Shown here in pieces: positions 1-56,782 of a DNA stretch of 56,782 nucleotides. The stretch spans positions 1 to 56,782 of the forward strand of contig NZ_BSSE01000040.1 in NCBI RefSeq assembly GCF_030268965.1. The letters run 5' to 3'. The DNA is from Microtetraspora sp. NBRC 16547. Lineage in GTDB: Bacteria; Actinomycetota; Actinomycetes; Streptosporangiales; Streptosporangiaceae. Both the position numbers and the translations under genes were made by a program. The number at the start of each line of letters is the position of its first letter. Position 1 is the first letter of the stretch. The notes under the pieces are model-generated. The model saw only the letters and a list, made by a program, of their open reading frames with translations. It was not told where the DNA came from and did not search any database.

Positions 1-2
1 GC

Positions 3-206
3 GGCACCAACGAGAACACCAACGGCCTGCTGCGACAGTACTTTCCCAAGGGAACTGACCTGGGCAGGCACAGCCGAAACGATCTGGACGCAGTCGCCGC
101 CGCGCTCAACAGTCGCCCCCGCAAGACGCTCGGCTGGCGTACTCCCGCTGAGGCGTTCAACGAGCATCTAGGCTCGATGACAGGCAGTGTTGCAACGACT
201 CCTTGA
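3..206 (+). pseudogene. IS30-family transposase, C-terminal remnant (runs off left edge)
   Basis: The frame opens at the window edge and reads [17 protein letters not shown], then [18 protein letters not shown], the usual C-terminal end of IS30-type DDE transposases, and stops at TGA 204-206. The catalytic Glu sits in the ENTNG segment; the two Asp would lie outside the window, so intactness upstream cannot be judged. The last residues (after about position 180) no longer look like IS30 and overlap the next IS fragment, so the element appears cut by, or fused to, an IS3 element. Confidence 0.8.
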
Positions 207-210
207 ACCC

Positions 211-516
211 GAGCAGTACACCTCGATCCGCTACTCCGTCCGGCTGGAGGACCTCGGTGTGGTCCGGTCCATCGGCACGGTCGGGGACTCGTTCGACAAC
301 GCGATGGCCGAGGCGCTAAACGGCACATTCAAGGCCGAGCTCATCCATCTCCGCAGGTGGGAGAGCCGGGCCGAGCTGGAGGTGGAGATCGCCGGTTGGG
401 TCGGCTGGTACAACAACGAGCGGATTCACAGCGCGATCGAGGACAAATCCCCTGCGGAGTACGAGGCCGCATACTACGCTTCTGTCATCACACCAGCACC
501 CTGCGTCGCAGGTTAG
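211..516 (+). pseudogene. IS3-family transposase OrfB, C-terminal remnant
   Basis: Homology begins at QYTSIRYSVRLEDLGVVRS and continues through GDSFDNAMAEALNG, ELIHLRRW and WVGWYNNERIHSAI, the C-terminal third of the IS3 OrfB integrase core (rve domain). The final catalytic Glu (AEALNG) is present but the D,D part and all of OrfA are missing. An upstream in-frame ATG at 187 lies in the IS30 remnant and is fortuitous. It is a dead fragment, followed directly by its own terminal inverted repeat. Confidence 0.85.
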
Positions 517-522
517 CCAGGT

Positions 523-563
523 CTCCACGAAACCCGGGGCACCTCAAAACCCGGGGCACCTCA
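523..563. repeat. IS3 right-end terminal repeat with a duplicated 17-bp tip
   Basis: Bases 523-546 read on the minus strand start TGAGGTGCCCCGGGTTTCG, the tip sequence typical of actinobacterial IS3 elements. The distal 17 bp (530-546) is repeated perfectly and in tandem at 547-563. A second tip next to the first suggests a leftover of a neighbouring copy or of a tandem IS junction. From 564 to 706 I see only a possible short coding remnant. Confidence 0.6.
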
Positions 564-579
564 GACCGACTCCAGCCAC

Positions 580-681
580 CTGGCCAGTCCCGAACAGATC
601 ACCTCCCGCATCGCATGGTCCGAACGCGAACACGCCTACACCAGTGCCAACCGCCTTGCCTTCACGACGGCACTGCACTGA
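580..681 (+). other. Possible short coding remnant without start
   Basis: A frame without Met reads LASPEQITSRIAWSEREH, then AYTSANRLAFTTALH and stop TGA 679-681. Composition and codon use look protein-like, yet I do not recognise the family. It lies between the IS3 tip and the inverted repeat at 707, so it is most likely the tail of a host or plasmid gene cut by insertions. The evidence is only the appearance of the peptide. Confidence 0.2.
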
Positions 682-779
682 CACCGAGCGTGCTTCTGAT
701 CGCATGGGCTGTGAACGATAGTTGGCGGAATGAGAGTTTTGGCGTTTAAGTGATCTTGCTGGTGGGGGGCGGAGGTGAA

Positions 780-809
780 CCGTGGCCCCCGCCCTTGGCG
801 GGGCCACGG
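780..809 (-). terminator. Hairpin terminator downstream of dinB
   Basis: CCGTGGCCCC and GGGGCCACGG form a strong GC stem over a short CGCCCTTGGC-type loop, just past the stop of the minus-strand dinB gene. There is no clear U-run, as is common in actinomycetes. Confidence 0.55.
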
Positions 810-823
810 TGGCGCGATCGTGG

Positions 824-1408
824 TTAAGCCTTGATTGGTGCGGCCGCCCTGGCGGCCAGTTCGATCTTCGCGCAGTAGGCTGCACGAGCTTCCTCGTCGA
901 TCTGCTTCTCGTATTCGGGGCGCACCCCGGTCCGGCCGTCGAGGCCCTCGCGCAGGATATCGGCGTGCCCGGCATGCCGGTTGGACTCGCCGAGGACATG
1001 GACCATGACGGCGAACAGGTTCGTGTTGGGATAAGGCTCCGGCCACCACGGCACGTGGCCGGGGGCGTCGAGGGGAAGCTCGTTGATCGTCGCGTCCGAG
1101 TGTTCCCACGTGCGCCGATAGAACCCGATGATCTGATCGCGGGTCTCGTCCGCGGTCGCCCACAGATCGCTGCCGTTGGAGTCCTGCCACCGGGGCAGGG
1201 ATTCCGGGGATGGGCGGTCGAAGACCTCGCCGAAGTACCTGGCCTCGACGCTGGCCACGTGTTTGACCAGGCCGAGGAGGTTGGTCCCGGTCGCTGTCAG
1301 AGGTCGGCGGGCGTCGTATTCGGATAATCCGTCGAGTTTCCAGAGCAGCGCCTTGCGGTCCCGCCGCAGTCTCCCGTGCAGATTGTCTTTCGCGAAATCG
1401 TCGATCAT
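824..1408 (-). CDS. DinB/DUF664 family protein
   Basis: 194 residues, the normal size for the DinB/DUF664 four-helix-bundle family, members of which bind a divalent metal through three His and often act as thiol-dependent or S-transferase-like enzymes. Candidate metal ligands are the His of VKHVASVEARYFGE (about residue 50) and the two in GESNRHAGHAD near residue 140. Start is ATG at 1408 (MIDDFAKDNLHGRLR). The gene stands alone between mobile-element remnants and inside the 23-bp inverted repeats, so it may have moved with them. Substrate unknown. Confidence 0.85.
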   Translation of the reverse strand: MIDDFAKDNLHGRLRRDRKALLWKLDGLSEYDARRPLTATGTNLLGLVKHVASVEARYFGEVFDRPSPESLPRWQDSNGSDLWATADETRDQIIGFYRRTWEHSDATINELPLDAPGHVPWWPEPYPNTNLFAVMVHVLGESNRHAGHADILREGLDGRTGVRPEYEKQIDEEARAAYCAKIELAARAAAPIKA

Positions 1409-1520
1409 GGGTCACGATTCTGTCAGGCTGCGCCGGTGGGCTCAGGTTGCGAGCTGCCTGGCGTCGGCTCCGCCAACTATCGCTCACAGCCACATCGCAG
1501 ACACGCGTCGAAGCACCGAG

Positions 1521-1556
1521 TGGCCGTCTCAAGCGCGAACTGGCCATCTGAAGCGC
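1521..1556. repeat. Direct 16-bp repeats, IS21-like end remnant
   Basis: TGGCCGTCTCAAGCGC (1521-1536) recurs as TGGCCATCTGAAGCGC (1541-1556), a 20-bp period. Multiple short repeats with this core are characteristic of IS21-family ends in actinomycetes, so this is probably a leftover terminus. The stretch 1557-1714 has lower GC and no gene; it separates the repeats from a gene fragment that lost its 5' half. Confidence 0.4.
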
Positions 1557-1714
1557 TCAGTCACAGCATCCCTGCAGCGAGTACGTTCACAGTTGATCTT
1601 CGGCTCCGTACTGTCAACTTCGATGACGCAAACGCTGGCACTTCGATATCCGTCGAACTGACAGTGCCCAGGTCCGGGGCGGGTCTCACTGTCATCTTCG
1701 CTGCTTCCAGACAA

Positions 1715-2179
1715 TGGCCGACCTTGCCGGGCGCGGACCTCGCGGAGGCGTGCCGGACCGCTCGGGACGCAGGCTGCGCCGGGCTGGAACTGCGCGCCCA
1801 CCCCGACACCGGCGTGCATGTGGGCATGGAGGAGGCGGAGCGTGCGCAGGCCCGGCGGCTGCACGCGGTCGCCGACCGGGCACGGGTGGCGGGCGTGCGG
1901 CTGCTGGTCGAGACCCATGACTCCCACCCGACCGGCCGGGACGTGCGGCGCCTGCTGGACGCGGCCGGCGTACCCGACGTGACCGGCGCGATCTGGGACG
2001 CGTTGCACCCGTGGCGGCACGGCGAGAGCCCGGTGGACACGCTCGCGGAAATACGGCGGCTGCTGGTGCGGGAGGGGTACCGGGGCTGGGTGTCCCTGGA
2101 GTGGGAGCGCACCTGGTATCCCCGGGTGGCTTCCGTCGGATCGGTGCTGCCCGGCGCTCTCGCCTGGGTACGGGGCTGA
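1715..2179 (+). pseudogene. Sugar-phosphate isomerase/epimerase-like TIM barrel, 5'-truncated
   Basis: From about DLAEACRTARDAGCAGLELR the frame matches the C-terminal half of AP-endonuclease-2/xylose-isomerase-like TIM barrels: LLVETHDSHPTG (metal-ligand strand), GAIWDALHPWRHGE, and GYRGWVSLEWERTWYP with the conserved late Glu. Full-length relatives have about 270 residues; only about 155 remain. The open frame continues upstream to 1376, but that part translates IS debris and is not homologous. The gene was probably truncated by the neighbouring mobile element. Confidence 0.7.
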
Positions 2180-2685
2180 CGGTTCGTTCACGGTCGCGCG
2201 CCTCCGGCACATGACACGCACGGCTGGCATGCGCCTCGGGAACGCCGGGAGACGCACGACGGGAGCACCGCCACGGCATCTCTGTTCGCCGGGGATGAGG
2301 AGGGGGTGCAGCGGCGGGGGTTTCGCCGACGAGCTGGAGCGCCGCGGTGGGTTTCATCCGAGAGCGCACCGGAAGCGGCCGACCTCGGCGAGTCCCTCGC
2401 CCGGCGCTGTGGTCGCAGGACGCGCCACCGCGTGCGCGTACAGGCGGCCATGGCCAGCTGTCGCTGCTGGAAGAGACCCTCCGGACTTGGCTCCACGGTG
2501 CCGGGCCGGTCGGATCGGGGGAAGCACCCACGGGCGTGGCGGCCGCCGCCCGCCGAGGATGCTGCTCCCCGCGCTGTGCGGGACACCCAAGGCGGGCACT
2601 CAGCTTCGGTCTCGACGCCAAAGCCTGCCGTCCCCCGGGGTGACACCCTGTGAACGACGGCCAAGGACGAGGTAAGGAGTAGCCA
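2180..2685. other. 506-bp stretch without recognisable gene
   Basis: Several open frames exist on both strands (for example 2306-2653 plus), but all are Arg/Pro-rich with no family signature and look like GC-driven shadows. The last 15 bases carry the AAGGAG ribosome site of the next gene. Confidence 0.5.
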
Positions 2686-3530
2686 GTGCGGGTCTACATC
2701 TCCATCGACATGGAGGGCGTGGGCGGCATCGCCACCATGGACCAGATCGTCCGCGGCGGCCACGGGTATCCGCGATCGCAGCGGCTGATGACCGGCGAGG
2801 CCAACGCCGCCATCGAGGGCGCGTTCGAGGCCGGAGCCGACAGCGTGCTGATCAACGACAGCCACGGCACCATGGACAACCTGCTGCACGACGAACTCGA
2901 CCCGCGGGCCCGGTTGATCTTCGGCAGTCCCAAGCTGGACTGCATGGCCGAGGGCATCTCGGCCGAGCACGACGTGGCCATGTTCCTTGGCTACCACGCC
3001 GCCGCCGGCTCGCCCGGCGTGCTCGCCCACACCTCTCCTCGCACTTCTACGAGGTACGACTGAACGGCCGGCCGGTGTCGGAGGCCGAGGTCAACGCGTT
3101 GCAGGCCGCGGCGGTCGGTGTCCCGGTCGGGTTGCTCACCGGCGACGACGTCATCTGCGACGTCGCGGAGAAGGCCTTCCCCGGCGTGCGTACGGTCGCC
3201 GTCAAGATCGCGCACGGGCACACCGCCGCGGACAGCCTCTCCCCGGCCGAGGCCAGGCGGCTCATCCGGGAGGCGGCGGCGGAGACCGTACGGGGGGCCG
3301 GGGAGCTGGCGCCGCTCCAGCTGCCCGAGACCCTGGAGCTGGAGATCGACATGCCGAGCACGCCCGCGGCCGAGATGGGGGCGCAGATCCCGGGCGTGCG
3401 CAGGATCGCCGACAAGACGCTCGCCGCTACCTTCGCCACGCCCCGCGAGGTTCTGGGCTGCGTCACGCTCTGCTACCACTTCGCCGCCGAGGCCATGATC
3501 AGCCGGATGGCCCTGTTCAGCCGCCGCTAG
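2686..3530 (+). pseudogene. DppA-type D-aminopeptidase (peptidase M55), single frameshift
   Basis: The first frame (GTG 2686, AAGGAG at 2674-2679) begins MRVYISIDMEGVGG and carries every zinc/active-site residue of DppA in register: D8, E10, H60, H104 and H115. After GVLAHT the frame is lost and runs to a stop at 3061-3063. Another frame continues the protein exactly, SSHFYEVRLNGRPVSEAEVN, to the stop at 3528-3530. The break is near 3029-3034 and needs one base lost (or two gained). M55 enzymes release D-Ala from cell-wall peptides, which would fit the peptide importer and LD-carboxypeptidase further right. It may be a true pseudogene or a sequence error. Confidence 0.85.
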
Positions 3531-3616
3531 CGCCGTGACCGGCGGTGGCCGCCATCGTCCGCCCCGGATCGATGGACAACGTCGCCACCACCTTTCAGCG
3601 GTATATAGCGAGGAAC

Positions 3617-3636
3617 CCCGGGCGTTCACGCCCGGG
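3617..3636. other. Left-end subterminal hairpin of the IS605-type element
   Basis: CCCGGGCG and CGCCCGGG form a perfect 8-bp stem around TTCA. TnpA of this family recognises such single-stranded hairpins near each end. Confidence 0.6.
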
Positions 3637-3656
3637 AGGAATCGCTTCCCTCGCCT

Positions 3657-3678
3657 CGCCCGGACGCTAGTCCGGGCG
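3657..3678 (-). terminator. Hairpin overlapping the end of tnpA
   Basis: CGCCCGGAC and GTCCGGGCG form a perfect 9-bp stem with a GCTA loop that includes the tnpA stop codon. It can end tnpA transcription or block read-in. Confidence 0.4.
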
Positions 3679-3815
3679 TTTCTGGTTCTCGATGTACTTG
3701 ATGATCGACAGTGGGCCGTCGCCGCAGGACGCCGCGAAGGGCGACGGTGACCAGAAATGGCCGCCTTCGGTACTTGGTGGGGAAGACCGAATGCGCGTGG
3801 AGGCTGTAGGCCTGT
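3667..3815 (-). pseudogene. IS200-type transposase TnpA, internally deleted and frameshifted
   Basis: Two pieces of TnpA survive in different minus-strand frames. The N-terminal piece reads AYSLHAHSVFPTKYRRRPF, the classical first strand of Y1 transposases. The C-terminal piece reads GHFWSPSPFAASCGDGPLS then IIKYIENQKRPD and stop (3667-3669). The middle, including the HUH motif and catalytic Tyr helix, is gone. No functional protein is expected. Confidence 0.75.
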
Positions 3816-3894
3816 AGATCACACTGCGACGTCTGCGGATATCCGGTTTCGGTTTCCATCACGGCGACATGAACCAGCCGATAATGTGTTCGAT

Positions 3895-5046
3895 GTGAAG
3901 CTGGTGGTGCAGGTGAGGCTGCGGCCGACGCCCGAGCAGGCGGCGGCGTTGGAGGCGACACTGCGCGCCTGCAACGACGCCGCGAACTTCGCCTCGGTGG
4001 CGGCGTTCACGACCGGGGACCGGCGTGAGTACGCGTTGCGCAAGCACACCTATCGCGAGGTGAAAGCGCGCGGGTTGGGGGCGCAGGCCGCCCAGCATGT
4101 GATCAAGAAGGTCGCCGACGCCTACACCACACTGAAGGCCAACATCCGGGCCGGGAACCTGGGATCGGAAGGCTCCCGGCGCCGTACGCGGGCCGAGGGC
4201 AAACCGATCGTCTTCCGCGCCGGTGCCGCGCAGCCGTTCGATGACCGGTGCCTGTCCTGGGATCACACCGCCCACACGGTGTCGATCTGGACCACGGCCG
4301 GCAGGGTGAAGAATGTCGCGTTCGCCGGGTCGGCCGACCAGCTCAAGACGCTCGCCTTGTACCGGAAGGGCGAATCCGACCTGGTCTGCCGGGACGGCAT
4401 GTGGTTTCTGTACGCGACCTGTGAGATCCCTGATGTTCCGGTCACCGAACCCGACGGGTTCATAGGGGTGGATCTGGGCATCGCCAACATCGCCACCACC
4501 AGCGACGGCGCCCGCCACTGCGGTAAGGGACTGAACGCGGTGCGCCACCGCAATCGGGAGCTGCGCCGCCGGTTGCAGGTTAAGGCCACCAGGTCCGCCA
4601 AACGGCTGCTGAAGAAGCGCCGCCGCAAGGAGGCGCGGTTCGCCGCCGACACCAATCACCGCATCGCCAAACGCATCGTGACCGAGGCAGAACGCACCGG
4701 ACGCGGCATCGCCCTGGAAGACCTGGGCGGCATCCGTGACCGGGTACGGCTCCGCAAGCCCCAGCGGGTCACGCTGCACTCGTGGAGTTTCCACCAGTTG
4801 GGGAGCTTCATCGTCTACAAGGCGGCCCGGCACGGGGTCGCCGTGATCCATGTGGATCCGGCCTACACCTCCCAGACCTGCTCGGCCTGCGGGCATGTGG
4901 ACAAGGCCAACCGGCCGGGCCAGGCAACCTTCTCGTGTACGTCGTGCGGCTTCGCTGAGCACGCCGACGTCAACGCGGCCCGCAACATCGCCTCGCGCGG
5001 TGTCGTGGGTTGGGCAGTGAGTCACGCTGCCGACGACGCGGCCTGA
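3895..5046 (+). CDS. tnpB: RNA-guided endonuclease TnpB
   Basis: 383 residues, typical of compact actinobacterial TnpB. The RuvC triad is complete: D193 (GVDLGIAN), E275 (IALEDLGGI) and D358 (HADVNAARN). The zinc ribbon has C329/C332 and C348/C351. The N-terminal strand KLVVQVRLRPTPEQ sets the start at GTG 3895; the open frame extends to 3757 but the extra residues translate tnpA sequence. TnpB cuts DNA matched by the guide part of an omega RNA transcribed from its 3' end and helps IS605 copies persist at the excised locus. All key residues being intact beside a ruined tnpA suggests a domesticated or stranded nuclease. Confidence 0.9.
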   Translation: MKLVVQVRLRPTPEQAAALEATLRACNDAANFASVAAFTTGDRREYALRKHTYREVKARGLGAQAAQHVIKKVADAYTTLKANIRAGNLGSEGSRRRTRAEGKPIVFRAGAAQPFDDRCLSWDHTAHTVSIWTTAGRVKNVAFAGSADQLKTLALYRKGESDLVCRDGMWFLYATCEIPDVPVTEPDGFIGVDLGIANIATTSDGARHCGKGLNAVRHRNRELRRRLQVKATRSAKRLLKKRRRKEARFAADTNHRIAKRIVTEAERTGRGIALEDLGGIRDRVRLRKPQRVTLHSWSFHQLGSFIVYKAARHGVAVIHVDPAYTSQTCSACGHVDKANRPGQATFSCTSCGFAEHADVNAARNIASRGVVGWAVSHAADDAA

Positions 5047-5120
5047 CCTGTACCCGCCAGGTACGGCGAGGAGCTGCGAGCTTGGCCCTTCAGGGCCGAG
5101 AAGCTGACTGTGGCGACGTT
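4950..5120 (+). ncRNA. Predicted omega (right-end) RNA of TnpB, with guide just past the element end
   Basis: In this family the RNA overlaps the 3' end of tnpB and runs through the right end into flanking DNA. Here the right end has a stem ACCTG/CAGGT near 5046-5062 and the TTCA-loop hairpin at 5081-5100, followed by AAGCTGAC. The guide would be the roughly 16-20 nt after about 5108. Limits are inferred from family organisation, not from any transcript. Confidence 0.4.
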
Positions 5121-5144
5121 GTCGAGGTCGCACCGCCGCCTGCC

Positions 5145-5756
5145 TCAGACGGATGCGGTCTCCCAGACGAACCCGTCCGGGTCGGTGAAGGGCCCGGCAC
5201 CGCCGCCGATCACGATCCGGTGCGATCCGGCGCCCTCCTGGGAGACACCGGTGTCCTTGGCGAGGGCGCGGCGCGGGTAGAGCGCCAGCGTGACGGCCGA
5301 CGACGGAGTGTCGAACTCGACATACTTGCCGCCGAAGCTCTTCGCCACGGCCAGGCCGCGGTCGACATAGAACCGCTTGCTCGCCTTGACGTCCGCCACG
5401 CCCAACAGGAGCGCGACCTGGTCGATGTGCCGGGCGGCAGGGCCGGTGTCCTTCTTGTTCGAGGTCGCGATCTTGCAGATCGTCCCGTCCGGGGCGCGTA
5501 CGACGCCGCCGTAGCCCCAGAACCCCTTCGTGGCCGGCTTCAGCGTCGTGGCGCCGGCGTCGAGGGCGGCGCTGATGAGGGCGTCGACGTTGCCCGGCTG
5601 GGACGCCACGAGTGACAGCGCGAACCCACGGAAGCCGGTCGTCGGCGCATCCGAGGCGCGTACGTTCACGTAAGACCCCAAACCGAACGCTTCGTAGAAG
5701 GCGGCCGCGGCCGCGGGGTCGGGAACTTCCAGGGTGACGGATTCGAAGGAGGTCAT
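5145..5756 (-). CDS. VOC (glyoxalase/dioxygenase-fold) protein
   Basis: 203 residues with two vicinal-oxygen-chelate half-modules: SVTLEVPDPAAAAAFYEAFG at the N-terminus and VALLLGVADVKASKRFY after residue 110, ending DPDGFVWE. Start at 5756 is chosen for MTSFESVTLEV preceded by AAAGGAC; a longer frame to 5816 adds residues that do not belong to the fold. VOC proteins of this layout are often resistance or ring-cleavage homologues, but no metal-ligand set can be assigned with confidence, so function is open. Confidence 0.8.
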   Translation of the reverse strand: MTSFESVTLEVPDPAAAAAFYEAFGLGSYVNVRASDAPTTGFRGFALSLVASQPGNVDALISAALDAGATTLKPATKGFWGYGGVVRAPDGTICKIATSNKKDTGPAARHIDQVALLLGVADVKASKRFYVDRGLAVAKSFGGKYVEFDTPSSAVTLALYPRRALAKDTGVSQEGAGSHRIVIGGGAGPFTDPDGFVWETASV

Positions 5757-6229
5757 GGCAGGTCCTTTTCGCGAGGTGGGTTCGTCGTGGGTCACATCGA
5801 CCCGCCGTGTGGACATTCACAGCTTTGCTTTCGCCCCGTCCGCTCCACATCCGTGGCGACCACGGAGCCGCCCACGGATCGACAGCACGGATCGACAGCA
5901 CGGATCGCGGGCGGTGGTCACCACGGATGGGGCCGTGGAGCGGATGCGGCAAACTGGGGCAGTGGCGGCAGAAGTGGCGGGCAGGCACCGCAGGCGCTGG
6001 AGCGGATGGCGCCTGAGCCCGGCCCGGTGTGGCAACGGGCCACCTGGATCTGGCACCACTGGTATGTCGCGCTGCGCGCCGAGGCCGCCGTGCTCGCCGG
6101 GAGCCCCGGCGCTCGCGACCGTCTGGCTGAGGCCCGGCGGCGCGGCCGCGCTCGCCGACCTCGGCCTCGCCCCGATGGCCCCCGCCCCAACACCGATGAT
6201 GACCGCAGAGCGATCGTGATGGAGGAAGT
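5757..6229. other. 473-bp stretch: 13-bp tandem repeat and a possible LuxR-type remnant
   Basis: CACGGATCGACAG is repeated at 5873-5885 and 5886-5898, then CACGGATCG to 5907. Around 6010-6130 one plus frame reads VWQRATWIWHHWYVALRAEA followed by AVLAG, resembling the TPR helices at the C-terminus of large LuxR/AAA regulators, with neighbouring pieces in another frame. This may be a decayed regulator. No intact gene is visible. Confidence 0.3.
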
Positions 6230-7453
6230 GTGGGAACGGAGCAGGACCCGCCCGGAGCGTCCGGACCGGCCGGCCTCGGCGACGCCCGCGCCCGGCGCCG
6301 TGGAGTCGGGACCCGCGGGCGGGTGGTCCTGGTCGTGATCGGTGTCGTGGCCGTCGCGTCGGGGGCCGTGGCCGTCGCCCGCGCCGGCCACCGGGCCGAC
6401 GTTCCCGGGCAGAGCGCGGGGTCGGTGACGCCCGGTACGGCGGAGCGGTCGGCCGGCGCCGCCGATGAGCAGGTCCGGGACGGGCGGGTCCGGGACGCGC
6501 GGACGGTGTGGCCGGAGGCGGTCGCGTCGCTCCCGAAGACGTCCGCGGACGGACTCGGCTATCGGCCGGTCACCGCGCTCGGACCCACCGAGATCCTCCT
6601 CACCGCGGGGCCGTCGTTCGAGGAGCCGAAGCGGTTAGACGTCTACGACATGAAGACGGGCCGGATCCGGACCCTCACCACGTTGGTCCCGGGAGGTGAC
6701 GGATACGTCCACGGCGCCGTGGAGGTGGGCGAGGACTACATCGCGTGGTACGGCAGGAGGCCGCGAAACCCGCGGAGCTGGGCGGACTTCTGGGTGGCCC
6801 CCCGCCAGGGCGGGGATCCGATCCGGGTCGGCGAGGTGACCGGCGATCTCGCGGGGATCGACCGCTTCGGGGTGGGCGGGGACCACGTCGTCTGGTCGCC
6901 CGAGGGCGGCGGCGTCTACCGCATGCCGATCGGCGGCGGCGAGGCCGAGAAGATCCCGGGAATAGACGGGTTGTGGCTGGCGTCGTGGCCGTGGGCCCGC
7001 AACGTTCCGGCGGAGAGCGACATCGAGACGGGGCTGCTGGACGCCAACCAGAACGTGCTGGCCGACCTGCGCAGCGGCGTGCGGCAGAACATCATCCCGC
7101 CGCCGGGCGCCACCGGCCTGCGCTGCTCCAGGGAGTGGTGCGTCGGCCGTCAGGGCGGGGGAGCCGTCGCCATGCGCGTCGACGGTTCGGACCTGCGGCG
7201 CGTGCCGTGGACCATGACCGAGCCGGAGGTCTACGGTGGCCGCTTCGTCGAGGTGTACCGGGACACGACGAGCATGATCTATGACCTCGCCACGGGGAAG
7301 GCGGGCGGCATCACGGCGCCCAGCCCGGACGGCAGGTCGGGCTCGTACGGGCAGGGCGCCTCGTCGTCGCCCACCCAGGTCTTCTTCTGGGACGCGAAGC
7401 CCGGTGACGACTACGACGTCCTCAACCTGGCCGCGATCCCGGAGCGGGAGTAG
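6230..7453 (+). CDS. Membrane-anchored propeller-like protein, function unknown
   Basis: 407 residues from GTG 6230 with a GGAGG site 5 bases upstream. A short cytoplasmic Arg-rich head is followed by one membrane helix (VVLVVIGVVAVASGAVAV, about residues 31-50), a polar linker, then an all-beta extracellular domain with repeated short motifs (TGRIRTLTTLVPGGDGYVHG, GGDPIRVGEV, GGGVYRMPIGGGEAEKIPG) like TolB/WD-type propeller blades. One Cys pair (LRCSREWCVG) may form a disulfide. It overlaps the end of the convergent flavoprotein gene by 32 bp. No catalytic signature seen. Confidence 0.75.
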   Translation: MGTEQDPPGASGPAGLGDARARRRGVGTRGRVVLVVIGVVAVASGAVAVARAGHRADVPGQSAGSVTPGTAERSAGAADEQVRDGRVRDARTVWPEAVASLPKTSADGLGYRPVTALGPTEILLTAGPSFEEPKRLDVYDMKTGRIRTLTTLVPGGDGYVHGAVEVGEDYIAWYGRRPRNPRSWADFWVAPRQGGDPIRVGEVTGDLAGIDRFGVGGDHVVWSPEGGGVYRMPIGGGEAEKIPGIDGLWLASWPWARNVPAESDIETGLLDANQNVLADLRSGVRQNIIPPPGATGLRCSREWCVGRQGGGAVAMRVDGSDLRRVPWTMTEPEVYGGRFVEVYRDTTSMIYDLATGKAGGITAPSPDGRSGSYGQGASSSPTQVFFWDAKPGDDYDVLNLAAIPERE

Positions 7454-8450
7454 GCGTCGTCCGTCCGGCTCTCGCGCCGGGGACGAACATCGTCCGCGCC
7501 TGGTCCCGGTACGCCTCGACGGCGTCGCGGGTGTCCTCGGCGATGAGGTCGGCGTTGATCGCGGCGCCGGCCGTCAGGCCCGCGGCGGCGGACGCGATCA
7601 CCTGAGTCTGTACGTCGGCCACGTTGCCCGCCACCCACACGCCGGGGGCGGCGGTGGCCCCGGTCGGGTCGGCGGGGACCCGGGTGCCGATGACGTGGCC
7701 GCCGATCTCCACCTCGACCGTTTCCAGCCCGAGCGACTCCAGCACGTCGGCGCGGGCGGACAGCCGCGACGCGACCACCACCGCGTCGAGCGCGACCACC
7801 TCGCCCGAGGCCAGCCGTACGCCGGTGAGCGTGTCGCCGGCCGTCTCCACCCCCGCGACCGGGCCGTCCATGACGACGATCCCGCGCGCCGCCAGCCGCT
7901 CGGCCCGCTCCGCGTCCGGCGGCGGGGTGTGGTGCAGCAGGACCAGCACGTCCGGGCTCCACTGCCGCCACAGCTCCGCCTGGTGCCAGGCCAGCGGCCC
8001 GGTCGCCAGGACGCCGACGCGCCGGTCGCGGACCTCCCATCCGTGGCAGTACGGGCAGTGCAACACGTCACGACCCCAGCGCTCGGCCAGCCCCGGCACG
8101 TCCGGCAGCTCGTCCACGAGGCCGGTGGTCACCAGGAGCCGCCGCGCCCGCACGTGGCGCGCGTCGTCCAGCGTCACCAGGAAGCCGTCGCCGTCCTTCG
8201 CGGCGGCCGCGGCCCGCCCGCTGACGATCTGCCCGCCGTACCGGGTCACCTCGTCCCGCCCGGCCGCCGCCAGCTCGGCGGGCGGCGTGCCCTCCCGGCC
8301 CAGGTAGTTGTGCACGTGGCCGGCGGGCGCGTTGCGCGGCCGTCCCTCGTCGACCACCAGCACCGATCGCCGCGCCCGGGCCAGCGTCAGGGCGCCGCTG
8401 AGCCCGGCTGCGCCGCCGCCCACCACGACCACGTCGTACGTCTCGTCCAC
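7422..8450 (-). CDS. Thioredoxin-reductase-like NAD(P)/FAD flavoprotein
   Basis: 342 residues. N-terminal FAD Rossmann motif DVVVVGGGAAGLSGALTLAR, redox-active type CPYCHGWE (CxxC, as in TrxR-like proteins with CPYCHG instead of CATCDG), NAD(P) segment around RRVGVLATGPLAWHQAE, and C-terminal GVWVAGNVAD for the FAD ribityl contact. Start is GTG 8450 with AGGAG upstream; longer open frame is antisense to the neighbour. It is divergent from an XRE-cupin gene 72 bp away, which probably controls it. Such proteins reduce small disulfides or quinone-like substrates; exact partner unknown. Confidence 0.85.
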   Translation of the reverse strand: MDETYDVVVVGGGAAGLSGALTLARARRSVLVVDEGRPRNAPAGHVHNYLGREGTPPAELAAAGRDEVTRYGGQIVSGRAAAAAKDGDGFLVTLDDARHVRARRLLVTTGLVDELPDVPGLAERWGRDVLHCPYCHGWEVRDRRVGVLATGPLAWHQAELWRQWSPDVLVLLHHTPPPDAERAERLAARGIVVMDGPVAGVETAGDTLTGVRLASGEVVALDAVVVASRLSARADVLESLGLETVEVEIGGHVIGTRVPADPTGATAAPGVWVAGNVADVQTQVIASAAAGLTAGAAINADLIAEDTRDAVEAYRDQARTMFVPGARAGRTTPTPAPGSRPG

Positions 8451-8510
8451 CGTGGGACTCCTCTCGCTCGTGGGCGCAACGGTGCTCTCCCGCCTGCTGG
8501 GGCGACAAGT

Positions 8511-8529
8511 TATCTTGCCGATATGGCAA
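8511..8529 (+). promoter_or_regulatory. Palindrome and -10-like box at the XRE-cupin start
   Basis: TATCTT at 8511-8516 lies six bases before the ATG, so transcription may begin at or next to the start codon (leaderless mRNA). TTGCC-GATAT-GGCAA (8515-8529) is a perfect 5+5 palindrome across the ATG, a likely autoregulatory operator; CAAG-TTAT-CTTG lies just upstream. Confidence 0.45.
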
Positions 8530-9128
8530 ACAACGACGACGCCGCGGTCCTGGCCGCCGTAGGCCCGCGGCTGCGCGCGCTGCGCAAGGAGCGCGGGATC
8601 ACCCTGACCCAGCTCGCGGAGGCCACCGAGATCTCGGCCAGCACCCTGTCCCGGCTCGAGTCCGGCGAGCGCAGACCCAACCTGGAGCTGCTGCTGCCGC
8701 TCGCGCGCGCCTACCAGGTGCCGCTCGACGAGCTCGTCGGCGCGCCGCAGGTCGGTGACCCGCGGGTGCGGTTGAAGCCGATCAAGCAGTGGGACTCGAC
8801 GATCATGCCGCTGACCCAGCACGCCGGCGGGCCGCAGGCGTTCAAGATGATCATCGACGCCACCCGCAGCACGCCCGACCCGCGTACGCACGAGGGCTAC
8901 GAGTGGCTGTACGTGCTGAGCGGGAAGCTGCGGCTGGTGCTCGCCGATCACGACATCGTGCTCAAAACGGGGGAGGCCGCGGAGTTCGACACCCGGCTGC
9001 CGCACTGGTTCGGCAGCACAGGGGAGGCGCCGGTGGAGGTCCTCAGCCTGTTCGGGCCGCAGGGCGAACGCATGCACGTCCGCGCGAAACCGCGCGGCGT
9101 GTCGTCCGGCGACACCGGCCCGGACTGA
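8523..9128 (+). CDS. XRE-family regulator with C-terminal cupin
   Basis: 201 residues. Helix-turn-helix at about 11-65 (LRALRKERGITLTQLAEATE, SASTLSRLESGERRPNLE) and a cupin_2 domain at about 105-185 (THEGYEWLYVLSGKLRLVL, PHWFGSTGEAPVEVLSLFGP). This architecture senses a small molecule in the cupin and represses a nearby metabolic gene. Start ATG 8523 lacks a ribosome site and sits right after a -10-like box, which suggests leaderless translation. It is divergent from the flavoprotein gene. Confidence 0.9.
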   Translation: MANNDDAAVLAAVGPRLRALRKERGITLTQLAEATEISASTLSRLESGERRPNLELLLPLARAYQVPLDELVGAPQVGDPRVRLKPIKQWDSTIMPLTQHAGGPQAFKMIIDATRSTPDPRTHEGYEWLYVLSGKLRLVLADHDIVLKTGEAAEFDTRLPHWFGSTGEAPVEVLSLFGPQGERMHVRAKPRGVSSGDTGPD

Positions 9129-9383
9129 GGCCCGGCCCCAGCGGACGGCTCCTGCTCGCCAGACGCCGCTGACCAGGCTCTCCCGGTACGGCTACCGCAC
9201 TGACCCGGGGTCTCCGGAAGCGGCGCTCGTACCGGCTCAGAGTAGGCCCCCGCGAGGCCGGAGAAACAGAACCGTCGTGGTTTTCGATGCTGAGAGTCGT
9301 AAAGCCTCACGGCTCTTGGGGATGTGATCCGTGATCGCCAACATTCCTCCTCACATGCATGCCGAACCACCCAGGAGATATCA

Positions 9384-11246
9384 ATGGGGACAGGAAATTC
9401 GCGGCACAAGCTGGCGGCACTGGCCGCCTGCGCGCTGAGCGGATCCCTGCTGGCCGGTACGGCCCTCGCCGCCGGACCAGCCGCGTCGGCGGCGTCGGCC
9501 TCCGCCGCGTCGCAAGAGACCACACTGCGGGTGAAGATGTCGGGCTCGGGCGTCGACACGCTGAACCCGTTCCTCGCCTTCTTCGACGGCGCCTACGACG
9601 TCTTCGCCGCGATCTACCCGACGCTGAACTCGCTGGACGAGACCGGCAAGCCGGGCCCGTACCTGGCGGATTCGTGGACGCAGTCGGACGACAAGCTCAC
9701 CTGGACGTTCAAGATCCGGGACGGCTTGAAGTGGAGCGACGGCACGCCGCTCACGGCTGAGGACGCCGCCTGGACGCTGAACCTGATCACGACCGACGCG
9801 GTCGCGGGCACAGCCAACGGTTCGCTGGTCAGCAACTTCGAATCGGTCACCGCGCCCGACGCGACGACCCTGGTCATCAAGACCAAGGAGCCGCAGGCCA
9901 ACGTCACCTACGTGAGCGTCCCGCGCAGCGGCATCCCGATCGTGCCGAAGCACATCTGGGAGTCGCAGGCCGAGCACCTCAAGGACTACAAGAACGACAC
10001 CTTCCCGGTCGTCGGCTACGGCCCGTGGACGCTCACGGACTACAAGCCCGAGCAGTACGCGAAGTTCGACGCCAACAAGGACTTCATCCTCGGCAAGCCC
10101 GGCTTCGACCACATGGTCCAGCAGAGCTTCAAGTCGGTGGACGCCGCGGTCGCCGCGCTGCGCAGCGGCCAGCTCGACTACATCAACGGCGTCAACCCGA
10201 CCCAGTTCAAGGCGCTCCAGGCGGACAAGAGCCTGCTGACCATCCAGGAGGTCGGCAACGGCTGGACCGGCCTGGAGATCAATTACAACGCCCGCACCCG
10301 CACCGGCAAGAAGATCGGCACCGGCCACCCGGCGCTGGGCGACCCGGTGCTGCGCCACGCGATCGCGCTCGCCACCGACAGGCAGACGCTGGTCAACAAG
10401 GTGCGCGACGGCCTGGCCGTGGTCGGCGCCGGCTACCTGCCCCCGGCCTGGCCGCAGTGGGTCTGGAAGCCGGCCCCCGGCGAGGAGACGCCGTTCGACC
10501 TCGACCAGGCGAACAAGATCCTCGACGACGCCGGCTACACCAAGGGCGGCGACGGCGTCCGCGTCGACCCCAAGAGCGGCAAGCCGCTGGAGCTGCGCCT
10601 CGGCATCCACTCCGACGACACGGACGACGCGGGCATCTCCAACTACCTCAAGGGCTGGCTGGAGACGATCGGTGTCAAGCTCAAGATCCAGACCCTGAGC
10701 ATGAGCGCGCTCAACAGCGACCTGGCCAAGGGCGACTGGGACCTGCTGATGGACGGCTGGACCACGGGTCCCGACCCGACCTTCCTGCTCGGCATCCAGA
10801 CCTGCGCCGCGCTTCCCAAGGACGACGGCACCGCGGGCAACACCGACTCGTTCTTCTGCGACAAGGACTACGACGAGCTGTTCAAGAAGCAGCTCACCAC
10901 GTTCGATTTGGACGAGCGGGCCAAGACCGTCGGTGAGATGCAGAGCATCCTCTACAAGGCCGACGTCAACCAGATGCACTTCAACGCCAACCACCTCGAT
11001 GTGGTCCGTACCGACACCGTGACCGGGGTGATCATCGGACAGCCGGACGCGCAGGGCATGTACCCGGCGCAGAGCTACGCGTTCTGGGGCTACCTCAAGG
11101 CCACGCCGGCCACCGCCAAGGTGACCGCGGCCAAGGAGGAGAGCGGCGGCAGCGCGCTGTGGATCGGCGGCGCCGTCCTGCTCGTCGTCCTCGTCGGCGG
11201 CGGGATCGCGCTCAAGCGCCGCTCAGGCGCGGACGACCGTGAGTAG
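9384..11246 (+). CDS. ABC peptide-type substrate-binding protein with C-terminal membrane anchor
   Basis: 620 residues, SBP_bac_5 (DppA/OppA) family: TLRVKMSGSGVDTLNPF, LADSWTQSDDKLTWTFKIRD, YGPWTLTDY. Start ATG 9384 follows AGGAG by 6 bases. The signal peptide ends in an Ala-rich AxA-type site with no lipobox Cys. Instead a C-terminal helix (ALWIGGAVLLVVLVGGGIAL) and KRR stop-transfer anchor the protein, unlike the usual lipoprotein form. The stop overlaps the next permease start by 8 bp. First gene of a seven-gene operon; ligand probably peptide, nickel chelate or similar. Confidence 0.9.
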   Translation: MGTGNSRHKLAALAACALSGSLLAGTALAAGPAASAASASAASQETTLRVKMSGSGVDTLNPFLAFFDGAYDVFAAIYPTLNSLDETGKPGPYLADSWTQSDDKLTWTFKIRDGLKWSDGTPLTAEDAAWTLNLITTDAVAGTANGSLVSNFESVTAPDATTLVIKTKEPQANVTYVSVPRSGIPIVPKHIWESQAEHLKDYKNDTFPVVGYGPWTLTDYKPEQYAKFDANKDFILGKPGFDHMVQQSFKSVDAAVAALRSGQLDYINGVNPTQFKALQADKSLLTIQEVGNGWTGLEINYNARTRTGKKIGTGHPALGDPVLRHAIALATDRQTLVNKVRDGLAVVGAGYLPPAWPQWVWKPAPGEETPFDLDQANKILDDAGYTKGGDGVRVDPKSGKPLELRLGIHSDDTDDAGISNYLKGWLETIGVKLKIQTLSMSALNSDLAKGDWDLLMDGWTTGPDPTFLLGIQTCAALPKDDGTAGNTDSFFCDKDYDELFKKQLTTFDLDERAKTVGEMQSILYKADVNQMHFNANHLDVVRTDTVTGVIIGQPDAQGMYPAQSYAFWGYLKATPATAKVTAAKEESGGSALWIGGAVLLVVLVGGGIALKRRSGADDRE

Positions 11247-12279
11247 TCTCACCGCCGCGGGCCTCGCCAAGGCCAAGGGGCAGGGGGTCAAGCGATCCGA
11301 CCTCCTGCCCTACCTCGGCTCCAAGTTGGCCGCGGCCCTGGTCAGCTTCATGGTCACGCTGGTCATCGGCTTCGTCCTCTTCAGCCTGATGCCGGCCGAC
11401 CCGGTCCGCACCCTGACCAGGGGCCGCCCCACGAGCGAGGCGCAGCTCGTCCAGATACGCCTCCAGCTCGGCCTGGACGACCCGATCTGGCAGCGGTTCC
11501 TCACCTTCGTCGGCAACACGCTCAAGGGTGAACTCGGCTACTCCTGGCAGTTCCAGCAGTCCGTCTCGTCACTGGTGCTCGACCGGCTCGGGCCGACCCT
11601 GCTCCTCACGGGCACGGCCACGGTCCTGTCGATCGCGCTGGGCCTGTGGCTGGGCATCCGCAGCGGCTGGCGGCACGGCAGCCTGTTCGACCGGATCGCC
11701 TCCGGCACCTCTCTCATGCTGTGGTCGGTGCCGACGTTCTGGCTCGGCATGATCCTGCTGGTCGCCTTCAGCGTGGGCATCGGCCCGATCCCGAGCCTGC
11801 TGCCCGCGGGCGGCATGAGCGACCCCTCGCTGCCGCAGGAGGGCTGGGCCCACGTCGTCGACGTGGCCAAGCACCTGGTGCTGCCCTCCCTGACCATGGT
11901 GCTGGTGGTCTTCGCCCAGTACGTCACGGTGATGCGCACCTCGATCATCGACGAGATGGGCAGCCCGTACCTGCTGACCGCCAGGGCCAAGGGCCTCACC
12001 GACGACGCCGTACGGCGCCGCCACGCGGTGCCGAACGCGCTGCTGCCCTCGGTCACGATGATCTTCATGCACCTCGGCATCCTGGTCAGCGGCGCGATCA
12101 CGGTCGAGTCCGTCTACTCCTGGCCCGGACTCGGCTACCTGACCTACGAGGCGCTCAGGATCCCCGACCTGCCCCTGCTTCAGGGCACCTTCATCGTCTT
12201 CAGCGCGAGTGTGATCATCATGAACCTCCTGGCGGACGTGGTCTACCGCTTCCTCGACCCGAGAGTGCGGGCCCAATGA
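11239..12279 (+). CDS. ABC transporter permease, DppB/NikB type
   Basis: 346 residues, six membrane helices. The first is LAAALVSFMVTLVIGFVLFS, followed by the large periplasmic loop (DPVRTLTRGRPTSEAQL) typical of the B-type permease. The EAA coupling loop is in YLLTARAKGLTDDAVRRRHA. Translationally coupled to the binding protein by overlap. Its TGA is shared with the ATG of the small His-rich ORF (ATGA at 12276-12279). Confidence 0.92.
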   Translation: MSSLTAAGLAKAKGQGVKRSDLLPYLGSKLAAALVSFMVTLVIGFVLFSLMPADPVRTLTRGRPTSEAQLVQIRLQLGLDDPIWQRFLTFVGNTLKGELGYSWQFQQSVSSLVLDRLGPTLLLTGTATVLSIALGLWLGIRSGWRHGSLFDRIASGTSLMLWSVPTFWLGMILLVAFSVGIGPIPSLLPAGGMSDPSLPQEGWAHVVDVAKHLVLPSLTMVLVVFAQYVTVMRTSIIDEMGSPYLLTARAKGLTDDAVRRRHAVPNALLPSVTMIFMHLGILVSGAITVESVYSWPGLGYLTYEALRIPDLPLLQGTFIVFSASVIIMNLLADVVYRFLDPRVRAQ

Positions 12280-12392
12280 GACGCGTTCACCAGGGCTTTC
12301 ACCAGGGCCCTCACCAGGACACTCATCAGGACACTCATCAGGACACTCATCAGGACACTCAGCGAGGTCTTCACCGGGGTGGTGGCCGATGA
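12276..12392 (+). CDS. 38-residue histidine-stripe small ORF between two permease genes
   Basis: ATG 12276 overlaps the DppB stop (ATGA), and its TGA (12390-12392) overlaps the DppC ATG (ATGA), so it is coupled on both sides. After MRRV the peptide has HQGF, HQGP, then four HQDT units and a Gly/Arg tail. Seven His lie at 5, 9, 13, 17, 21, 25 and 33, a strict four-residue spacing for six of them, which on a helix would make one metal-binding face. DNA between 12315 and 12362 is a 12-bp tandem repeat (CAGGACACTCAT), so replication slippage built it. It could bind Ni, Co or Zn for the transporter, or be just a translated spacer that keeps ribosomes moving to DppC. Confidence 0.55.
   Translation: MRRVHQGFHQGPHQDTHQDTHQDTHQDTQRGLHRGGGR
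12315..12362. repeat. 12-bp tandem repeat (four copies) inside the small ORF
   Basis: CAGGACACTCAT occurs at 12315, 12327 and 12339, with a fourth copy ending CAG at 12351-12362; looser copies (TTCACCAGGGC) precede it. The 12-bp unit preserves the frame, giving HQDT each time. Confidence 0.9.
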
Positions 12393-13288
12393 GCGCCGCC
12401 ACGAACGCCCCGGCCGCGCTCGACGTCCCGCGCCACCACGCGTTCAGCCGGTTCTGCCGCGCCTTCGCCAAGCGCCCGGCCGGCCTGGCCGGGCTCGGCC
12501 TGCTCGTCGCGTTCGGCGTGCTCGCCCTGGTCGCGCCGCTGTTCATCGGCGACGACCAGCTCAACGTCATCAAGGTGGACGGCCCGCAGCTGTCGCCGCC
12601 CGTCGACGGCTACCCGCTCGGCACCGACCAGGCGGGCCGCTCGGTCCTGCTGCTGGTCATCTGGGGTTCGCGCGAGTCGCTCAGCATCGGCCTCATCGCG
12701 ACCGCGCTCACCGTGGTCCTCGGCAGCGCGGTCGGCCTGCTGGCCGGGCACTACCAGGGCTGGATCGGCAAGATCCTCATGCACGTGACCGACTGGTTCA
12801 TCGCCCTGCCGAGCCTGCCGCTGGCCATCTCGCTCTCGGCCGTGCTCGGCCAGGGCGCGGCGTCGATCACGATCGCCATCGCGGTCACCTCGTGGACCGC
12901 GACCGCCCGTCTCGTCCGCGCCCAGACGCTCGCCGTCGAGGCGAGGCCGTTCATCGAACGGGCGAAGGTGCTGGGCGCGGGCAACACGCAGATCATGATC
13001 AGGCACGTGCTGCCCAACGTCATGCCGCTGATCCTCGTCTCCAGCACGCTCACCGTCGCCTCGGCGATCCTGTCGGAGGCCACGCTGACCTTCCTCGGCC
13101 TCGGCGACCCGACCAGCGTGACCTGGGGATCGATGCTCCAGGCGGCGTTCCTGGGTGGCGCGGTGACGGCGGGCGCGTGGTGGTACCTCATGCCGCCGGG
13201 CATCGCGATCCTCATCGTCGTGCTCGGCTTCACGCTCGTCGGCCGCGCCGTCGAGCACGTGCTCAACCCGAGGATGGTGGGCCGATGA
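12389..13288 (+). CDS. ABC transporter permease, DppC/NikC type
   Basis: 299 residues. A first helix GLAGLGLLVAFGVLALVAPL, then LGTDQAGRSVLLLVIWGSRES (the conserved G-T-D-x-x-G-R-D-like motif of C-type permeases), and the EAA loop VEARPFIERAKVLGAGNTQIM. Start ATG 12389 is shared with the stop of the small ORF; its stop overlaps the next ATG by four bases. It forms the heterodimeric channel with the preceding permease. Confidence 0.92.
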   Translation: MSAATNAPAALDVPRHHAFSRFCRAFAKRPAGLAGLGLLVAFGVLALVAPLFIGDDQLNVIKVDGPQLSPPVDGYPLGTDQAGRSVLLLVIWGSRESLSIGLIATALTVVLGSAVGLLAGHYQGWIGKILMHVTDWFIALPSLPLAISLSAVLGQGAASITIAIAVTSWTATARLVRAQTLAVEARPFIERAKVLGAGNTQIMIRHVLPNVMPLILVSSTLTVASAILSEATLTFLGLGDPTSVTWGSMLQAAFLGGAVTAGAWWYLMPPGIAILIVVLGFTLVGRAVEHVLNPRMVGR

Positions 13289-14316
13289 CGGCGACGGATC
13301 GGAGTCAGGCGACGGAGGAGCGGGCCGGAGTCCCCATGCTCGACGTCCGCGACCTGCGGGTGAGCTACCGAGGCGGCGAGCGGGCCATGCCCGCCGTACG
13401 CGGGGTGAGCTTCACCCTCGACCGGGGCCAGACCCTCGGGATCGCGGGGGAGTCGGGATCGGGCAAGTCGACGATGGCGCTCAGCCTGCTGCGGCTGCTG
13501 CCGTCCTCCGCCGAGGTGAGCGGGCAGGTTCTGTTCGAGGGCGAGGACCTGCTGACCGCCAAGTGGGCGCGGCTGCGCGCGGTGCGCTGGTCGGCCGCCT
13601 CCGTGGTGTTCCAGGGTGCGATGAGCGCGCTCAACCCCGTGCGCACGATCGGCGAGCAGATCTGCGAGCCCATCCTGCTGCACGACAAGATCGGTCAGAA
13701 GGCGGCGCGTGCGCGGGCCGCCGAGCTGCTCGACAGTGTCGGCGTGCCGTCGCGGCGGCTCGGCTCCTACCCGCACGAGTTCTCCGGCGGCCAGCGCCAG
13801 CGCATCATGATCGCGATGGCGCTGGCCTGCCGGCCCGATCTGATCATCGCCGACGAGCCGACCACCGCGCTCGACGTCATGGTCCAGGCGCAGGTGCTGA
13901 ACCTGCTCGGCGAGCTGGTACGCGAGTCGGGCATCGGCGTCATCATGATCAGCCACGACCTGTCGGTGCTGTCGCACATGTGCGAGCGGCTGGCCGTCAT
14001 GTACGCGGGGCAGATCGCCGAGATCGGCCCGTCCAAGCAGCTCATCTCCGAGCCCCGGCACCCGTACACGCGGGCGCTCGGCCGGGCCTTCCCGACGATC
14101 GGCGACCCGGCCTCGCGGCTCGCGCCCGCCGGGCTGCCCGGCGATCCGCCCACGCCGTCCGAGCTGGCCAAGCTGGACGAGAGCAGGGGCTGCGCCTTCG
14201 AGCCGCGCTGCCCCGAGGCCGTGGACGCCTGCCGTACCGAGACCGTGGAGCTGTGGCCGAGCGGCCCCGGGCGCGAGGCCGCGTGCCTGCGCGTGCTGGA
14301 AGGGAGCGGCGCGTGA
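13285..14316 (+). CDS. ABC transporter ATPase, DppD type
   Basis: 343 residues. Walker A GESGSGKST, Q-loop VVFQGAMSALNPV, signature SGGQRQR, Walker B LIIADEPTTALD, switch His MISHDLSVLSH. The C-terminal oligopeptide-transporter extension has a four-Cys-like cluster (CAFEPRCPEAVDACRTE) that in DppD binds a 4Fe-4S or structural metal. ATGA coupling on the 5' side, GTGA on the 3' side. Confidence 0.93.
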   Translation: MTATDRSQATEERAGVPMLDVRDLRVSYRGGERAMPAVRGVSFTLDRGQTLGIAGESGSGKSTMALSLLRLLPSSAEVSGQVLFEGEDLLTAKWARLRAVRWSAASVVFQGAMSALNPVRTIGEQICEPILLHDKIGQKAARARAAELLDSVGVPSRRLGSYPHEFSGGQRQRIMIAMALACRPDLIIADEPTTALDVMVQAQVLNLLGELVRESGIGVIMISHDLSVLSHMCERLAVMYAGQIAEIGPSKQLISEPRHPYTRALGRAFPTIGDPASRLAPAGLPGDPPTPSELAKLDESRGCAFEPRCPEAVDACRTETVELWPSGPGREAACLRVLEGSGA

Positions 14317-15266
14317 AGCCCGTGCTGGAAGTTCGCGACCTGATGGTCACCTACCCGGCGCGGCGAGGGGCCCCGCCCGCGCGCGCCGTCGACGGAGTGA
14401 ACCTGCAGGTACGGCAGGGCGAGATCGTCGCGCTCGTCGGCGAGTCGGGATGCGGCAAGTCCACGCTGGCCAGGGCCCTGGTCGGGCTGGTGAAGCCCAC
14501 CAGCGGACAGGTGCTGAGCGACGGCGAGCCCCTCGGCTACTCCGCCGCCGCGCTGAAGGCCTACCGCCGCCACACCCAGCTCGTGCTGCAGGACCCGGGC
14601 GGCGCGCTCAACCCCAGGCAGAACGTCTTCGACGCCGTCGCGGAAGGGCCCCGGCTGCACGGCCTGACCGATCAGCTCGGCGAGCGCGTGCACACCGCGC
14701 TGGCCAAGGCGGGGCTGCGGCCGCCCGAGCAGTTCGCGGGCCGGTTCCCGCACGAGATGTCCGGCGGGCAGCAGCAGCGCGTCGTCATCGCGGGCGCGCT
14801 CGCGCTCGAACCGTCGGTCATCGTCGCCGACGAGCCGGTGGCCTCGCTCGACGCCTCCGTCAGGGGCGAGATCCTCAAGCTGATCCTGGAGCTGCGCGAC
14901 TCGCTCGGCCTGTCCGCGCTGGTCGTCAGCCACGACCTCGGCCTAGCCTGGAACATTGCGGACCGCGTCGCCGTCATGTATCTCGGCAGGATTGTCGAGA
15001 CCGGGACGGTCGAGGAGGTCCTGCTGCGCCCCAAGCACCCGTACACGCGGGCCCTGCTGTCGGTGCTGCCGGACTCCGGCGAACCGCCCGTGCTGCTCAC
15101 CGGCGAGCCGCCGGACCCGACCTCCGTCCCCGGCGGCTGCCGCTTCCACCCCCGATGCCCGCTCAGGGCGGCCGAGAAGGACGCGCGATGCGACGGTGAG
15201 GACCTGCCGGTCCTGACCGGCGACCCGTCGGCGTCCAGCCTCGCCGCCTGCCACCTCGTCCAGTGA
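14313..15266 (+). CDS. ABC transporter ATPase, DppF type
   Basis: 317 residues from GTG 14313 (GTGA overlap). Walker [17 protein letters not shown] signature, Walker B VIVADEPVASLD, switch VVSHDLGL, and the C-terminal CRFHPRCPLR Cys cluster of the oligopeptide family. Pairs with the preceding ATPase to drive the importer. Confidence 0.93.
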   Translation: MKPVLEVRDLMVTYPARRGAPPARAVDGVNLQVRQGEIVALVGESGCGKSTLARALVGLVKPTSGQVLSDGEPLGYSAAALKAYRRHTQLVLQDPGGALNPRQNVFDAVAEGPRLHGLTDQLGERVHTALAKAGLRPPEQFAGRFPHEMSGGQQQRVVIAGALALEPSVIVADEPVASLDASVRGEILKLILELRDSLGLSALVVSHDLGLAWNIADRVAVMYLGRIVETGTVEEVLLRPKHPYTRALLSVLPDSGEPPVLLTGEPPDPTSVPGGCRFHPRCPLRAAEKDARCDGEDLPVLTGDPSASSLAACHLVQ

Positions 15267-15280
15267 AGGAGACTCTCTCT

Positions 15281-16213
15281 GTGACCGACTTCCTCCACCC
15301 GCCCGCCCTGCGACCCGGCGCCCGCGTCGCCGTCATCGCCGCCAGCAGCCCGCCCAACCAGGCCAACCTCGACCGCGGCCTGGCCGCCATGGAGGAGGTC
15401 GGCCTCAAGCCCGAGGTGTTCGCCTCCTCGCGGGTCGGCGGCACCGAGTACGACTACCTGGCGGGCGACGACGTCCTGCGGGCGAGCGACCTGACCAAGG
15501 CCCTCGGCGACCCGGCCTTCGACGCGGTCTTCTGCGCCGGCGGCGGGTACGGCATGCAGCGCACCCTGGAGCTGGTCGACTGGTCGAAGATCGACGCGAC
15601 CAAGCCGAAGGTCGTGGTGGGCTACTCCGACGTGACCGCGCTGCTGGAGGCGATCGCGGTCAAGCTCGGCTGGGTGTCGCTGTTCGGGCCCATGGTCGCC
15701 TGCGACGGCTTCTACCAGGGGCCGGGGGAGTACGACTTCGACGAGCTGATGAAGCTGCTCTTCCACCCGGAGACGGTGACCGAGCTGGTCTTCCCCGACG
15801 CGAGGACCGTCGTGCCCGGCATCGCGGAGGGCCACACGCTGGGCGGAACCGCCACGCTGCTGGCCGCCTCGCTCGGCACCGACACCTCGCTGCCCGCCCG
15901 AGGGGCGATCCTCTTCCTCGAGGACGTGGACGAGGAACTGTTCCGGATGGACCGCTACATCACCCAGCTCCGCCGGGCCACGTACAGCGACGGCGTCGCG
16001 GGGATCCTGCTCGGCACGTTCACCAACTGCGGCGAGCCGCGCGACGTGGAGCGCATGCTGGTGGAGCGGCTGAGCGATCTCGGGGTGCCGGTCCTCGCCG
16101 GGGCCGACATCGGGCACGGGATCTCGATGCAGACCTACCCCATCGGCGTCAAGGCCCAGCTCGACACCGAAGCCGGGAAGCTGCGCTTCCTGGAGCCGAT
16201 CCTCACCTCCTGA
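15281..16213 (+). CDS. LD-carboxypeptidase, peptidase S66 (LdcA/MccF type)
   Basis: 310 residues. Catalytic Ser116 in VVVGYSDVTAL, Glu214 in AILFLEDVDEE and His279 in LAGADIGHG complete the S66 triad. Start GTG 15281 is preferred (AAGGAGA nine bases upstream); an in-frame GTG at 15263 overlaps the previous stop. S66 enzymes trim murein tetrapeptides (LdcA) or cleave microcin-C-like conjugates (MccF). Being last in a peptide-importer operon fits processing of imported cell-wall peptides or self-immunity to a peptide antibiotic. Confidence 0.9.
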   Translation: MTDFLHPPALRPGARVAVIAASSPPNQANLDRGLAAMEEVGLKPEVFASSRVGGTEYDYLAGDDVLRASDLTKALGDPAFDAVFCAGGGYGMQRTLELVDWSKIDATKPKVVVGYSDVTALLEAIAVKLGWVSLFGPMVACDGFYQGPGEYDFDELMKLLFHPETVTELVFPDARTVVPGIAEGHTLGGTATLLAASLGTDTSLPARGAILFLEDVDEELFRMDRYITQLRRATYSDGVAGILLGTFTNCGEPRDVERMLVERLSDLGVPVLAGADIGHGISMQTYPIGVKAQLDTEAGKLRFLEPILTS

Positions 16214-16220
16214 GGGCCCT

Positions 16221-16251
16221 GATCGCCCCCGGTCACGGACCGTGGGCGATC
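16221..16251. terminator. Bidirectional hairpin between the importer operon and the ABC-F gene
   Basis: GATCGCCC and GGGCGATC form an 8-bp stem around a loop that itself contains CGGTC/GACCG. It lies between convergent genes. Confidence 0.55.
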
Positions 16252-16331
16252 GCGGCGCCGGTCCGCGGCACGGCACGTCGGGTGCCGCGACGCGGACCGG
16301 TGGCCCGCTGTCCCGGCGGTTCGGCGCGACC

Positions 16332-17933
16332 TCAGGCGAGGGCGACCAGATCCCGGTACTCCTCGCTCCACAGGTCCTCGTCGGCGTCCGGGAGCAGCAG
16401 GACGCGCTCCGGGCGCAGCGCCTCGATCGCGCCCACGTCGTGGGTGACCATGACGATCGCCCCCGGGTAGGTGCCGACCGCCGCGAGGATCTCGCCCCGG
16501 GACGCGGGGTCGAGGTTGTTGGTGGGCTCGTCCAGCAGCAGCACGTTCGCGCCGGAGTGGACCAGGCCCGCCAGGGCGAGACGGGTCTTCTCGCCGCCGG
16601 ACAGGACCCCGGCCCGCTTGTCGGCGTCGTCGCCGGTGAACAGGAACGCGCCGAGCACCCGGCGCACCTCGCCGTCGGTCAGGTGCGGAGCCGCCGCGGC
16701 GAGGTTCTCCCGTACGGTCAGCGCCGGATCGAGGGTGTCGTGCTCCTGGGCGAAGTAGCCGAGGCGCAGGCCGTGGCCGTGCACCACGCGCCCCCCGTCG
16801 GGCTTCTCGTGCCCGGCGAGGATGCGCAGCAGGGTGGTCTTGCCCGCGCCGTTCAGGCCGAGGATCACCAAGCGGCCGCCCCGGTCCACGACCAGGTCGA
16901 CGCCGGTGAGGACCCGATGATTGCCGTACGCCTTGGTCAGGCTGATCGCGCCGAGGGGCGTCTTCCCGCAGGGGGCGGGCTCGGGCAGCCGGATGCGGGC
17001 CACCTTCTCCGCGTGCCGGACCGGTTCCAGGTCGGCCAGCATGCGGTCGGCGCGGCGGGCCATGTTCTTCGCCGCCACGGCCGTCGCCACGTTCGAGCGC
17101 ATCTTGTCCGCCTGGGCGTGCAGGGCGGCGGCCTTGCGCTCGGCGTTCGCCCGCTCCCGGGTATGGCGGCGCTCGTCGGCGTCACGCTGGGCGAGGTGGG
17201 CGGCCCATCCGGTGTTGTGCACGTCTACCGTGGCGCGGTGCGGATCGAGGTGGAAGACCCGGTTGACGACGCCCGCCACCAGGTCGATGTCGTGGCTGAT
17301 TACCACCAGTCCGCCCCGGTGGTCGAGCAGGAACCCGCGCAGCCAGGCGACCGAGTCGGCGTCCAGGTGGTTGGTCGGCTCATCGAGCAGCAGCGTGCCG
17401 TGGTCGGCGAACAGGATCCGGGCCAGCTCCACCCGGCGCCGCTGACCGCCGGAGAGCGCGCCCACCGGCTGGTCGGTCACCCGCGCGGGCAGCCCGAGGC
17501 CGGCGGCGACGCGGGCCGCCTCCGCCTCTGCCGCGTACCCGCCGCGGGCCTGGAACTCGGCCTCCGCGCGGGCGTAGGCGTTCATCGCCCACTCCTGCGC
17601 CGCCGGGCTCGTCGCGTCGGCCATCGCCGTCTCGGCGGCCCGCAGGGCGCGGACGGCCCGGTCCAGGCCCCGGGCGGACAGGATCCGGTCGGTGACCGTG
17701 GCCGTGGGATCGGCCGCGCGGGAGTCCTGCGGCAGGTAGCCCACCGCGCCGGTACGGACGACGGTCCCGGCGGCGGGCTGCGCCTGCCCGGCCAGGATGT
17801 TCATGAGGGTGGTCTTGCCCGCGCCGTTGCGGCCGACCAGGCCGATCCGGTCGCCGGGGGCGATGTGGAAGGAGATCTCGGACAGCAGCAGACGGGCGCC
17901 GACGCGCACGTCGAGGTCGCGAACGGTGATCAT
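16332..17933 (-). CDS. ABC-F family ATPase (ribosome-associated, possible antibiotic resistance)
   Basis: 533 residues with two ABC domains and no membrane helices. Walker A GRNGAGKTT and GLNGAGKTT; signatures LSGGQRRR and LSGGEKTR; Walker B LLLDEPTNHLD and LLLDEPTNNLD; switch His in VVISHDID and VMVTHDVG. The Arg/Ala-rich linker between the domains (ADERRHTRERANAERKAAAL) reaches into the ribosome in this family. Start ATG 17933 (MITVRDLDV); a longer frame to 17966 lacks support. A short leader ORF and hairpin upstream suggest drug-induced attenuation. It may protect ribosomes from macrolide, lincosamide or pleuromutilin-like drugs, or be a housekeeping translation factor. Confidence 0.88.
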   Translation of the reverse strand: MITVRDLDVRVGARLLLSEISFHIAPGDRIGLVGRNGAGKTTLMNILAGQAQPAAGTVVRTGAVGYLPQDSRAADPTATVTDRILSARGLDRAVRALRAAETAMADATSPAAQEWAMNAYARAEAEFQARGGYAAEAEAARVAAGLGLPARVTDQPVGALSGGQRRRVELARILFADHGTLLLDEPTNHLDADSVAWLRGFLLDHRGGLVVISHDIDLVAGVVNRVFHLDPHRATVDVHNTGWAAHLAQRDADERRHTRERANAERKAAALHAQADKMRSNVATAVAAKNMARRADRMLADLEPVRHAEKVARIRLPEPAPCGKTPLGAISLTKAYGNHRVLTGVDLVVDRGGRLVILGLNGAGKTTLLRILAGHEKPDGGRVVHGHGLRLGYFAQEHDTLDPALTVRENLAAAAPHLTDGEVRRVLGAFLFTGDDADKRAGVLSGGEKTRLALAGLVHSGANVLLLDEPTNNLDPASRGEILAAVGTYPGAIVMVTHDVGAIEALRPERVLLLPDADEDLWSEEYRDLVALA

Positions 17934-17956
17934 GGGATAACGCTCCGGAAAAGCAA

Positions 17957-17989
17957 AAGGACACACGGGTGGCGTGGAAGCGGGTCCTT
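17957..17989 (-). terminator. Attenuator-like hairpin in the ABC-F leader
   Basis: On the minus strand AAGGAC pairs with GTCCTT across a loop with an inner CACG/CGTG pair, followed by TTGCTTTT. It sits just after the stop of the seven-codon leader ORF and before the ABC-F start, as expected for a transcription attenuator that a stalled ribosome would disrupt. Confidence 0.45.
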
Positions 17990-17992
17990 GAG

Positions 17993-18016
17993 CTAGGAAA
18001 TCCGGGGCGTAGACAT
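17993..18016 (-). CDS. Leader peptide of ABC-F gene (MSTPRIS)
   Basis: Seven codons, ATG 18016 to TAG 17993, ending four bases before the attenuator stem. Many antibiotic-resistance ABC-F genes carry such upstream ORFs where ribosome stalling permits read-through. There is no strong ribosome site, so it might be translated from a near-leaderless transcript. Position and hairpin are the only evidence. Confidence 0.4.
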   Translation of the reverse strand: MSTPRIS

Positions 18017-18076
18017 AACGGACAGGCTAACGGGCTCCACCCGGTGACCGCATCCGAAATAAGCGGTGCCGCCCGG

Positions 18077-18101
18077 CACCACCGCGCATACCGCGGTGGT
18101 G
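18077..18101. other. Perfect 10-bp stem-loop in the ABC-F/DUF2871 intergenic region
   Basis: CACCACCGCG and CGCGGTGGTG around CATAC. It lies about 60 bp upstream of the leader ORF on the minus strand; it could be an operator or part of the leader RNA. The rest of 18017-18383 shows no gene. Confidence 0.4.
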
Positions 18102-18383
18102 GTAGGGCGGAACACTCCCGGGGGCGGATGCGCCTATGATGCGCCGGGTGGGACCCTCGAGACATGGACACCGCGATACCCGTCATTGCCTTGTCTCCGG
18201 TGTCTCCGGCGCGGACCTGACGCGGCCCCCGAACCCCGGCCGCCCTCCCGGCGGTCTTCCCGCCCCCGGCAAGCTGTACGGCGTGGCCTTCGTGGGCGGT
18301 CAGCGGCGCACCCACCGGTGATCACCAGTCGAAACTCCGCCCATGACCTGGGCGGGTTCCATCAACTCTCATAAAGGAACACG

Positions 18384-18842
18384 ATGAAGAAGCTCTACTA
18401 TGCGGCCCTCGTCTACATGGCGCTCGGGTTGGCCGGCGGGCTGTACTACCGCGATCTGACCAAGGCGAACGATTTCACCGGTCAGACGCAGCTCGGGGTC
18501 GTCCACACCCACCTGCTGGTGCTGGGCATGTTCTTCTTCCTCATCATGATCCTGTTCGAGCGGGCGTTCGCCCTGTCGAAGAGCAGGTTGTTCGGCTGGT
18601 TCTTCTGGATCTACAACGCCGGGCTCGTGATGACGGTGACGATCATGACGGTGCACGGCACCCTGACCGTCCTGGGCAAGACCTCCGGTGCCGCGCTCGC
18701 GGGCATCGCCGGGCTGGGACACATCCTGCTCACCGTCGCCCTGATTCTCTTCTTCGTCTGCCTGCGCGGCCGCCTCTTCCCCAAGTCCGCCGAGGACGCG
18801 GCGGACCGGCCGGCCGTGGCGGACGGCTCGGCGGTGGCGTAG
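18384..18842 (+). CDS. DUF2871 four-helix membrane protein
   Basis: 152 residues starting MKKLYYAALVYMALGLAGGL after AAAGGA. Four membrane helices: residues 4-24, 43-61, 72-93 and about 105-127. The VVHTHLLVLGMFFFLIM segment with two His is conserved in DUF2871 proteins, which resemble small heme-copper-oxidase-like or NnrU-type helices; function unknown. Single gene with its own terminator. Confidence 0.8.
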   Translation: MKKLYYAALVYMALGLAGGLYYRDLTKANDFTGQTQLGVVHTHLLVLGMFFFLIMILFERAFALSKSRLFGWFFWIYNAGLVMTVTIMTVHGTLTVLGKTSGAALAGIAGLGHILLTVALILFFVCLRGRLFPKSAEDAADRPAVADGSAVA

Positions 18843-18863
18843 GCCGGAGCGGCGCCGGTACCC

Positions 18864-18888
18864 CGGCCGGGTCTCCCCGACCCGGCCG
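18864..18888. terminator. Bidirectional terminator
   Basis: CGGCCGGGTC and GACCCGGCCG form a perfect 10-bp stem with TCCCC loop between the convergent DUF2871 and aldehyde dehydrogenase genes. Confidence 0.6.
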
Positions 18889-18953
18889 CACGGTCGCCCC
18901 GGTCCACCTGGTCACCTGGTCCACCCGGTCAGCCGGTCACCGCGGTCGGCCGG

Positions 18954-20369
18954 TCAGTGCCACCACGGGTCGGGCCCGGTCGAGTTGTTGATCAGGTATG
19001 AGCGGCGGCGGAGGAACCGGCTCAGGGAAGCGGGCCCCATCCTCGAACCGCCGAGCCCGGAGGAGTTGAAGGAGTTCTTCTCGCCCTCGTGGACGAACGC
19101 GGTCAGCCCCGAGTCGTTGACGCTGACCGCTCCGACGAGGAGGCGGTCCGCGACCGACAGCGCGCTCGCGGAATCGGAGGCGAACACCGCCGCCGACAGC
19201 CCGTAGGAGGAGTCGTTCGCCAGCTCCACCGCGTGATCGGCGTCGCGGACGCGCATGACCGGAACGATGGGACCGAACGTCTCCTCGGTCATCACGAGCA
19301 TGCCGTGATCGACGTCGGTCAGGACCGTCGGCAGGCACCACCGGCCGCCGCCGAGACGTTCCATCCGCCCTCCGCACCGGACGGTGGCCCCCTTCTCCAG
19401 GGCGTCGGTGAGATGACGCTCGATCACCGCCGCCTGCGCGGGATCGATCAGCGGGCCGATCTGGCCGTCACCCGGCCCCGGATACGCCAGCGTGAGCCGC
19501 CCGGCCTTGCGGACGAGCAGGTCCAGGAACTCCTCGTAGGCGGCCTCCTCAACGTAGACCCGCTCGATCGACAGGCATGACTGACCCGCGTTGGCCGTCG
19601 CCCCCCACAGGACGGACGAGCTGGCCCGGTCGAGGTCGGCGCCCGCCAGGACGATCGCGGGATCCTTGCCGCCCAGCTCCAGGAAGGCCGGTATGAACGC
19701 CTCGGCGGCAGCGGCGGCGACGATCCGCCCGGTCGGGACGCTGCCGGTGAAGGCGACGGCGTCCACGAGGCGCACGATGCTCGCGCCGGTGGCTCCGTCG
19801 CCTTCGACCATCGTGATGACGTCGGCGAGGTCGGGCACCTGGGCGGCGGTCTTCATCAGCGGAGCGATGAAACGGGGCGTCACCTCGCTCGGCTTGGCCA
19901 GTACCGCGCAGCCCGCGGCCAGGGCGGGGATCGCGTCGATCAACCCGAGAAGGAGCGGGAAGTTCCACGGGCTGATCACGCCGACGAGGGGATAGGGAAC
20001 ACCGGCGCCGCGGATCTCGATGCCGGGGATCGCCGCCTGGAGCGGAGGCGGCGGCGTCAGCAGCTCCGGGGCCTGACCGGCCCATCGTTCCAGCATGCCG
20101 AGGACGCTGCCGACTTCCAGCACGGATTCGGTGAGCCGTCCGGTGTCGGAGGTCAGCGCCGCCACGAGCTCGTCCTGAGCCCCGGCGATCTCCTCCCGCC
20201 AGGTTAGGAGAGCCGCCGCGCGCCGCTCGGCGGGGAGGGCCGCCCAGCGGGGCTGTGCGGCGCGGAGGCGGGCCGCCGCCTCGGCCAGTTCCGCCGGCGC
20301 GGGCGGGCACAGCTCGCGATGGATCTCGCCGGTGCGCGGATCCCGGACCTGGTACGTCCCGCCGGTCAC
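18954..20369 (-). CDS. NAD(P)-dependent aldehyde dehydrogenase
   Basis: 471 residues, standard ALDH length. PWNFP (N136 oxyanion contact), AKPSEVTP (K159 for NAD), FTGSVPTG, base E231 in LELGGKDP, nucleophile C265 in NAGQSCLSIERV, and ETFGPIVPV near 370. Start is GTG 20369, overlapping the nitrilase-like stop by GTGA, so the two proteins are made together. The pair suggests conversion of an aldehyde to an acid together with a C-N hydrolase-fold partner. Substrate unknown. Confidence 0.9.
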   Translation of the reverse strand: MTGGTYQVRDPRTGEIHRELCPPAPAELAEAAARLRAAQPRWAALPAERRAAALLTWREEIAGAQDELVAALTSDTGRLTESVLEVGSVLGMLERWAGQAPELLTPPPPLQAAIPGIEIRGAGVPYPLVGVISPWNFPLLLGLIDAIPALAAGCAVLAKPSEVTPRFIAPLMKTAAQVPDLADVITMVEGDGATGASIVRLVDAVAFTGSVPTGRIVAAAAAEAFIPAFLELGGKDPAIVLAGADLDRASSSVLWGATANAGQSCLSIERVYVEEAAYEEFLDLLVRKAGRLTLAYPGPGDGQIGPLIDPAQAAVIERHLTDALEKGATVRCGGRMERLGGGRWCLPTVLTDVDHGMLVMTEETFGPIVPVMRVRDADHAVELANDSSYGLSAAVFASDSASALSVADRLLVGAVSVNDSGLTAFVHEGEKNSFNSSGLGGSRMGPASLSRFLRRRSYLINNSTGPDPWWH

Positions 20370-21394
20370 GCGATCACGCCCGCGGTGCGCAACCGGGCGA
20401 TCGTCGCCGCCTGGCGCTCTTTGAACCACGAGCGATCCGGCACCGTTCCATCGAGCTCGTTGGGCCGCTCTCCCTCGTGGCGGGCGTACTCGGCCGCCCA
20501 CAGTGCGGGTTTGGCGCGGGAGAGCAGGTTGCCCATGCCGGGACGGCTCCGGAAGCGGCGCAACGCGCCGAGATCCAGCTCGGCACTGGCGACCAGACTC
20601 TCTCCCGGCCCGGCCTGCGCCAGCACGCGCCCCTCGAAGTCGATCAGTTCGGAGCCGCCGGAGGTGGAGTCGGCGGGGATCGGGATGCCGGTGAGGCCGC
20701 CGCTGTTGGCCGACACCACGTAGGAGAGGTTCTCGAGCGCACGCGCCCGGCGGGCGATCGCCTTCGGCGTGAGCATCGGGCTGGACGCTTCGGAGGTGGG
20801 GTGGCACAGCACCTCCGCCCCGCGCAGGGCCAGGGAGCGGGCCAGCTCGGGGTAGAGGATCTCCTCGGAGGCGACGGCGGCGAGGTTGCCGATCGGGGTG
20901 CGCGCGACCGGCAGCAGGGCGTCGGCCCCGTGAACGTCGAGGTAGCGGTCCCACACGTCGTACGGCGTGGGCGAGTACATCGAGTACAGCCGGCGGCACC
21001 GCAGCACGATGTCACCCGCCGGGTCGATGATGAACGAGGCCTGGAAGTACAGATCGGGGAAGTGCTCATCGGTTTCGTACGCGTTGCCCGCGAGGTAGAC
21101 GTCCTGGTCGCGGGCGATGGCGGCGAGCGCTTCGTACTCCGGGCCGTCCGGAGCCAGCGCGGCTTTCTCCCGCCAGGCGGGGATCGACTCACCCAGCGGG
21201 AATCCGGTCAGCGCGTACTCGGGGAGCACGACCAGCCGGAGGTCCGGTCCGATCCACTGTTTGGAGCCCCTGACCTGGACGGCGATCCGGGACACGGCGG
21301 CCTTCATGGCCGCGCGGGCGTCGTCGACGGACATCCCGCTCACCGCATGGGTGGTGGTCTGGAGTGCGAGCGCGCGATACGAGAGGTTCACCAC
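20366..21394 (-). CDS. Nitrilase-superfamily protein lacking the catalytic Cys and Lys
   Basis: 342 residues with the CN-hydrolase fold. The Glu of the triad is present (E59, VVLPEYALTG). Where the superfamily has the Lys, this reads LRCRRLY (Arg). Where it has Cys in the C-x-D/E-x-x-x-P-E motif, this reads ASEEILYPE, so S176 replaces the nucleophile. Surrounding segments (GAEVLCHPTSEAS, RALENLSYVVSANSGG) are well kept, so the gene is not decayed. It may be a binding or regulatory pseudoenzyme, or use Ser. First gene of the pair with aldehyde dehydrogenase. Confidence 0.8.
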   Translation of the reverse strand: MVNLSYRALALQTTTHAVSGMSVDDARAAMKAAVSRIAVQVRGSKQWIGPDLRLVVLPEYALTGFPLGESIPAWREKAALAPDGPEYEALAAIARDQDVYLAGNAYETDEHFPDLYFQASFIIDPAGDIVLRCRRLYSMYSPTPYDVWDRYLDVHGADALLPVARTPIGNLAAVASEEILYPELARSLALRGAEVLCHPTSEASSPMLTPKAIARRARALENLSYVVSANSGGLTGIPIPADSTSGGSELIDFEGRVLAQAGPGESLVASAELDLGALRRFRSRPGMGNLLSRAKPALWAAEYARHEGERPNELDGTVPDRSWFKERQAATIARLRTAGVIA

Positions 21395-21520
21395 TGGCCT
21401 TCCAAAAATGAAACCGCGTTCCTCTCTACGGAAAGTAGCATTCCGGTGCGTATGGGGGGAAGCGCGAAGCCAGGACGACGGCCGGGCCCGATGAACGATC
21501 GGGCCCGACGAACCCCGGGC

Positions 21521-22198
21521 TCAGGGGCGCTCGCTGGTGAGCCTCCCGTCGACCATCGTGAGAACGGTGTCCACCAGGCCGAGTGTGGCCAGGTCATGGG
21601 TGACCATCACGGTCGCCAGGGAGTTCTCCTTGGTCAGCTTGGCGAGCAGGGAGACGACCTGCTCCCCGCGCCGGTGATCCAGCGCGCTGGTCGGCTCGTC
21701 CACGAGCAGCACCTCCGGCCGGTTCATCAGGGCGCGGGCGATGTTGACCCGCTGCCGCTCGCCGCCGGAGAGCTGGTGCGGCCGCTTGTGCTTCTTGTCC
21801 ACCATGTCCACGGCGGCGAGCAGCTCTTGGGCGCGTACGGTCGCCTCGCGGACCGAGGACCCCGAGATGTGCGCCATGACCAGGAGCTGCTCCAGCGCGG
21901 TGAGCGAGGCGAGCAGGTTCGACTGCTGGAAGACGATCCCGATGTGGTCGCGGCGGACGCGGGTCCTGGCCGCCTGGCCGACCGAGGTCACGTCGTGCCC
22001 GGCCACCGACACCTTCCCCGAGGCCGGGGTGATGAGCGTGGCGGCGACGGCCAGCAGGCTGGACTTGCCCGAGCCCGACGGGCCGACGACGGCGGTGAAC
22101 TCGCCGGCCGCCACGCTGAGGTCCACATGGTCGAGCGCGGTCAGGGTGCGGTCGCCGTCCGGGTAGGTGAGGACGACGTCGTCGAGCCGGAGGGTCAT
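21521..22198 (-). CDS. ABC exporter ATPase, LolD/MacB type
   Basis: 225 residues. Walker A GPSGSGKSS, Q-loop VFQQSNLLASLTALEQ, signature LSGGERQR, Walker B VLLVDEPTSALD, switch MVTHD. The second gene of a two-gene operon (ATGA overlap with the permease stop). With the FtsX-like permease it makes a mechanotransmission-type exporter for a peptide, lipid or drug. Confidence 0.92.
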   Translation of the reverse strand: MTLRLDDVVLTYPDGDRTLTALDHVDLSVAAGEFTAVVGPSGSGKSSLLAVAATLITPASGKVSVAGHDVTSVGQAARTRVRRDHIGIVFQQSNLLASLTALEQLLVMAHISGSSVREATVRAQELLAAVDMVDKKHKRPHQLSGGERQRVNIARALMNRPEVLLVDEPTSALDHRRGEQVVSLLAKLTKENSLATVMVTHDLATLGLVDTVLTMVDGRLTSERP

Positions 22199-23331
22199 CG
22201 CGAGGCTCCAAGGGCGGTCAGCGGGTCGACAGAGGTGATCTTGCGGATGGCCAGCGCGGCGCCGGCGGCACCGAGCAGGATCATCACCGCGACGGGGACG
22301 GCCGTCGTGGCGGCGGACAGCACGAACGGCACCGTTCCCTTGGCCAGCGCGCCGGCGCCCGCGCCGAGCGCGCCGCCGATCCCCGCGCCCAGCAGCAGCA
22401 CGATGACGGCCTGGGCGAGCGCGTCGCGCAGCAGGTAGCCCGTGCTCGCGCCGAGCGCCTTCAGCACGGCGACGTCGGCGCGGCGCTGGATCGTCCACAC
22501 GGTGAAGAACGCGCCGATGACCAGCGCGGAGATCGCGAACAGGAATCCCCGCATGAGCTGGAGCGACCCGTTCTCCGAGGAGAAGGAGCCGATCGCGGCC
22601 GGGGCGTCCGAGAGCGGCACGGTGACGGTGCCCGCCCGCTGGTCGGCGGCGGCCAGGCCCGAGGCGTCGGTGGTGCGCAGGGCGAGCACGGTGGCGACCG
22701 TGTCCGCCTCGCTCTGGCGGCTGATCCACTGCCAGTCGCCGATGCTCATCCAGGCGACCGGGGTGTGGCTGTAGGAGGCGGTGGGACCGGTTCCCGCGAC
22801 GATGAAGTCCCGGCCGAAAATCTGCACCTTGGCCCCTGCGGCCAGCCCGCTGTCCTTCGCCAGGGCCGAGGAGAGCACGATCTTTCCGGTGTCCACGGCG
22901 CCGCCCGCAGTGCCGCCCGACGTGCCGCCCGCAGTGCCGCCCGCAGTGCCGGCCAGCGCGCCGCCGGGCTCGACGCCGAACAGCGCGGCCGCCGTGCTTT
23001 GTCGGCCGTCCGGACCGGAGGTGAGCCGGCCCATGCTGACGCCGAGTCGCTCGGCGGAGACGCCCTTCACCTCCTTCCACGCCTGCCACGTCTGCTCGCT
23101 GATCCGGCTGTCGGAGAAGGAGGGCTTGCCGGGCTTGCCGTCCGGACCCTCGGCGACGGAGAAGACGATGCGGTCGCTCGGCAGTCCGGTCACCGCCGAG
23201 ATGTTCTCCTGGGCGAGACCGGCGGTCAGGCCGGACAGCATGGTCACCAGCAGCGTGATGAGCAGGACGACGGCGCCCATGAGAGCGAAGCGTCCTTTCG
23301 CGAAACGTAGGTCCCTGAGCGCCACGAACAC
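22195..23331 (-). CDS. FtsX/MacB-type ABC permease
   Basis: 378 residues. N-terminal helix (LMGAVVLLITLLVTMLSGL), a large outer domain of about 190 residues, and three C-terminal helices with the FtsX motif ADVAVLKALGASTGYLLRDALAQ. The outer domain holds a slipped Gly-Thr repeat (AGGTAGGTSGGTAGG) from a 15-18 bp DNA repeat. Start GTG 23331 follows GGGGGA; upstream frame to 23583 is not homologous. No regulator adjoins it. Confidence 0.85.
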   Translation of the reverse strand: MFVALRDLRFAKGRFALMGAVVLLITLLVTMLSGLTAGLAQENISAVTGLPSDRIVFSVAEGPDGKPGKPSFSDSRISEQTWQAWKEVKGVSAERLGVSMGRLTSGPDGRQSTAAALFGVEPGGALAGTAGGTAGGTSGGTAGGAVDTGKIVLSSALAKDSGLAAGAKVQIFGRDFIVAGTGPTASYSHTPVAWMSIGDWQWISRQSEADTVATVLALRTTDASGLAAADQRAGTVTVPLSDAPAAIGSFSSENGSLQLMRGFLFAISALVIGAFFTVWTIQRRADVAVLKALGASTGYLLRDALAQAVIVLLLGAGIGGALGAGAGALAKGTVPFVLSAATTAVPVAVMILLGAAGAALAIRKITSVDPLTALGASR

Positions 23332-23569
23332 AGCGCGTTCCCCCGTCGGATGTCGGTTGATCTGTCGTCGTCCAGCATCCGGGTGCACCCCTTTCCCCGG
23401 CGTCGTACGGACGGTCGGGCCGCGACCTTCCTTTGATCCGGAGAGAAATCCATCTTTCGGACGATGCGGCATCAGCCGTGGAGAGAAGTGGCGAGCAGGG
23501 CGGCCCGTCCCGGTGCCGGCCGGGACGTACGGCGCGGGCCTCTCCCGTACACGCCTGTTCCATTCAGAG

Positions 23570-23581
23570 GAAACATGTTTC
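23570..23581. promoter_or_regulatory. Perfect 12-bp palindrome in a divergent intergenic region
   Basis: GAAACATGTTTC lies between the exporter operon (minus) and the small plus-strand gene at 23664, in AT-richer DNA than its surroundings. A likely operator; its protein is unknown. The rest of 23332-23663 has no gene. Confidence 0.4.
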
Positions 23582-23663
23582 AAACTGAGGGAGAAATGGG
23601 CGGCCGGGTGATGTTCGGGGGATCTCCGCGAGACCCGTACAGGCGAACGGCGAAGGAGCAGGC

Positions 23664-24008
23664 GTGATCTATCTCGTCTATCGGATGCGGCTCACCGAGA
23701 GCGCGCGGCGGGACATGAAGGCGTTCTGGAAGTGGCTGGAACAGCGGGAGAGCTGGTTCTACCGCGACCTGCCGATGGTCAAAGAGGTGCGCTGGTACTA
23801 CAGCGTCGTCGGCGACGTCTACGTTCTGGAGAACTGGGCGGCCTTCGAGGACGAGGCGGGCTGGGGGGCCTACCGCGCCGCGCTGGCCGATCTGAAGGCG
23901 GACGACTCATGGGAGACGGAGCGGGTGTCCCAGGAATCGTGGTGGGATTTCCTTGACACAAGGATCGTCACCGACACGCCCGTTCCCGTGGGGTTCTCGC
24001 GGGACTGA
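23664..24008 (+). CDS. Small protein, possible dimeric alpha-beta barrel
   Basis: 114 residues from GTG 23664 with AAGGAG five bases upstream. IYLVYRMRLTESARRDMKAF and GDVYVLENWAAFEDEAGW resemble the beta-alpha-beta edges of NIPSNAP/antibiotic-monooxygenase-like ferredoxin folds; rich in Trp. No catalytic residues assignable. It precedes the IclR gene by 33 bp and may be co-transcribed. Confidence 0.65.
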   Translation: MIYLVYRMRLTESARRDMKAFWKWLEQRESWFYRDLPMVKEVRWYYSVVGDVYVLENWAAFEDEAGWGAYRAALADLKADDSWETERVSQESWWDFLDTRIVTDTPVPVGFSRD

Positions 24009-24041
24009 ACGTGCCGGCGCCAGTTAGGGGCTGAGATTCCG

Positions 24042-24857
24042 ATGGACACCATCAAGCCGTTGCACAGTCGTGCGGCGGAATCCTCCAGTCAGACGGTCGC
24101 GACCGTCCAACGTGCCGCGGACGTGCTCGTGCTCTTCGCCGCCCCGGGATCCGTCACGCTCGGCGTCACGGAGATCGCGGAGCGGCTCGGCATGTCCAAG
24201 GCAGCGGTTCATCGGATCCTGGCCTCGCTTCGCCTGCACGGGTTGATCGACCTGGACGAGAGCACCCGGCGATACTCGCTCGGGGTGACGGCCATGCGGC
24301 TCGGGCTGGCCTACCTCGACAGGATCGACGTGCGCAAGCTGGCGGCGCCCGAACTGCTGACCCTGTCCAGGTCGCTGTCCGAGACGGCGACGCTGTCGAT
24401 TCGCACCGGAACGACGCGGGTCTATGTGGACCAGGTGACCCCGAGCCGGGAAGTGATCATGTCGGTCTCTCTCGGGGTCCCCTATCCACTGCATGCCGGC
24501 GCGTCTTCCAAGGCGTTTCTGGCCTTCCTCTCCGACGAGGAGATCGACACGTACCTGAGAACCGTTCCGCTGGCCCGGCTGACCGAACGCACCCTGGTCC
24601 ACGCCGATGTGCTGCGCAAGGAGATAGCGGGCATTCGCGACCGCGGGTACGCGAAATCCAACGCCGAACGTCAGCCGGGTTCGGCTTCGGTCGCCGCGCC
24701 GGTTTTCGACCACCACGGCCGGCCGGCCGGCGTTGTCAGCGTGTGCGGGCCGCTGGAGCGGTTCAGGGACGAGGCGGAGCAGTGCGCCGAGGCGCTGCTC
24801 GAGTCGACGAACCGGATCTCGGCCCAGATGGGCCACCTCCAAGCCGGAACGAAGTGA
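24042..24857 (+). CDS. IclR-family transcriptional regulator
   Basis: 271 residues. Winged HTH at about 22-85 (LGVTEIAERLGMSKAAVHRIL, LRLHGLIDLDESTRRYSLG) and the IclR effector domain at 95-265 (LPYPLHAGASSKAFLAFL-like segment, YAKSNAERQPGSASVAAPVF). Start ATG 24042 shortly after GGGGCTGAGA. Usually controls aromatic or small-acid catabolism; the nearby target is unclear. 24858-25079 is non-coding. Confidence 0.9.
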   Translation: MDTIKPLHSRAAESSSQTVATVQRAADVLVLFAAPGSVTLGVTEIAERLGMSKAAVHRILASLRLHGLIDLDESTRRYSLGVTAMRLGLAYLDRIDVRKLAAPELLTLSRSLSETATLSIRTGTTRVYVDQVTPSREVIMSVSLGVPYPLHAGASSKAFLAFLSDEEIDTYLRTVPLARLTERTLVHADVLRKEIAGIRDRGYAKSNAERQPGSASVAAPVFDHHGRPAGVVSVCGPLERFRDEAEQCAEALLESTNRISAQMGHLQAGTK

Positions 24858-25079
24858 CGCCCGCGTCGGCCGCACGCGTCCTGCTGTGATGCGGCCGCCG
24901 CCCCCACGCCATCTCTCCAGCCATCTCTCCATGTCGTGACTCCACGCAGCCCCGCCCGAGCCCCCGCGCCGCCCCATGCGTGAAACGCTCGCCCGTCGCG
25001 TACGGCGAAGCCCGCGACGCTCCGACGCCGCGGGCCCGGCCGGGTGCCCACGAGGGCGCTCGCCCTACTCCATGCCGTC

Positions 25080-26402
25080 CTACATGCCGTCGGAGTCCCA
25101 GCGGCCGCGGGAGCGGCTGCGGACCGGAAGCGTGGAGATGATCGGGGCGGGAATGGGGTCGCCGGGCTTCCAGGGGCGGCCCTGGCCCCGGTTGTGCGCG
25201 CCGGCGTCGGTGCGCTCGTCCCGATGCTCCAGTGAACCGGGGTCGGCGCCCCAGCCCGCTCGTAAACCGTGCTCGTGCTCGTGCTCGTGGTGGTCGTGCT
25301 CGTGCTCGTGGTGGTCGTGCTCGTGCTCGTGACTGTGCTTGTGGTCATGGTCGTGGCCGTGCTCATGATCGTGCTCATGGTGGTGGCCGTGCTCACCGCC
25401 GTGGCCGCCCTGGAGACCGGCGGCGTCGAGGGCCTTGGCCATCGCGATCAGGCTCTTGTCGACGCCCTCGCCGCTCGGGACGTAGTCGGCGTCGTCCGCA
25501 CCCTGCTCCCGTTGGTAGCGCACGGACGCGGCGAGATCGGCCAGGTCGCGCTCGCTGCGCCGGGCCGAGCCCTTCCCGAGGTCGTGCGACGACTGCGACC
25601 AGCGCATCCGGGTGCCGCCCGGGCCGTAGTTGACCGCCTCGCCGCCCCAGCGGATCCACTCGTTCTGGGTGTACCAGTTGAACAGCTCGCCGTCGGAGCG
25701 CAGCAGCATGGTCATGCCGCCCTCCATGGTGGTGAAGTGGCCGTGCTTCACCCGGGCCGGCCGGAAGAAGTAGCTGCCCTGGTCGAGGGTGCCGAAGTTG
25801 TACTCCATGTGCCCCTGCGTGGTGTACGCCTCCTCGTAGCAGGGGTGGTGGGCCAGGCGGTGGTCGGTCCAGCCCTCCTGGCAGTACACCAGCCGGGTGT
25901 AGAACCCGGTGACTGGATCGACGTGCAGATATTTGATGAAAAGTCCGGGCATCGGACCGGGGTTCGGTACCGCGTCCCACGTCATGGCCTCGGTGTCGAT
26001 GACGGTGACGTCCTCCCGCGCGCCGGCCCAGCGCGGGGCGTTCACATCGTCCACGGGGTCGAATCCGGCGTCGCCGTACTCGCGGTAGTGCAGGATCCGC
26101 GTCCCCTCGGCGAACGTGATCGCGTCGGTGGGCACGCCCTTGGGCGCGTGGACGTACCCGCCCTTGCCGATCTCGCGGCCGCCGTACGTCATCGAGCCGT
26201 CGAGCACGTAGTACTCGGTGTCGGCGTGGTGGATCCCGGGGCCGCGACCCCAGCGGGTGTGGAAGTCGACGCGCAGCGACGAGGAGCCGTCCTCCTCGTC
26301 CACCGAAAGCCGGCGCTCACTGGCCCGTCCCTCGCCGCCGACGAGTTCGGCCGCATGCCAGACGTAGTCGTCGTCATGGATCAGTTCGACGTGCGGGCGC
26401 AT
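25080..26402 (-). CDS. Bicupin (DUF4437-like) with a 45-residue His-rich metal-binding linker
   Basis: 440 residues. Cupin 1 at about 45-120 (GIHHADTEYYVLDGSMTYGG, GGYVHAPKGVPTDA) and cupin 2 at about 170-255 (CYEEAYTTQGHMEYNFG, YFFRPARVKHGHF), each with His/Glu residues suitable for Fe, Mn or Zn. About residues 334-378 are almost only His, Glu and Asp (HGHHHEHDHEHGHDHDHKHS and onward). The C-terminal 60 residues are basic. It is the last gene of the VIT1 operon, separated from the DUF3598-like gene by an acyl-ligase remnant. It could store or buffer metal, or be a metal-dependent dioxygenase with an attached chaperone-like tail. Confidence 0.8.
   Translation of the reverse strand: MRPHVELIHDDDYVWHAAELVGGEGRASERRLSVDEEDGSSSLRVDFHTRWGRGPGIHHADTEYYVLDGSMTYGGREIGKGGYVHAPKGVPTDAITFAEGTRILHYREYGDAGFDPVDDVNAPRWAGAREDVTVIDTEAMTWDAVPNPGPMPGLFIKYLHVDPVTGFYTRLVYCQEGWTDHRLAHHPCYEEAYTTQGHMEYNFGTLDQGSYFFRPARVKHGHFTTMEGGMTMLLRSDGELFNWYTQNEWIRWGGEAVNYGPGGTRMRWSQSSHDLGKGSARRSERDLADLAASVRYQREQGADDADYVPSGEGVDKSLIAMAKALDAAGLQGGHGGEHGHHHEHDHEHGHDHDHKHSHEHEHDHHEHEHDHHEHEHEHGLRAGWGADPGSLEHRDERTDAGAHNRGQGRPWKPGDPIPAPIISTLPVRSRSRGRWDSDGM
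25275..25316. repeat. 21-bp tandem repeat encoding the His-rich linker
   Basis: GTGCTCGTGCTCGTGGTGGTC is present in two perfect copies (25275-25295 and 25296-25316) with degenerate copies to both sides; on the minus strand it encodes the HEHEHDH units. Confidence 0.85.
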
Positions 26403-26528
26403 TCAGGCATCCTTTCCGAGCTCGCGCTTGAGAGCCTTCCCGGCACTGTCGCGCGACGGTTTCAGCACGTAGGGCACGGTTTTGGGAATCTTGTAGCCGG
26501 TGAGGCAGGAGCGGAGGCGGGCCGGGCT
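26403..26528 (-). pseudogene. Acyl-CoA ligase (AMP-binding enzyme), C-terminal scrap
   Basis: The frame before the bicupin ATG reads RLRSCLTGYKIPKTVPYV then LKPSRDSAGKALKRELGKDA and stop. GYKIPK and the late SAGKALKREL (catalytic Lys) are the hallmark end of acyl-CoA synthetases. About 500 residues are missing, so a deletion joined the DUF3598-like gene to this tail. Confidence 0.75.
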
Positions 26529-26529
26529 C

Positions 26530-26985
26530 TCATGCCACGACGCGCGTCTCGTTGATCAGCGTGCGCTGGACGCAGGTGCCGCCGCTGATCCACTGCCAGA
26601 CGCGGTTCCGGTTGTTCCCGTCCTCGCTCAGCACGATCAGCTCGAACAGCCGCAGGTCGGTGCCGCTTTCCTTGTAGATCCACGACAGATAGATCGTGCT
26701 GTCGTCGACGCCCCAGAACTCGCCCTTGAGCCGGTCGGTGTCGAAGGCGCAGCGGCCTCCGCCCAGGTACGTGCCCGGGAAGCGGTGCTCTTCGGTCCTG
26801 CCGTCGTCCCAGGTGTAGACGTTGACCTGGTTGTAGTCCCATCCCTCGGTTCCGTCGCCCAGGGTGCAGGTGAGCCGGGACCGGTGCGAGTCGATGATCT
26901 TCCCGGCCGGGTCGACGTGGATGTAGGTGCCTTCCCATTCGCCCTCGTGCCGAGCGAGCAGCGGCATTTCTTCCCTGATGCCCAT
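26530..26985 (-). CDS. DUF3598-like lipocalin-fold protein
   Basis: 151 residues, all-beta pattern: LLARHEGEWEGTYIHVDPAG, RLTCTLGDGTEGWDYNQVNVY, GGRCAFDTDRLKGEFWG, ISGGTCVQRTLINETRVVA. Such DUF3598/THAP4-like beta barrels can bind heme or hydrophobic ligands (nitrobindin is a relative by fold), though no axial His is clear here. Start ATG 26985, 13 bp after the VIT1 stop, with an AAGGATC site, so it is in the VIT1 operon. Confidence 0.65.
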   Translation of the reverse strand: MGIREEMPLLARHEGEWEGTYIHVDPAGKIIDSHRSRLTCTLGDGTEGWDYNQVNVYTWDDGRTEEHRFPGTYLGGGRCAFDTDRLKGEFWGVDDSTIYLSWIYKESGTDLRLFELIVLSEDGNNRNRVWQWISGGTCVQRTLINETRVVA

Positions 26986-26998
26986 GGTGATCCTTTCG

Positions 26999-27718
26999 CT
27001 AGGAGAGGCCGGCTCCGACGAGGCTGCCGATGCCGAAGGTGGCCGCCGCGGCGATCCCGCCCAGCAGCAGTTGGCGCAGCGCTCCCCGCCACCAGGGGCG
27101 CGCCGTCAGCCGGGCGACGAGCGCGCCGGCGCCGAGCAGGCCGAGCATGCTGACCACCGCGGCCACGGCCAGCCCGGTCGCGCCGAGTATGAACGGCAGC
27201 ACCGGGATGATCGCCCCCAGGGCGAAGGCCGTGAAAGAGGAGAACGCGGCGACGTAGGGCGAGGGGAGGTCGTCCGGATCGACGCCCAGCTCCTCGCGGA
27301 CGTGGACGCGCCAGGCCAGCTCGGGCTGCTCGGTGAGCTGCCTGGCGACGCGCTCCGCGGTGTCCGCGTCCAGTCCGCGCGCCTCGTACAGGGCGATGAG
27401 CTCGGCCAGCTCGCCGTCGGGGTTGCGCTCCAGCTCGGCCTTCTCGATGTCGATCTCGGCCCGCATCAGCTCGGTCTGGGACGCGACCGAGGTGTACTCG
27501 CCCGCGGCCATGGAGCAGGCGCCGGCCGCCAGCCCGGCCAGCCCGGTCACCACCACGATCGCGTTGGGAGCGCCGCCGCCCACCACGCCGCTGATGAGGG
27601 CGAAGTTGGAGACGAGCCCGTCCATCGCGCCGAACACGGCAGGCCGCAGCCAGCCGCCGGTGACGTCGCGGTGGTGCTGGTGCTTCTCGACGGGGGGAAG
27701 GGCCGTTTCCACGCTCAT
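26999..27718 (-). CDS. VIT1/CCC1 family Fe2+/Mn2+ transporter
   Basis: 239 residues. WLRPAVFGAMDGLVSNFALISG is the family's first helix with the conserved D and N; GEYTSVASQTELMRAEI carries the metal-translocation Glu/Met segment; a hydrophilic helical hub (residues 85-150) holds many Glu for cytosolic metal binding; three C-terminal helices follow (YVAAFSSFTAFALGAIIPVL and onward). Start ATG 27718 has AAAGGA six bases upstream; ATG 27724 is too close. Bacterial relatives export or sequester Fe2+. It is divergent from the neocarzinostatin-like gene across a strong palindrome and heads the operon with the DUF3598-like and bicupin genes. Confidence 0.9.
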   Translation of the reverse strand: MSVETALPPVEKHQHHRDVTGGWLRPAVFGAMDGLVSNFALISGVVGGGAPNAIVVVTGLAGLAAGACSMAAGEYTSVASQTELMRAEIDIEKAELERNPDGELAELIALYEARGLDADTAERVARQLTEQPELAWRVHVREELGVDPDDLPSPYVAAFSSFTAFALGAIIPVLPFILGATGLAVAAVVSMLGLLGAGALVARLTARPWWRGALRQLLLGGIAAAATFGIGSLVGAGLS

Positions 27719-27783
27719 ATGCATCCTTTCCGCCTGCCTTGCCAGGGGACGCAGGTCGGGAAATCGGGGGGCGTGCAAGCTCT

Positions 27784-27810
27784 TGTTTTACGACACTATG
27801 TCGTGAAACA
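27784..27810. promoter_or_regulatory. 27-bp near-perfect palindrome (site A), proposed TetR operator
   Basis: Inner arms ACGACA and TGTCGT are separated by CTA; outer arms TGTTT and AAACA match as well, with one mismatched pair in between (T/G). It sits 66 bp before the VIT1 start and 60 bp before the neocarzinostatin-like start. The same core recurs at the heme oxygenase 1 promoter and between heme oxygenase 2 and the TetR gene. Confidence 0.7.
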
Positions 27811-27869
27811 GTGTTCCGCAAGTGACTCGGGGACTCGATCGGGATCGTTTCGGATCAAGGGAGGCACTC

Positions 27870-28490
27870 ATGCCCCGCAACCGTTCACCGCGCGCATGGC
27901 TGGTCACCGCACTGGCCGTCATCCTCGCCCTCGCCTTCCCGCTCGCCGGCGAGGCCACCGCGCAGGGCAAGCCGAAGCTGACCGCGAGCCAGAGCGCCGA
28001 CCTCACGCCGGGAACCGAGATCACGGTGACCGGAACGGGGTTCACGCCGAAGACGACCCTGTTCGTCGCTCTCTGCGACACCAAGCAGCCCCCCGGGAAG
28101 GCGTGCGACACGGGGAACTTCGCCCGGGTCACCACCGACGCCGAGGGCCGGCTGGAGACGACGATGACGCCGGTCGCCGTCTTCGGTTCCACGGACTGCG
28201 CCGCGACGACCTGCGCCCTCATGACGAACGACCCCGCCAACCCGCGGGACATCACCAACTTCACGCAGCTTCCTCTCACCTTCGCCGCCGGCGCCGCGAG
28301 CCCGGCAGCGTCGGTGGCGCCCGCCGAGCCCCCCGCCTCCGCTCCGGAGTCCACCCCCTCCACCGCCTCCGCGGCGGCGGACGACGGCGGGGCGCCCTCC
28401 GTCGTCCTCATCGTGGTCATCGCCGTCGTGCTCCTCGTGGTGGCCGTGGCCGTCGTCCTCTTCGTACGGGGCCGCGCGGCGCGGCACTAG
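27870..28490 (+). CDS. Surface-anchored neocarzinostatin-fold protein
   Basis: 206 residues from ATG 27870 (GGGAGG upstream). Signal peptide to about 32 (ALAVILALAFPLAGEATA), one immunoglobulin-like domain at 35-140 of neocarzinostatin type (LTPGTEITVTGTGFTPKTT, FVALCDTKQPPGKACDTGNF, TDCAATTCALM with two disulfide pairs), a Pro/Ser/Ala linker, a C-terminal helix at about 178-200 and a basic tail. This mirrors the build of actinobacterial heme-binding surface proteins (HtaA/ChtA), although the domain differs. Divergent from VIT1 across site A, so probably iron/heme controlled; a heme-capture role is inference. Confidence 0.75.
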   Translation: MPRNRSPRAWLVTALAVILALAFPLAGEATAQGKPKLTASQSADLTPGTEITVTGTGFTPKTTLFVALCDTKQPPGKACDTGNFARVTTDAEGRLETTMTPVAVFGSTDCAATTCALMTNDPANPRDITNFTQLPLTFAAGAASPAASVAPAEPPASAPESTPSTASAAADDGGAPSVVLIVVIAVVLLVVAVAVVLFVRGRAARH

Positions 28491-28502
28491 CAAGCACATC
28501 GC

Positions 28503-28530
28503 GGGCGGGCCGGTGGACGCCGGCCCGCCC
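28503..28530. terminator. Bidirectional terminator
   Basis: GGGCGGGCCGG and CCGGCCCGCCC form a perfect 11-bp stem (loop TGGACG) between convergent genes. Confidence 0.65.
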
Positions 28531-29505
28531 CTACGCCTGTACGGGGATTACGGGGATCTCGCCGTCGCGCAGGCAGGCGCTGTGCCGGTCGCTGGGCCGG
28601 TCGCCGACGGCGAGCAAGGGCGGGACCCGCTCCCTGCAGCCGTCCGCGACGTACGGGCAGCGAGGGTGGAAGGCGCACCCGGGAGGCGGATGGACGGCCG
28701 AGGGGACCTCTCCGGTGAGGGCGACCAGGCCCCGTCGGGCGGGATCGGGCACCGGCACGGCGGCCAGCAGCATGCGCGTGTAGGGATGGCGCGGCGCGGT
28801 GAAGACCTGCTCGGCGGGACCCTGCTCGACGATCCTGCCGAGATACATGACGGCGATCCGGGTGGCGAGGTGCCGGGCGATGTCGAGCTCGTGCGTGATG
28901 AGCACGTAACTCAGGCCGAGCGAGGCCCGCAGATCCAGCAGCAGATTGATCACGGTCGCCTTGACGCCCACATCCAGGCTGGCCGTCGGCTCGTCCAGGA
29001 CGATCGCGCGCGGCCGGGCGGCGAGCGCCCTGGCCACGGTCACCCGCTGCAGCTCCCCGCCGCTCACCCCGCTTGGGCGGCGGGCGGCGTAATGCGCGGG
29101 CAGGCCGACCTGCTCCAGCAGCTCGGCCACGCGCGCGGCCCGCTCGGCGCGGGACGGGCACAGGCCGTGCACGGCGAGGGGCTGGCCGACACTGTGGCCG
29201 ATGGTCTTGCGCGGGTTCAGCGCCGACCAGGGGTTCTGCGACACGAACTGCACGTGCCGGCGCGTCGCCCGGTCCATGCGCGTGCTCGTGGGAGTGCCGC
29301 CGATGCGCACGGTGCCCCGCGTGGGGGCGATCAGGCCGACGGCGAGCCGGGCGACCGTCGACTTGCCGCAGCCGGACTCCCCGACGACGGCGAGTGTCTC
29401 GCCGGGGTCGAGACGGAGGGAGACGTCCTCCACCGCGTGGACCGCCTGGCGCCGTCCGAGCGGGAAGCGCCGGGTGACGTGGTCGAGTTCGAGCAGTGGC
29501 GTCAT
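28531..29505 (-). CDS. ABC importer ATPase, DppF/OppF type
   Basis: 324 residues. Walker [11 protein letters not shown]-loop [15 protein letters not shown], signature VSGGELQR, Walker [12 protein letters not shown], switch LITHEL, and the C-terminal oligopeptide-family extension [14 protein letters not shown]. Last gene of a five-gene operon; its ATG overlaps the previous stop by four bases. Confidence 0.92.
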
Positions 29506-30422
29506 GCGTCCTCCTCGGCGCGATGACAGCGGACCACGTCCGCTCCGATGGTGATCGGCATCGGCTCCTCCTCACCGCAGCGGGCGAACGCGTCGGGACA
29601 GCGAGGGGCGAACGCGCATCCCGCGGAGCGGGCCCGCGCGTCCCCGGGGATCGTGCCGAGGCGCCGCCCGGGTTCGGTACGGCCGGGCAACGCCGCCAGG
29701 AGGGCCCGGGTGTAGGGGTGGCGGGGTGCGGTGAAGATCTGGTCCACGGTGCCCGACTCGACTAGCCGACCCGCGTACATCACCCCGACCCGGTCGCAGA
29801 TCTGGGCCACCACCGCGAGGTCGTGGGTCACGTAGAGCATCGCCAGCCCGAGCCGGTCGCGCAGGTCGAGCAGGAGGCGGAGCACCTGCGCCTGCACGGT
29901 GGCGTCCAGCGTGGTGGTCGGCTCGTCGGCGATGAGCAGATCGGGCTTCCTGGCCAGTGCGGCGAGCACGATGAGCAGACGCTGGAGCTGCCCGCCGGAG
30001 AAGCGGTGGGGGTGGTCGCGCGGCCGGTCGATCACCGCGCGCAGGCCCACCTGGCCGAGCAGGTCGGCGAGGTCGGGCCCGTCGTGGTACCAGCGGAGCT
30101 GGCGCAGCACCGGAGAGGAGGGGCTGAGCGAGGTCATCGGCCGCTGGGGCACCAGGCCGATGCGGGAGGCCCGAAGCCGCCGCATCTCCTCGTGGGACAG
30201 CTCGGTCAGCTCCCGCCCGTCGAAGCGCAGTCCGGCCGCGCGGACGCTCGCGCCGGCCGGGAGCACCCCCGTGATCGCCGAGCACAGGCTCGTCTTGCCG
30301 CTGCCGGACTCTCCGACCAGGCCGAGGATCTCCCCTCTGCGCAGGGTGAGGGAGACGCCGCGTACGGCGGGCCGGCCCGAGTAGGCCACGTCCAGGTCCG
30401 CGATGGTCAGCAGGTCAGCCAC
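29502..30422 (-). CDS. ABC importer ATPase, DppD/OppD type
   Basis: 306 residues from GTG 30422. Walker [11 protein letters not shown]-loop [13 protein letters not shown], signature FSGGQLQR, Walker [13 protein letters not shown], switch YVTHDLAVV, and Cys cluster [14 protein letters not shown]. Overlaps the binding-protein stop by 8 bp. Confidence 0.92.
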
Positions 30423-31950
30423 CGGAGTTCCCCCCGGGGCGCAGGTTCGGGGTGCCCAGCCTGCTGATCCGCATCCGCCCCGGGTCCAGGGGGCTCACGC
30501 TCGCCCGCTGCCCCACGATCATCTTCGGGTAGACGGGCGGGAACATCACCGCGTCCTCGGTCAGGGCGGCGTTGACCTGGCGGAGCAGTCCGTCGCGCTC
30601 GGCCTGGTCGGAGGTCGCCCATACGCGGTCGAGCGCGGTGTCGACGGCGGCGTTCTCGTAGCCGCAGGCCAGAACGCTCCTGGACTGGGCGGGGGAGAGA
30701 GCGAGATAGTTGGCGTCGCCGCTGGTGAAGCCGCTGGAGAAGCGGTTCATGATCATCTGGTAGGCGCCGGAGATCCAGCGCTGCGCCCAGGGGCCGCCCT
30801 GAAGCACCTCCAGCTTCACGGTGATGCCCGCCTGCGCCCAGCCCTGCACGAGGATCTGCGCGATGTCCTCCATGACCTGTCCGGCGCTGATCGTGAGGGT
30901 GAAGGAGGGGTTCGCGACCCCGTCGAGGAGCCGGCGCGCCCGGGCCGGGTCGGGCCGGGCGGGAAAGACGCGCAGGCTCGGGTCGTATCCGCGTTCGGCG
31001 GGACCGATGGGGCCCTGGCCGAGGGTCGCCGAGCCGCCGAAGACCTTCTCGTTCACTCCCTGGCGGTCGGACGCGTAGGCCACCGCGCGGCGGAAGTTCA
31101 CGTCGTCGAAGGGCGGGTCCCCCGCCTTGACGTAGGTGAGGATGTCGATCGGGGCGTCTACCCGGTGGACGGTGACCTGCGGCTGCCCCATGAGGAGCGT
31201 CAACGCGGCCACGGGCAGCTCGGTGGCGATGTCCACGTTGCCCGCGCGCAGGTTCACCGCCCGCGTGGAGCCGTCCGGGATGATCTGGAACTCCAGCCGG
31301 GCGTACGCGGGGGGCTGGCCGTGATACCCGTGATGGGCGGCCATGGAATAACCCAGCCCGGGCGAGACACGCTCCAGCTTGTAGGGGCCGGTGCCCATCA
31401 TCGTGTCCTTGCGGTCGGCGAACGCCCGGTGCGTGATCGGCAGGTTGGTCAGGTGCGAGCGGAGCAGGCCGTAGGGCCGCTTGAGGGTGATCTCGACCGT
31501 GTTCCGGTCGACGGCGCGGGCCCCCGAGTAGTAGCCGAGGAAGTAGACGACCCACTCGCTGCCGCTGGCGAACGCGGCCACATGGTCGAGCGAGGCGACC
31601 ACGTGTTCGGCTGTGAAGGCGTCGCCGTTGTGGAACGTCACCCCCTGCTTGAGCGGGATCCTCCAGGTGAGCCCGTCGCCGGAGACCGCCGGCTCCGCCG
31701 CCGCGAGCAGCGGCACCGACCGGAGCCGCTCGTCGTAGTCGTAGAGCGTCTCCATCACCGGCTCGGCGATCCACCGGGTGACCTCGCTGCCGGAGTCGAG
31801 GGGGTTGAGGTTGCTCGGCCCCGCGGCGACACCGATCCTGAGCGTCCCGCCGCCGCTCGCCGGGGAGGCGGGCGAGCAGGCGGCGACCAGCGACGCGGCG
31901 GGGAGCAGCCCGAGGAAACGCCGTCGGGACCAGAAGGGGGGAGGTGTCAT
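30415..31950 (-). CDS. ABC substrate-binding lipoprotein, SBP_bac_5 (DppA/heme-binding-like) family
   Basis: 511 residues. The N-terminus SRRRFLGLLPAASLVAAC has a twin-Arg-like start and a lipobox ending at Cys, so it is a membrane lipoprotein. Family motifs: VAAGPSNLNPLDSGSEVTRW, GDGLTWRIPLKQGVTFHNGD, MGTGPYKLERV. Start ATG 31950 (ATGA overlap with the permease stop); a longer frame is antisense noise. DppA and HbpA of this family bind heme as well as peptides in other bacteria, which matters because the operon diverges from a heme oxygenase operon. No heme ligand can be assigned by eye. Confidence 0.9.
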   Translation of the reverse strand: MTPPPFWSRRRFLGLLPAASLVAACSPASPASGGGTLRIGVAAGPSNLNPLDSGSEVTRWIAEPVMETLYDYDERLRSVPLLAAAEPAVSGDGLTWRIPLKQGVTFHNGDAFTAEHVVASLDHVAAFASGSEWVVYFLGYYSGARAVDRNTVEITLKRPYGLLRSHLTNLPITHRAFADRKDTMMGTGPYKLERVSPGLGYSMAAHHGYHGQPPAYARLEFQIIPDGSTRAVNLRAGNVDIATELPVAALTLLMGQPQVTVHRVDAPIDILTYVKAGDPPFDDVNFRRAVAYASDRQGVNEKVFGGSATLGQGPIGPAERGYDPSLRVFPARPDPARARRLLDGVANPSFTLTISAGQVMEDIAQILVQGWAQAGITVKLEVLQGGPWAQRWISGAYQMIMNRFSSGFTSGDANYLALSPAQSRSVLACGYENAAVDTALDRVWATSDQAERDGLLRQVNAALTEDAVMFPPVYPKMIVGQRASVSPLDPGRMRISRLGTPNLRPGGNSGG

Positions 31951-32843
31951 CGCGTCTCCACGTGAGTCGTGCCGCGCCCGCTGAGGGAGTCGGACAGGGC
32001 GTCGCCGATCAGGTTGAAGCCGAGGATCCCGGCGAGCATGATCGCGCCGGGCAGGACGGAGTACCACCAGATGCCCGCGGGCAGGTAGCCCGTGCCGCCG
32101 CCGGTGAGGTTGCCGAGCGTCGCCTGCGGGAGCTGGACGCCCAGCCCGAGGAAGCCGAGCCCGCCCTCGGCGAAGATCGCCAGGGCCATCGCGAGGAACG
32201 CCTGGACCAGCATGGCGGGCGCGACGTTGGGCAGCAGCTCGCCGAAGAGGATCCGGACCCGCGGCACGCCCACCACCCGCAGCGCGGACACGTACTCCTG
32301 GCCGGTCTCCGCCATGGTCGCGGCGCGCGCCACGCGCGCGAAATAGGGGACGAACGCCGCGCCGAGCAGCAGCACGACCTTGGTCGTCATGGTGATCGGG
32401 ATCGGCCCCAGGTGTGCCGTGGCCGTACCGCTGAGACCGATGACGAACATCGCCAGCACGAACATCGGGAGCGCCTGGACGATCTCCAGCACCCGCATGA
32501 TCAGGTCGTCGAGGAGACGGCCGCCGTGGTAGCCGGCGAGGATGCCCAGCGGCAGGGCGAGCAGCAGGCCGAGCGCCACGGCGGCCAGGCTGACCGCCAG
32601 CGACACCTGGGTGCCCGCCGCGGTCCGGGCGAACAGGTCGCGGCCGAGCTGGTCGGTGCCGAACGGGTGGGCCGGGCTCGGGGCCGCGAGCACGTCGGGG
32701 CCGGCGGCGTTCGGGTCACCGGACACCAGCGGCCCCACGACGGCGAGCAGGCAGAACAGCCCGGCGCAGGCGACGCCGAACCAGGTCAGGCCGTCTCGAG
32801 GAAGGAACCGGACGCGGCGCGTGGCCGGGAGGACGGCGCTCAC
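31947..32843 (-). CDS. ABC importer permease, DppC type
   Basis: 298 residues, about six helices. HPFGTDQLGRDLFARTAAGTQ is the G-T-D-x-x-G-R-D motif of C-type permeases; the EAA loop reads GQEYVSALRVVGVPRVRIL. ATGA coupling to both neighbours. Confidence 0.92.
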   Translation of the reverse strand: MSAVLPATRRVRFLPRDGLTWFGVACAGLFCLLAVVGPLVSGDPNAAGPDVLAAPSPAHPFGTDQLGRDLFARTAAGTQVSLAVSLAAVALGLLLALPLGILAGYHGGRLLDDLIMRVLEIVQALPMFVLAMFVIGLSGTATAHLGPIPITMTTKVVLLLGAAFVPYFARVARAATMAETGQEYVSALRVVGVPRVRILFGELLPNVAPAMLVQAFLAMALAIFAEGGLGFLGLGVQLPQATLGNLTGGGTGYLPAGIWWYSVLPGAIMLAGILGFNLIGDALSDSLSGRGTTHVETR

Positions 32844-33775
32844 CGGGCCTTACCTCGGTTGAGCACGCCCTCGCGGATCCGCGGGTCGATCCCCAGTTGG
32901 GCGACGTCCACCACCAGATTGGTGAGGAGGTAGAGGACGGCCACGGCCAGGCAGCAGCCGGCGGCCACCGGATAGTCCTGCCGGCGGAAGGAGTCGACCA
33001 TGAGCTGGCCCAGGCCGGGCACGCCGAACACGTTCTCCACCAGGATCGCGCCGCTGACCAGCATGCCCAGCATCAGTCCCATGACGGTGACCAGGGGGAT
33101 CGCCGCGTTGCGCAGCGCCACCCGGAGGACCAGCCGGCGGCGGCGCATGCCCATCGACGTGGCGAAGGCGACGTAGTCACGGTCGAGCACCTCCAGGACG
33201 GAGGCGCGGAACGTGCGGGCCACGACGGCGAACGCGGGCAGGCCGAGCACGAAGGCGGGCAGGACCAGGCTGCGCAGGTGTGCGGCCGCGCCCTCGGAGA
33301 TCGGGACGTACCCGCTGATCGGCAGCACCCCGGTGAGGTAGACGCCGAAGACCAGCACGCAGACGAGGCCCAGCCAGAAGCTCGGTACCGAGAGCGCCAC
33401 CACGCTCGTGACGCGGACGAACCCGTCGAGCGGCGAGCCGTGCCGGAGCGCGGCGAGCGCGCCGGCGAGGACGCCCAGCGTCATCCAGACCGCTCCGGCG
33501 ACCAGCCCCAGTTCGAGGGAGACGGGCAGCCGCTGGGAGATGAGCTCCCCGACCGACTGCCCGGAGAACACCGAGGTGCCGAGATCCCCGCCGACCAGTT
33601 GCCGGAGGTAGCGCGCGTACTGCTCGGGGATGGAGGCGTTCAGGCCGAGCCGCGCGGCGACCGCGGCCCTGCCCTCCTCGCTGTAGCTGAATCCCAGCAG
33701 GGTGTACAGCGGGCTGCCCGGTGACAACCGGAGGAGGACGAACACCAGCGAGATCACCGCGAAGACGGTGGTCAC
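32840..33775 (-). CDS. ABC importer permease, DppB type (start uncertain)
   Basis: 311 residues from GTG 33775: TTVFAVISLVFVLLRLSPGS, then the B-type outer loop, and EAA loop VLDRDYVAFATSMGMRRRR. The usual charged N-terminus of DppB (YLLRRLIAL) is encoded just upstream in the same frame, but that stretch has no ATG, GTG or TTG before an in-frame TGA; only CTG or ATC codons. Either translation starts at an unusual codon after the GAGAGAGG site, or the GTG used gives a slightly short first helix. First gene of the importer operon, divergent from heme oxygenase 1. Confidence 0.85.
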   Translation of the reverse strand: MTTVFAVISLVFVLLRLSPGSPLYTLLGFSYSEEGRAAVAARLGLNASIPEQYARYLRQLVGGDLGTSVFSGQSVGELISQRLPVSLELGLVAGAVWMTLGVLAGALAALRHGSPLDGFVRVTSVVALSVPSFWLGLVCVLVFGVYLTGVLPISGYVPISEGAAAHLRSLVLPAFVLGLPAFAVVARTFRASVLEVLDRDYVAFATSMGMRRRRLVLRVALRNAAIPLVTVMGLMLGMLVSGAILVENVFGVPGLGQLMVDSFRRQDYPVAAGCCLAVAVLYLLTNLVVDVAQLGIDPRIREGVLNRGKAR

Positions 33776-33832
33776 GAGTGCGATCAGACGCCGGAGGAGA
33801 TAGGAGACGATGGCGAACCACCTCTCTCAGTG

Positions 33833-33875
33833 TTCCGCTATCCGGAATTGTGTATATGTGCACGGAATAGTAGAT
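33833..33875 (-). promoter_or_regulatory. AT-rich promoter region of the importer operon
   Basis: TTCCG and CGGAA are arranged as an inverted repeat (33833-33837 and 33843-33847) with another CGGAA at 33863-33867. On the minus strand a TATACA-like -10 (33851-33856) lies about 75 bp before the permease start. Half site GCGACA preceded by TTTTG occurs at 33904-33909, only loosely like the proposed TetR operator. Confidence 0.35.
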
Positions 33876-33984
33876 CGCCCTTCCTGTGACGGGAAGGGTT
33901 TTGGCGACAGATCGTCATCATCCGAACGATGGATTGCCTGGTGCGCGCCCGCGGGCAGGCCGGGCCCTCGGCGGCCGGCGGCCG

Positions 33985-34055
33985 GCAGCCATGGTGGCGG
34001 CGATGGCGGCGGCCATGGTGGCGGCGGTGGTGGCGGCGGTGGTGGCCGGCCGGGC
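33985..34055. repeat. GGC/GGT triplet low-complexity tract
   Basis: Irregular runs of ATGGTGGCGGC and GGTGGTGGC units. Antisense frames through it give His/Arg-rich peptides that I treat as artefacts. It separates the importer promoter from the heme oxygenase operators. Confidence 0.7.
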
Positions 34056-34089
34056 CGGGGCGGTCGCGTTGCGCGGCGCAGCGAAGTTC

Positions 34090-34145
34090 GCGACGATGTG
34101 TCGTAAAAGTATTGACCATCATCGCTCTTGCTGACACTCTGTCGT
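34090..34145 (+). promoter_or_regulatory. Two proposed TetR operators (sites B1, B2) at the heme oxygenase 1 promoter
   Basis: B1 (34090-34104) is GCGACG-ATG-TGTCGT followed by AAAA. B2 (34131-34145) is CTGACA-CTC-TGTCGT followed by TAAAA. Each keeps a perfect TGTCGT right arm with an A-run, and a left arm matching ACGACA at 4 of 6. A TTGACC -35-like box (34112-34117) lies between them and B2 covers where the -10 should be, so binding would block transcription. Confidence 0.55.
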
Positions 34146-34177
34146 TAAAAGGCATTCCGACGCAATGGAGTCCAGGC

Positions 34178-34834
34178 ATGACTGCAACCGAGAGCTTCGC
34201 CGAGCAGCTCAAGAAGGCGACCTGGAGCGACCACGAGGATGCGGAGCACACCGCCTTCCTCGAAGCGCTCATGGGTGGGCGCGTCTCCCGGGAGGGGTAC
34301 GCCGAGATGGTGGCCCAGCACTACTTCGCCTACGTGGCCCTGGAGGAGGCGGGACGCGCCCTCGCCGACGACCCGGTCGCGGGCCCGTTCGTCAGCCCGG
34401 AGCTTGAGCGCCTGCCCGCCTTGGAGGCCGACCTGGAGGAGCTGTACGGAAAGGACTGGCGCGACAAGATCACGCCGTCCAAGCCCACGTTGACCTATGT
34501 CGCGCGGATCAACCAGATCGCCGACTGGCCGGGCGGGTTCATCGCCCACCACTACACCCGCTACCTCGGCGACCTCTCCGGCGGGCAGGTGATCCGCAAG
34601 GTCGCCGAGCGCACGTACCAGTTCGGCGCCGCGGCGGGAGTGCGGTTCTACCTCTTCCCCGGCATCCCGGACCTCAAGGCGTTCAAGGTCGACTACCGGG
34701 ACCGGCTCAACGCGCTGAACCCGGACGAGGTGGAGGCCAGGAGGATCATCGGCGAGACCGTGCTGGCCTACCAGCTCAACACCGAGGTCATCGTCGAGAT
34801 CGGCAAGCGGCTGCCCGAGTACCTGGTGGCATGA
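34178..34834 (+). CDS. hmuO: Heme oxygenase (biliverdin-producing)
   Basis: 218 residues, the HmuO/HO-1 size. Proximal heme ligand H19 in TWSDHEDAEHTAF aligns with His20 of HmuO; the distal helix YTRYLGDLSGGQVIRK has the essential Asp that organises bound O2. It opens heme to biliverdin, CO and Fe2+ using O2 and seven electrons. Start ATG 34178 (MTATESFAEQL); the longer upstream frame is not homologous. Its stop overlaps the diaphorase ATG (ATGA), so enzyme and electron donors are made as one set. Confidence 0.93.
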   Translation: MTATESFAEQLKKATWSDHEDAEHTAFLEALMGGRVSREGYAEMVAQHYFAYVALEEAGRALADDPVAGPFVSPELERLPALEADLEELYGKDWRDKITPSKPTLTYVARINQIADWPGGFIAHHYTRYLGDLSGGQVIRKVAERTYQFGAAAGVRFYLFPGIPDLKAFKVDYRDRLNALNPDEVEARRIIGETVLAYQLNTEVIVEIGKRLPEYLVA

Positions 34835-36054
34835 GCTTTCCCCTGCCGGTCCGCCCGCTCCGGGACGCGCGCCTGCTCGCTCCGGAGCCGGACGGGGCGC
34901 CGCGCGGCCCAGACCCCTCGGGGCCGGAGATCATCGAGATCGCCGAGGCGGCGGGCGTGCGCGGGCGCGGCGGCGCGGGCTTCCCGCTGGCCAAAAAGCT
35001 CCGCTCGGTCGCATCGGCGGCCGGCTCCACCCGCTTCGTGATCGCCAACGGGGAGGAGGGCGAGCCCGCCTCCGTCAAGGACCGGTTCCTGCTCCGCGAG
35101 CGTCCGGAGCTCGTGCTCCGCGGTCTCGCGCTGGCCGCCCGGGCCGTGGGAGCCGACCGCTCCTACGCGTATGTCAGCGATCCGGCCGCCGCCCGCCGCC
35201 TCGCCGGGGCACGCGGCGGCGACCTCGTCGACGTCGTGCGGGTGACGCCCGGATACGTGGCGGGGGAGGAGACCGCGGTCGTCCGCGCCGTCGGCGGCGG
35301 ACCGGCCCTGCCCACGGCGAAACCGCCCCGGCCCTGGCAGGCGGGCCTGGGGGGAGCGCCCACCCTGGTGAGTAACGCCGAGACGCTCGCCCAGCTCGCC
35401 CTCGCCGTCCGGCTCGGACCGGAGACCTACCGCCGGCTCGGCACCCCGGAGTCCGGAGGCACGTTCCTGGTGACGCTGTCGGGCGCGGGTCAGGCCCCCG
35501 TCCTGTACGAGGTCCCGTACGGTGTCCCGCTGCGTGAGCTGGTGACCACCCACCGGGGAACGGCCGCCGGGGTGACCGGGATGCTGGCCGGTGGCTTCGC
35601 GGGAGGACTGCTTCCTCCTTCGGCCCTGGACCTTCCGCTCACCCACGCCGCGCTGGCCGCTGCGGGCAGCACGCTCGGCTGCGGCGCCTTCGTCCTGCTC
35701 GCCGGGGAGTGCCCGGTGGGGGTGGCCGCCGACGTGGCGGCCTTCTTCGACCGGGAGAACGCGCGGCAGTGCGGGCCGTGCGTCACGGGCACGGCGGGCG
35801 TGGCGGACGTGCTCGCCGGGCTGACCGTACGCTCCGCGACGTGGAGCGACGTCGCGCGGCTGGAACGGTGGGGGCAGGCGCTGGCCGGGCGGGGCAACTG
35901 CGCGACGCCGGACGCCGTGACGGTCCTGGTCGGCTCGCTCTTCCTGCATCACCGCGATCTCGTCGGCGCGCACGTGGACGCGGAGTGCGAGCGGTGCGCC
36001 GTCTCCCCTGTCACCGCGGACACGAAGTTTCGCATCTCTCTGGAGGAACCATGA
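34831..36054 (+). CDS. NuoF-like NADH:FMN/Fe-S oxidoreductase (diaphorase module)
   Basis: 407 residues, complex-I 51-kDa fold. GRGGAGFPLAKK and IANGEEGEPASVKDR form the FMN/NADH site; an SLBB beta-grasp follows (FLVTLSGAGQAPVLYEVPYG); the C-terminal cluster domain has C314 and C317 (ARQCGPCVTG) and C357 (GRGNCATP). The first Cys of the canonical C-x2-C-x2-C is Ala here, while a spare CERC pair (C386, C389) lies at the end. Coupled by ATGA to heme oxygenase and to the ferredoxin. It likely moves electrons from NADH to the ferredoxin for heme cleavage. Confidence 0.85.
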   Translation: MSFPLPVRPLRDARLLAPEPDGAPRGPDPSGPEIIEIAEAAGVRGRGGAGFPLAKKLRSVASAAGSTRFVIANGEEGEPASVKDRFLLRERPELVLRGLALAARAVGADRSYAYVSDPAAARRLAGARGGDLVDVVRVTPGYVAGEETAVVRAVGGGPALPTAKPPRPWQAGLGGAPTLVSNAETLAQLALAVRLGPETYRRLGTPESGGTFLVTLSGAGQAPVLYEVPYGVPLRELVTTHRGTAAGVTGMLAGGFAGGLLPPSALDLPLTHAALAAAGSTLGCGAFVLLAGECPVGVAADVAAFFDRENARQCGPCVTGTAGVADVLAGLTVRSATWSDVARLERWGQALAGRGNCATPDAVTVLVGSLFLHHRDLVGAHVDAECERCAVSPVTADTKFRISLEEP

Positions 36055-36239
36055 AGGTTGTGATCGACGCCGCCGTGTGCGACGGCAAGGGGTACTGCAA
36101 GCGTTTCGCTCCGGAGGTGTTCGGGCTGGACGAGTGGGGTTACGGCAAGGTTCTGGTGGATGAGGTCCCGCCGGAGCACATGGCGGGCGCCGAGGCCGCC
36201 GTCGAGGCGTGTCCGTTGCAGGCCATCAGGACGGTGTGA
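36051..36239 (+). CDS. Ferredoxin, 3Fe-4S type
   Basis: 62 residues, the length of Streptomyces SoyB-type ferredoxins. C10, C16 (VCDGKGYC) and C54 (EACPLQAI) are the three cluster ligands; the fourth position is Gly, as in 3Fe-4S members. PEVFGLDEWGYGKV is the family linker. Start ATG 36051 overlaps the diaphorase stop. These small ferredoxins normally feed P450s; here the operon says the client is heme oxygenase. Confidence 0.92.
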   Translation: MKVVIDAAVCDGKGYCKRFAPEVFGLDEWGYGKVLVDEVPPEHMAGAEAAVEACPLQAIRTV

Positions 36240-36241
36240 CG

Positions 36242-36268
36242 AGGCCGCCCTCTCCAGGAGGGCGGCCT
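36242..36268 (+). terminator. Terminator of the heme oxygenase operon
   Basis: AGGCCGCCCTC and GAGGGCGGCCT form a perfect 11-bp stem with loop TCCAG, starting three bases after the ferredoxin stop. Confidence 0.75.
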
Positions 36269-36357
36269 TCGCGTTCGTTCGCGCTTCCTCGTGTCTTTCG
36301 TGTTCCGGGCGCCTGCCGCGTGCCGTCCCTGTGTGCCGTCCCTGCGTGCCCTCTCTG

Positions 36358-37023
36358 TCAGGCCACGCCGAACTCCTCGCCCAGCTCGACGGTGATCGCG
36401 GCGTTGCCGCGGAAGGCGTGACTGCCCTCCTCCACCAGCGGCTCGAGGTCCTCCTCGGTGACAGGCACCGCGTTCATCCGCGCGTGATAGTCGGAGATGA
36501 AGGCGCGGTTGTCCTCGATCTCCGCGAAGTCGTAGAACGCCACGCCGGCGCCGTCGCTCAGGCCGTACGTCGTGGTGAGCAGCTTGGCGAGCGTCGCCCC
36601 GCCGTGCAGGTAACCGGCGTAGCGGATCCAGTGGTGGGGGACCAGGCCGAGTGGCCACTCGTCGCGGACGCGGTGCAGCCGCGCCACGTACGCGTCGGTG
36701 GCCGGAGAGGTGCGCAGGGAGTCCCGCCAGTCGCGGCCGTGGAAGTACGCGAGGTCGCGCTCGATGGCCTCCGCGCGGTTGAGCTGGGGCAGGTACAGGG
36801 CGCCGACGGCGGGGTCCTCCCGCAGGGCCTCCGCCGTCCGCTCCAGGGCGGAGTACACAGCGTGAAACCGGACCAGCCACGCGCTGTAGGCGTCCTTGGT
36901 CAGCCTGCCCTGGAACAGGGCGAGCATGTAGGGAGTGTTCTCGGCCTCGCGGTGCGCCTCGGACGTCCCGTGGTAGAGCAGCTTGGACAGCGGCTCGCGG
37001 TCCTGGGCGGTGTTCGTGTTCAC
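36358..37023 (-). CDS. Second heme oxygenase homologue with altered distal helix
   Basis: 221 residues from GTG 37023 (GGAGGA upstream; the frame to 37068 crosses the operator). Proximal H24 in TSEAHREAENTPYM is kept. The distal segment reads IRYAGYLHGGATLAK instead of G-D-L-S-G-G-Q, so Tyr138 stands where the O2-activating Asp belongs and His140 where Ser belongs. Asp mutants of other heme oxygenases turn into peroxidase-like proteins, so it may make a different product, bind heme for transfer or sensing, or use another proton relay. Divergent from the TetR gene. Confidence 0.85.
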   Translation of the reverse strand: MNTNTAQDREPLSKLLYHGTSEAHREAENTPYMLALFQGRLTKDAYSAWLVRFHAVYSALERTAEALREDPAVGALYLPQLNRAEAIERDLAYFHGRDWRDSLRTSPATDAYVARLHRVRDEWPLGLVPHHWIRYAGYLHGGATLAKLLTTTYGLSDGAGVAFYDFAEIEDNRAFISDYHARMNAVPVTEEDLEPLVEEGSHAFRGNAAITVELGEEFGVA

Positions 37024-37034
37024 GCCTGTCCTCC

Positions 37035-37082
37035 GTTTTACGACGAGTTGCCTTAAAGATAACGACAAACTGTCGTCAAAAC
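37035..37082. promoter_or_regulatory. Proposed TetR operators (sites C1, C2) between heme oxygenase 2 and tetR
   Basis: C1 (37062-37076) is ACGACA-AAC-TGTCGT, a perfect 6+6 palindrome followed by CAAAAC. C2 (37035-37058) begins GTTTTACGACG and ends TGCCTTAAAG, matching the left half of site A over ten bases. C2 abuts the ribosome site of heme oxygenase 2; C1 lies about 90 bp before tetR. GAAAC-GAC-GTTTC (37091-37103) is a further palindrome. Confidence 0.65.
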
Positions 37083-37163
37083 AACAGAGCGAAACGACGT
37101 TTCCCGGCCGCTGTGAAAGGCGGGAACGCTGACGGCATGCCCGCTGCGTGCGAAAATGCCGAT

Positions 37164-37766
37164 ATGCCTAGGATTTCTGCCCCGAACCTGCGAGAGCACC
37201 GCGCGCAGACAGTGAACCGGATCATCGACGCGGTGGCCCGGCTCTCCAAGGATCGAGGCATCGACGCGATCTCCATGACCGACGTCGCGGCGGAGGCCGG
37301 CGTGGCGCGGACCGTCCTCTACAACTACTTCCCGGACAAGGCCGCGCTGCTGCTCGCGTTCAGCCAGCGGGTGACCGACTACTTCGTCGACCTCTTCGAG
37401 CAGGACCTGCCCGAGGGTGCCAGCGCCGGCTCGCGTCTTGAGTCTTTCGTCCGGCTCCAGCTGAAGGGCCTCGTCGCCCACCCCCACCCGGGCGCCGCCG
37501 AGATCACCGCGGCGCTGGGACCCGACGCGTACCAGGCGCTCGCGGGCCATGTGGCGCCCATGCACAAGATCTTGTGCGAGATCCTCGCCGGCGGGATCGA
37601 GTCGGGGGAGTTCCGCCCGCTCGACGTGGACGCCGCCGCCCGCAGCGTCCTGGCCGTCATCGGGGCGGAGCGGATCCCCCTCGTCGGCGGCGCGGTGACG
37701 CTGGAAGACGCGGAGCGGACCGTCATCGCCTTCGTCCAGGGAGCCGTCCGAGCACCGGGAAAGTGA
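37164..37766 (+). CDS. TetR-family repressor, proposed regulator of the heme/iron genes
   Basis: 200 residues. HTH at about 15-60 (TVNRIIDAVARLSKDRGIDA, SMTDVAAEAGVARTVLYNYF), ligand-binding helices after. Start ATG 37164 (MPRISAPNLREH) is taken because residues before it in the longer frame are not family-like. It is divergent from heme oxygenase 2 with palindromes between. The same palindrome core occurs at two other heme/iron promoters in the window, so it is the best candidate to bind them, with heme, biliverdin or iron as possible inducer. Confidence 0.85.
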   Translation: MPRISAPNLREHRAQTVNRIIDAVARLSKDRGIDAISMTDVAAEAGVARTVLYNYFPDKAALLLAFSQRVTDYFVDLFEQDLPEGASAGSRLESFVRLQLKGLVAHPHPGAAEITAALGPDAYQALAGHVAPMHKILCEILAGGIESGEFRPLDVDAAARSVLAVIGAERIPLVGGAVTLEDAERTVIAFVQGAVRAPGK

Positions 37767-37832
37767 TCGGCGCCGCGGCGACCCCATGATCCAGCTGGGG
37801 CGATCTCCGCACCGACCCCTCTGGCTGCGAGG

Positions 37833-38396
37833 ATGAGGGTCGTGTCCCCCGAGGAGCCGGGCCTGCGCCTGGCACGAGCCGCCGTCTTCGCGACGGTGTG
37901 CGTCCTCGTCTCCGCGGCCGGGCACTTCTTCGCCGGAGGCGGTCCCGTCGCGCCCGGCGTCCTGGCGGCGGGCGCGCTCGGGGCGTTGACGCTCGCCTAC
38001 GTCCTCAACGGGCGCGAGCGAGGCCCCGAGGCCGTCATGGCGGCGACGGTCGCCGCGCAGGACCTCCTCCACGAGCTCTTCACCTGGTCGGCGTCGGCTC
38101 CGGCGGTCCATTCCGCGCACGGACACCTCGGCGTCGGCATGCTGCTGGTCCACCTCCTGGTGGCGCTGGTCAGCGGCTGGTGGCTGTGCCGGGGCGAGGA
38201 CGCGGTCTGGCTCATGCTCCGCCTGTGGGGCGCGCCGCCCTTCCCCCTGCCGCGGCGGCTCCGCGCCGTCCCGGAGGAGAGCCACCGTCCACTACGGCAG
38301 GCCGTGCCGCCCTCCGAGGCGGAGCCGCACCGCGGTCACGAGATCGCGCCGGCGATCCCCAGGCGCGGTCCGCCCGTGCCGTGTCACGCCGGCTGA
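37833..38396 (+). CDS. Small integral membrane protein, function unknown
   Basis: 187 residues. Four helices: AAVFATVCVLVSAAGHFFAG, APGVLAAGALGALTLAYVL, a middle helix around VMAATVAAQDLLHELF, and MLLVHLLVALVSGWWL; then a cytoplasmic Pro/Arg-rich tail with several His and one Cys near the end. Helices contain His (AGHFF, HELF, VHSAHGHLGV), so it could be a metal-handling protein, as small membrane proteins of this look often adjoin copper genes. 38397-38665 is non-coding. Confidence 0.6.
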   Translation: MRVVSPEEPGLRLARAAVFATVCVLVSAAGHFFAGGGPVAPGVLAAGALGALTLAYVLNGRERGPEAVMAATVAAQDLLHELFTWSASAPAVHSAHGHLGVGMLLVHLLVALVSGWWLCRGEDAVWLMLRLWGAPPFPLPRRLRAVPEESHRPLRQAVPPSEAEPHRGHEIAPAIPRRGPPVPCHAG

Positions 38397-38665
38397 AGGA
38401 GGCAGCAGCGCTCCGGTGGCCGGTGTGCCCGAGTGTTCCGGCGCTCCGCACCGCGCGGACGCGCCGTTCCGACCGTCGCCCAGCATGGCCGGGATTCCTC
38501 CGCGCGGAGCTCGCGCCGCTGACGTGCGTCTTCGCCGCGCACCGTCCGCGGCATCGTGATGCCGGCCGCCGGGGCGTGGATCGTCTCCCGCTCCCACCCC
38601 GGCCCTCCCGCCGCGTACGCCCCGGCTCCGGCGCCGAGGAGATCGAGCCGAGCAGAAAGATCATC

Positions 38666-39241
38666 ATGAGGTCTGTTTCCGATCACCGAGCGGCCGACGA
38701 CGAACGGCTGACGGTGCTCGCCCTGGCGGCACGCGCGGGAGCCCCCGCGGACGTCGAGGCCTTCGCCCGCGCCGTCTACCCGGACGTGCGCCGGTTCCTC
38801 GTCCATCTGACCGACCCCCAGTCGGCGGAGGACCTCACCCAGGAGACGTTCGTGCGGGCCCTCGGCAGCCTGCCCAGGTTCGCCGGGCGGGCCTCCGCCC
38901 GCACATGGCTGCTGTCCATCGCCCGCCGGGTCGTCGTCGACCGGTTCCGCTCGGCGGCCGTGCGCCCCATGATCGCCGACGTGCCCGACTGGCGGGCCGC
39001 CGCCGAACGGCGCCAGCCGTTCGAAACGCCCGGTCCGGACGACGCCGTGGCGCTGGCCGGGCTGCTCGCCGAGGTGCCGCGCGAACGGCGCGACGCCTTC
39101 GTGCTCACCCAGCTCATGGGCCTGCCGTACGCCGAGGCGGCGGAGCTGATCGGGTGCCCCGTGGGCACGGTGCGCTCGCGCGTGGCGCGGGCACGCAGCC
39201 AGCTCATCACCTCGCTGGCGGAGGCCGAACAGGCGGCCTGA
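38666..39241 (+). CDS. ECF RNA polymerase sigma factor (SigC/RpoE type)
   Basis: 191 residues. Sigma-2: DVRRFLVHLTDPQSAEDLTQ, ETFVRALGSLPRFAGRAS, WLLSIARRVVVDRFR; sigma-4: RERRDAFVLTQLMGLPYAEA and GCPVGTVRSRVARARSQL. Start ATG 38666; a long frame from 37898 shifts through the previous gene and is not real. No anti-sigma gene follows; the small membrane protein upstream could be a partner. Confidence 0.9.
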   Translation: MRSVSDHRAADDERLTVLALAARAGAPADVEAFARAVYPDVRRFLVHLTDPQSAEDLTQETFVRALGSLPRFAGRASARTWLLSIARRVVVDRFRSAAVRPMIADVPDWRAAAERRQPFETPGPDDAVALAGLLAEVPRERRDAFVLTQLMGLPYAEAAELIGCPVGTVRSRVARARSQLITSLAEAEQAA

Positions 39242-39355
39242 ACAAGCGGGACGCGAGCGGGGACGGTCACGCGAAGCGCGCGAGCGGACTCCGACGACGC
39301 TGCCCGAACGACGCTGCCCGAGTGACACGGGGCGGCCTGCCCGAGCGGTGGGACG

Positions 39356-39382
39356 CCGGGGCCGGAGATGCTCCGGCCCCGG
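39356..39382. terminator. Bidirectional terminator between sigma factor and P450
   Basis: CCGGGGCCGGAG and CTCCGGCCCCGG make a perfect 12-bp stem with a three-base loop ATG. Confidence 0.65.
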
Positions 39383-39430
39383 GCGGTCCTCATCCCCGGG
39401 CGCCTGCCCGGGACGGCGAACCCGGGCCAG

Positions 39431-40609
39431 TCACCACGCGACGGGCAGGGAGTCGAGCCCGTAGACGATGGCGATCTTCCTGAACTCCACCTCCTCGTCC
39501 GGCACGGCGAGGCGCAGCCCGGGGAAGCGCCGCAGCAGCGCCGGGTAGGCGATGCGCATCTCCATCCGCGCCAGCGGCGCGCCGACGCAGCGGTGGATGC
39601 CGTGCCCGAAAGCCAGATGCGAGGACGCGTCACGGTCCGGGACGACGGTCTCCATGTCGGCGCCGAGGTTCGGGTCGCGGTTGGCGGCGGCCAGCGAGCA
39701 GAGGACCATCTGGCCCTTCGCGATGGGCTGCCCAGCCAGGACGAGGTCCTCGCGGGCGAAGCGCGGGAAGGCGACCTGCACGACCGTGAGGTAGCGCAGC
39801 AGCTCCTCCACCACCCGGCCGACCTGCTCCTCGTCGCCGTCCCGCACGAGCGCGAGGTGGTCGGGGTGCTGCAGCAGCCACAGGGTGCCCAGGGCGAGCA
39901 TGCTCGTGCTGGTGTCATGGCCGCCGGTCAGCAGACCGTCGGCGAGGCTGGCCAACTCCTCGTCGCTGATCTCGTCGCCGTGCTCGCGCAGCAGCATGCC
40001 GAGCAGGCCGTCGCCGGGGTTCTCCCGCTCGCGCGCCACCAGCTTCCGCAGGTAGGCCATCGAGTCGTTGATCGCCTGGAGCGACGCCTCCGGCCCGGCC
40101 GAGAAGTCGAAGCGGCCCGTGCTCAGACGCAGGAAGTCGGCCTGCTCCTCGTACGGCACGCCAAGCAACTCGCAGACCACCAGCGAGGGAATGGGCAGGG
40201 CGAAGGTCTGGACCAGGTCCGCAGGGGCCCCGGCCGCCTCCATGGCGTCGAGACGCTCGGCCACGATGGCCTCGATCCGGGGCTCCAGCCGGCGCAGCCG
40301 CCGTACCGTGAACTCCGGGGTGAGGAACTTGCGCAGCCTGGTGTGCTCGGGCGGGTCGCGGAAGCCGAGCCCGCCCGGGTCCTCCTGCTGGGAGCCGGCG
40401 GCGATCACGTTGCCGAAGTCGTTGCTGAACCTGCCGTGGTCGCCGAGTACGGCGCGCACGTCCTCATATCTGGTGACCAGCCACACCGTGGAGCCGTCCG
40501 GCATGGGCAGCGGATGAACCGGCTGCTCGGCCCGGATCCGGCCGAGCTCCGGCACCGGGTCCATGCCCTCCCGCATGAACTGCACGAGAGGGAATTCCGT
40601 CTCTGACAT
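39431..40609 (-). CDS. Cytochrome P450
   Basis: 392 residues, class I bacterial type. Heme ligand C341 in FGHGIHRCVGAPLARME; I-helix GGHDTS with T233; E-x-x-R of helix K in EELLRY; PERF-like region around RDPNLGADME. Start ATG 40609 (MSETEFPL); the frame to 40681 crosses an inverted repeat. It needs a ferredoxin; the closest is the 3Fe-4S ferredoxin at 36 kb, though that is bound to the heme oxygenase operon. Substrate unknown. Confidence 0.93.
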   Translation of the reverse strand: MSETEFPLVQFMREGMDPVPELGRIRAEQPVHPLPMPDGSTVWLVTRYEDVRAVLGDHGRFSNDFGNVIAAGSQQEDPGGLGFRDPPEHTRLRKFLTPEFTVRRLRRLEPRIEAIVAERLDAMEAAGAPADLVQTFALPIPSLVVCELLGVPYEEQADFLRLSTGRFDFSAGPEASLQAINDSMAYLRKLVARERENPGDGLLGMLLREHGDEISDEELASLADGLLTGGHDTSTSMLALGTLWLLQHPDHLALVRDGDEEQVGRVVEELLRYLTVVQVAFPRFAREDLVLAGQPIAKGQMVLCSLAAANRDPNLGADMETVVPDRDASSHLAFGHGIHRCVGAPLARMEMRIAYPALLRRFPGLRLAVPDEEVEFRKIAIVYGLDSLPVAW

Positions 40610-40631
40610 CTGTCGGGTCCTCAATGTTTGA

Positions 40632-40660
40632 GTGCCGAAGCGGTGGCAGCGCTTCGGCAC
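40632..40660. promoter_or_regulatory. Perfect 10-bp inverted repeat upstream of P450
   Basis: GTGCCGAAGC and GCTTCGGCAC with a 9-bp spacer, 23 bp before the P450 start: an operator, or a leader stem-loop close to the ribosome site. 40661-40981 holds no gene. Confidence 0.5.
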
Positions 40661-40981
40661 CGAGTGTGCGTTCCCGGGCACGTGGGCGCGGTCGCGACCG
40701 CCGTCGGCACGTCGTCTCCGCGTGATGCCGACGCCCTTGCCTCCGACATCCGGCCCCTCCCGTCGCGCGACCGGTCCCGGATACGCGGATGATGAAAGAC
40801 CCCCACAAAGACATGTCGTTGGGGCGGGCGAGTTAGTTCCCGGAAAAATGAGGATTCTCCGGCCTCAGGTGAGGGTGCGGGTTGGACCGGGCGCGCGGCC
40901 CGGCTCCGCCACCGCTGAAAACGGGTCGATCTTTCCTCCGGAGCCGGTGCAGACTGGGCGGTGACGCAAAGGAGATCAATC

Positions 40982-42136
40982 ATGCCGAACCGGGTCGCCC
41001 CGAACCTGCTCTCGTGGGCCACCGACATCGAACCGAGCACGATCGAGCAGGCCGCCCGGGCCGCGCGTCTCCCGTTCGTCCCGGGCCATGTCGCGCTGAT
41101 GCCGGACGCGCACGTCGGGCTGGGCGCCACCGTCGGCTCCGTCATCCCGACCCAGGGCGCCGTCATCCCCTCCGCGGTGGGCGTCGACATCGGCTGCGGC
41201 ATGGTCGCGACCGAGACGACCCTGACCGCCTCCGACCTGCCCGACAGCCTGGCCGCGCTGATGCCGCTGGTCGAGCGGCGCATCCCCGCCGGTGTCGGCA
41301 AGGGCCACGAGGATCCCGCGATCGACGACGCGCTCGACGCGATCGGCCGCCCGCACACCGAGCTCTCCACCAAGCAGGAGAAGACGACGGCCTGCCAGTT
41401 CGGCACCCTCGGGTCCGGCAACCACTTCGTCGAGGTGTGCCTGGACGAGCGCGATCGCGTCTGGACGGTGCTGCACTCGGGGTCGCGCGGGATCGGCAAC
41501 CAGCTCGCGACCCGGCACATCGCCGAGGCCAAGAAGCTGATGGCGCGTTATTTCATCACCCTGGAGGACCCGGATCTCGCCTACCTCGTGCAGGGCACCC
41601 CGGAGTTCACGGCCTACATCCGGGACATGCTGTGGGCCCAGCGGTACGCGATGGCCTCGCGCGCGCGGATGGACGCGGTGCTCTCCGCGGCGCTGTTCTC
41701 CGTGGTCGGCACGGGCGACCGGGTGCGAACGATCAACTGCCATCACAATTTCACGCAGCAGGAGAGCCACCGCAACAAGGAGCTGTGGATCACCCGCAAG
41801 GGCGCCATCAAGGCCGACACCGGTGACCACGGTGTGATCCCGGGCTCGATGGGGACCCGCTCGTACGTCGTGCGCGGCCTCGGCAACCCGTCGTCGTACA
41901 ACTCGTGCTCCCACGGCGCGGGCCGCCGCATGTCGCGGACCGAGGCGCGACGGAGGCTCTCGGCGGAGTCGCTCGCCGAGGCGATGGCCGGCCGGACGTG
42001 GAACGCCGACCGCGCGACGGCGCTCGTGGACGAGCATCCCGAGGCGTACAAGTCGATCGATCAGGTGATGGAGGATCAGCGGGACCTCGTCGAGGTCGAG
42101 CACACCCTCCGGCAGATCTTCAACTACAAGGGATAG
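40982..42136 (+). CDS. rtcB: RtcB-type RNA ligase
   Basis: 384 residues. Mn/GTP motifs GHVALMPDAHVGLGATVGSV, GVDIGCGMVATE (metal Cys), FGTLGSGNHFVEV, HSGSRGIGNQ, NCHHNF, and NSCSHGAGRRMSR with the His that forms the GMP adduct. It joins 2',3'-cyclic-phosphate and 5'-OH RNA ends in tRNA or rRNA repair. Start ATG 40982 has GGAGAT upstream. No rtcA or archease beside it. Confidence 0.93.
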   Translation: MPNRVAPNLLSWATDIEPSTIEQAARAARLPFVPGHVALMPDAHVGLGATVGSVIPTQGAVIPSAVGVDIGCGMVATETTLTASDLPDSLAALMPLVERRIPAGVGKGHEDPAIDDALDAIGRPHTELSTKQEKTTACQFGTLGSGNHFVEVCLDERDRVWTVLHSGSRGIGNQLATRHIAEAKKLMARYFITLEDPDLAYLVQGTPEFTAYIRDMLWAQRYAMASRARMDAVLSAALFSVVGTGDRVRTINCHHNFTQQESHRNKELWITRKGAIKADTGDHGVIPGSMGTRSYVVRGLGNPSSYNSCSHGAGRRMSRTEARRRLSAESLAEAMAGRTWNADRATALVDEHPEAYKSIDQVMEDQRDLVEVEHTLRQIFNYKG

Positions 42137-42139
42137 GCC

Positions 42140-42521
42140 GTCGTTGTGGTCGTCGGCTCCTCGACCACCTGTCCGGCGGCCGGGTCTCCCTCGGCATCGG
42201 GTTCGGATGGAACCACGACGAGATGGAGAACCACGGCGTGGACGTGCCGCGTCGGCGTGACATCACGCGGGAGCACGTCCTCGCCATGCGCGCGCTGTGG
42301 AGGGACGACGTCGCCTGCTTCGCCGGAGAGTTCGTCCGGTTCGGCCCGAGCTGGTCGTGGCCCAAGCCGGTCCAGTGTCCGGGGCCTCCGGTGTTCATCG
42401 GCGGCGCGTCCGGGCCGAAGCTGTTCCAGGCCGTCGCCGAGTACGGCGTCCCTCCGCGCCGGCGGAGAGCGTGCTGCCGGTGCTCGACGCGTACGCGGCC
42501 GGATTCCTGGGCGGTTCCTGA
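42140..42521 (+). pseudogene. LLM-class (F420/FMN) oxidoreductase fragment
   Basis: Right after rtcB a frame without start reads DHLSGGRVSLGIGFGWNHDE, then VLAMRALWRDD and PPVFIGGASGPKLFQAVAEYG, the middle of luciferase-like monooxygenases. The frame then breaks and a last piece (SVLPVLDAYAAGF) continues in another frame to stop 42521. N-terminus and much of the C-terminus are missing. Dead remnant. Confidence 0.75.
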
Positions 42522-43015
42522 TCATCCGGAATCTGGGACTCGGGATTCAGGACTCGGAACCAGGAACGAATCGCGGTGCGAGTGACCGCCGGGGAGCGCA
42601 TCGATGCGCCTGGATTGCGGATTCGCCCCTGCGGGCGCCGGGTGGGACGGCGAATTCGACATGGTGAACACGATGACGCGTATTCCGTGACAATCGGCTT
42701 ATATCGCGGAATGAATCGCTCCCGATGCGATCAGTGATCATGGTGCTGTAACGCGTGGATAACGGATATGCGTGATCGTCTCAAGGATTGCGTGATGTCA
42801 GAGAGGATCGTCAGAGTCCGTTCAGGGCGCGCCGTGACCGGAAATCTTGGCATTTCCATGTCCTGTGGTGCGCACCGCATGCGCATGAAAGCAGCCCTGG
42901 TGGCTTCCGCGGTGATGCCGGTCGCGACAAGCCTCGCGGCGTCGGGTAGCGGAGCGCGGTGCGTCCCTCGTTTTCTCTCGAGGGGTGTGCGCGTTTTCTT
43001 GTAACTGGGGGTCAC
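42522..43015. other. 494-bp AT-richer intergenic stretch
   Basis: GC drops compared with the surroundings, and short repeats such as GGACTCGGGATTCAGGACTC occur near 42537-42560. Small frames exist on both strands (42768-43004 plus; 42731-43015 minus) but show no family signature or convincing ribosome site. Probably decayed or regulatory DNA. Confidence 0.4.
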
Positions 43016-44496
43016 GTGGTGGGAAAAGGCCGGATATTATCGATTTCCCTGATCGCCCTGTTCTCGACGGTCGCCTATTCGGTGCTGGGGATCGTTAAAT
43101 TCGCGAGGTTCCGCACGGGGATCTACGACCTGGTGATCTTTGATCAGGTCGTGCGGGACTACTCGCGCTTCCGGGCACCGGGATCCCTGGTCAAGGGCCA
43201 GTGGAACGATCTGGGGGAGCCACTCTCGATCTTCAATGACCATGTGTCGCCGATCCTGGCGCTGCTGTCGCCTCTCTACTGGATCCACGACGGCCCGGAG
43301 ACGCTCCTCGTCGCGCAGGCGGCGCTGTTCTCCGCCGCCGCCATCCCGCTGTGGGTATTCGTACGGCGCCAGATGGGAGCGGTGGCGGCCTACGCGGTGT
43401 CGACGGCCTACCTCGTCTCGTGGCCGATCGCCGAGGCCGCGTCGTTCCATTTCCATGAATTCGCGTTCATGCCGCTTCTTGTCGCCCTCTCTTCGAACGG
43501 TGGCAGGCGGGCAGCAAGAAGCACGTGCTCCTGGTCGCGTTTCTACTCCTGTGCGTCAAAGAAGACGTCGGGCTCCTGGTGGCGGGATTCGGGCTGGCGC
43601 TGCTGTTCTATCGCGAATGGCGGCGAATGGGATCGCTGCTCGCCGTCCTCGGCGCGCTCTACACGGCCGTCGCGACGCAGGTCGTGATTCCCGCGGCCGG
43701 TGGCAGTTCCCATCGATACTGGGCGTACAGCAAGATCGGCGCGAACGTGCCGGACGCTCTTCAACACATGCTGCTCCATCCGCTGGAGACGGCCGGCGTC
43801 TTCGTCAGCCCGGTCGCGAAGGTCGGGACTCTTCTGTGGCTGGCCGTGCTTCCCCTGCTCACGGCGTTCGCTTCGCCCTTCGCGCTGACATTTCTGCCGA
43901 TGCTGGCGATGCGGATGCTGGCGACCGATCTCCCCAATTGGTGGAGCACCGGCTTCCACTACAACTCCGCCGTCGTCATGGCGATATTCGCCGCCGGGGT
44001 CGACGGTGCCCGGAGAATCGCGGAGAGTGAGGCGGTGACGCGCCGGCTTCGCGCGAAGAACCTCGATTTCCCGCGCGTATGGTCGTGGGGCACGCTGGCC
44101 GTGGGCCTGGTCTCGATCCCGTTCTTCGCGCTCGCCCAGCTCTTCACACCGGCCTTCTATTCGCCGTCGCCCCGTCAGGAGGCCGCCGAAGCCGCCCTCG
44201 CGCGCGTCCCGGACGGCGCGCTGGTGGAAGTGGCCAACGCGCTCGGACCGAACATCACCGGCCGGGCCGGTGTGGTGATCTGGCGGGACATGCCGAGACG
44301 CGCTCCCTGGGTCATCGCGGACGTCGTGAACCCGCAGCCGATATTCGCGTCGCTCCAGGAACAGGCGGCCGACGTCGAAGCGCTGCGGCGATGCGGATAC
44401 ATGACGGTTTTCGCCAGGGACGGATACGTCGTCATGCGTGCCGCGTCCCCTGACGGGGAGCAGGTGCTCACGACGCCGCAGGACTGCTCGAAGTGA
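43016..44496 (+). pseudogene. DUF2079 multi-helix membrane protein, single frameshift
   Basis: The first part from GTG 43016 reads ISLIALFSTVAYSVLGIVKF, YDLVIFDQVVRDYSRF, SIFNDHVSPILALLSPLYW and HFHEFAFMPLLVAL, all typical of DUF2079 (GT-C-like) proteins. Around 43485-43495 the frame changes: the continuation LFERWQAGSKKHVLLVAFLL reads in another frame to the stop at 44494-44496 (HRYWAYSKIGANV, LPNWWSTGFHYNS follow). One base indel explains it. If real, the gene is inactive; if a sequence error, it is a normal roughly 490-residue protein. Terminator follows at once. Confidence 0.8.
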
Positions 44497-44499
44497 CCC

Positions 44500-44529
44500 G
44501 CGCGGGGTCCGCGATCCAGACCCCGCGCA
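44500..44529 (+). terminator. Terminator after the DUF2079 gene
   Basis: GCGCGGGGTC and GACCCCGCGC form a perfect 10-bp stem starting four bases after the stop. Confidence 0.6.
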
Positions 44530-44663
44530 CGGTGTTCCGCGGCCCGCGGGGATCGCGGATGACGGCGAGGATGAGGCGCGGTGGGATGACATCCCCTGGT
44601 CTGATCCGCCGTCTCCCGAACCAGACCACGGTCTGACGCGGCCGGGGCGCCGGTTCGGAGATC

Positions 44664-46055
44664 GTGATCGGCATGCTGAAGTCAATCGCCATCGCCCTGA
44701 CCCTGCTGGGTTCGGGCGCGCACGCGTCGCAGGCCGCCGATCCGCTCGAATGGAATCCCTGCCCGGGCGACAAGGTAGGGATGGAGTGCGCCGACCTCAG
44801 AGTCCCGGTCGACTGGCAGAAGGCCGACGGCCGCACGATCATGCTGAAGCTGGGCCGGCTCAAGGCCACCGGAGTCTCCAAGGGCTCCGTCCTGGTGGCG
44901 TACGGCGGGCCGGGCGCGCCGGGGATCGCCCTCACCCAGTCCGTCGACTGGTGGGCCGGGCTCCGTGAGCGCATGGACATCGTCACCTGGGACACCCGGG
45001 GCTACGGCGAGCAGTTCGGTGGCCTCGGCACAGGCCTGCCGTGCACCTGGACCCGTCTCCCGCTTCCGAAGTTCCCCGAAGACGACGCCGACTTCGGTCG
45101 GCTCGCCGACGCCAACCGCGGCTACGCCGAGGCCTGCCGCGCCAAGGATCCCGAGCTCTTCGCCAACATGAGCTCGGCCGACAATGCCAGGGACATGGAG
45201 GCCATCAGGAAGGCGCTCGGTGGCGCCAAGCTCAACTTCTACGGCGCCTCCTACGCCGGGTTCTACGGGCAGGACTACGCCCGGCTCTTCCCCGGCCAGG
45301 TGCGCACGATGGTGCTCGACGGCACATGGCACCACAGCACCGCCGACTGGGCCGGCGAGCTGGAGGAGATGGCCAGGAGCAACCAGCAGGCCATCGAGCG
45401 GTTCTTCGACTGGTGTGCCGCCGCCGGCAAGTGCCGCGACGTGCCCGGGAAGTGGCGCAAGTTGATCGCCGAGGCCGACCGCAGGCCGATCCCGGCCAAG
45501 AAGTCCAGCATCGCGTACGACGGCCGCGACCTCCAGGCCTTCGCGGTCGGTTCCGCCAGGCAGGGCGCCGAGGCATGGCCGAAGCTGGCGCGGGACATCC
45601 GCGCGGCCGCCGCCGGTGACGCCTCCGGATTCATCCCCGAGCGCGGCCTCCGCTACCCCGACCAGTCGACCGGCGTCACCGAATGCCTCGACTGGCCCCG
45701 TCCTTCCAGCCGCGCCGGGTTGGAGTCGCTGATCGCCCGGGTGCGCAAGGTCGCGCCCGACGCGGGGACAGCCAACACGATGGCGACCGGGACCCTCGGC
45801 TGCGTCGGCTGGCCGGTGCCGGTCACCGACCCGCCCGCCCCGCTGCCCAAGGGCATTCCGCCGATACTCGGCGCGGGCGCCTGGGGCGAGTCCGACGCGG
45901 TCCAGCGCGTGCTCAAGCAGGTGCCGGGCAGCGTCACCGTTCGCCACGAGGGCCCCGGCCACACGCTCTACGGTGTCAACTCCTGCGCCCGCGACCACAT
46001 CAACCGCTACTTCACCGACAGCGTGCTCTCCACCGCGGCCACGGTGACGTGCTGA
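44664..46055 (+). CDS. Secreted alpha/beta hydrolase, TAP-like (tripeptidyl aminopeptidase) family
   Basis: 463 residues. Signal peptide IAIALTLLGSGAHASQAA. Oxyanion segment VLVAYGGPGAPG, nucleophile Ser in LNFYGASYAGFYGQDYARLF, TAP-like C-terminal domain with PPILGAGAWGESDAV (Asp region) and His in HEGPGHTLYG. Six Cys suggest disulfides. Start could be GTG 44664 or ATG 44673 (MLKSIAIAL). These enzymes trim tripeptides or hydrolyse esters outside the cell. Confidence 0.88.
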   Translation: MIGMLKSIAIALTLLGSGAHASQAADPLEWNPCPGDKVGMECADLRVPVDWQKADGRTIMLKLGRLKATGVSKGSVLVAYGGPGAPGIALTQSVDWWAGLRERMDIVTWDTRGYGEQFGGLGTGLPCTWTRLPLPKFPEDDADFGRLADANRGYAEACRAKDPELFANMSSADNARDMEAIRKALGGAKLNFYGASYAGFYGQDYARLFPGQVRTMVLDGTWHHSTADWAGELEEMARSNQQAIERFFDWCAAAGKCRDVPGKWRKLIAEADRRPIPAKKSSIAYDGRDLQAFAVGSARQGAEAWPKLARDIRAAAAGDASGFIPERGLRYPDQSTGVTECLDWPRPSSRAGLESLIARVRKVAPDAGTANTMATGTLGCVGWPVPVTDPPAPLPKGIPPILGAGAWGESDAVQRVLKQVPGSVTVRHEGPGHTLYGVNSCARDHINRYFTDSVLSTAATVTC

Positions 46056-46103
46056 CAGAAGGCTCCCCGCCGCGCGATCAGCAGCAGTAGGAGTACCTGG
46101 CCC

Positions 46104-46118
46104 GGGTGCCTCCCGGCT
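46104..46118. repeat. 15-bp motif shared with the hairpin at 48534
   Basis: GGGTGCCTCCCGGCT occurs here at the IS4 remnant's left edge and again at 48534-48548, where it forms half of a perfect stem-loop. Confidence 0.6.
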
Positions 46119-46660
46119 TACGAAGAGGTCCTGGCCCAGCTGACCGACACGCTCGCTTCTTGGACCGACTGCTGGGACACCGCCTGGGAGGCCCCGGATC
46201 GAGTGGCATCACCCAGGCCCGGCAACGTCTCGGCTCCGAGCCAATGAAACAGCTGTTTGCGCAGGTCGCCCAGCCTGTCGCGGACATGCTGACACCGGGG
46301 GCGTTCCTGGGGACCTGGCGGCTGGTGACCATCGACGGGATGGAATGGGACATCCCCGACAGCAGGGAGAACGCCGTGTTCTTCGGGTACGCCGGCTCGG
46401 GTGACAAGCGGTCGGCGTTTCCCAAGGTCCGCGTGGTCGCCCTGGCCGAGTGCGCCTCACACGCCTACTTCGCCGCAGCGATCGGCGGTGTCGGCACCGG
46501 TAAGGGCTCGGGTGAGCAGTCGCTGGCCCGCCAGTTGTGGGACGACCTCGATGAGGACATGCTGCTGGTCGCGGATCGCAACTTCTACTCCTTCGACGAC
46601 TGGCGGGACGCGTCGGCATCGGGGGCGCAACTGCTATGGCGGGTCAAGGCCGATCTGCGG
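46110..46660 (+). pseudogene. IS4-family transposase fragment
   Basis: One frame gives YEEVLAQLTDTLASWTDCWD; the next, after a frameshift near 46190, gives SSGITQARQRLGSEPMKQLF, LVTIDGMEWDIPDSREN, VVALAECASHAYFAAAIGG and LLVADRNFYSFDDWRDA, ending LLWRVKADL. These match IS4 transposase N-terminal and core regions (first catalytic Asp in TIDG). The C-terminal part with the Y-x2-R-x3-E-x6-K motif is absent. The fragment ends inside the decarboxylase gene, so it marks an old insertion and deletion. Confidence 0.8.
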
Positions 46661-46796
46661 CACAGATGAAGGCCTTCTCGCGCGTGGTCAGGTTCGGCAG
46701 GCCCCACAGGTTGTGGCCCGCACTCAGGGCCATCTGCGCGAAGACGGGGTCGAGTTGCGCGAGGCCGTCGGCTCCGGCGAGCTGCTGCTGCGTCAT
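46655..46796 (-). pseudogene. Carboxymuconolactone decarboxylase-family gene, 3' end lost
   Basis: From ATG 46796 the minus frame reads MTQQQLAGADGLAQLDPVF, AQMALSAGHNLWGLPNL and TTREKAFICAAD, the N-terminus of AhpD/CMD-like proteins (LTxREKAF motif). Homology stops where the IS4 remnant begins. It starts 28 bp past the SDR stop and was probably the next gene of that operon. Confidence 0.75.
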
Positions 46797-46824
46797 TGTG
46801 GTCTCCTCAGGAAGCGCTGGGTGT

Positions 46825-47643
46825 TCAAGACAGGCCGAGTGCGCGCATGCGCAGGGTGTCGAGTGCGCGCTGGGGCAGCCAACGGCCGAGGGCGCTCATC
46901 AGCCGGGAGCCCTTGCCCACGGGGTAGCGGACGCGGGGGCGGCGTGCGGTCAGGGCGTGCAGGACGGCGCGAGCGACCACGTCGGGGCTGGAGCCGGCGC
47001 GCTCCTGCTTGAGGCCGGCGGCGACCATGGTCCGGTAGGCATCGCCGTACAGTCGCCTGCCCTGCTCGCCGAGCGAGGCCAGGCGCGGCTCGACCTCGCC
47101 TTCGAGCTTGTCGACGGCGTCGGTGTGGATGGAGCCGGGCTCGATGAGGATCGCCTCGATCCCCCACGGCTTGACCTCCATGCGCAGCGCGTCATTGAGC
47201 GAGCGGATGGCGTGCTTGGAGGAGCACAGCGGGCCGCCGAAGGGCAGGGTGATCCAGCTGCCCACCGAGCCGACGGTGACCACGCGGCCGCGCGAGGCGC
47301 GCAGCAGGGGCAGCATGGCCTGGGTGACCGCTACCTGGCCGAACACGTTGACCTCGTACTGCCAACGCAGCGCGTCCAGTGAGGCGAACTCCATCGGTCC
47401 GGTGACGCCGATGCCGGCGTTGTTCACCAGCGCGTCCAGGTGGCCGATGCGCTCGACGGCGTCGGCGATCTGGTCAGGGTTGGTGACATCGAGCGTGATC
47501 GGGGTAACGGTGGGGCCGAGCGCTTCCCCGTCGGCGTCCTTGCGCACTCCGGCGTAGATGGTGAACCCCTTGCGCGCCAACAGCAGGGCGGTGGCCCGGC
47601 CGATTCCGGTGGAGGCGCCGGTGACCAGCACAGTCTTGGACAT
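46825..47643 (-). CDS. Short-chain dehydrogenase/reductase with substituted catalytic Tyr
   Basis: 272 residues. NAD(P) motif VLVTGASTGIGRATALLLAR, DVTNPDQI, LVNNAGIGVTGPME, and catalytic-strand Ser in TVGSVGSW. Where classical SDRs have Y-x-x-x-K, this reads GPLCSSKHAIRSL, so Leu replaces Tyr while Lys stays. Start ATG 47643 with AAGGGG six bases upstream. Divergent from a TetR gene with palindromes between, and followed by the CMD remnant. It may be inactive or use another acid. Confidence 0.85.
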   Translation of the reverse strand: MSKTVLVTGASTGIGRATALLLARKGFTIYAGVRKDADGEALGPTVTPITLDVTNPDQIADAVERIGHLDALVNNAGIGVTGPMEFASLDALRWQYEVNVFGQVAVTQAMLPLLRASRGRVVTVGSVGSWITLPFGGPLCSSKHAIRSLNDALRMEVKPWGIEAILIEPGSIHTDAVDKLEGEVEPRLASLGEQGRRLYGDAYRTMVAAGLKQERAGSSPDVVARAVLHALTARRPRVRYPVGKGSRLMSALGRWLPQRALDTLRMRALGLS

Positions 47644-47665
47644 CTTTGGCCCCTTCGATAGCATT

Positions 47666-47737
47666 GCCAACAGCCGTTGGCATAACTATCGCTGACCGGT
47701 ATCCCGAAGTCAACAGATGTTGGCCTACACTTGTAGG
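47666..47737. promoter_or_regulatory. Three palindromes between SDR and TetR genes
   Basis: GCCAAC-AGCC-GTTGGC (47666-47681), CAACA-GA-TGTTG (47711-47722, continuing GGC), and CCTACA-CT-TGTAGG (47724-47737, ending one base before the TetR ATG). The first two share the TTGGC/GCCAA arm and are good TetR operator candidates. Confidence 0.6.
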
Positions 47738-47738
47738 C

Positions 47739-48302
47739 ATGAGGAGACCGGCAGAAGTCACCAAGGCGGCCATCCTGGCCGCCGCCCGCGAGCGCTTCGC
47801 CACCGACGGGTATGAGAAGGCCACCATCAGAGCCATCGCCGCCGACGCCAACATCGATCCCTCGATGGTGATGCGCTACTTCGGCAACAAGGACAGGCTC
47901 TTCGCCGCCGCGGCCGAGTTCGACCTGGACCTGCCCGATCTGAACGCGACTCCGCGAGACCAGGTGGGCACCGCCCTGGTCAGGCATTTCCTCACTCGCT
48001 GGCAAGTCGACGACGCCCTGCAGATTCTCCTGCGCACCGGAGTGACCAATGAAGCTGCAGCCGAGAGGACCCGTGTCGTCTTCGCCGCCCAGCTCGGACC
48101 GCTCATCATCCATCTGGTCGGCGACCCTGGCCAGGCGCAGACCCGGGCGGCGCTGGTGGCCTCCCAGATGCTCGGGATGGCGCTGTGCCGCTACATTCTG
48201 AGATTCCCACCGGCGGTGGCCATGTCCGACGACGAGGTCATCGCCTGGCTGTCTCCGACCATCCAGAACTACCTCACTGGCGAACGCCCCGACCCTCATT
48301 AG
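47739..48302 (+). CDS. TetR-family regulator
   Basis: 187 residues. HTH MRRPAEVTKAAILAAARERF, ATIRAIAADANIDPSMVMRY, FGNKDRLF; the C-terminal domain resembles TetR_C_17-type (LVASQMLGMALCRYILR). Start ATG 47739 directly after a palindrome. Likely represses itself and the divergent SDR gene. Confidence 0.9.
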   Translation: MRRPAEVTKAAILAAARERFATDGYEKATIRAIAADANIDPSMVMRYFGNKDRLFAAAAEFDLDLPDLNATPRDQVGTALVRHFLTRWQVDDALQILLRTGVTNEAAAERTRVVFAAQLGPLIIHLVGDPGQAQTRAALVASQMLGMALCRYILRFPPAVAMSDDEVIAWLSPTIQNYLTGERPDPH

Positions 48303-48679
48303 GGTCGCCGGCGTAAAGGGGCAAAAATCCCGTCCGCACCACCGCCGAGCACGACCCAGTGGCCCGCCGTCGCGCTCGCTGACCACGCCTCTCCATCCGA
48401 CATCGGCCGGATACGCCGGTCACGGCCCACCCGCCGATATCGCTGATGTGCCTACTTTGCGGCTCGCCGTAGCTTCGTGATCTCCGAACCGAGGTTCGCC
48501 TCGCGTACGGCTCGCTCGCCTTCCACCTGACTCGGGTGCCTCCCGGCTGGAGGCACCCGGGGCACAGGCATGCCTGGCCTCCTGATCGTCACCTGCAAGG
48601 CGATCATTCGCCTGCTGGAAGTCACCCGACGCTGATCGAATCCCCCAGGACCAAGCACGGATCAGCAAAGGAAAAGAGC
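48303..48679. other. 377-bp intergenic with a perfect hairpin
   Basis: No gene seen. GGGTGCCTCC and GGAGGCACCC (48534-48558, loop CGGCT) make a perfect 10-bp stem, possibly a terminator or an IS-related repeat because its left arm plus loop also occurs at 46104. A GGAAAAGAG ribosome site precedes the next start. Confidence 0.5.
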
Positions 48680-50458
48680 GTGCAGACCAGCTTCAGGCGT
48701 TGGGCGGTAGCCACAGCGGCCATGGCCTTCACCGCACTTTCGGGCGTGCCGGCGGCCACCGCCGATGCGCAAGGGCCTCCCATCGACGTCCAGCTCCTCT
48801 CCATCACCGACCTCCACGGCTACCTGCGGCCGCACAACGACGCGGCGAACGGCACCGTCAAGGATGCTCAGGGCAAGACCATCGTGGTGGGTGGCGCCCC
48901 GTACATCGCCACGCACCTGAAGAACCTGAGGGAGGGCCACCAGAACTCCATCACGTTCACGACCGGCGACGACTTCAGCGGCTGGCCCAACGAGGTCTCC
49001 TTCCACATGGACGAGCCGACCGTCGAGTTCCTCAACGCGATCGGCGTGGAGTTCACGGCGGTGGGCAACCACGAACTGGACATCTCGCTCGACTTCCTGC
49101 AGAAGCACATGGGCAGGGGCATCTGCTTCGGCCAGGTCGACGTGGACAGCTGCTTCACCGATTCCACCGGCCGCAAGTTCCACGGCGCCGACTACACGAT
49201 CTCCTCGGCGAACATCACCCGTAAGGGTGACACCAAGCCGGTGCTCAAGCCCTACGTGATCAAGTACGTCAACGCCGGCAAGAAGCGCGTCCCGATCGGC
49301 TTCATCAACCTGACCACGCCGACCACGGTTGACGGTTCGACGTCCTACCAGCCCGAGCTGGACAACCTGCCGCTCGTGGAGACCGCCAACAAGTACGCGG
49401 CGGAGCTGAAGCGCCGGGGTGTCAAGGCGATCATCGCCAACGTGCACGAAGGCGGGTCCGCGGGCGACATCTACGACCGGTGCAACGACAAGCCGTTCGG
49501 CCCGGTCTTCGACTTCGCCAGGGAGGCCTCACCCGAGATCGACGCGATCGTCACCGGGCACTGGCACGCGCTGTTCAACAACTGCATGATCCCCGACCCG
49601 GAGGGCAACCCCCGGCTGGTGGTGGAAGCGGCCAACCACGGGCGTCTGATCAACGAGATCAACCTCAAGATCGACCCGAAGACCGGTGACGTGATCCGCC
49701 CCTCCATCACCTCGGTGAACCACCCGGTCACCCGGGATGTCACGGCCGACCCCGCGATGGTGAAGCTCGTCGACTACTGGATGGCCCGGACCGACCAGAC
49801 GTCCGCCCGTCCCGTCGGCAAGATCAGCGGAGACATCACCCGGGCACGTGCGGCTAACGGTGAGAGCACCCTGGGCAACCTCATCGCCGACGTCGAATAC
49901 GCGGACGCCAAGCGGACCGGCGGGGGCGCGGACCTGGCGCTGGTGGCCACGGCGCCGCTGAAGGGCTCGAACAGCCTGCGTGGCGACCTGCGCTTCGCCA
50001 AGGGCACCAATCCGGCGGACAGCGACGGAACCGTCCTGTTCGGTGAGGCCCGCGCCGCCTACGGATACGCCAACCCGGTGCTCACCGTGTCGCTCACCGG
50101 GCTCCAGATCGAGCAGGCGCTGGAGCAGCAGTGGCAGACCCAGGCCGACGGAACGGTGCGGTTCAGCCCGCTCGCCGTTTCCGGCAACGTCCGCTACTCC
50201 TACGACGCATCCAAGCCGGTGGGCGACCGGGTGAACCCCGCCGACGTGCTGATCGACGGCGTTCCTCTCGACACCGGGCGGACCTACCGGGTGGCGGGGC
50301 TCGCCTACACCCTGATCGGGGCGGACGGCTTCAGCGCGCTCACCGGGTTCACCGATCCGGTGCGCGGCTCCCGCGACTACGAGGCGTTCCGCGCCTATCT
50401 GGCGGAGAGCGAGACGGTCGCGCCGCCCGCACTCGACCGGGTGACCGCCATCCAGTGA
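48680..50458 (+). CDS. Secreted 5'-nucleotidase/UshA-like metallophosphatase
   Basis: 592 residues from GTG 48680. Signal peptide (RRWAVATAAMAFTALSGVPAA). Metallophos domain: LLSITDLHGYLRP, TTGDDFSGWPN, AVGNHELDISLDF, NVHEGG, VTGHWHALFN; C-terminal 5'-nucleotidase domain from about residue 370 (GESTLGNLIADVEYADAK, VLTVSLTGLQIEQALEQQW, YRVAGLAYTLIGADGFS). Releases phosphate and nucleosides from extracellular nucleotides. Monocistronic with a strong terminator. Confidence 0.93.
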   Translation: MQTSFRRWAVATAAMAFTALSGVPAATADAQGPPIDVQLLSITDLHGYLRPHNDAANGTVKDAQGKTIVVGGAPYIATHLKNLREGHQNSITFTTGDDFSGWPNEVSFHMDEPTVEFLNAIGVEFTAVGNHELDISLDFLQKHMGRGICFGQVDVDSCFTDSTGRKFHGADYTISSANITRKGDTKPVLKPYVIKYVNAGKKRVPIGFINLTTPTTVDGSTSYQPELDNLPLVETANKYAAELKRRGVKAIIANVHEGGSAGDIYDRCNDKPFGPVFDFAREASPEIDAIVTGHWHALFNNCMIPDPEGNPRLVVEAANHGRLINEINLKIDPKTGDVIRPSITSVNHPVTRDVTADPAMVKLVDYWMARTDQTSARPVGKISGDITRARAANGESTLGNLIADVEYADAKRTGGGADLALVATAPLKGSNSLRGDLRFAKGTNPADSDGTVLFGEARAAYGYANPVLTVSLTGLQIEQALEQQWQTQADGTVRFSPLAVSGNVRYSYDASKPVGDRVNPADVLIDGVPLDTGRTYRVAGLAYTLIGADGFSALTGFTDPVRGSRDYEAFRAYLAESETVAPPALDRVTAIQ

Positions 50459-50482
50459 CAGGCGTTCACCGCGATCATTGAG

Positions 50483-50513
50483 AAAGGCCCGCTGGTCATT
50501 CCGGCGGGCCTTT
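50483..50513. terminator. Bidirectional terminator
   Basis: AAAGGCCCGC and GCGGGCCTTT form a perfect 10-bp stem with A/T ends, giving a U-run in both directions between convergent genes. Confidence 0.8.
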
Positions 50514-50542
50514 CAACCTGCCGATGCCGCTCGGCGGGGCGG

Positions 50543-51025
50543 TCAGACAGCGCCATCGATGAGCATCCTGTCCAGTTTGGCGTAACCCTCGTCGACACCG
50601 ACCTCCATGCCGCTGCGCAGCCACGCGTCGCGGCCTTCGAAGCTGTCGACCAGCGACTGCGTCCGCAGCCGCGTACGGCCGTCGCCCAGGTCCTCGAACC
50701 ACAACGTCTCCAGCGCGACTCCGTCGGGATCGCCCTCGAACGTGAAGGTCTGCACGATGCGGTCCGGCCGTACCTCGTGGAAGCAGCCGTGGAACCCGTA
50801 CTCCGTGCCGTCGTGCACCGAGACGTACCGCCAGCTGCCGCCGGTACACGCGTTCCAATGGTCGATCCGGGTGGCCGGGGCGTTGGGGCCCACCCACTGG
50901 GCGAACAACGCGGGATCGGTGTGGGCGCGCAACAGCTGCTCGGGTGTTGCCGCGAAGTCACGAGTCGTCCGGATGATCGGCAGCCTCGGGTCGGCTTCGA
51001 TGATCGTCTCCGTGATCCTGTTCAT
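50543..51025 (-). CDS. SRPBCC (AHSA1-like) protein
   Basis: 160 residues. IIRTTRDFAATPEQLLRAHT, DPALFAQWVGPN, GGSWRYVSVHDGTEYGFHGC, FHEVRPDRIVQTFTFEG: the START/AHSA1 helix-grip barrel. Coupled to an ArsR gene with a 68-bp overlap, a very common pair in actinobacteria. Ligand unknown. Confidence 0.9.
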   Translation of the reverse strand: MNRITETIIEADPRLPIIRTTRDFAATPEQLLRAHTDPALFAQWVGPNAPATRIDHWNACTGGSWRYVSVHDGTEYGFHGCFHEVRPDRIVQTFTFEGDPDGVALETLWFEDLGDGRTRLRTQSLVDSFEGRDAWLRSGMEVGVDEGYAKLDRMLIDGAV

Positions 51026-51353
51026 GCTCGTCTCCCTTCATCTCCGCCAGGACGGCGTCAAGGCGGCGGTAGCGCTGCTCGACGCGGCCCCGGTGGCGCT
51101 CGATCCAGGTGTCCATCAGGTCGAAGGCCTGGACCTCCAGGCGCACCGGCCGGGGCTGCGGCCCTCGCGGTCGGCTGACGAGCCCGGCGTCCTCGAGCAC
51201 CCGCAAGTGCTTGTAGACGGCCTGCAGCGTCATCCGGTACGGCTCGGCCAGCTGGCTCACGGTCGCGTCGCCCTCCGAGAGCCGGGCCACCATGTCGCGC
51301 CGGGTCGGATCCGCGAGGGCGGCGAAGACTCGGGAAAGCGCGTCCGCGGTCAT
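50958..51353 (-). CDS. ArsR-family winged-helix regulator
   Basis: 131 residues from ATG 51353 (MTADALSRVFAALADPTRRD). HTH VARLSEGDATVSQLAEPYRM and TLQAVYKHLRVLEDAGLVSR. No metal-binding Cys, so the ligand is not a thiophilic metal; it likely responds through the SRPBCC partner. The frame to 51596 adds unrelated residues. Autoregulation through upstream inverted repeats is likely. Confidence 0.9.
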   Translation of the reverse strand: MTADALSRVFAALADPTRRDMVARLSEGDATVSQLAEPYRMTLQAVYKHLRVLEDAGLVSRPRGPQPRPVRLEVQAFDLMDTWIERHRGRVEQRYRRLDAVLAEMKGDEHEQDHGDDHRSRPEAADHPDDS

Positions 51354-51365
51354 CGCCCCCTCCGG

Positions 51366-51428
51366 TTTCAACTCAATGGCTGAAAGGACTGTAGGCCGTA
51401 GGTCACCATCCGTCAACCCTGTGGTTGA
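51366..51428. promoter_or_regulatory. ArsR operator candidates
   Basis: TTTCA (51366-51370) and TGAAA (51381-51385) face each other across 10 bp; TCAACC-CTGT-GGTTGA (51413-51428) is a perfect palindrome. Both share the TCAAC/GTTGA type arm. Confidence 0.45.
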
Positions 51429-51671
51429 AAGCGCTGCTTCATGCTGTGCGTCAGCCGAGCCGTTCGGTGGCCACGCTCCGGCCCCGCGACCGGCCCGACA
51501 GCTCTGCCAGGTCGTCGGCGGTGAGGCGGAGACCTCGCCGTCATCAACGAATGGCTCTGACCAACTTTGGTGCAGGCCCTGAACGGCTCGCATCACATCG
51601 GATCTTGTCGGCTTCGTCGGTGGGCGGTCGCTGTGGCGACGGCTCGCGTTCAGCCGACCCGGGCACTGTGG

Positions 51672-51697
51672 CGCAGGCGGTTGATCAACCGCCTGCG
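51672..51697. promoter_or_regulatory. Uninterrupted perfect 26-bp palindrome upstream of the secreted protein gene
   Basis: Arms CGCAGGCGGTTGA and its exact complement meet without spacer, ending 57 bp before the GTG start. Its centre GGTTGATCAACC resembles the arms of the palindrome at 51413, so one regulator may see both. Otherwise 51429-51754 has no gene. Confidence 0.55.
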
Positions 51698-51754
51698 GTC
51701 ACGGTGGCCCAGCGCCCTGGCCACGGTCCGGGCGAGGTTCCGAAGGAGTTCTGC

Positions 51755-54175
51755 GTGTGTAGCAATACGACGGCGCGCCGTCTTGGGGGAGTGGCGGCGA
51801 TGGCGATCGTCGTCGCCTCGACACTGGGGTTCGGCGTCGCGCCGGTCCTGGCGGCCGACGCCGATCAGGCCGACACGGTGGTCCTCAGCGAAGACTTCTC
51901 GTCAGGGGAACTTCCCGCGGGGTGGACCAGCCACCTCGGCGCCTGGCAGGTCAGGGATGGCCGTCTCGAAGGCACGTCCGTGAACGGCCAGCGTGCTCGC
52001 GTCACGTTCGGGACGAGCTACGACAACTACCGGCTCGAGGCCACGGCGAACTTCCTGCGGGTGACGGACAGCTCCCGCTGGCTCAACCTGGCAGCCGACT
52101 TCCACGGTGCCGCGGACTACGGTTCGGTGTTCGTGGTGCGCAGCAACACCAAGCTGAGCAACGGTCTCGAATACGCGGTGAACAAGTCGGCCGGAGGATC
52201 GTACACGTCGCCGGTCACCGCCGCCGCGGGCATCGCGCTCAACACGAACGAGACGCACGCGCTGTCGCTCGAAGTACGCGGAACCCGGGCCACGCTGTCG
52301 ATCGACGGCGTCGCGTACCTGTCCACGAACGATCTGTTCCGTACGAACGGGACCCTCGGCCTCGTCATCAACAACGCGACAGTCGCCTTCGACGACATCA
52401 AGGTGACCAAGCTCGCCCCCGAGGCGACCGCGCCGGGCGCGCCGAGGGGACTGCGCGTCTCGCAGAAGGACGGCCAGGCCACGCTGACCTGGTCCGAACC
52501 CGCCGACGCGGGCAGGACGCCGGGCGGGGCGCCCGCGACCGTGACGGGATACGAGGTCGCGGTCGGCGCGGCCGGGGCCCCCGCCGACGGCCTGACGTGG
52601 TCTCCGGCGGCCGGAACCTCGCACACGTTCACGGGCCTCACGCCCGGCGCGTACGCGTTGTGGGTGCGCGCCGTCAACAGCGAGGGCAAGAAGGGCGAGC
52701 CCGCGAGCGTGAACGCGTCACCGGGCGTGCCCAAGATCAAGGGCTTCAGCAGGACGCTCAGCGGCGGCGCCTGGAACGCCGGGCACGTGCAGGGCATCGC
52801 GGTTGACCAGGCGAACGGCTACATCTACTACTCGTTCACCACTCTGCTCGTGAAGACCGACCTCGAGGGCAACGTCATCGGCACCGTGGGCGGGTTCACG
52901 GGGCACCTCGGCGACCTCGACTTCAACGAGGCCGACGGCCGCGTCTACGGCTCGCTCGAATACAAGGCGCAGAAGGCGTTCTACATCGCGGTCATCGACG
53001 TCGACGCGATTGACGAGATCGGGATGCAGGCGCAGAACTCCGACATCGTGCGGACCGTCTACCTCGACGAGGTGGTCGCCGACTTCACCGCCGACATGGA
53101 CGGCAACGGCGTCTTCGACGGGGACACCGCGAACACCCCGGACCACCGCTACGGCAGCAGCGGCATCGACGGCGTCAGCTTCGGCCCGAAGTTCGGCAGG
53201 ACCGACGGCACGCGATACCTGACGGTGGCCTACGGCGTCTACTCCAACCTCAATCGCACGGACAACGACCACCAGGTGCTGTTGCAGTACGACATCAGTG
53301 ACTGGGCCCGCTACGAGAAGCCGCTCGTCGAGACGGCTCCCCACCACAGCGGCCCGGAGAGCGTGTCGGGGAAGTACTTCGTGCGCACCGGGAACACCAC
53401 CTACGGCGTGCAGAACCTGGAGTACGACGACTTCCTGGGGCGCTGGTTCATGGGCGTGTACGCGGGGGCGAAGCCGGCCTTCCCGAACTACACGCTCTTC
53501 GCGGTGGACGCCACGACGAAACCCGTGCTGGGTGAACTCGTCGGCACCGGTGGAGACCGGGGCCTCCTGATCGCGCTGGCGGAGGACGGGCGGACCCACG
53601 AGCCCACCGGCATCCGCGGCTGGGTCCAGAAGGCGGATGTGGGGATGGAGTCGCTCGGTGACGGGCTCTTCTACCTCGCGCGCAACGGCTCGCAGAATGG
53701 GAAGCAGACCGCCGACATCACGCTCCACCGGTGGACCGGCGACAGCGAGACGCCGTTCGTGCCGGTGAGCGACGAGAGCGAACTCCACCGCGCGCCGGCC
53801 ATCACCTCCCCGGCTCCCGCAGGAGGCAAGGTCGGCCGGGCGTACGCCCACACCTTCACCGCCTCGGCGTTCCCGAAGGCGACCTTCGAGGTAACCGCGG
53901 GCAGGCTGCCCGAGGGGCTCACGCTTGACGGCGCGATCGGGGTGCTCTCGGGCACGCCGGCGAAGCCGGGGCAGGCCGCCTTCACCGTGACCGCCACGAA
54001 CGGCGTCGATCCGGCCGCCGTCCAGCATGTCGCCATCAAGATCACCCCCTCGGGTGCGAACGACGGCAACAGCGGTGGCAACGGGAACGGGCAAGGCAAC
54101 GGGAACGGGAACGGGAACGGCGGAGACAAGGGGAACGGCGGCGGCAACGGGAAGGCGAACGGTTCCGCCTCCTGA
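51755..54175 (+). CDS. Large secreted multidomain protein (LamG-like, Fn3, propeller, Ig, Gly-Asn tail)
   Basis: 806 residues from GTG 51755 with GAAGGAG upstream; the frame opens earlier but only this start gives a clean signal peptide (AIVVASTLGFGVAPVLAA). Regions: concanavalin-like jelly roll about 35-195 (LGAWQVRDGRLEGTSVNG, FDDIKVTKL); Fn3 about 205-310; a beta-propeller-like region about 320-660 (VQGIAVDQANGYIYYSF, DNDHQVLLQYDISDW); an Ig He_PIG domain about 690-775 (LPEGLTLDGAIGVLSGTPAK); and a flexible Gly/Asn tail. Likely binds and perhaps processes polysaccharide outside the cell; no catalytic residues assigned. Confidence 0.82.
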   Translation: MCSNTTARRLGGVAAMAIVVASTLGFGVAPVLAADADQADTVVLSEDFSSGELPAGWTSHLGAWQVRDGRLEGTSVNGQRARVTFGTSYDNYRLEATANFLRVTDSSRWLNLAADFHGAADYGSVFVVRSNTKLSNGLEYAVNKSAGGSYTSPVTAAAGIALNTNETHALSLEVRGTRATLSIDGVAYLSTNDLFRTNGTLGLVINNATVAFDDIKVTKLAPEATAPGAPRGLRVSQKDGQATLTWSEPADAGRTPGGAPATVTGYEVAVGAAGAPADGLTWSPAAGTSHTFTGLTPGAYALWVRAVNSEGKKGEPASVNASPGVPKIKGFSRTLSGGAWNAGHVQGIAVDQANGYIYYSFTTLLVKTDLEGNVIGTVGGFTGHLGDLDFNEADGRVYGSLEYKAQKAFYIAVIDVDAIDEIGMQAQNSDIVRTVYLDEVVADFTADMDGNGVFDGDTANTPDHRYGSSGIDGVSFGPKFGRTDGTRYLTVAYGVYSNLNRTDNDHQVLLQYDISDWARYEKPLVETAPHHSGPESVSGKYFVRTGNTTYGVQNLEYDDFLGRWFMGVYAGAKPAFPNYTLFAVDATTKPVLGELVGTGGDRGLLIALAEDGRTHEPTGIRGWVQKADVGMESLGDGLFYLARNGSQNGKQTADITLHRWTGDSETPFVPVSDESELHRAPAITSPAPAGGKVGRAYAHTFTASAFPKATFEVTAGRLPEGLTLDGAIGVLSGTPAKPGQAAFTVTATNGVDPAAVQHVAIKITPSGANDGNSGGNGNGQGNGNGNGNGGDKGNGGGNGKANGSAS

Positions 54176-54213
54176 GGCACATGACGGCTCGCCCTACCCG
54201 ATCGAGGGATGCG

Positions 54214-54244
54214 CTCTCCCGGCCCGGCGAAGCGGCCGGGAGAG
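54214..54244 (+). terminator. Terminator after the secreted protein gene
   Basis: CTCTCCCGGCC and GGCCGGGAGAG form a perfect 11-bp stem, 38 bp after the stop. Confidence 0.7.
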
Positions 54245-54362
54245 GCGAAGATGTGGAAGATACGTTCTTCGCGGACAGGGCTGAGTCGGGACGTATCAGA
54301 ACATTGCCGGATATTTGCCGCTTCGGACGTGGGAACGCGTCCGGGGCGGACATCTACGGGTC

Positions 54363-54623
54363 GTGGCCACGAGGATCGAGCACGAGGGCCCCGTGCCCGT
54401 GCACCGGCAGCTCGCGGGCATCCTCCGCGACCAGATCCTGAGCGGCCACATCGAACCGGATTGCCCGCTTCCCTCGGTGGAGAGCCTCCAGCGGTCGTAC
54501 GGCGTGCGGCCTGAGGACGCGCGCCGGGCGATCCAGGAGCTCAGCGACGAGGGTCTCGTCTACATCCTCGCCGACCAGGGGGCCTACGTGTCCTCCCGCG
54601 CCGAGGAGACCGGCGGCGGCTGA
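54363..54623 (+). CDS. Short GntR-type DNA-binding protein
   Basis: 86 residues from GTG 54363: only the winged HTH of GntR (VPVHRQLAGILRDQILSGHI, LPSVESLQRSYGVRPEDAR, AIQELSDEGLVYILADQGAY). No effector domain, as in the many stand-alone GntR-like proteins of Streptosporangiales. It lies 23 bp before the YceI gene and could regulate it. Confidence 0.8.
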   Translation: MATRIEHEGPVPVHRQLAGILRDQILSGHIEPDCPLPSVESLQRSYGVRPEDARRAIQELSDEGLVYILADQGAYVSSRAEETGGG

Positions 54624-54646
54624 CGCCCAACGACTAGTGTGGATAT

Positions 54647-55195
54647 ATGGGTATCGAGCCTGGTGTCTACACGATCGGTCCCGAGTCCGGGCGGCTCCTC
54701 ATCAGGACGACCCGCGCCGGGCTGGGCGCGAAGGCCGGCCACGATCTCACCCTTGAGCCCACGCGATGGCGCGGAGAGGCGACCGTGGCGGACCCGGCCA
54801 GCTCCTCGGTCACGGTGGAGGTCGATGTCGAGTCGATCGAGGTCAGAGAGGGAACCGGCGGCATCAAGCCGCTCAGCGACTCCGACCGCGCGGACATCGT
54901 GCGGAACCTGCGGGACAAGGTTCTGAACGCGCGGGAACACCCGACGATCACGTTCCGGTCGTCACGGGTCGACGGCACCGTCGAGTCGTTCCACGTCGAG
55001 GGCGACCTCACCATCGCTGGGGTCACCCGTACCGTCACCATGGAGGGCCGGGCGGCCGACGGGCGGGTGCGCGGTTCTACGACCGTGGTGCAGAGCAGGT
55101 GGGGGATCCGGCCCTACTCGGCGTTCTTCGGCACGCTGAGGCTCAGCGACGAGGTCGGCGTGGAGTTCGACGTCGCTCTCGCTCCCGGCGCCTGA
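54647..55195 (+). CDS. YceI-family lipocalin-like protein
   Basis: 182 residues: GVYTIGPESGRLLIRTTRAG, KAGHDLTLEPTRWRGEA, NAREHPTITFRSS, VEGDLTIAGVTRTVTMEGR, the standard YceI barrel that binds polyisoprenoids or amphiphiles. No signal peptide, so cytoplasmic in this organism. Start ATG 54647. Confidence 0.9.
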   Translation: MGIEPGVYTIGPESGRLLIRTTRAGLGAKAGHDLTLEPTRWRGEATVADPASSSVTVEVDVESIEVREGTGGIKPLSDSDRADIVRNLRDKVLNAREHPTITFRSSRVDGTVESFHVEGDLTIAGVTRTVTMEGRAADGRVRGSTTVVQSRWGIRPYSAFFGTLRLSDEVGVEFDVALAPGA

Positions 55196-55226
55196 GGGCC
55201 GGCGGGCAGGCGCCGTACGCCCGGCT

Positions 55227-55640
55227 TCAGGCGCGTCGCGACCGCATCCCCTTCACAACCTTGACCTCCCCGCTGGTGGCCAGCTCGGCGTACTCGGCGG
55301 ATTCCACGGGGTAGATCGCGACCTTGCCCTCCTTGTCGAAATGCACGCCCCATCCGAACCTCTTGGGCAGGCTGGACGCCCGCATGCACGCCTGGGGCTT
55401 GGCGAAGAACCCCGCCCACAGCGCCTCGCGGTCGCGTGCCAGCTCCTCGTCGGTGACGCCCTGGGAGCGCATCTTCGACATGAAGAGCACTTCCTCCTCG
55501 GTGTAGGCGTACGGCGCCTCGATGATCATGTCGTACTGCAGGCGGGCGATGGTCTTCTTCCCGCCCCGCTCGGGCGGCACCGTTCCCTCGACGGCGGGGC
55601 AGTCGTCGGAGATGACGATGAATGTCTCAATGTCGTTCAC
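55227..55640 (-). CDS. DUF6157 family protein
   Basis: 137 residues from GTG 55640 (GGAGGG upstream). DDCPAVEGTVPPERGGKKTI, ARLQYDMIIEAPYAYTEEEV, LFMSK, KPQACMRASSLPKRFGWGVH: the recognisable DUF6157 pattern. Function unknown; cytoplasmic. Confidence 0.85.
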   Translation of the reverse strand: MNDIETFIVISDDCPAVEGTVPPERGGKKTIARLQYDMIIEAPYAYTEEEVLFMSKMRSQGVTDEELARDREALWAGFFAKPQACMRASSLPKRFGWGVHFDKEGKVAIYPVESAEYAELATSGEVKVVKGMRSRRA

Positions 55641-55736
55641 ATGACCCTCCGTCGTGACCTTCCCGCCCACGTGCCGGCGGACGATCGAACGGTGCCACAA
55701 GCCGGGACGCGTGTCGATGTGAACCCGGCCGGCGGC

Positions 55737-55870
55737 TCAGGACGCCGTGGTGGGGGACTCGACGGGCAGACCGGCCTCGACCCAGTCCTGGATGCCCTCG
55801 CGGCACAGCCTGGAGGAAGGGAGCCACCGGTCGATCCTGGCGAAGTGGCGGCCATACGCCGCATGATGTG
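55737..55870 (-). pseudogene. C-terminal remnant, possibly rhodanese-like
   Basis: A minus frame without start reads YGRHFARIDRWLPSSRLC then REGIQDWVEAGLPVES and stops at 55737-55739. The GIQDWVEAGLPVE ending resembles the last helix of rhodanese domains. It begins exactly beside the IS605-type hairpin, so an insertion or excision cut the gene. Confidence 0.35.
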
Positions 55871-55875
55871 GCACG

Positions 55876-55915
55876 GGCTGAATCCCCAGCCTTCAGGCTG
55901 GGGATCGCGTCCAAC
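55876..55915 (+). mobile_element. Solitary IS200/IS605-type end
   Basis: ATCCCCAGCC and GGCTGGGGAT form a perfect 10-bp stem with loop TTCA (55882-55905), flanked by GGGCTGA upstream, as in right ends of tnpB-bearing elements. No tnpA or tnpB is near. Same TTCA loop as the hairpins at 3617 and 5081. Confidence 0.55.
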
Positions 55916-55920
55916 CGATT

Positions 55921-56223
55921 TCAGTGCTCGTCCCAGTGCCCCTCGTGGAGGGCGTGGCGGTGGCCGTCGTGGACGTAGTCCACGTGATCGCCGTGCGGCA
56001 CCGCCACATGGCCGCAGGCGTGACCGTGCTGGTGCGCGTGCTCCCCGTGCGGGACATGGGAGGCAAGCTCGCACTCGTCGACGTGATCGCCATGCGCGCG
56101 GTGCAGGCAGCCGTCGTGGACGTAGTCGACGTGATCGCCGTGTGGTACGGCGACGTGCCCGCAATCGGGCCCGTGGACATGCTGGTGCCCCGGATGCTGA
56201 CGGTGCTCGGCGGATGTGGTCAC
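55921..56223 (-). CDS. His-rich small metal-binding protein
   Basis: 100 residues from GTG 56223 (AGGTGGGG upstream). Two repeats of a module with HVHGPDCGHVAVPHGDHVDY and HGHACGHVAVPHGDHVDYVH, each with CGH and PHGDH motifs; more than a quarter of residues are His and three are Cys. Such proteins in actinobacteria probably bind Zn or Ni as store or chaperone. Single gene; no clear metal-regulator box seen upstream. Confidence 0.8.
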   Translation of the reverse strand: MTTSAEHRQHPGHQHVHGPDCGHVAVPHGDHVDYVHDGCLHRAHGDHVDECELASHVPHGEHAHQHGHACGHVAVPHGDHVDYVHDGHRHALHEGHWDEH

Positions 56224-56456
56224 TGGTCCCCACCTCGATGAATGCGTGTGATGGCTCGCGTTCGGCCCTGGTCAGCGACCCCCTACCCGACCGTTAATCA
56301 TGCGGAACCCGTCATTTCCCACGAATCCACTCATTGGGGCAAACGGTGGCGAAATTGGGCTGAGGTGTTCACGCGTCCACCACGGCCCGTCACACGCGCT
56401 CGCCCGCCCATCACAGACGCGCGCCGGACATCCAAGTGACGGAAAGGACCATGAGG

Positions 56457-56782
56457 TCACGGGGTCCGGTGGGTGCGCTTCCGCGGTTGGGGTGATCCGG
56501 TTTCGTCGTCGGGTTCGGTCAGGTGTGATCTGGCGCTGAGGCCGTGGCGGATGAGTGACTGGGCGTTGCGGACGACGGCGTCGAAGGTGTCGCGTTTGGG
56601 GTTCCACCATTCGGCGGCCCAGTTGAGGGCGCCGAGGATGAGGAGGTGGGCGACTCGTGGGTCGAGGCCGGGGCGGAGTTCGCCGGCCTTGTCGAGGTCG
56701 CGGAGGAGGTTTCGCCAGAGTTTGCCGTATTCGGCTTCTTCGGCGAGTTGGCGGGTGTGGAGGTGTTCGGGGATCTGGCCGG
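56457..56782 (-). CDS. TetR-family regulator, C-terminal part (runs off right edge)
   Basis: The minus frame entering from the edge reads GQIPEHLHTRQLAEEAEYGK, LWRNLLRDLDKAGELRPGLD, HLLILGALNWAAEWWNP, FDAVVRNAQSLIRHGL and stops at 56457. This is the KstR/FadR-like TetR_C ligand domain (dimer helix ILGALNW). The DNA-binding half is outside the window. Confidence 0.8.
   Translation of the reverse strand, partial: GQIPEHLHTRQLAEEAEYGKLWRNLLRDLDKAGELRPGLDPRVAHLLILGALNWAAEWWNPKRDTFDAVVRNAQSLIRHGLSARSHLTEPDDETGSPQPRKRTHRTP

Follow-up and report, generated by a model that had tools for sequence, protein, structure and literature searches.

A probable TetR-controlled heme-utilisation regulon in Microtetraspora sp. 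NBRC 16547

What do two heme oxygenase genes, a VIT1-family transporter, a neocarzinostatin-fold surface protein and a Dpp-type importer have in common that would place them around one TetR gene? The question is raised by a cluster in a contig of 56,782 nucleotides from Microtetraspora sp. NBRC 16547 (NZ_BSSE01000040.1), the whole of which is called the window here. An earlier note had read this cluster as a single TetR-controlled system for the capture, import and degradation of heme and the disposal of its iron. A Pfam scan of 28 frames of the cluster region confirmed the genes listed in that note, namely two heme oxygenases, a NuoF-like gene, a single-cluster ferredoxin, VIT1, a neocarzinostatin-domain protein, a DUF4437/Cupin_7 protein with a His-rich tail, a DUF3598_N protein, a five-gene Opp/Dpp-type ABC system and one TetR. 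The coordinates given for them were also correct, with the ferredoxin being a frame of 62 amino acids (Table 1), and the reported palindromes are real. In general, the cluster is probably a heme-utilisation regulon of a soil actinomycete under one TetR-family repressor. The TetR regulon and its link to heme are thus retained from the earlier interpretation, while the bicupin and the DUF3598 protein are no longer counted as heme genes and the second heme oxygenase is doubtful as an ordinary oxygenase.

Table 1. Genes and predicted regulatory sites of the cluster, in window coordinates
Feature	Position	Strand	Basis
DUF4437/Cupin_7 bicupin, His-rich tail, probable passenger	25080..26402	-	Pfam 3.2e-65
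DUF3598_N protein, probable passenger	26530..26985	-	Pfam 7.6e-06
VIT1-family transporter	26999..27718	-	Pfam 5.6e-69 (longer frame); in 5/6 clusters
Predicted operator, VIT1/neocarzinostatin divergent promoter	27790..27804	.	Exact motif; PWM 37.6, best in window
Neocarzinostatin-fold protein	27870..28490	+	Pfam 1.9e-12; N-terminal hydrophobic segment, C-terminal membrane helix
OppF/DppF-like ATPase	28531..29505	-	Pfam ABC_tran 4.5e-31, oligo_HPY
OppD/DppD-like ATPase	29502..30422	-	Pfam ABC_tran 1.2e-24, oligo_HPY
Family-5 solute-binding lipoprotein	30415..31950	-	Pfam SBP_bac_5 1.1e-67 (longer frame 30415-32067)
OppC/DppC-like permease	31947..32843	-	Pfam 8.1e-24
OppB/DppB-like permease	32840..33775	-	Pfam BPD_transp_1 2.3e-37
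Opp-proximal predicted operator, 129 bp before oppB	33904..33918	.	PWM 26.6
Predicted operator 1 at HO1	34090..34104	.	PWM 29.3
TTGACC (-35-like), flanked by predicted operators 1 and 2 at HO1	34112..34117	+	Offset as in 51/51 relatives
Predicted operator 2 at HO1	34131..34145	.	PWM 28.0; would overlap -10 region
HO1, canonical heme oxygenase (GDLSGGQ)	34178..34834	+	Pfam 2.3e-58 (longer frame); motif in translation
NuoF-like flavin/NADH diaphorase, likely NADH:ferredoxin reductase	34831..36054	+	Pfam Complex1_51K 1.5e-30
Small single-cluster ferredoxin, likely electron donor	36051..36239	+	Pfam Fer4_15 1.3e-11
HO2, heme oxygenase paralogue, distal motif GYLHGGA	36358..37023	-	Pfam 4.9e-52 (longer frame)
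Second, weaker predicted operator, HO2/TetR promoter	37040..37054	.	PWM 16.7
Predicted operator, HO2/TetR promoter	37062..37076	.	Exact motif; PWM 29.5
TetR-family repressor, 200 aa	37164..37766	+	Pfam TetR_N 2.3e-13 (longer frame 37113-37766)

Related palindromes with the core ACGACA-N3-TGTCGT had been described at all three divergent promoters. Two promoters do carry the exact motif (at 27790 and 37062), while at the third the copies are degenerate, with two mismatches each at 34090 and 34131 and three at 33904. Counts of this pattern do not exceed chance: with up to three mismatches, the window holds 28 occurrences where 24.0 are expected, and the genome-wide search proposed in the earlier note, at up to two mismatches, returned 358 sites as compared with 377 in a backward control. 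Exact sites number only three in the genome, two of them in the cluster; the third exact 15-mer is at C1:135756. A longer pattern with up to two mismatches occurs outside the cluster in the same genome at C30:1924, within a predicted frame, and at C15:38345. Because the simple motif was no better than chance, it was replaced by a site profile (PWM) whose training set comprised 57 further loci with a heme oxygenase (HO) gene and left the window out. The significance of the operators derives from these relatives, not from motif counts in the window or genome.

With this profile, the six best sites of the window all fall at the three divergent promoters of the cluster (scores 37.6 to 16.7), and the next site scores 4.3. 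At least one operator lies within 220 bp of HO in 56 of the 57 other loci and two in 53, as against 19 with one and 0 with two among 5700 control stretches. The operator of HO loci in relatives is a tandem pair around a TTGA(C/T) box; in every one of the 51 relatives whose operators are 43 or 44 bp apart, this box has an offset of 21 or 22. Conservation is also seen at the other sites. For instance, the VIT1/neocarzinostatin operator was found in all six clusters compared (in L048, which lacks VIT1, as the operator of the neocarzinostatin gene), and counterparts of the weaker HO2/TetR operator score 20.3 to 29.2 in L046, L048, L049, L050 and L106. The opp-proximal operator, kept in L046 (33.0) and L047 (30.6) and not seen in L048-L050, was found in Microtetraspora only. 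Scattered sites in L147, L148, L150, L154 and L155 have no evident heme gene nearby, as judged by eye. Gene models in relatives came from our own GC-frame caller and are uncurated, with some genes missed or mis-started (the first neocarzinostatin gene of L144 was found separately), and genes without a Pfam call were named by eye. The gene content of the clusters varies: VIT1 is absent in N. sediminis, and OppD and OppF are absent from the corresponding place in M. niveoalba. Taken together, the sites amount to an operator code for the use of heme that can be tested across a large actinomycete group.

The TetR protein has a helix-turn-helix domain, and the palindrome lies near its own gene and is conserved together with it. 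Relatives of this TetR at E ≤ 1e-30 are present in 153 of 297 family genomes. When sites were counted at no more than one mismatch, an operator was found in 30 of 54 TetR-bearing genomes and in 3 of 66 others (p = 2e-10). The site is within 8 kb of TetR in 27 of the 30 genomes with both, and leaving out the other three still gives p = 6e-9. At this stringency, 24 of the 54 TetR-bearing genomes have no site; the congener G118 keeps the TetR and has no such site genome-wide, nor any around TetR by the profile. Predicted operators and co-occurrence together argue, at the level of sequence, for a single regulon spanning the HO1, HO2/TetR and VIT1/neocarzinostatin promoters. The earlier note had supposed control by a TetR rather than by DtxR/Fur; no match to an IdeR box was seen in the window (best candidate with 7 of 19 mismatches to the consensus).

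The ligand domain of this TetR contains an HPHP motif (H106 and H108) as well as H129 and M133. All 57 named TetR-containing loci keep the two histidines of HPHP, and 56 of them keep H129 and M133, with one gap; in three TetRs that share about 38% identity and lack such an operator, the motif reads HPQP or YPQP instead. His ligands occur in the ligand domain of HrtR. The invariant HPHP suggests heme sensing, short of proof, and singles out this subfamily as a candidate heme sensor. No chain named HrtR is among the best 60 of 113 PDB matches to the TetR.

Evidence from other genomes supports the connection of the regulon to heme. G054 has operators, not linked to its TetR, before genes for HtaA and for a neocarzinostatin-domain protein as well as at an HmuT-like gene, and in G086 and G111 the operator precedes HtaA. 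As HtaA is a hemophore, according to PMC12494546, these operators support a heme link for the cluster too. Against this, a strong HtaA is encoded in seven of the genomes with the TetR and has an operator before it in three, and a weak site (20.4) precedes the HmuT-like gene of G113, a genome with no TetR match at E ≤ 1e-30. The same evidence bears on whether the cluster serves detoxification instead of nutrition, with the TetR sensing toxic heme, HO1 degrading it, VIT1 exporting the iron, and the surface protein and ABC system serving otherwise. HrtR of Lactococcus lactis, FhtR of Enterococcus faecalis and HatR of Clostridioides difficile are also TetR-family proteins tied to heme genes and, in the relevant passages of PMC12670364, govern genes for heme efflux or transporters rather than for uptake. 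Detoxification would also agree with the operator at VIT1 and with the lack of an IdeR-like box. Nevertheless, a heme-capture family behind the same operator in three genomes fits pure detoxification poorly, and we consider this explanation unlikely. Unlike HrtR, FhtR and HatR, the TetR of the cluster is linked to a heme oxygenase and, in relatives, to HtaA genes.

Heme utilisation in actinobacteria is exemplified by the corynebacterial HtaA/HmuTUV system, which combines surface heme capture, ABC import and a heme oxygenase. The cluster has a similar composition; it differs in its TetR operators and in having a neocarzinostatin protein and a Dpp-type importer instead of HtaA and a close HmuT. 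As the earlier note had supposed, neither this genome nor three congeners carry the HtaA (CR) domain, which 17 of the 120 family genomes have, and a search for HmuT, run without a positive control, gave only a match of 22% identity (E 3.4e-7). Neocarzinostatin and HtaA domains share one frame in four genomes (G046, G060, G063 and G113), and among the 120 genomes HtaA is associated with the neocarzinostatin family, PF00960 (p = 0.004): strong HtaA (E < 1e-40) occurs in eight, five of which have PF00960 in the same locus. By contrast, 16 of the 21 neocarzinostatin-family genomes lack a strong HtaA, and in G016, G067 and G103 the neocarzinostatin genes are near WxL-like and sortase-like genes, not HtaA (by eye), which speaks against extending a heme role to the whole family.

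The neocarzinostatin fold is a carrier of enediyne antitumour drugs. The cluster protein belongs to the same Pfam family as macromomycin and C-1027 (47.6 bits, cut-off 25), and its AlphaFold model has the neocarzinostatin fold, matching macromomycin and neocarzinostatin; 12 of its top 14 PDB matches are titled as family members, the other two being 4jw3 chains. It is distinguished from these apoproteins by its C-terminal membrane helix and by standing behind a predicted TetR operator in a regulon that includes heme oxygenase. Its domain has no His and no Tyr, so classical axial heme ligation is impossible. Tentatively, this fold might in actinobacteria be a heme-handling module too, joined to HtaA proteins or adjacent to them, and might take their place in Microtetraspora and its relatives, where it would work with a Dpp-type importer; the same tentative proposal has the HPHP TetR sensing heme and inducing uptake and degradation rather than efflux, with HO2 as a heme-holding protein. 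A natural role for neocarzinostatin-fold proteins outside drug clusters is thereby a possibility.

Both heme oxygenases are confirmed by Pfam, although they are not equivalent. HO1 has the proximal His and the GDLSGGQ distal helix of canonical enzymes, and its orthologues have the same motif. For this motif, passages of PMC7948506 and PMC5623701 describe a catalytic role of the distal Asp (Asp140 in the human enzyme, Asp136 in HmuO). Alignment to 1we1 places a Tyr at this position of HO2; the Tyr is found in all six clusters, and the GYLHGGA motif is invariant among them. Consequently, HO2 is probably no ordinary oxygenase, which casts doubt on the earlier counting of two; as a conserved variant that nature offers at the position of the catalytic Asp, it may be of use to enzymologists. 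HO1 has the NuoF-like reductase and ferredoxin to itself in one gene run, as would also be expected if its biliverdin were made as a chromophore or antioxidant and sensed by the regulator. No bilin reductase or phytochrome was found among the 28 scanned frames, however, and the operator is common to HtaA genes; bilin production is therefore very improbable.

Heme may also be the cargo of the importer. A Dpp-type ABC importer of another actinobacterium, Mycobacterium tuberculosis, has been proposed for heme (PMC6751184). In the cluster, the nearest solved relatives of the binding lipoprotein are generic peptide binders (best match 1uqw, 1.6e-30); a chain titled 'Heme-binding protein A' matches at 1.7e-21. 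PDB chains named DppA lipoprotein match it more weakly than either (7.9e-07 at best), in which it differs from the M. tuberculosis case.

A heme-utilisation regulon could then operate as follows. The TetR would repress its own operon and HO1 by binding operator pairs placed around the -35/-10 boxes, and would additionally occupy the site separating VIT1 from the surface protein gene. Filling of the ligand domain (HPHP, H129 and M133), most likely by heme or one of its products, would cause release from DNA. After that, the neocarzinostatin-fold surface protein and the Dpp-type importer may assist heme entry, and HO1, supplied by the NuoF-like reductase and the ferredoxin, would open the heme ring and free Fe2+, the surplus of which VIT1 might remove or store. 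HO2 would most likely hold or pass on heme, or convert it differently, rather than act as a standard oxygenase.

That a widespread TetR-HO pair merely lies beside an unrelated peptide importer and metal transporter agrees with an importer lacking a specific heme signature and with two passenger-like genes, but is hardly credible given that the VIT1/neocarzinostatin operator has the top score of the window, is found in 6/6 clusters and persists in M. glauca apart from the TetR. In this species, the VIT1/neocarzinostatin half (L047), with its operators retained, and the TetR (L106) are on separate contigs. The bicupin and the DUF3598 protein, which had been included in the heme system, were dropped from it, as their neighbors in relatives make both look like passengers. 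A search of PDB sequences with the DUF3598 protein gave no convincing match, the single one having an E of 0.26. Judged by eye, DUF3598 genes elsewhere adjoin aldehyde-dehydrogenase-like and nitrilase-like genes, and the bicupin adjoins an acyl-CoA-ligase-like gene in L048, L049 and L220.

The candidate heme cluster of the window, which is contig C40 of a 7.8 Mb genome, is read as a conserved TetR regulon around a heme oxygenase, and its operators are strongly supported. Pfam upheld all the gene calls made for this cluster in the earlier note. When relatives were searched with the first heme oxygenase (HO1), the top named matches came from Microtetraspora niveoalba and M. glauca, which places the source in or near Microtetraspora. 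Six clusters are compared here: the window, L046 (M. niveoalba), L047 plus L106 (M. glauca), L048 (Nonomuraea sediminis), L049 (N. spiralis) and L050 (Actinomadura sp. BRA 177). All six contain the neocarzinostatin gene and its operator, the solute-binding protein, both permeases, HO1, the NuoF-like protein, the ferredoxin, the paralogue HO2 and TetR. OppD/OppF are found in five clusters, as is VIT1 (missing in L048), while DUF3598 and the bicupin each appear in four, with the search in L050 reaching 1.4 kb past DUF3598. The M. niveoalba cluster keeps the binding protein and permeases, with OppD and OppF missing from their usual place. Because N. sediminis has both the cluster and a separate HO-TetR locus (L092), acquisition of the cluster by transfer is suggested.

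By eye, a fragment of about 50 codons resembling an acyl-CoA ligase C-terminus lies between the bicupin and DUF3598 in the window (26403-26560, minus strand); L048 and L049 have full-length ligase-like genes at this position. Elsewhere, a DUF3598 gene (L234, genome G539) adjoins a TetR with 34% identity to that of the window, with no operator of the cluster type.

The palindrome ACGACA-N3-TGTCGT, previously placed at three promoters, has exact copies at two of them, whereas those at the third are degenerate. With mismatches allowed, the palindrome by itself is no more frequent than expected by chance in the genome or the window; the operator is instead established in relatives. The HO1 search yielded 63 loci, 57 of which also hold the TetR in the stretch, at varying distance from HO1. 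Removal of the six loci of extended clusters left 57 training loci, 52 of them with TetR in the stretch. Within 220 bp of the heme oxygenase, RYGACA-N3-TGTCRY (at most 1 mismatch) is present in at least one copy in 56/57 training loci, the exception being L085, and in two copies in 53, of which 47 have them 44 bp apart. Among 5700 random control stretches from the same loci, 19 had one copy and none had two. In addition, each of the 51 pairs whose copies are 43 or 44 bp apart encloses a TTGA(C/T) box at offset 21 or 22, which is TTGAC in all 12 pairs listed. At the HO1 promoter of the window, the copies are 41 bp apart and enclose TTGACC (offset 22).

A 27 bp profile was built from 108 sites of the training loci, with the window excluded. 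In the window, the next-best score after the six operators is 4.3, and in 60 simulated windows the maximum averages 6.35 and reaches 19.5. The sixth site scores below that largest simulated value, so its support comes from the equivalent sites of the other clusters.

Operators in the window and their profile scores
Feature	Position	Profile score
Operator	27790	37.6
Operator	37062	29.5
Operator	34090	29.3
Operator	34131	28.0
Operator	33904	26.6
Operator	37040	16.7

The TetR and its sites also occur together more widely. A scan of 120 family genomes with a longer operator pattern (at most 1 mismatch; TetR presence at E<=1e-30) found sites in 33, namely 30 of 54 TetR-bearing and 3 of 66 TetR-less genomes (p = 2e-10). 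A site lies within 8 kb of TetR in 27 of those 30; in G040, G086 and G111 the sole site is distant from TetR or on another contig, and without counting these genomes p = 6e-9. In M. glauca, operators are kept on both separate contigs, one with the VIT1/neocarzinostatin/importer part and an HO1 copy (L047), the other with the HO1-NuoF-Fd-HO2-TetR part (L106). A congener (L152, G118:C49) has a TetR 84% identical, yet its genome yields no site when 1 mismatch is tolerated, and the cluster is missing beside this gene.

The link of the regulon to heme has good support from relatives. HtaA, a heme-capture family, was found in 17 of the 120 family genomes and, as the earlier note had held, not in the source genome; nor was it found in its three congeners. 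Genome G054 has a TetR-HO pair on contig C3 and further operators on contig C14. There, one precedes a neocarzinostatin-domain gene (E 2.6e-4, below the family cut-off), another an HtaA gene (1.3e-51), and a third overlaps the called start of an HmuT-like gene (Peripla_BP_2, 1.2e-37), lying between this gene and a second neocarzinostatin-like gene (no Pfam match at 0.001; stretch matching at 1.8e-4 in the genome search). Sites scoring about 20 lie upstream of HtaA in G086 and G111, and a site scoring 20.4 precedes an HmuT-like gene in G113, though this genome has no TetR match (E<=1e-30). Within the stretches examined, no operator precedes HtaA in G040, G046, G060 or G063. By eye, L168, L181 and L184 contain short genes with a single HtaA domain and no evident signal peptide, that of L184 adjoining P450-like and lipocalin-like frames.

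That heme is the importer cargo and the TetR ligand is inferred. In the TetR ligand domain, H106, P107, H108 and P109 are present in 57/57 named TetR-holding loci, and H129, P132 and M133 in 56/57 (one gap), these sequences being related to one another and hence not statistically independent. In three TetRs with identity near 38%, H129 is retained, the HPHP position reads HPQP or YPQP, and Leu replaces M133; no surrounding site scores above 0.9, and no heme oxygenase was noticed nearby by eye.

HO2 aligns with solved heme oxygenases over nearly its full length. Its motif is RYAGYLHGGATL, compared with RY(L/M/I)GDLSGGQ in the HO1 copies and the other heme oxygenases compared, and the change is identical across all HO2 copies compared. 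Of the 345 genomes searched in the order, 6 have HO2 at E<=1e-50 (G000, G061, G096, G203, G306, G310), all apparently carrying the cluster, as judged for G306 and G310 from the neighbouring NuoF-like gene and for G310 also from TetR. Passages of PMC7948506 describe the catalytic Asp as key to proton transfer and activity as strongly reduced by D140H; according to part of PMC5623701, D140A converts heme oxygenase into a peroxidase. A loss of activity in HO2 is nevertheless not certain, because plant heme oxygenases also lack the Asp and carry His (PMC7948506).

Among the literature matches listed, mostly without subscription papers, no title concerned a TetR and heme oxygenase regulon of this kind, nor did any found with neocarzinostatin and heme terms; no open-access paper contained both neocarzinostatin and HtaA. 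A study on the TetR Sp1418 in Saccharopolyspora names a heme oxygenase among the proteins it lists (PMC7011500).

The most surprising parts are the Asp-less HO2 and the fusions of HtaA with neocarzinostatin. In G060, G046, G063 and G113, one open frame places a neocarzinostatin domain between two or three HtaA domains. Pfam on called genes scores this domain at 31.9 in L215 (G060), above the cut-off of 25, and at 23.6 and 23.0, slightly below it, in L216 and L217. For L218 (G046), Pfam gives HtaA alone at E<=0.001; thus, the evidence for the domain there is its match in the genome search (22.9 bits, or 25.1 together with neighbours in frame). The AlphaFold model of the window's surface protein (mean pLDDT 73.8, strands in residues 36-136 mostly well predicted) matches macromomycin and neocarzinostatin in structure comparison. 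Its neocarzinostatin domain has neither His nor Tyr; therefore, if it binds heme, it would do so without these ligands, or it may partner another binder. By eye, further neocarzinostatin-domain genes (L219, L220, L221) lie close to WxL-like and sortase-like genes, alongside a window-like bicupin in L220 and part of one in L219.
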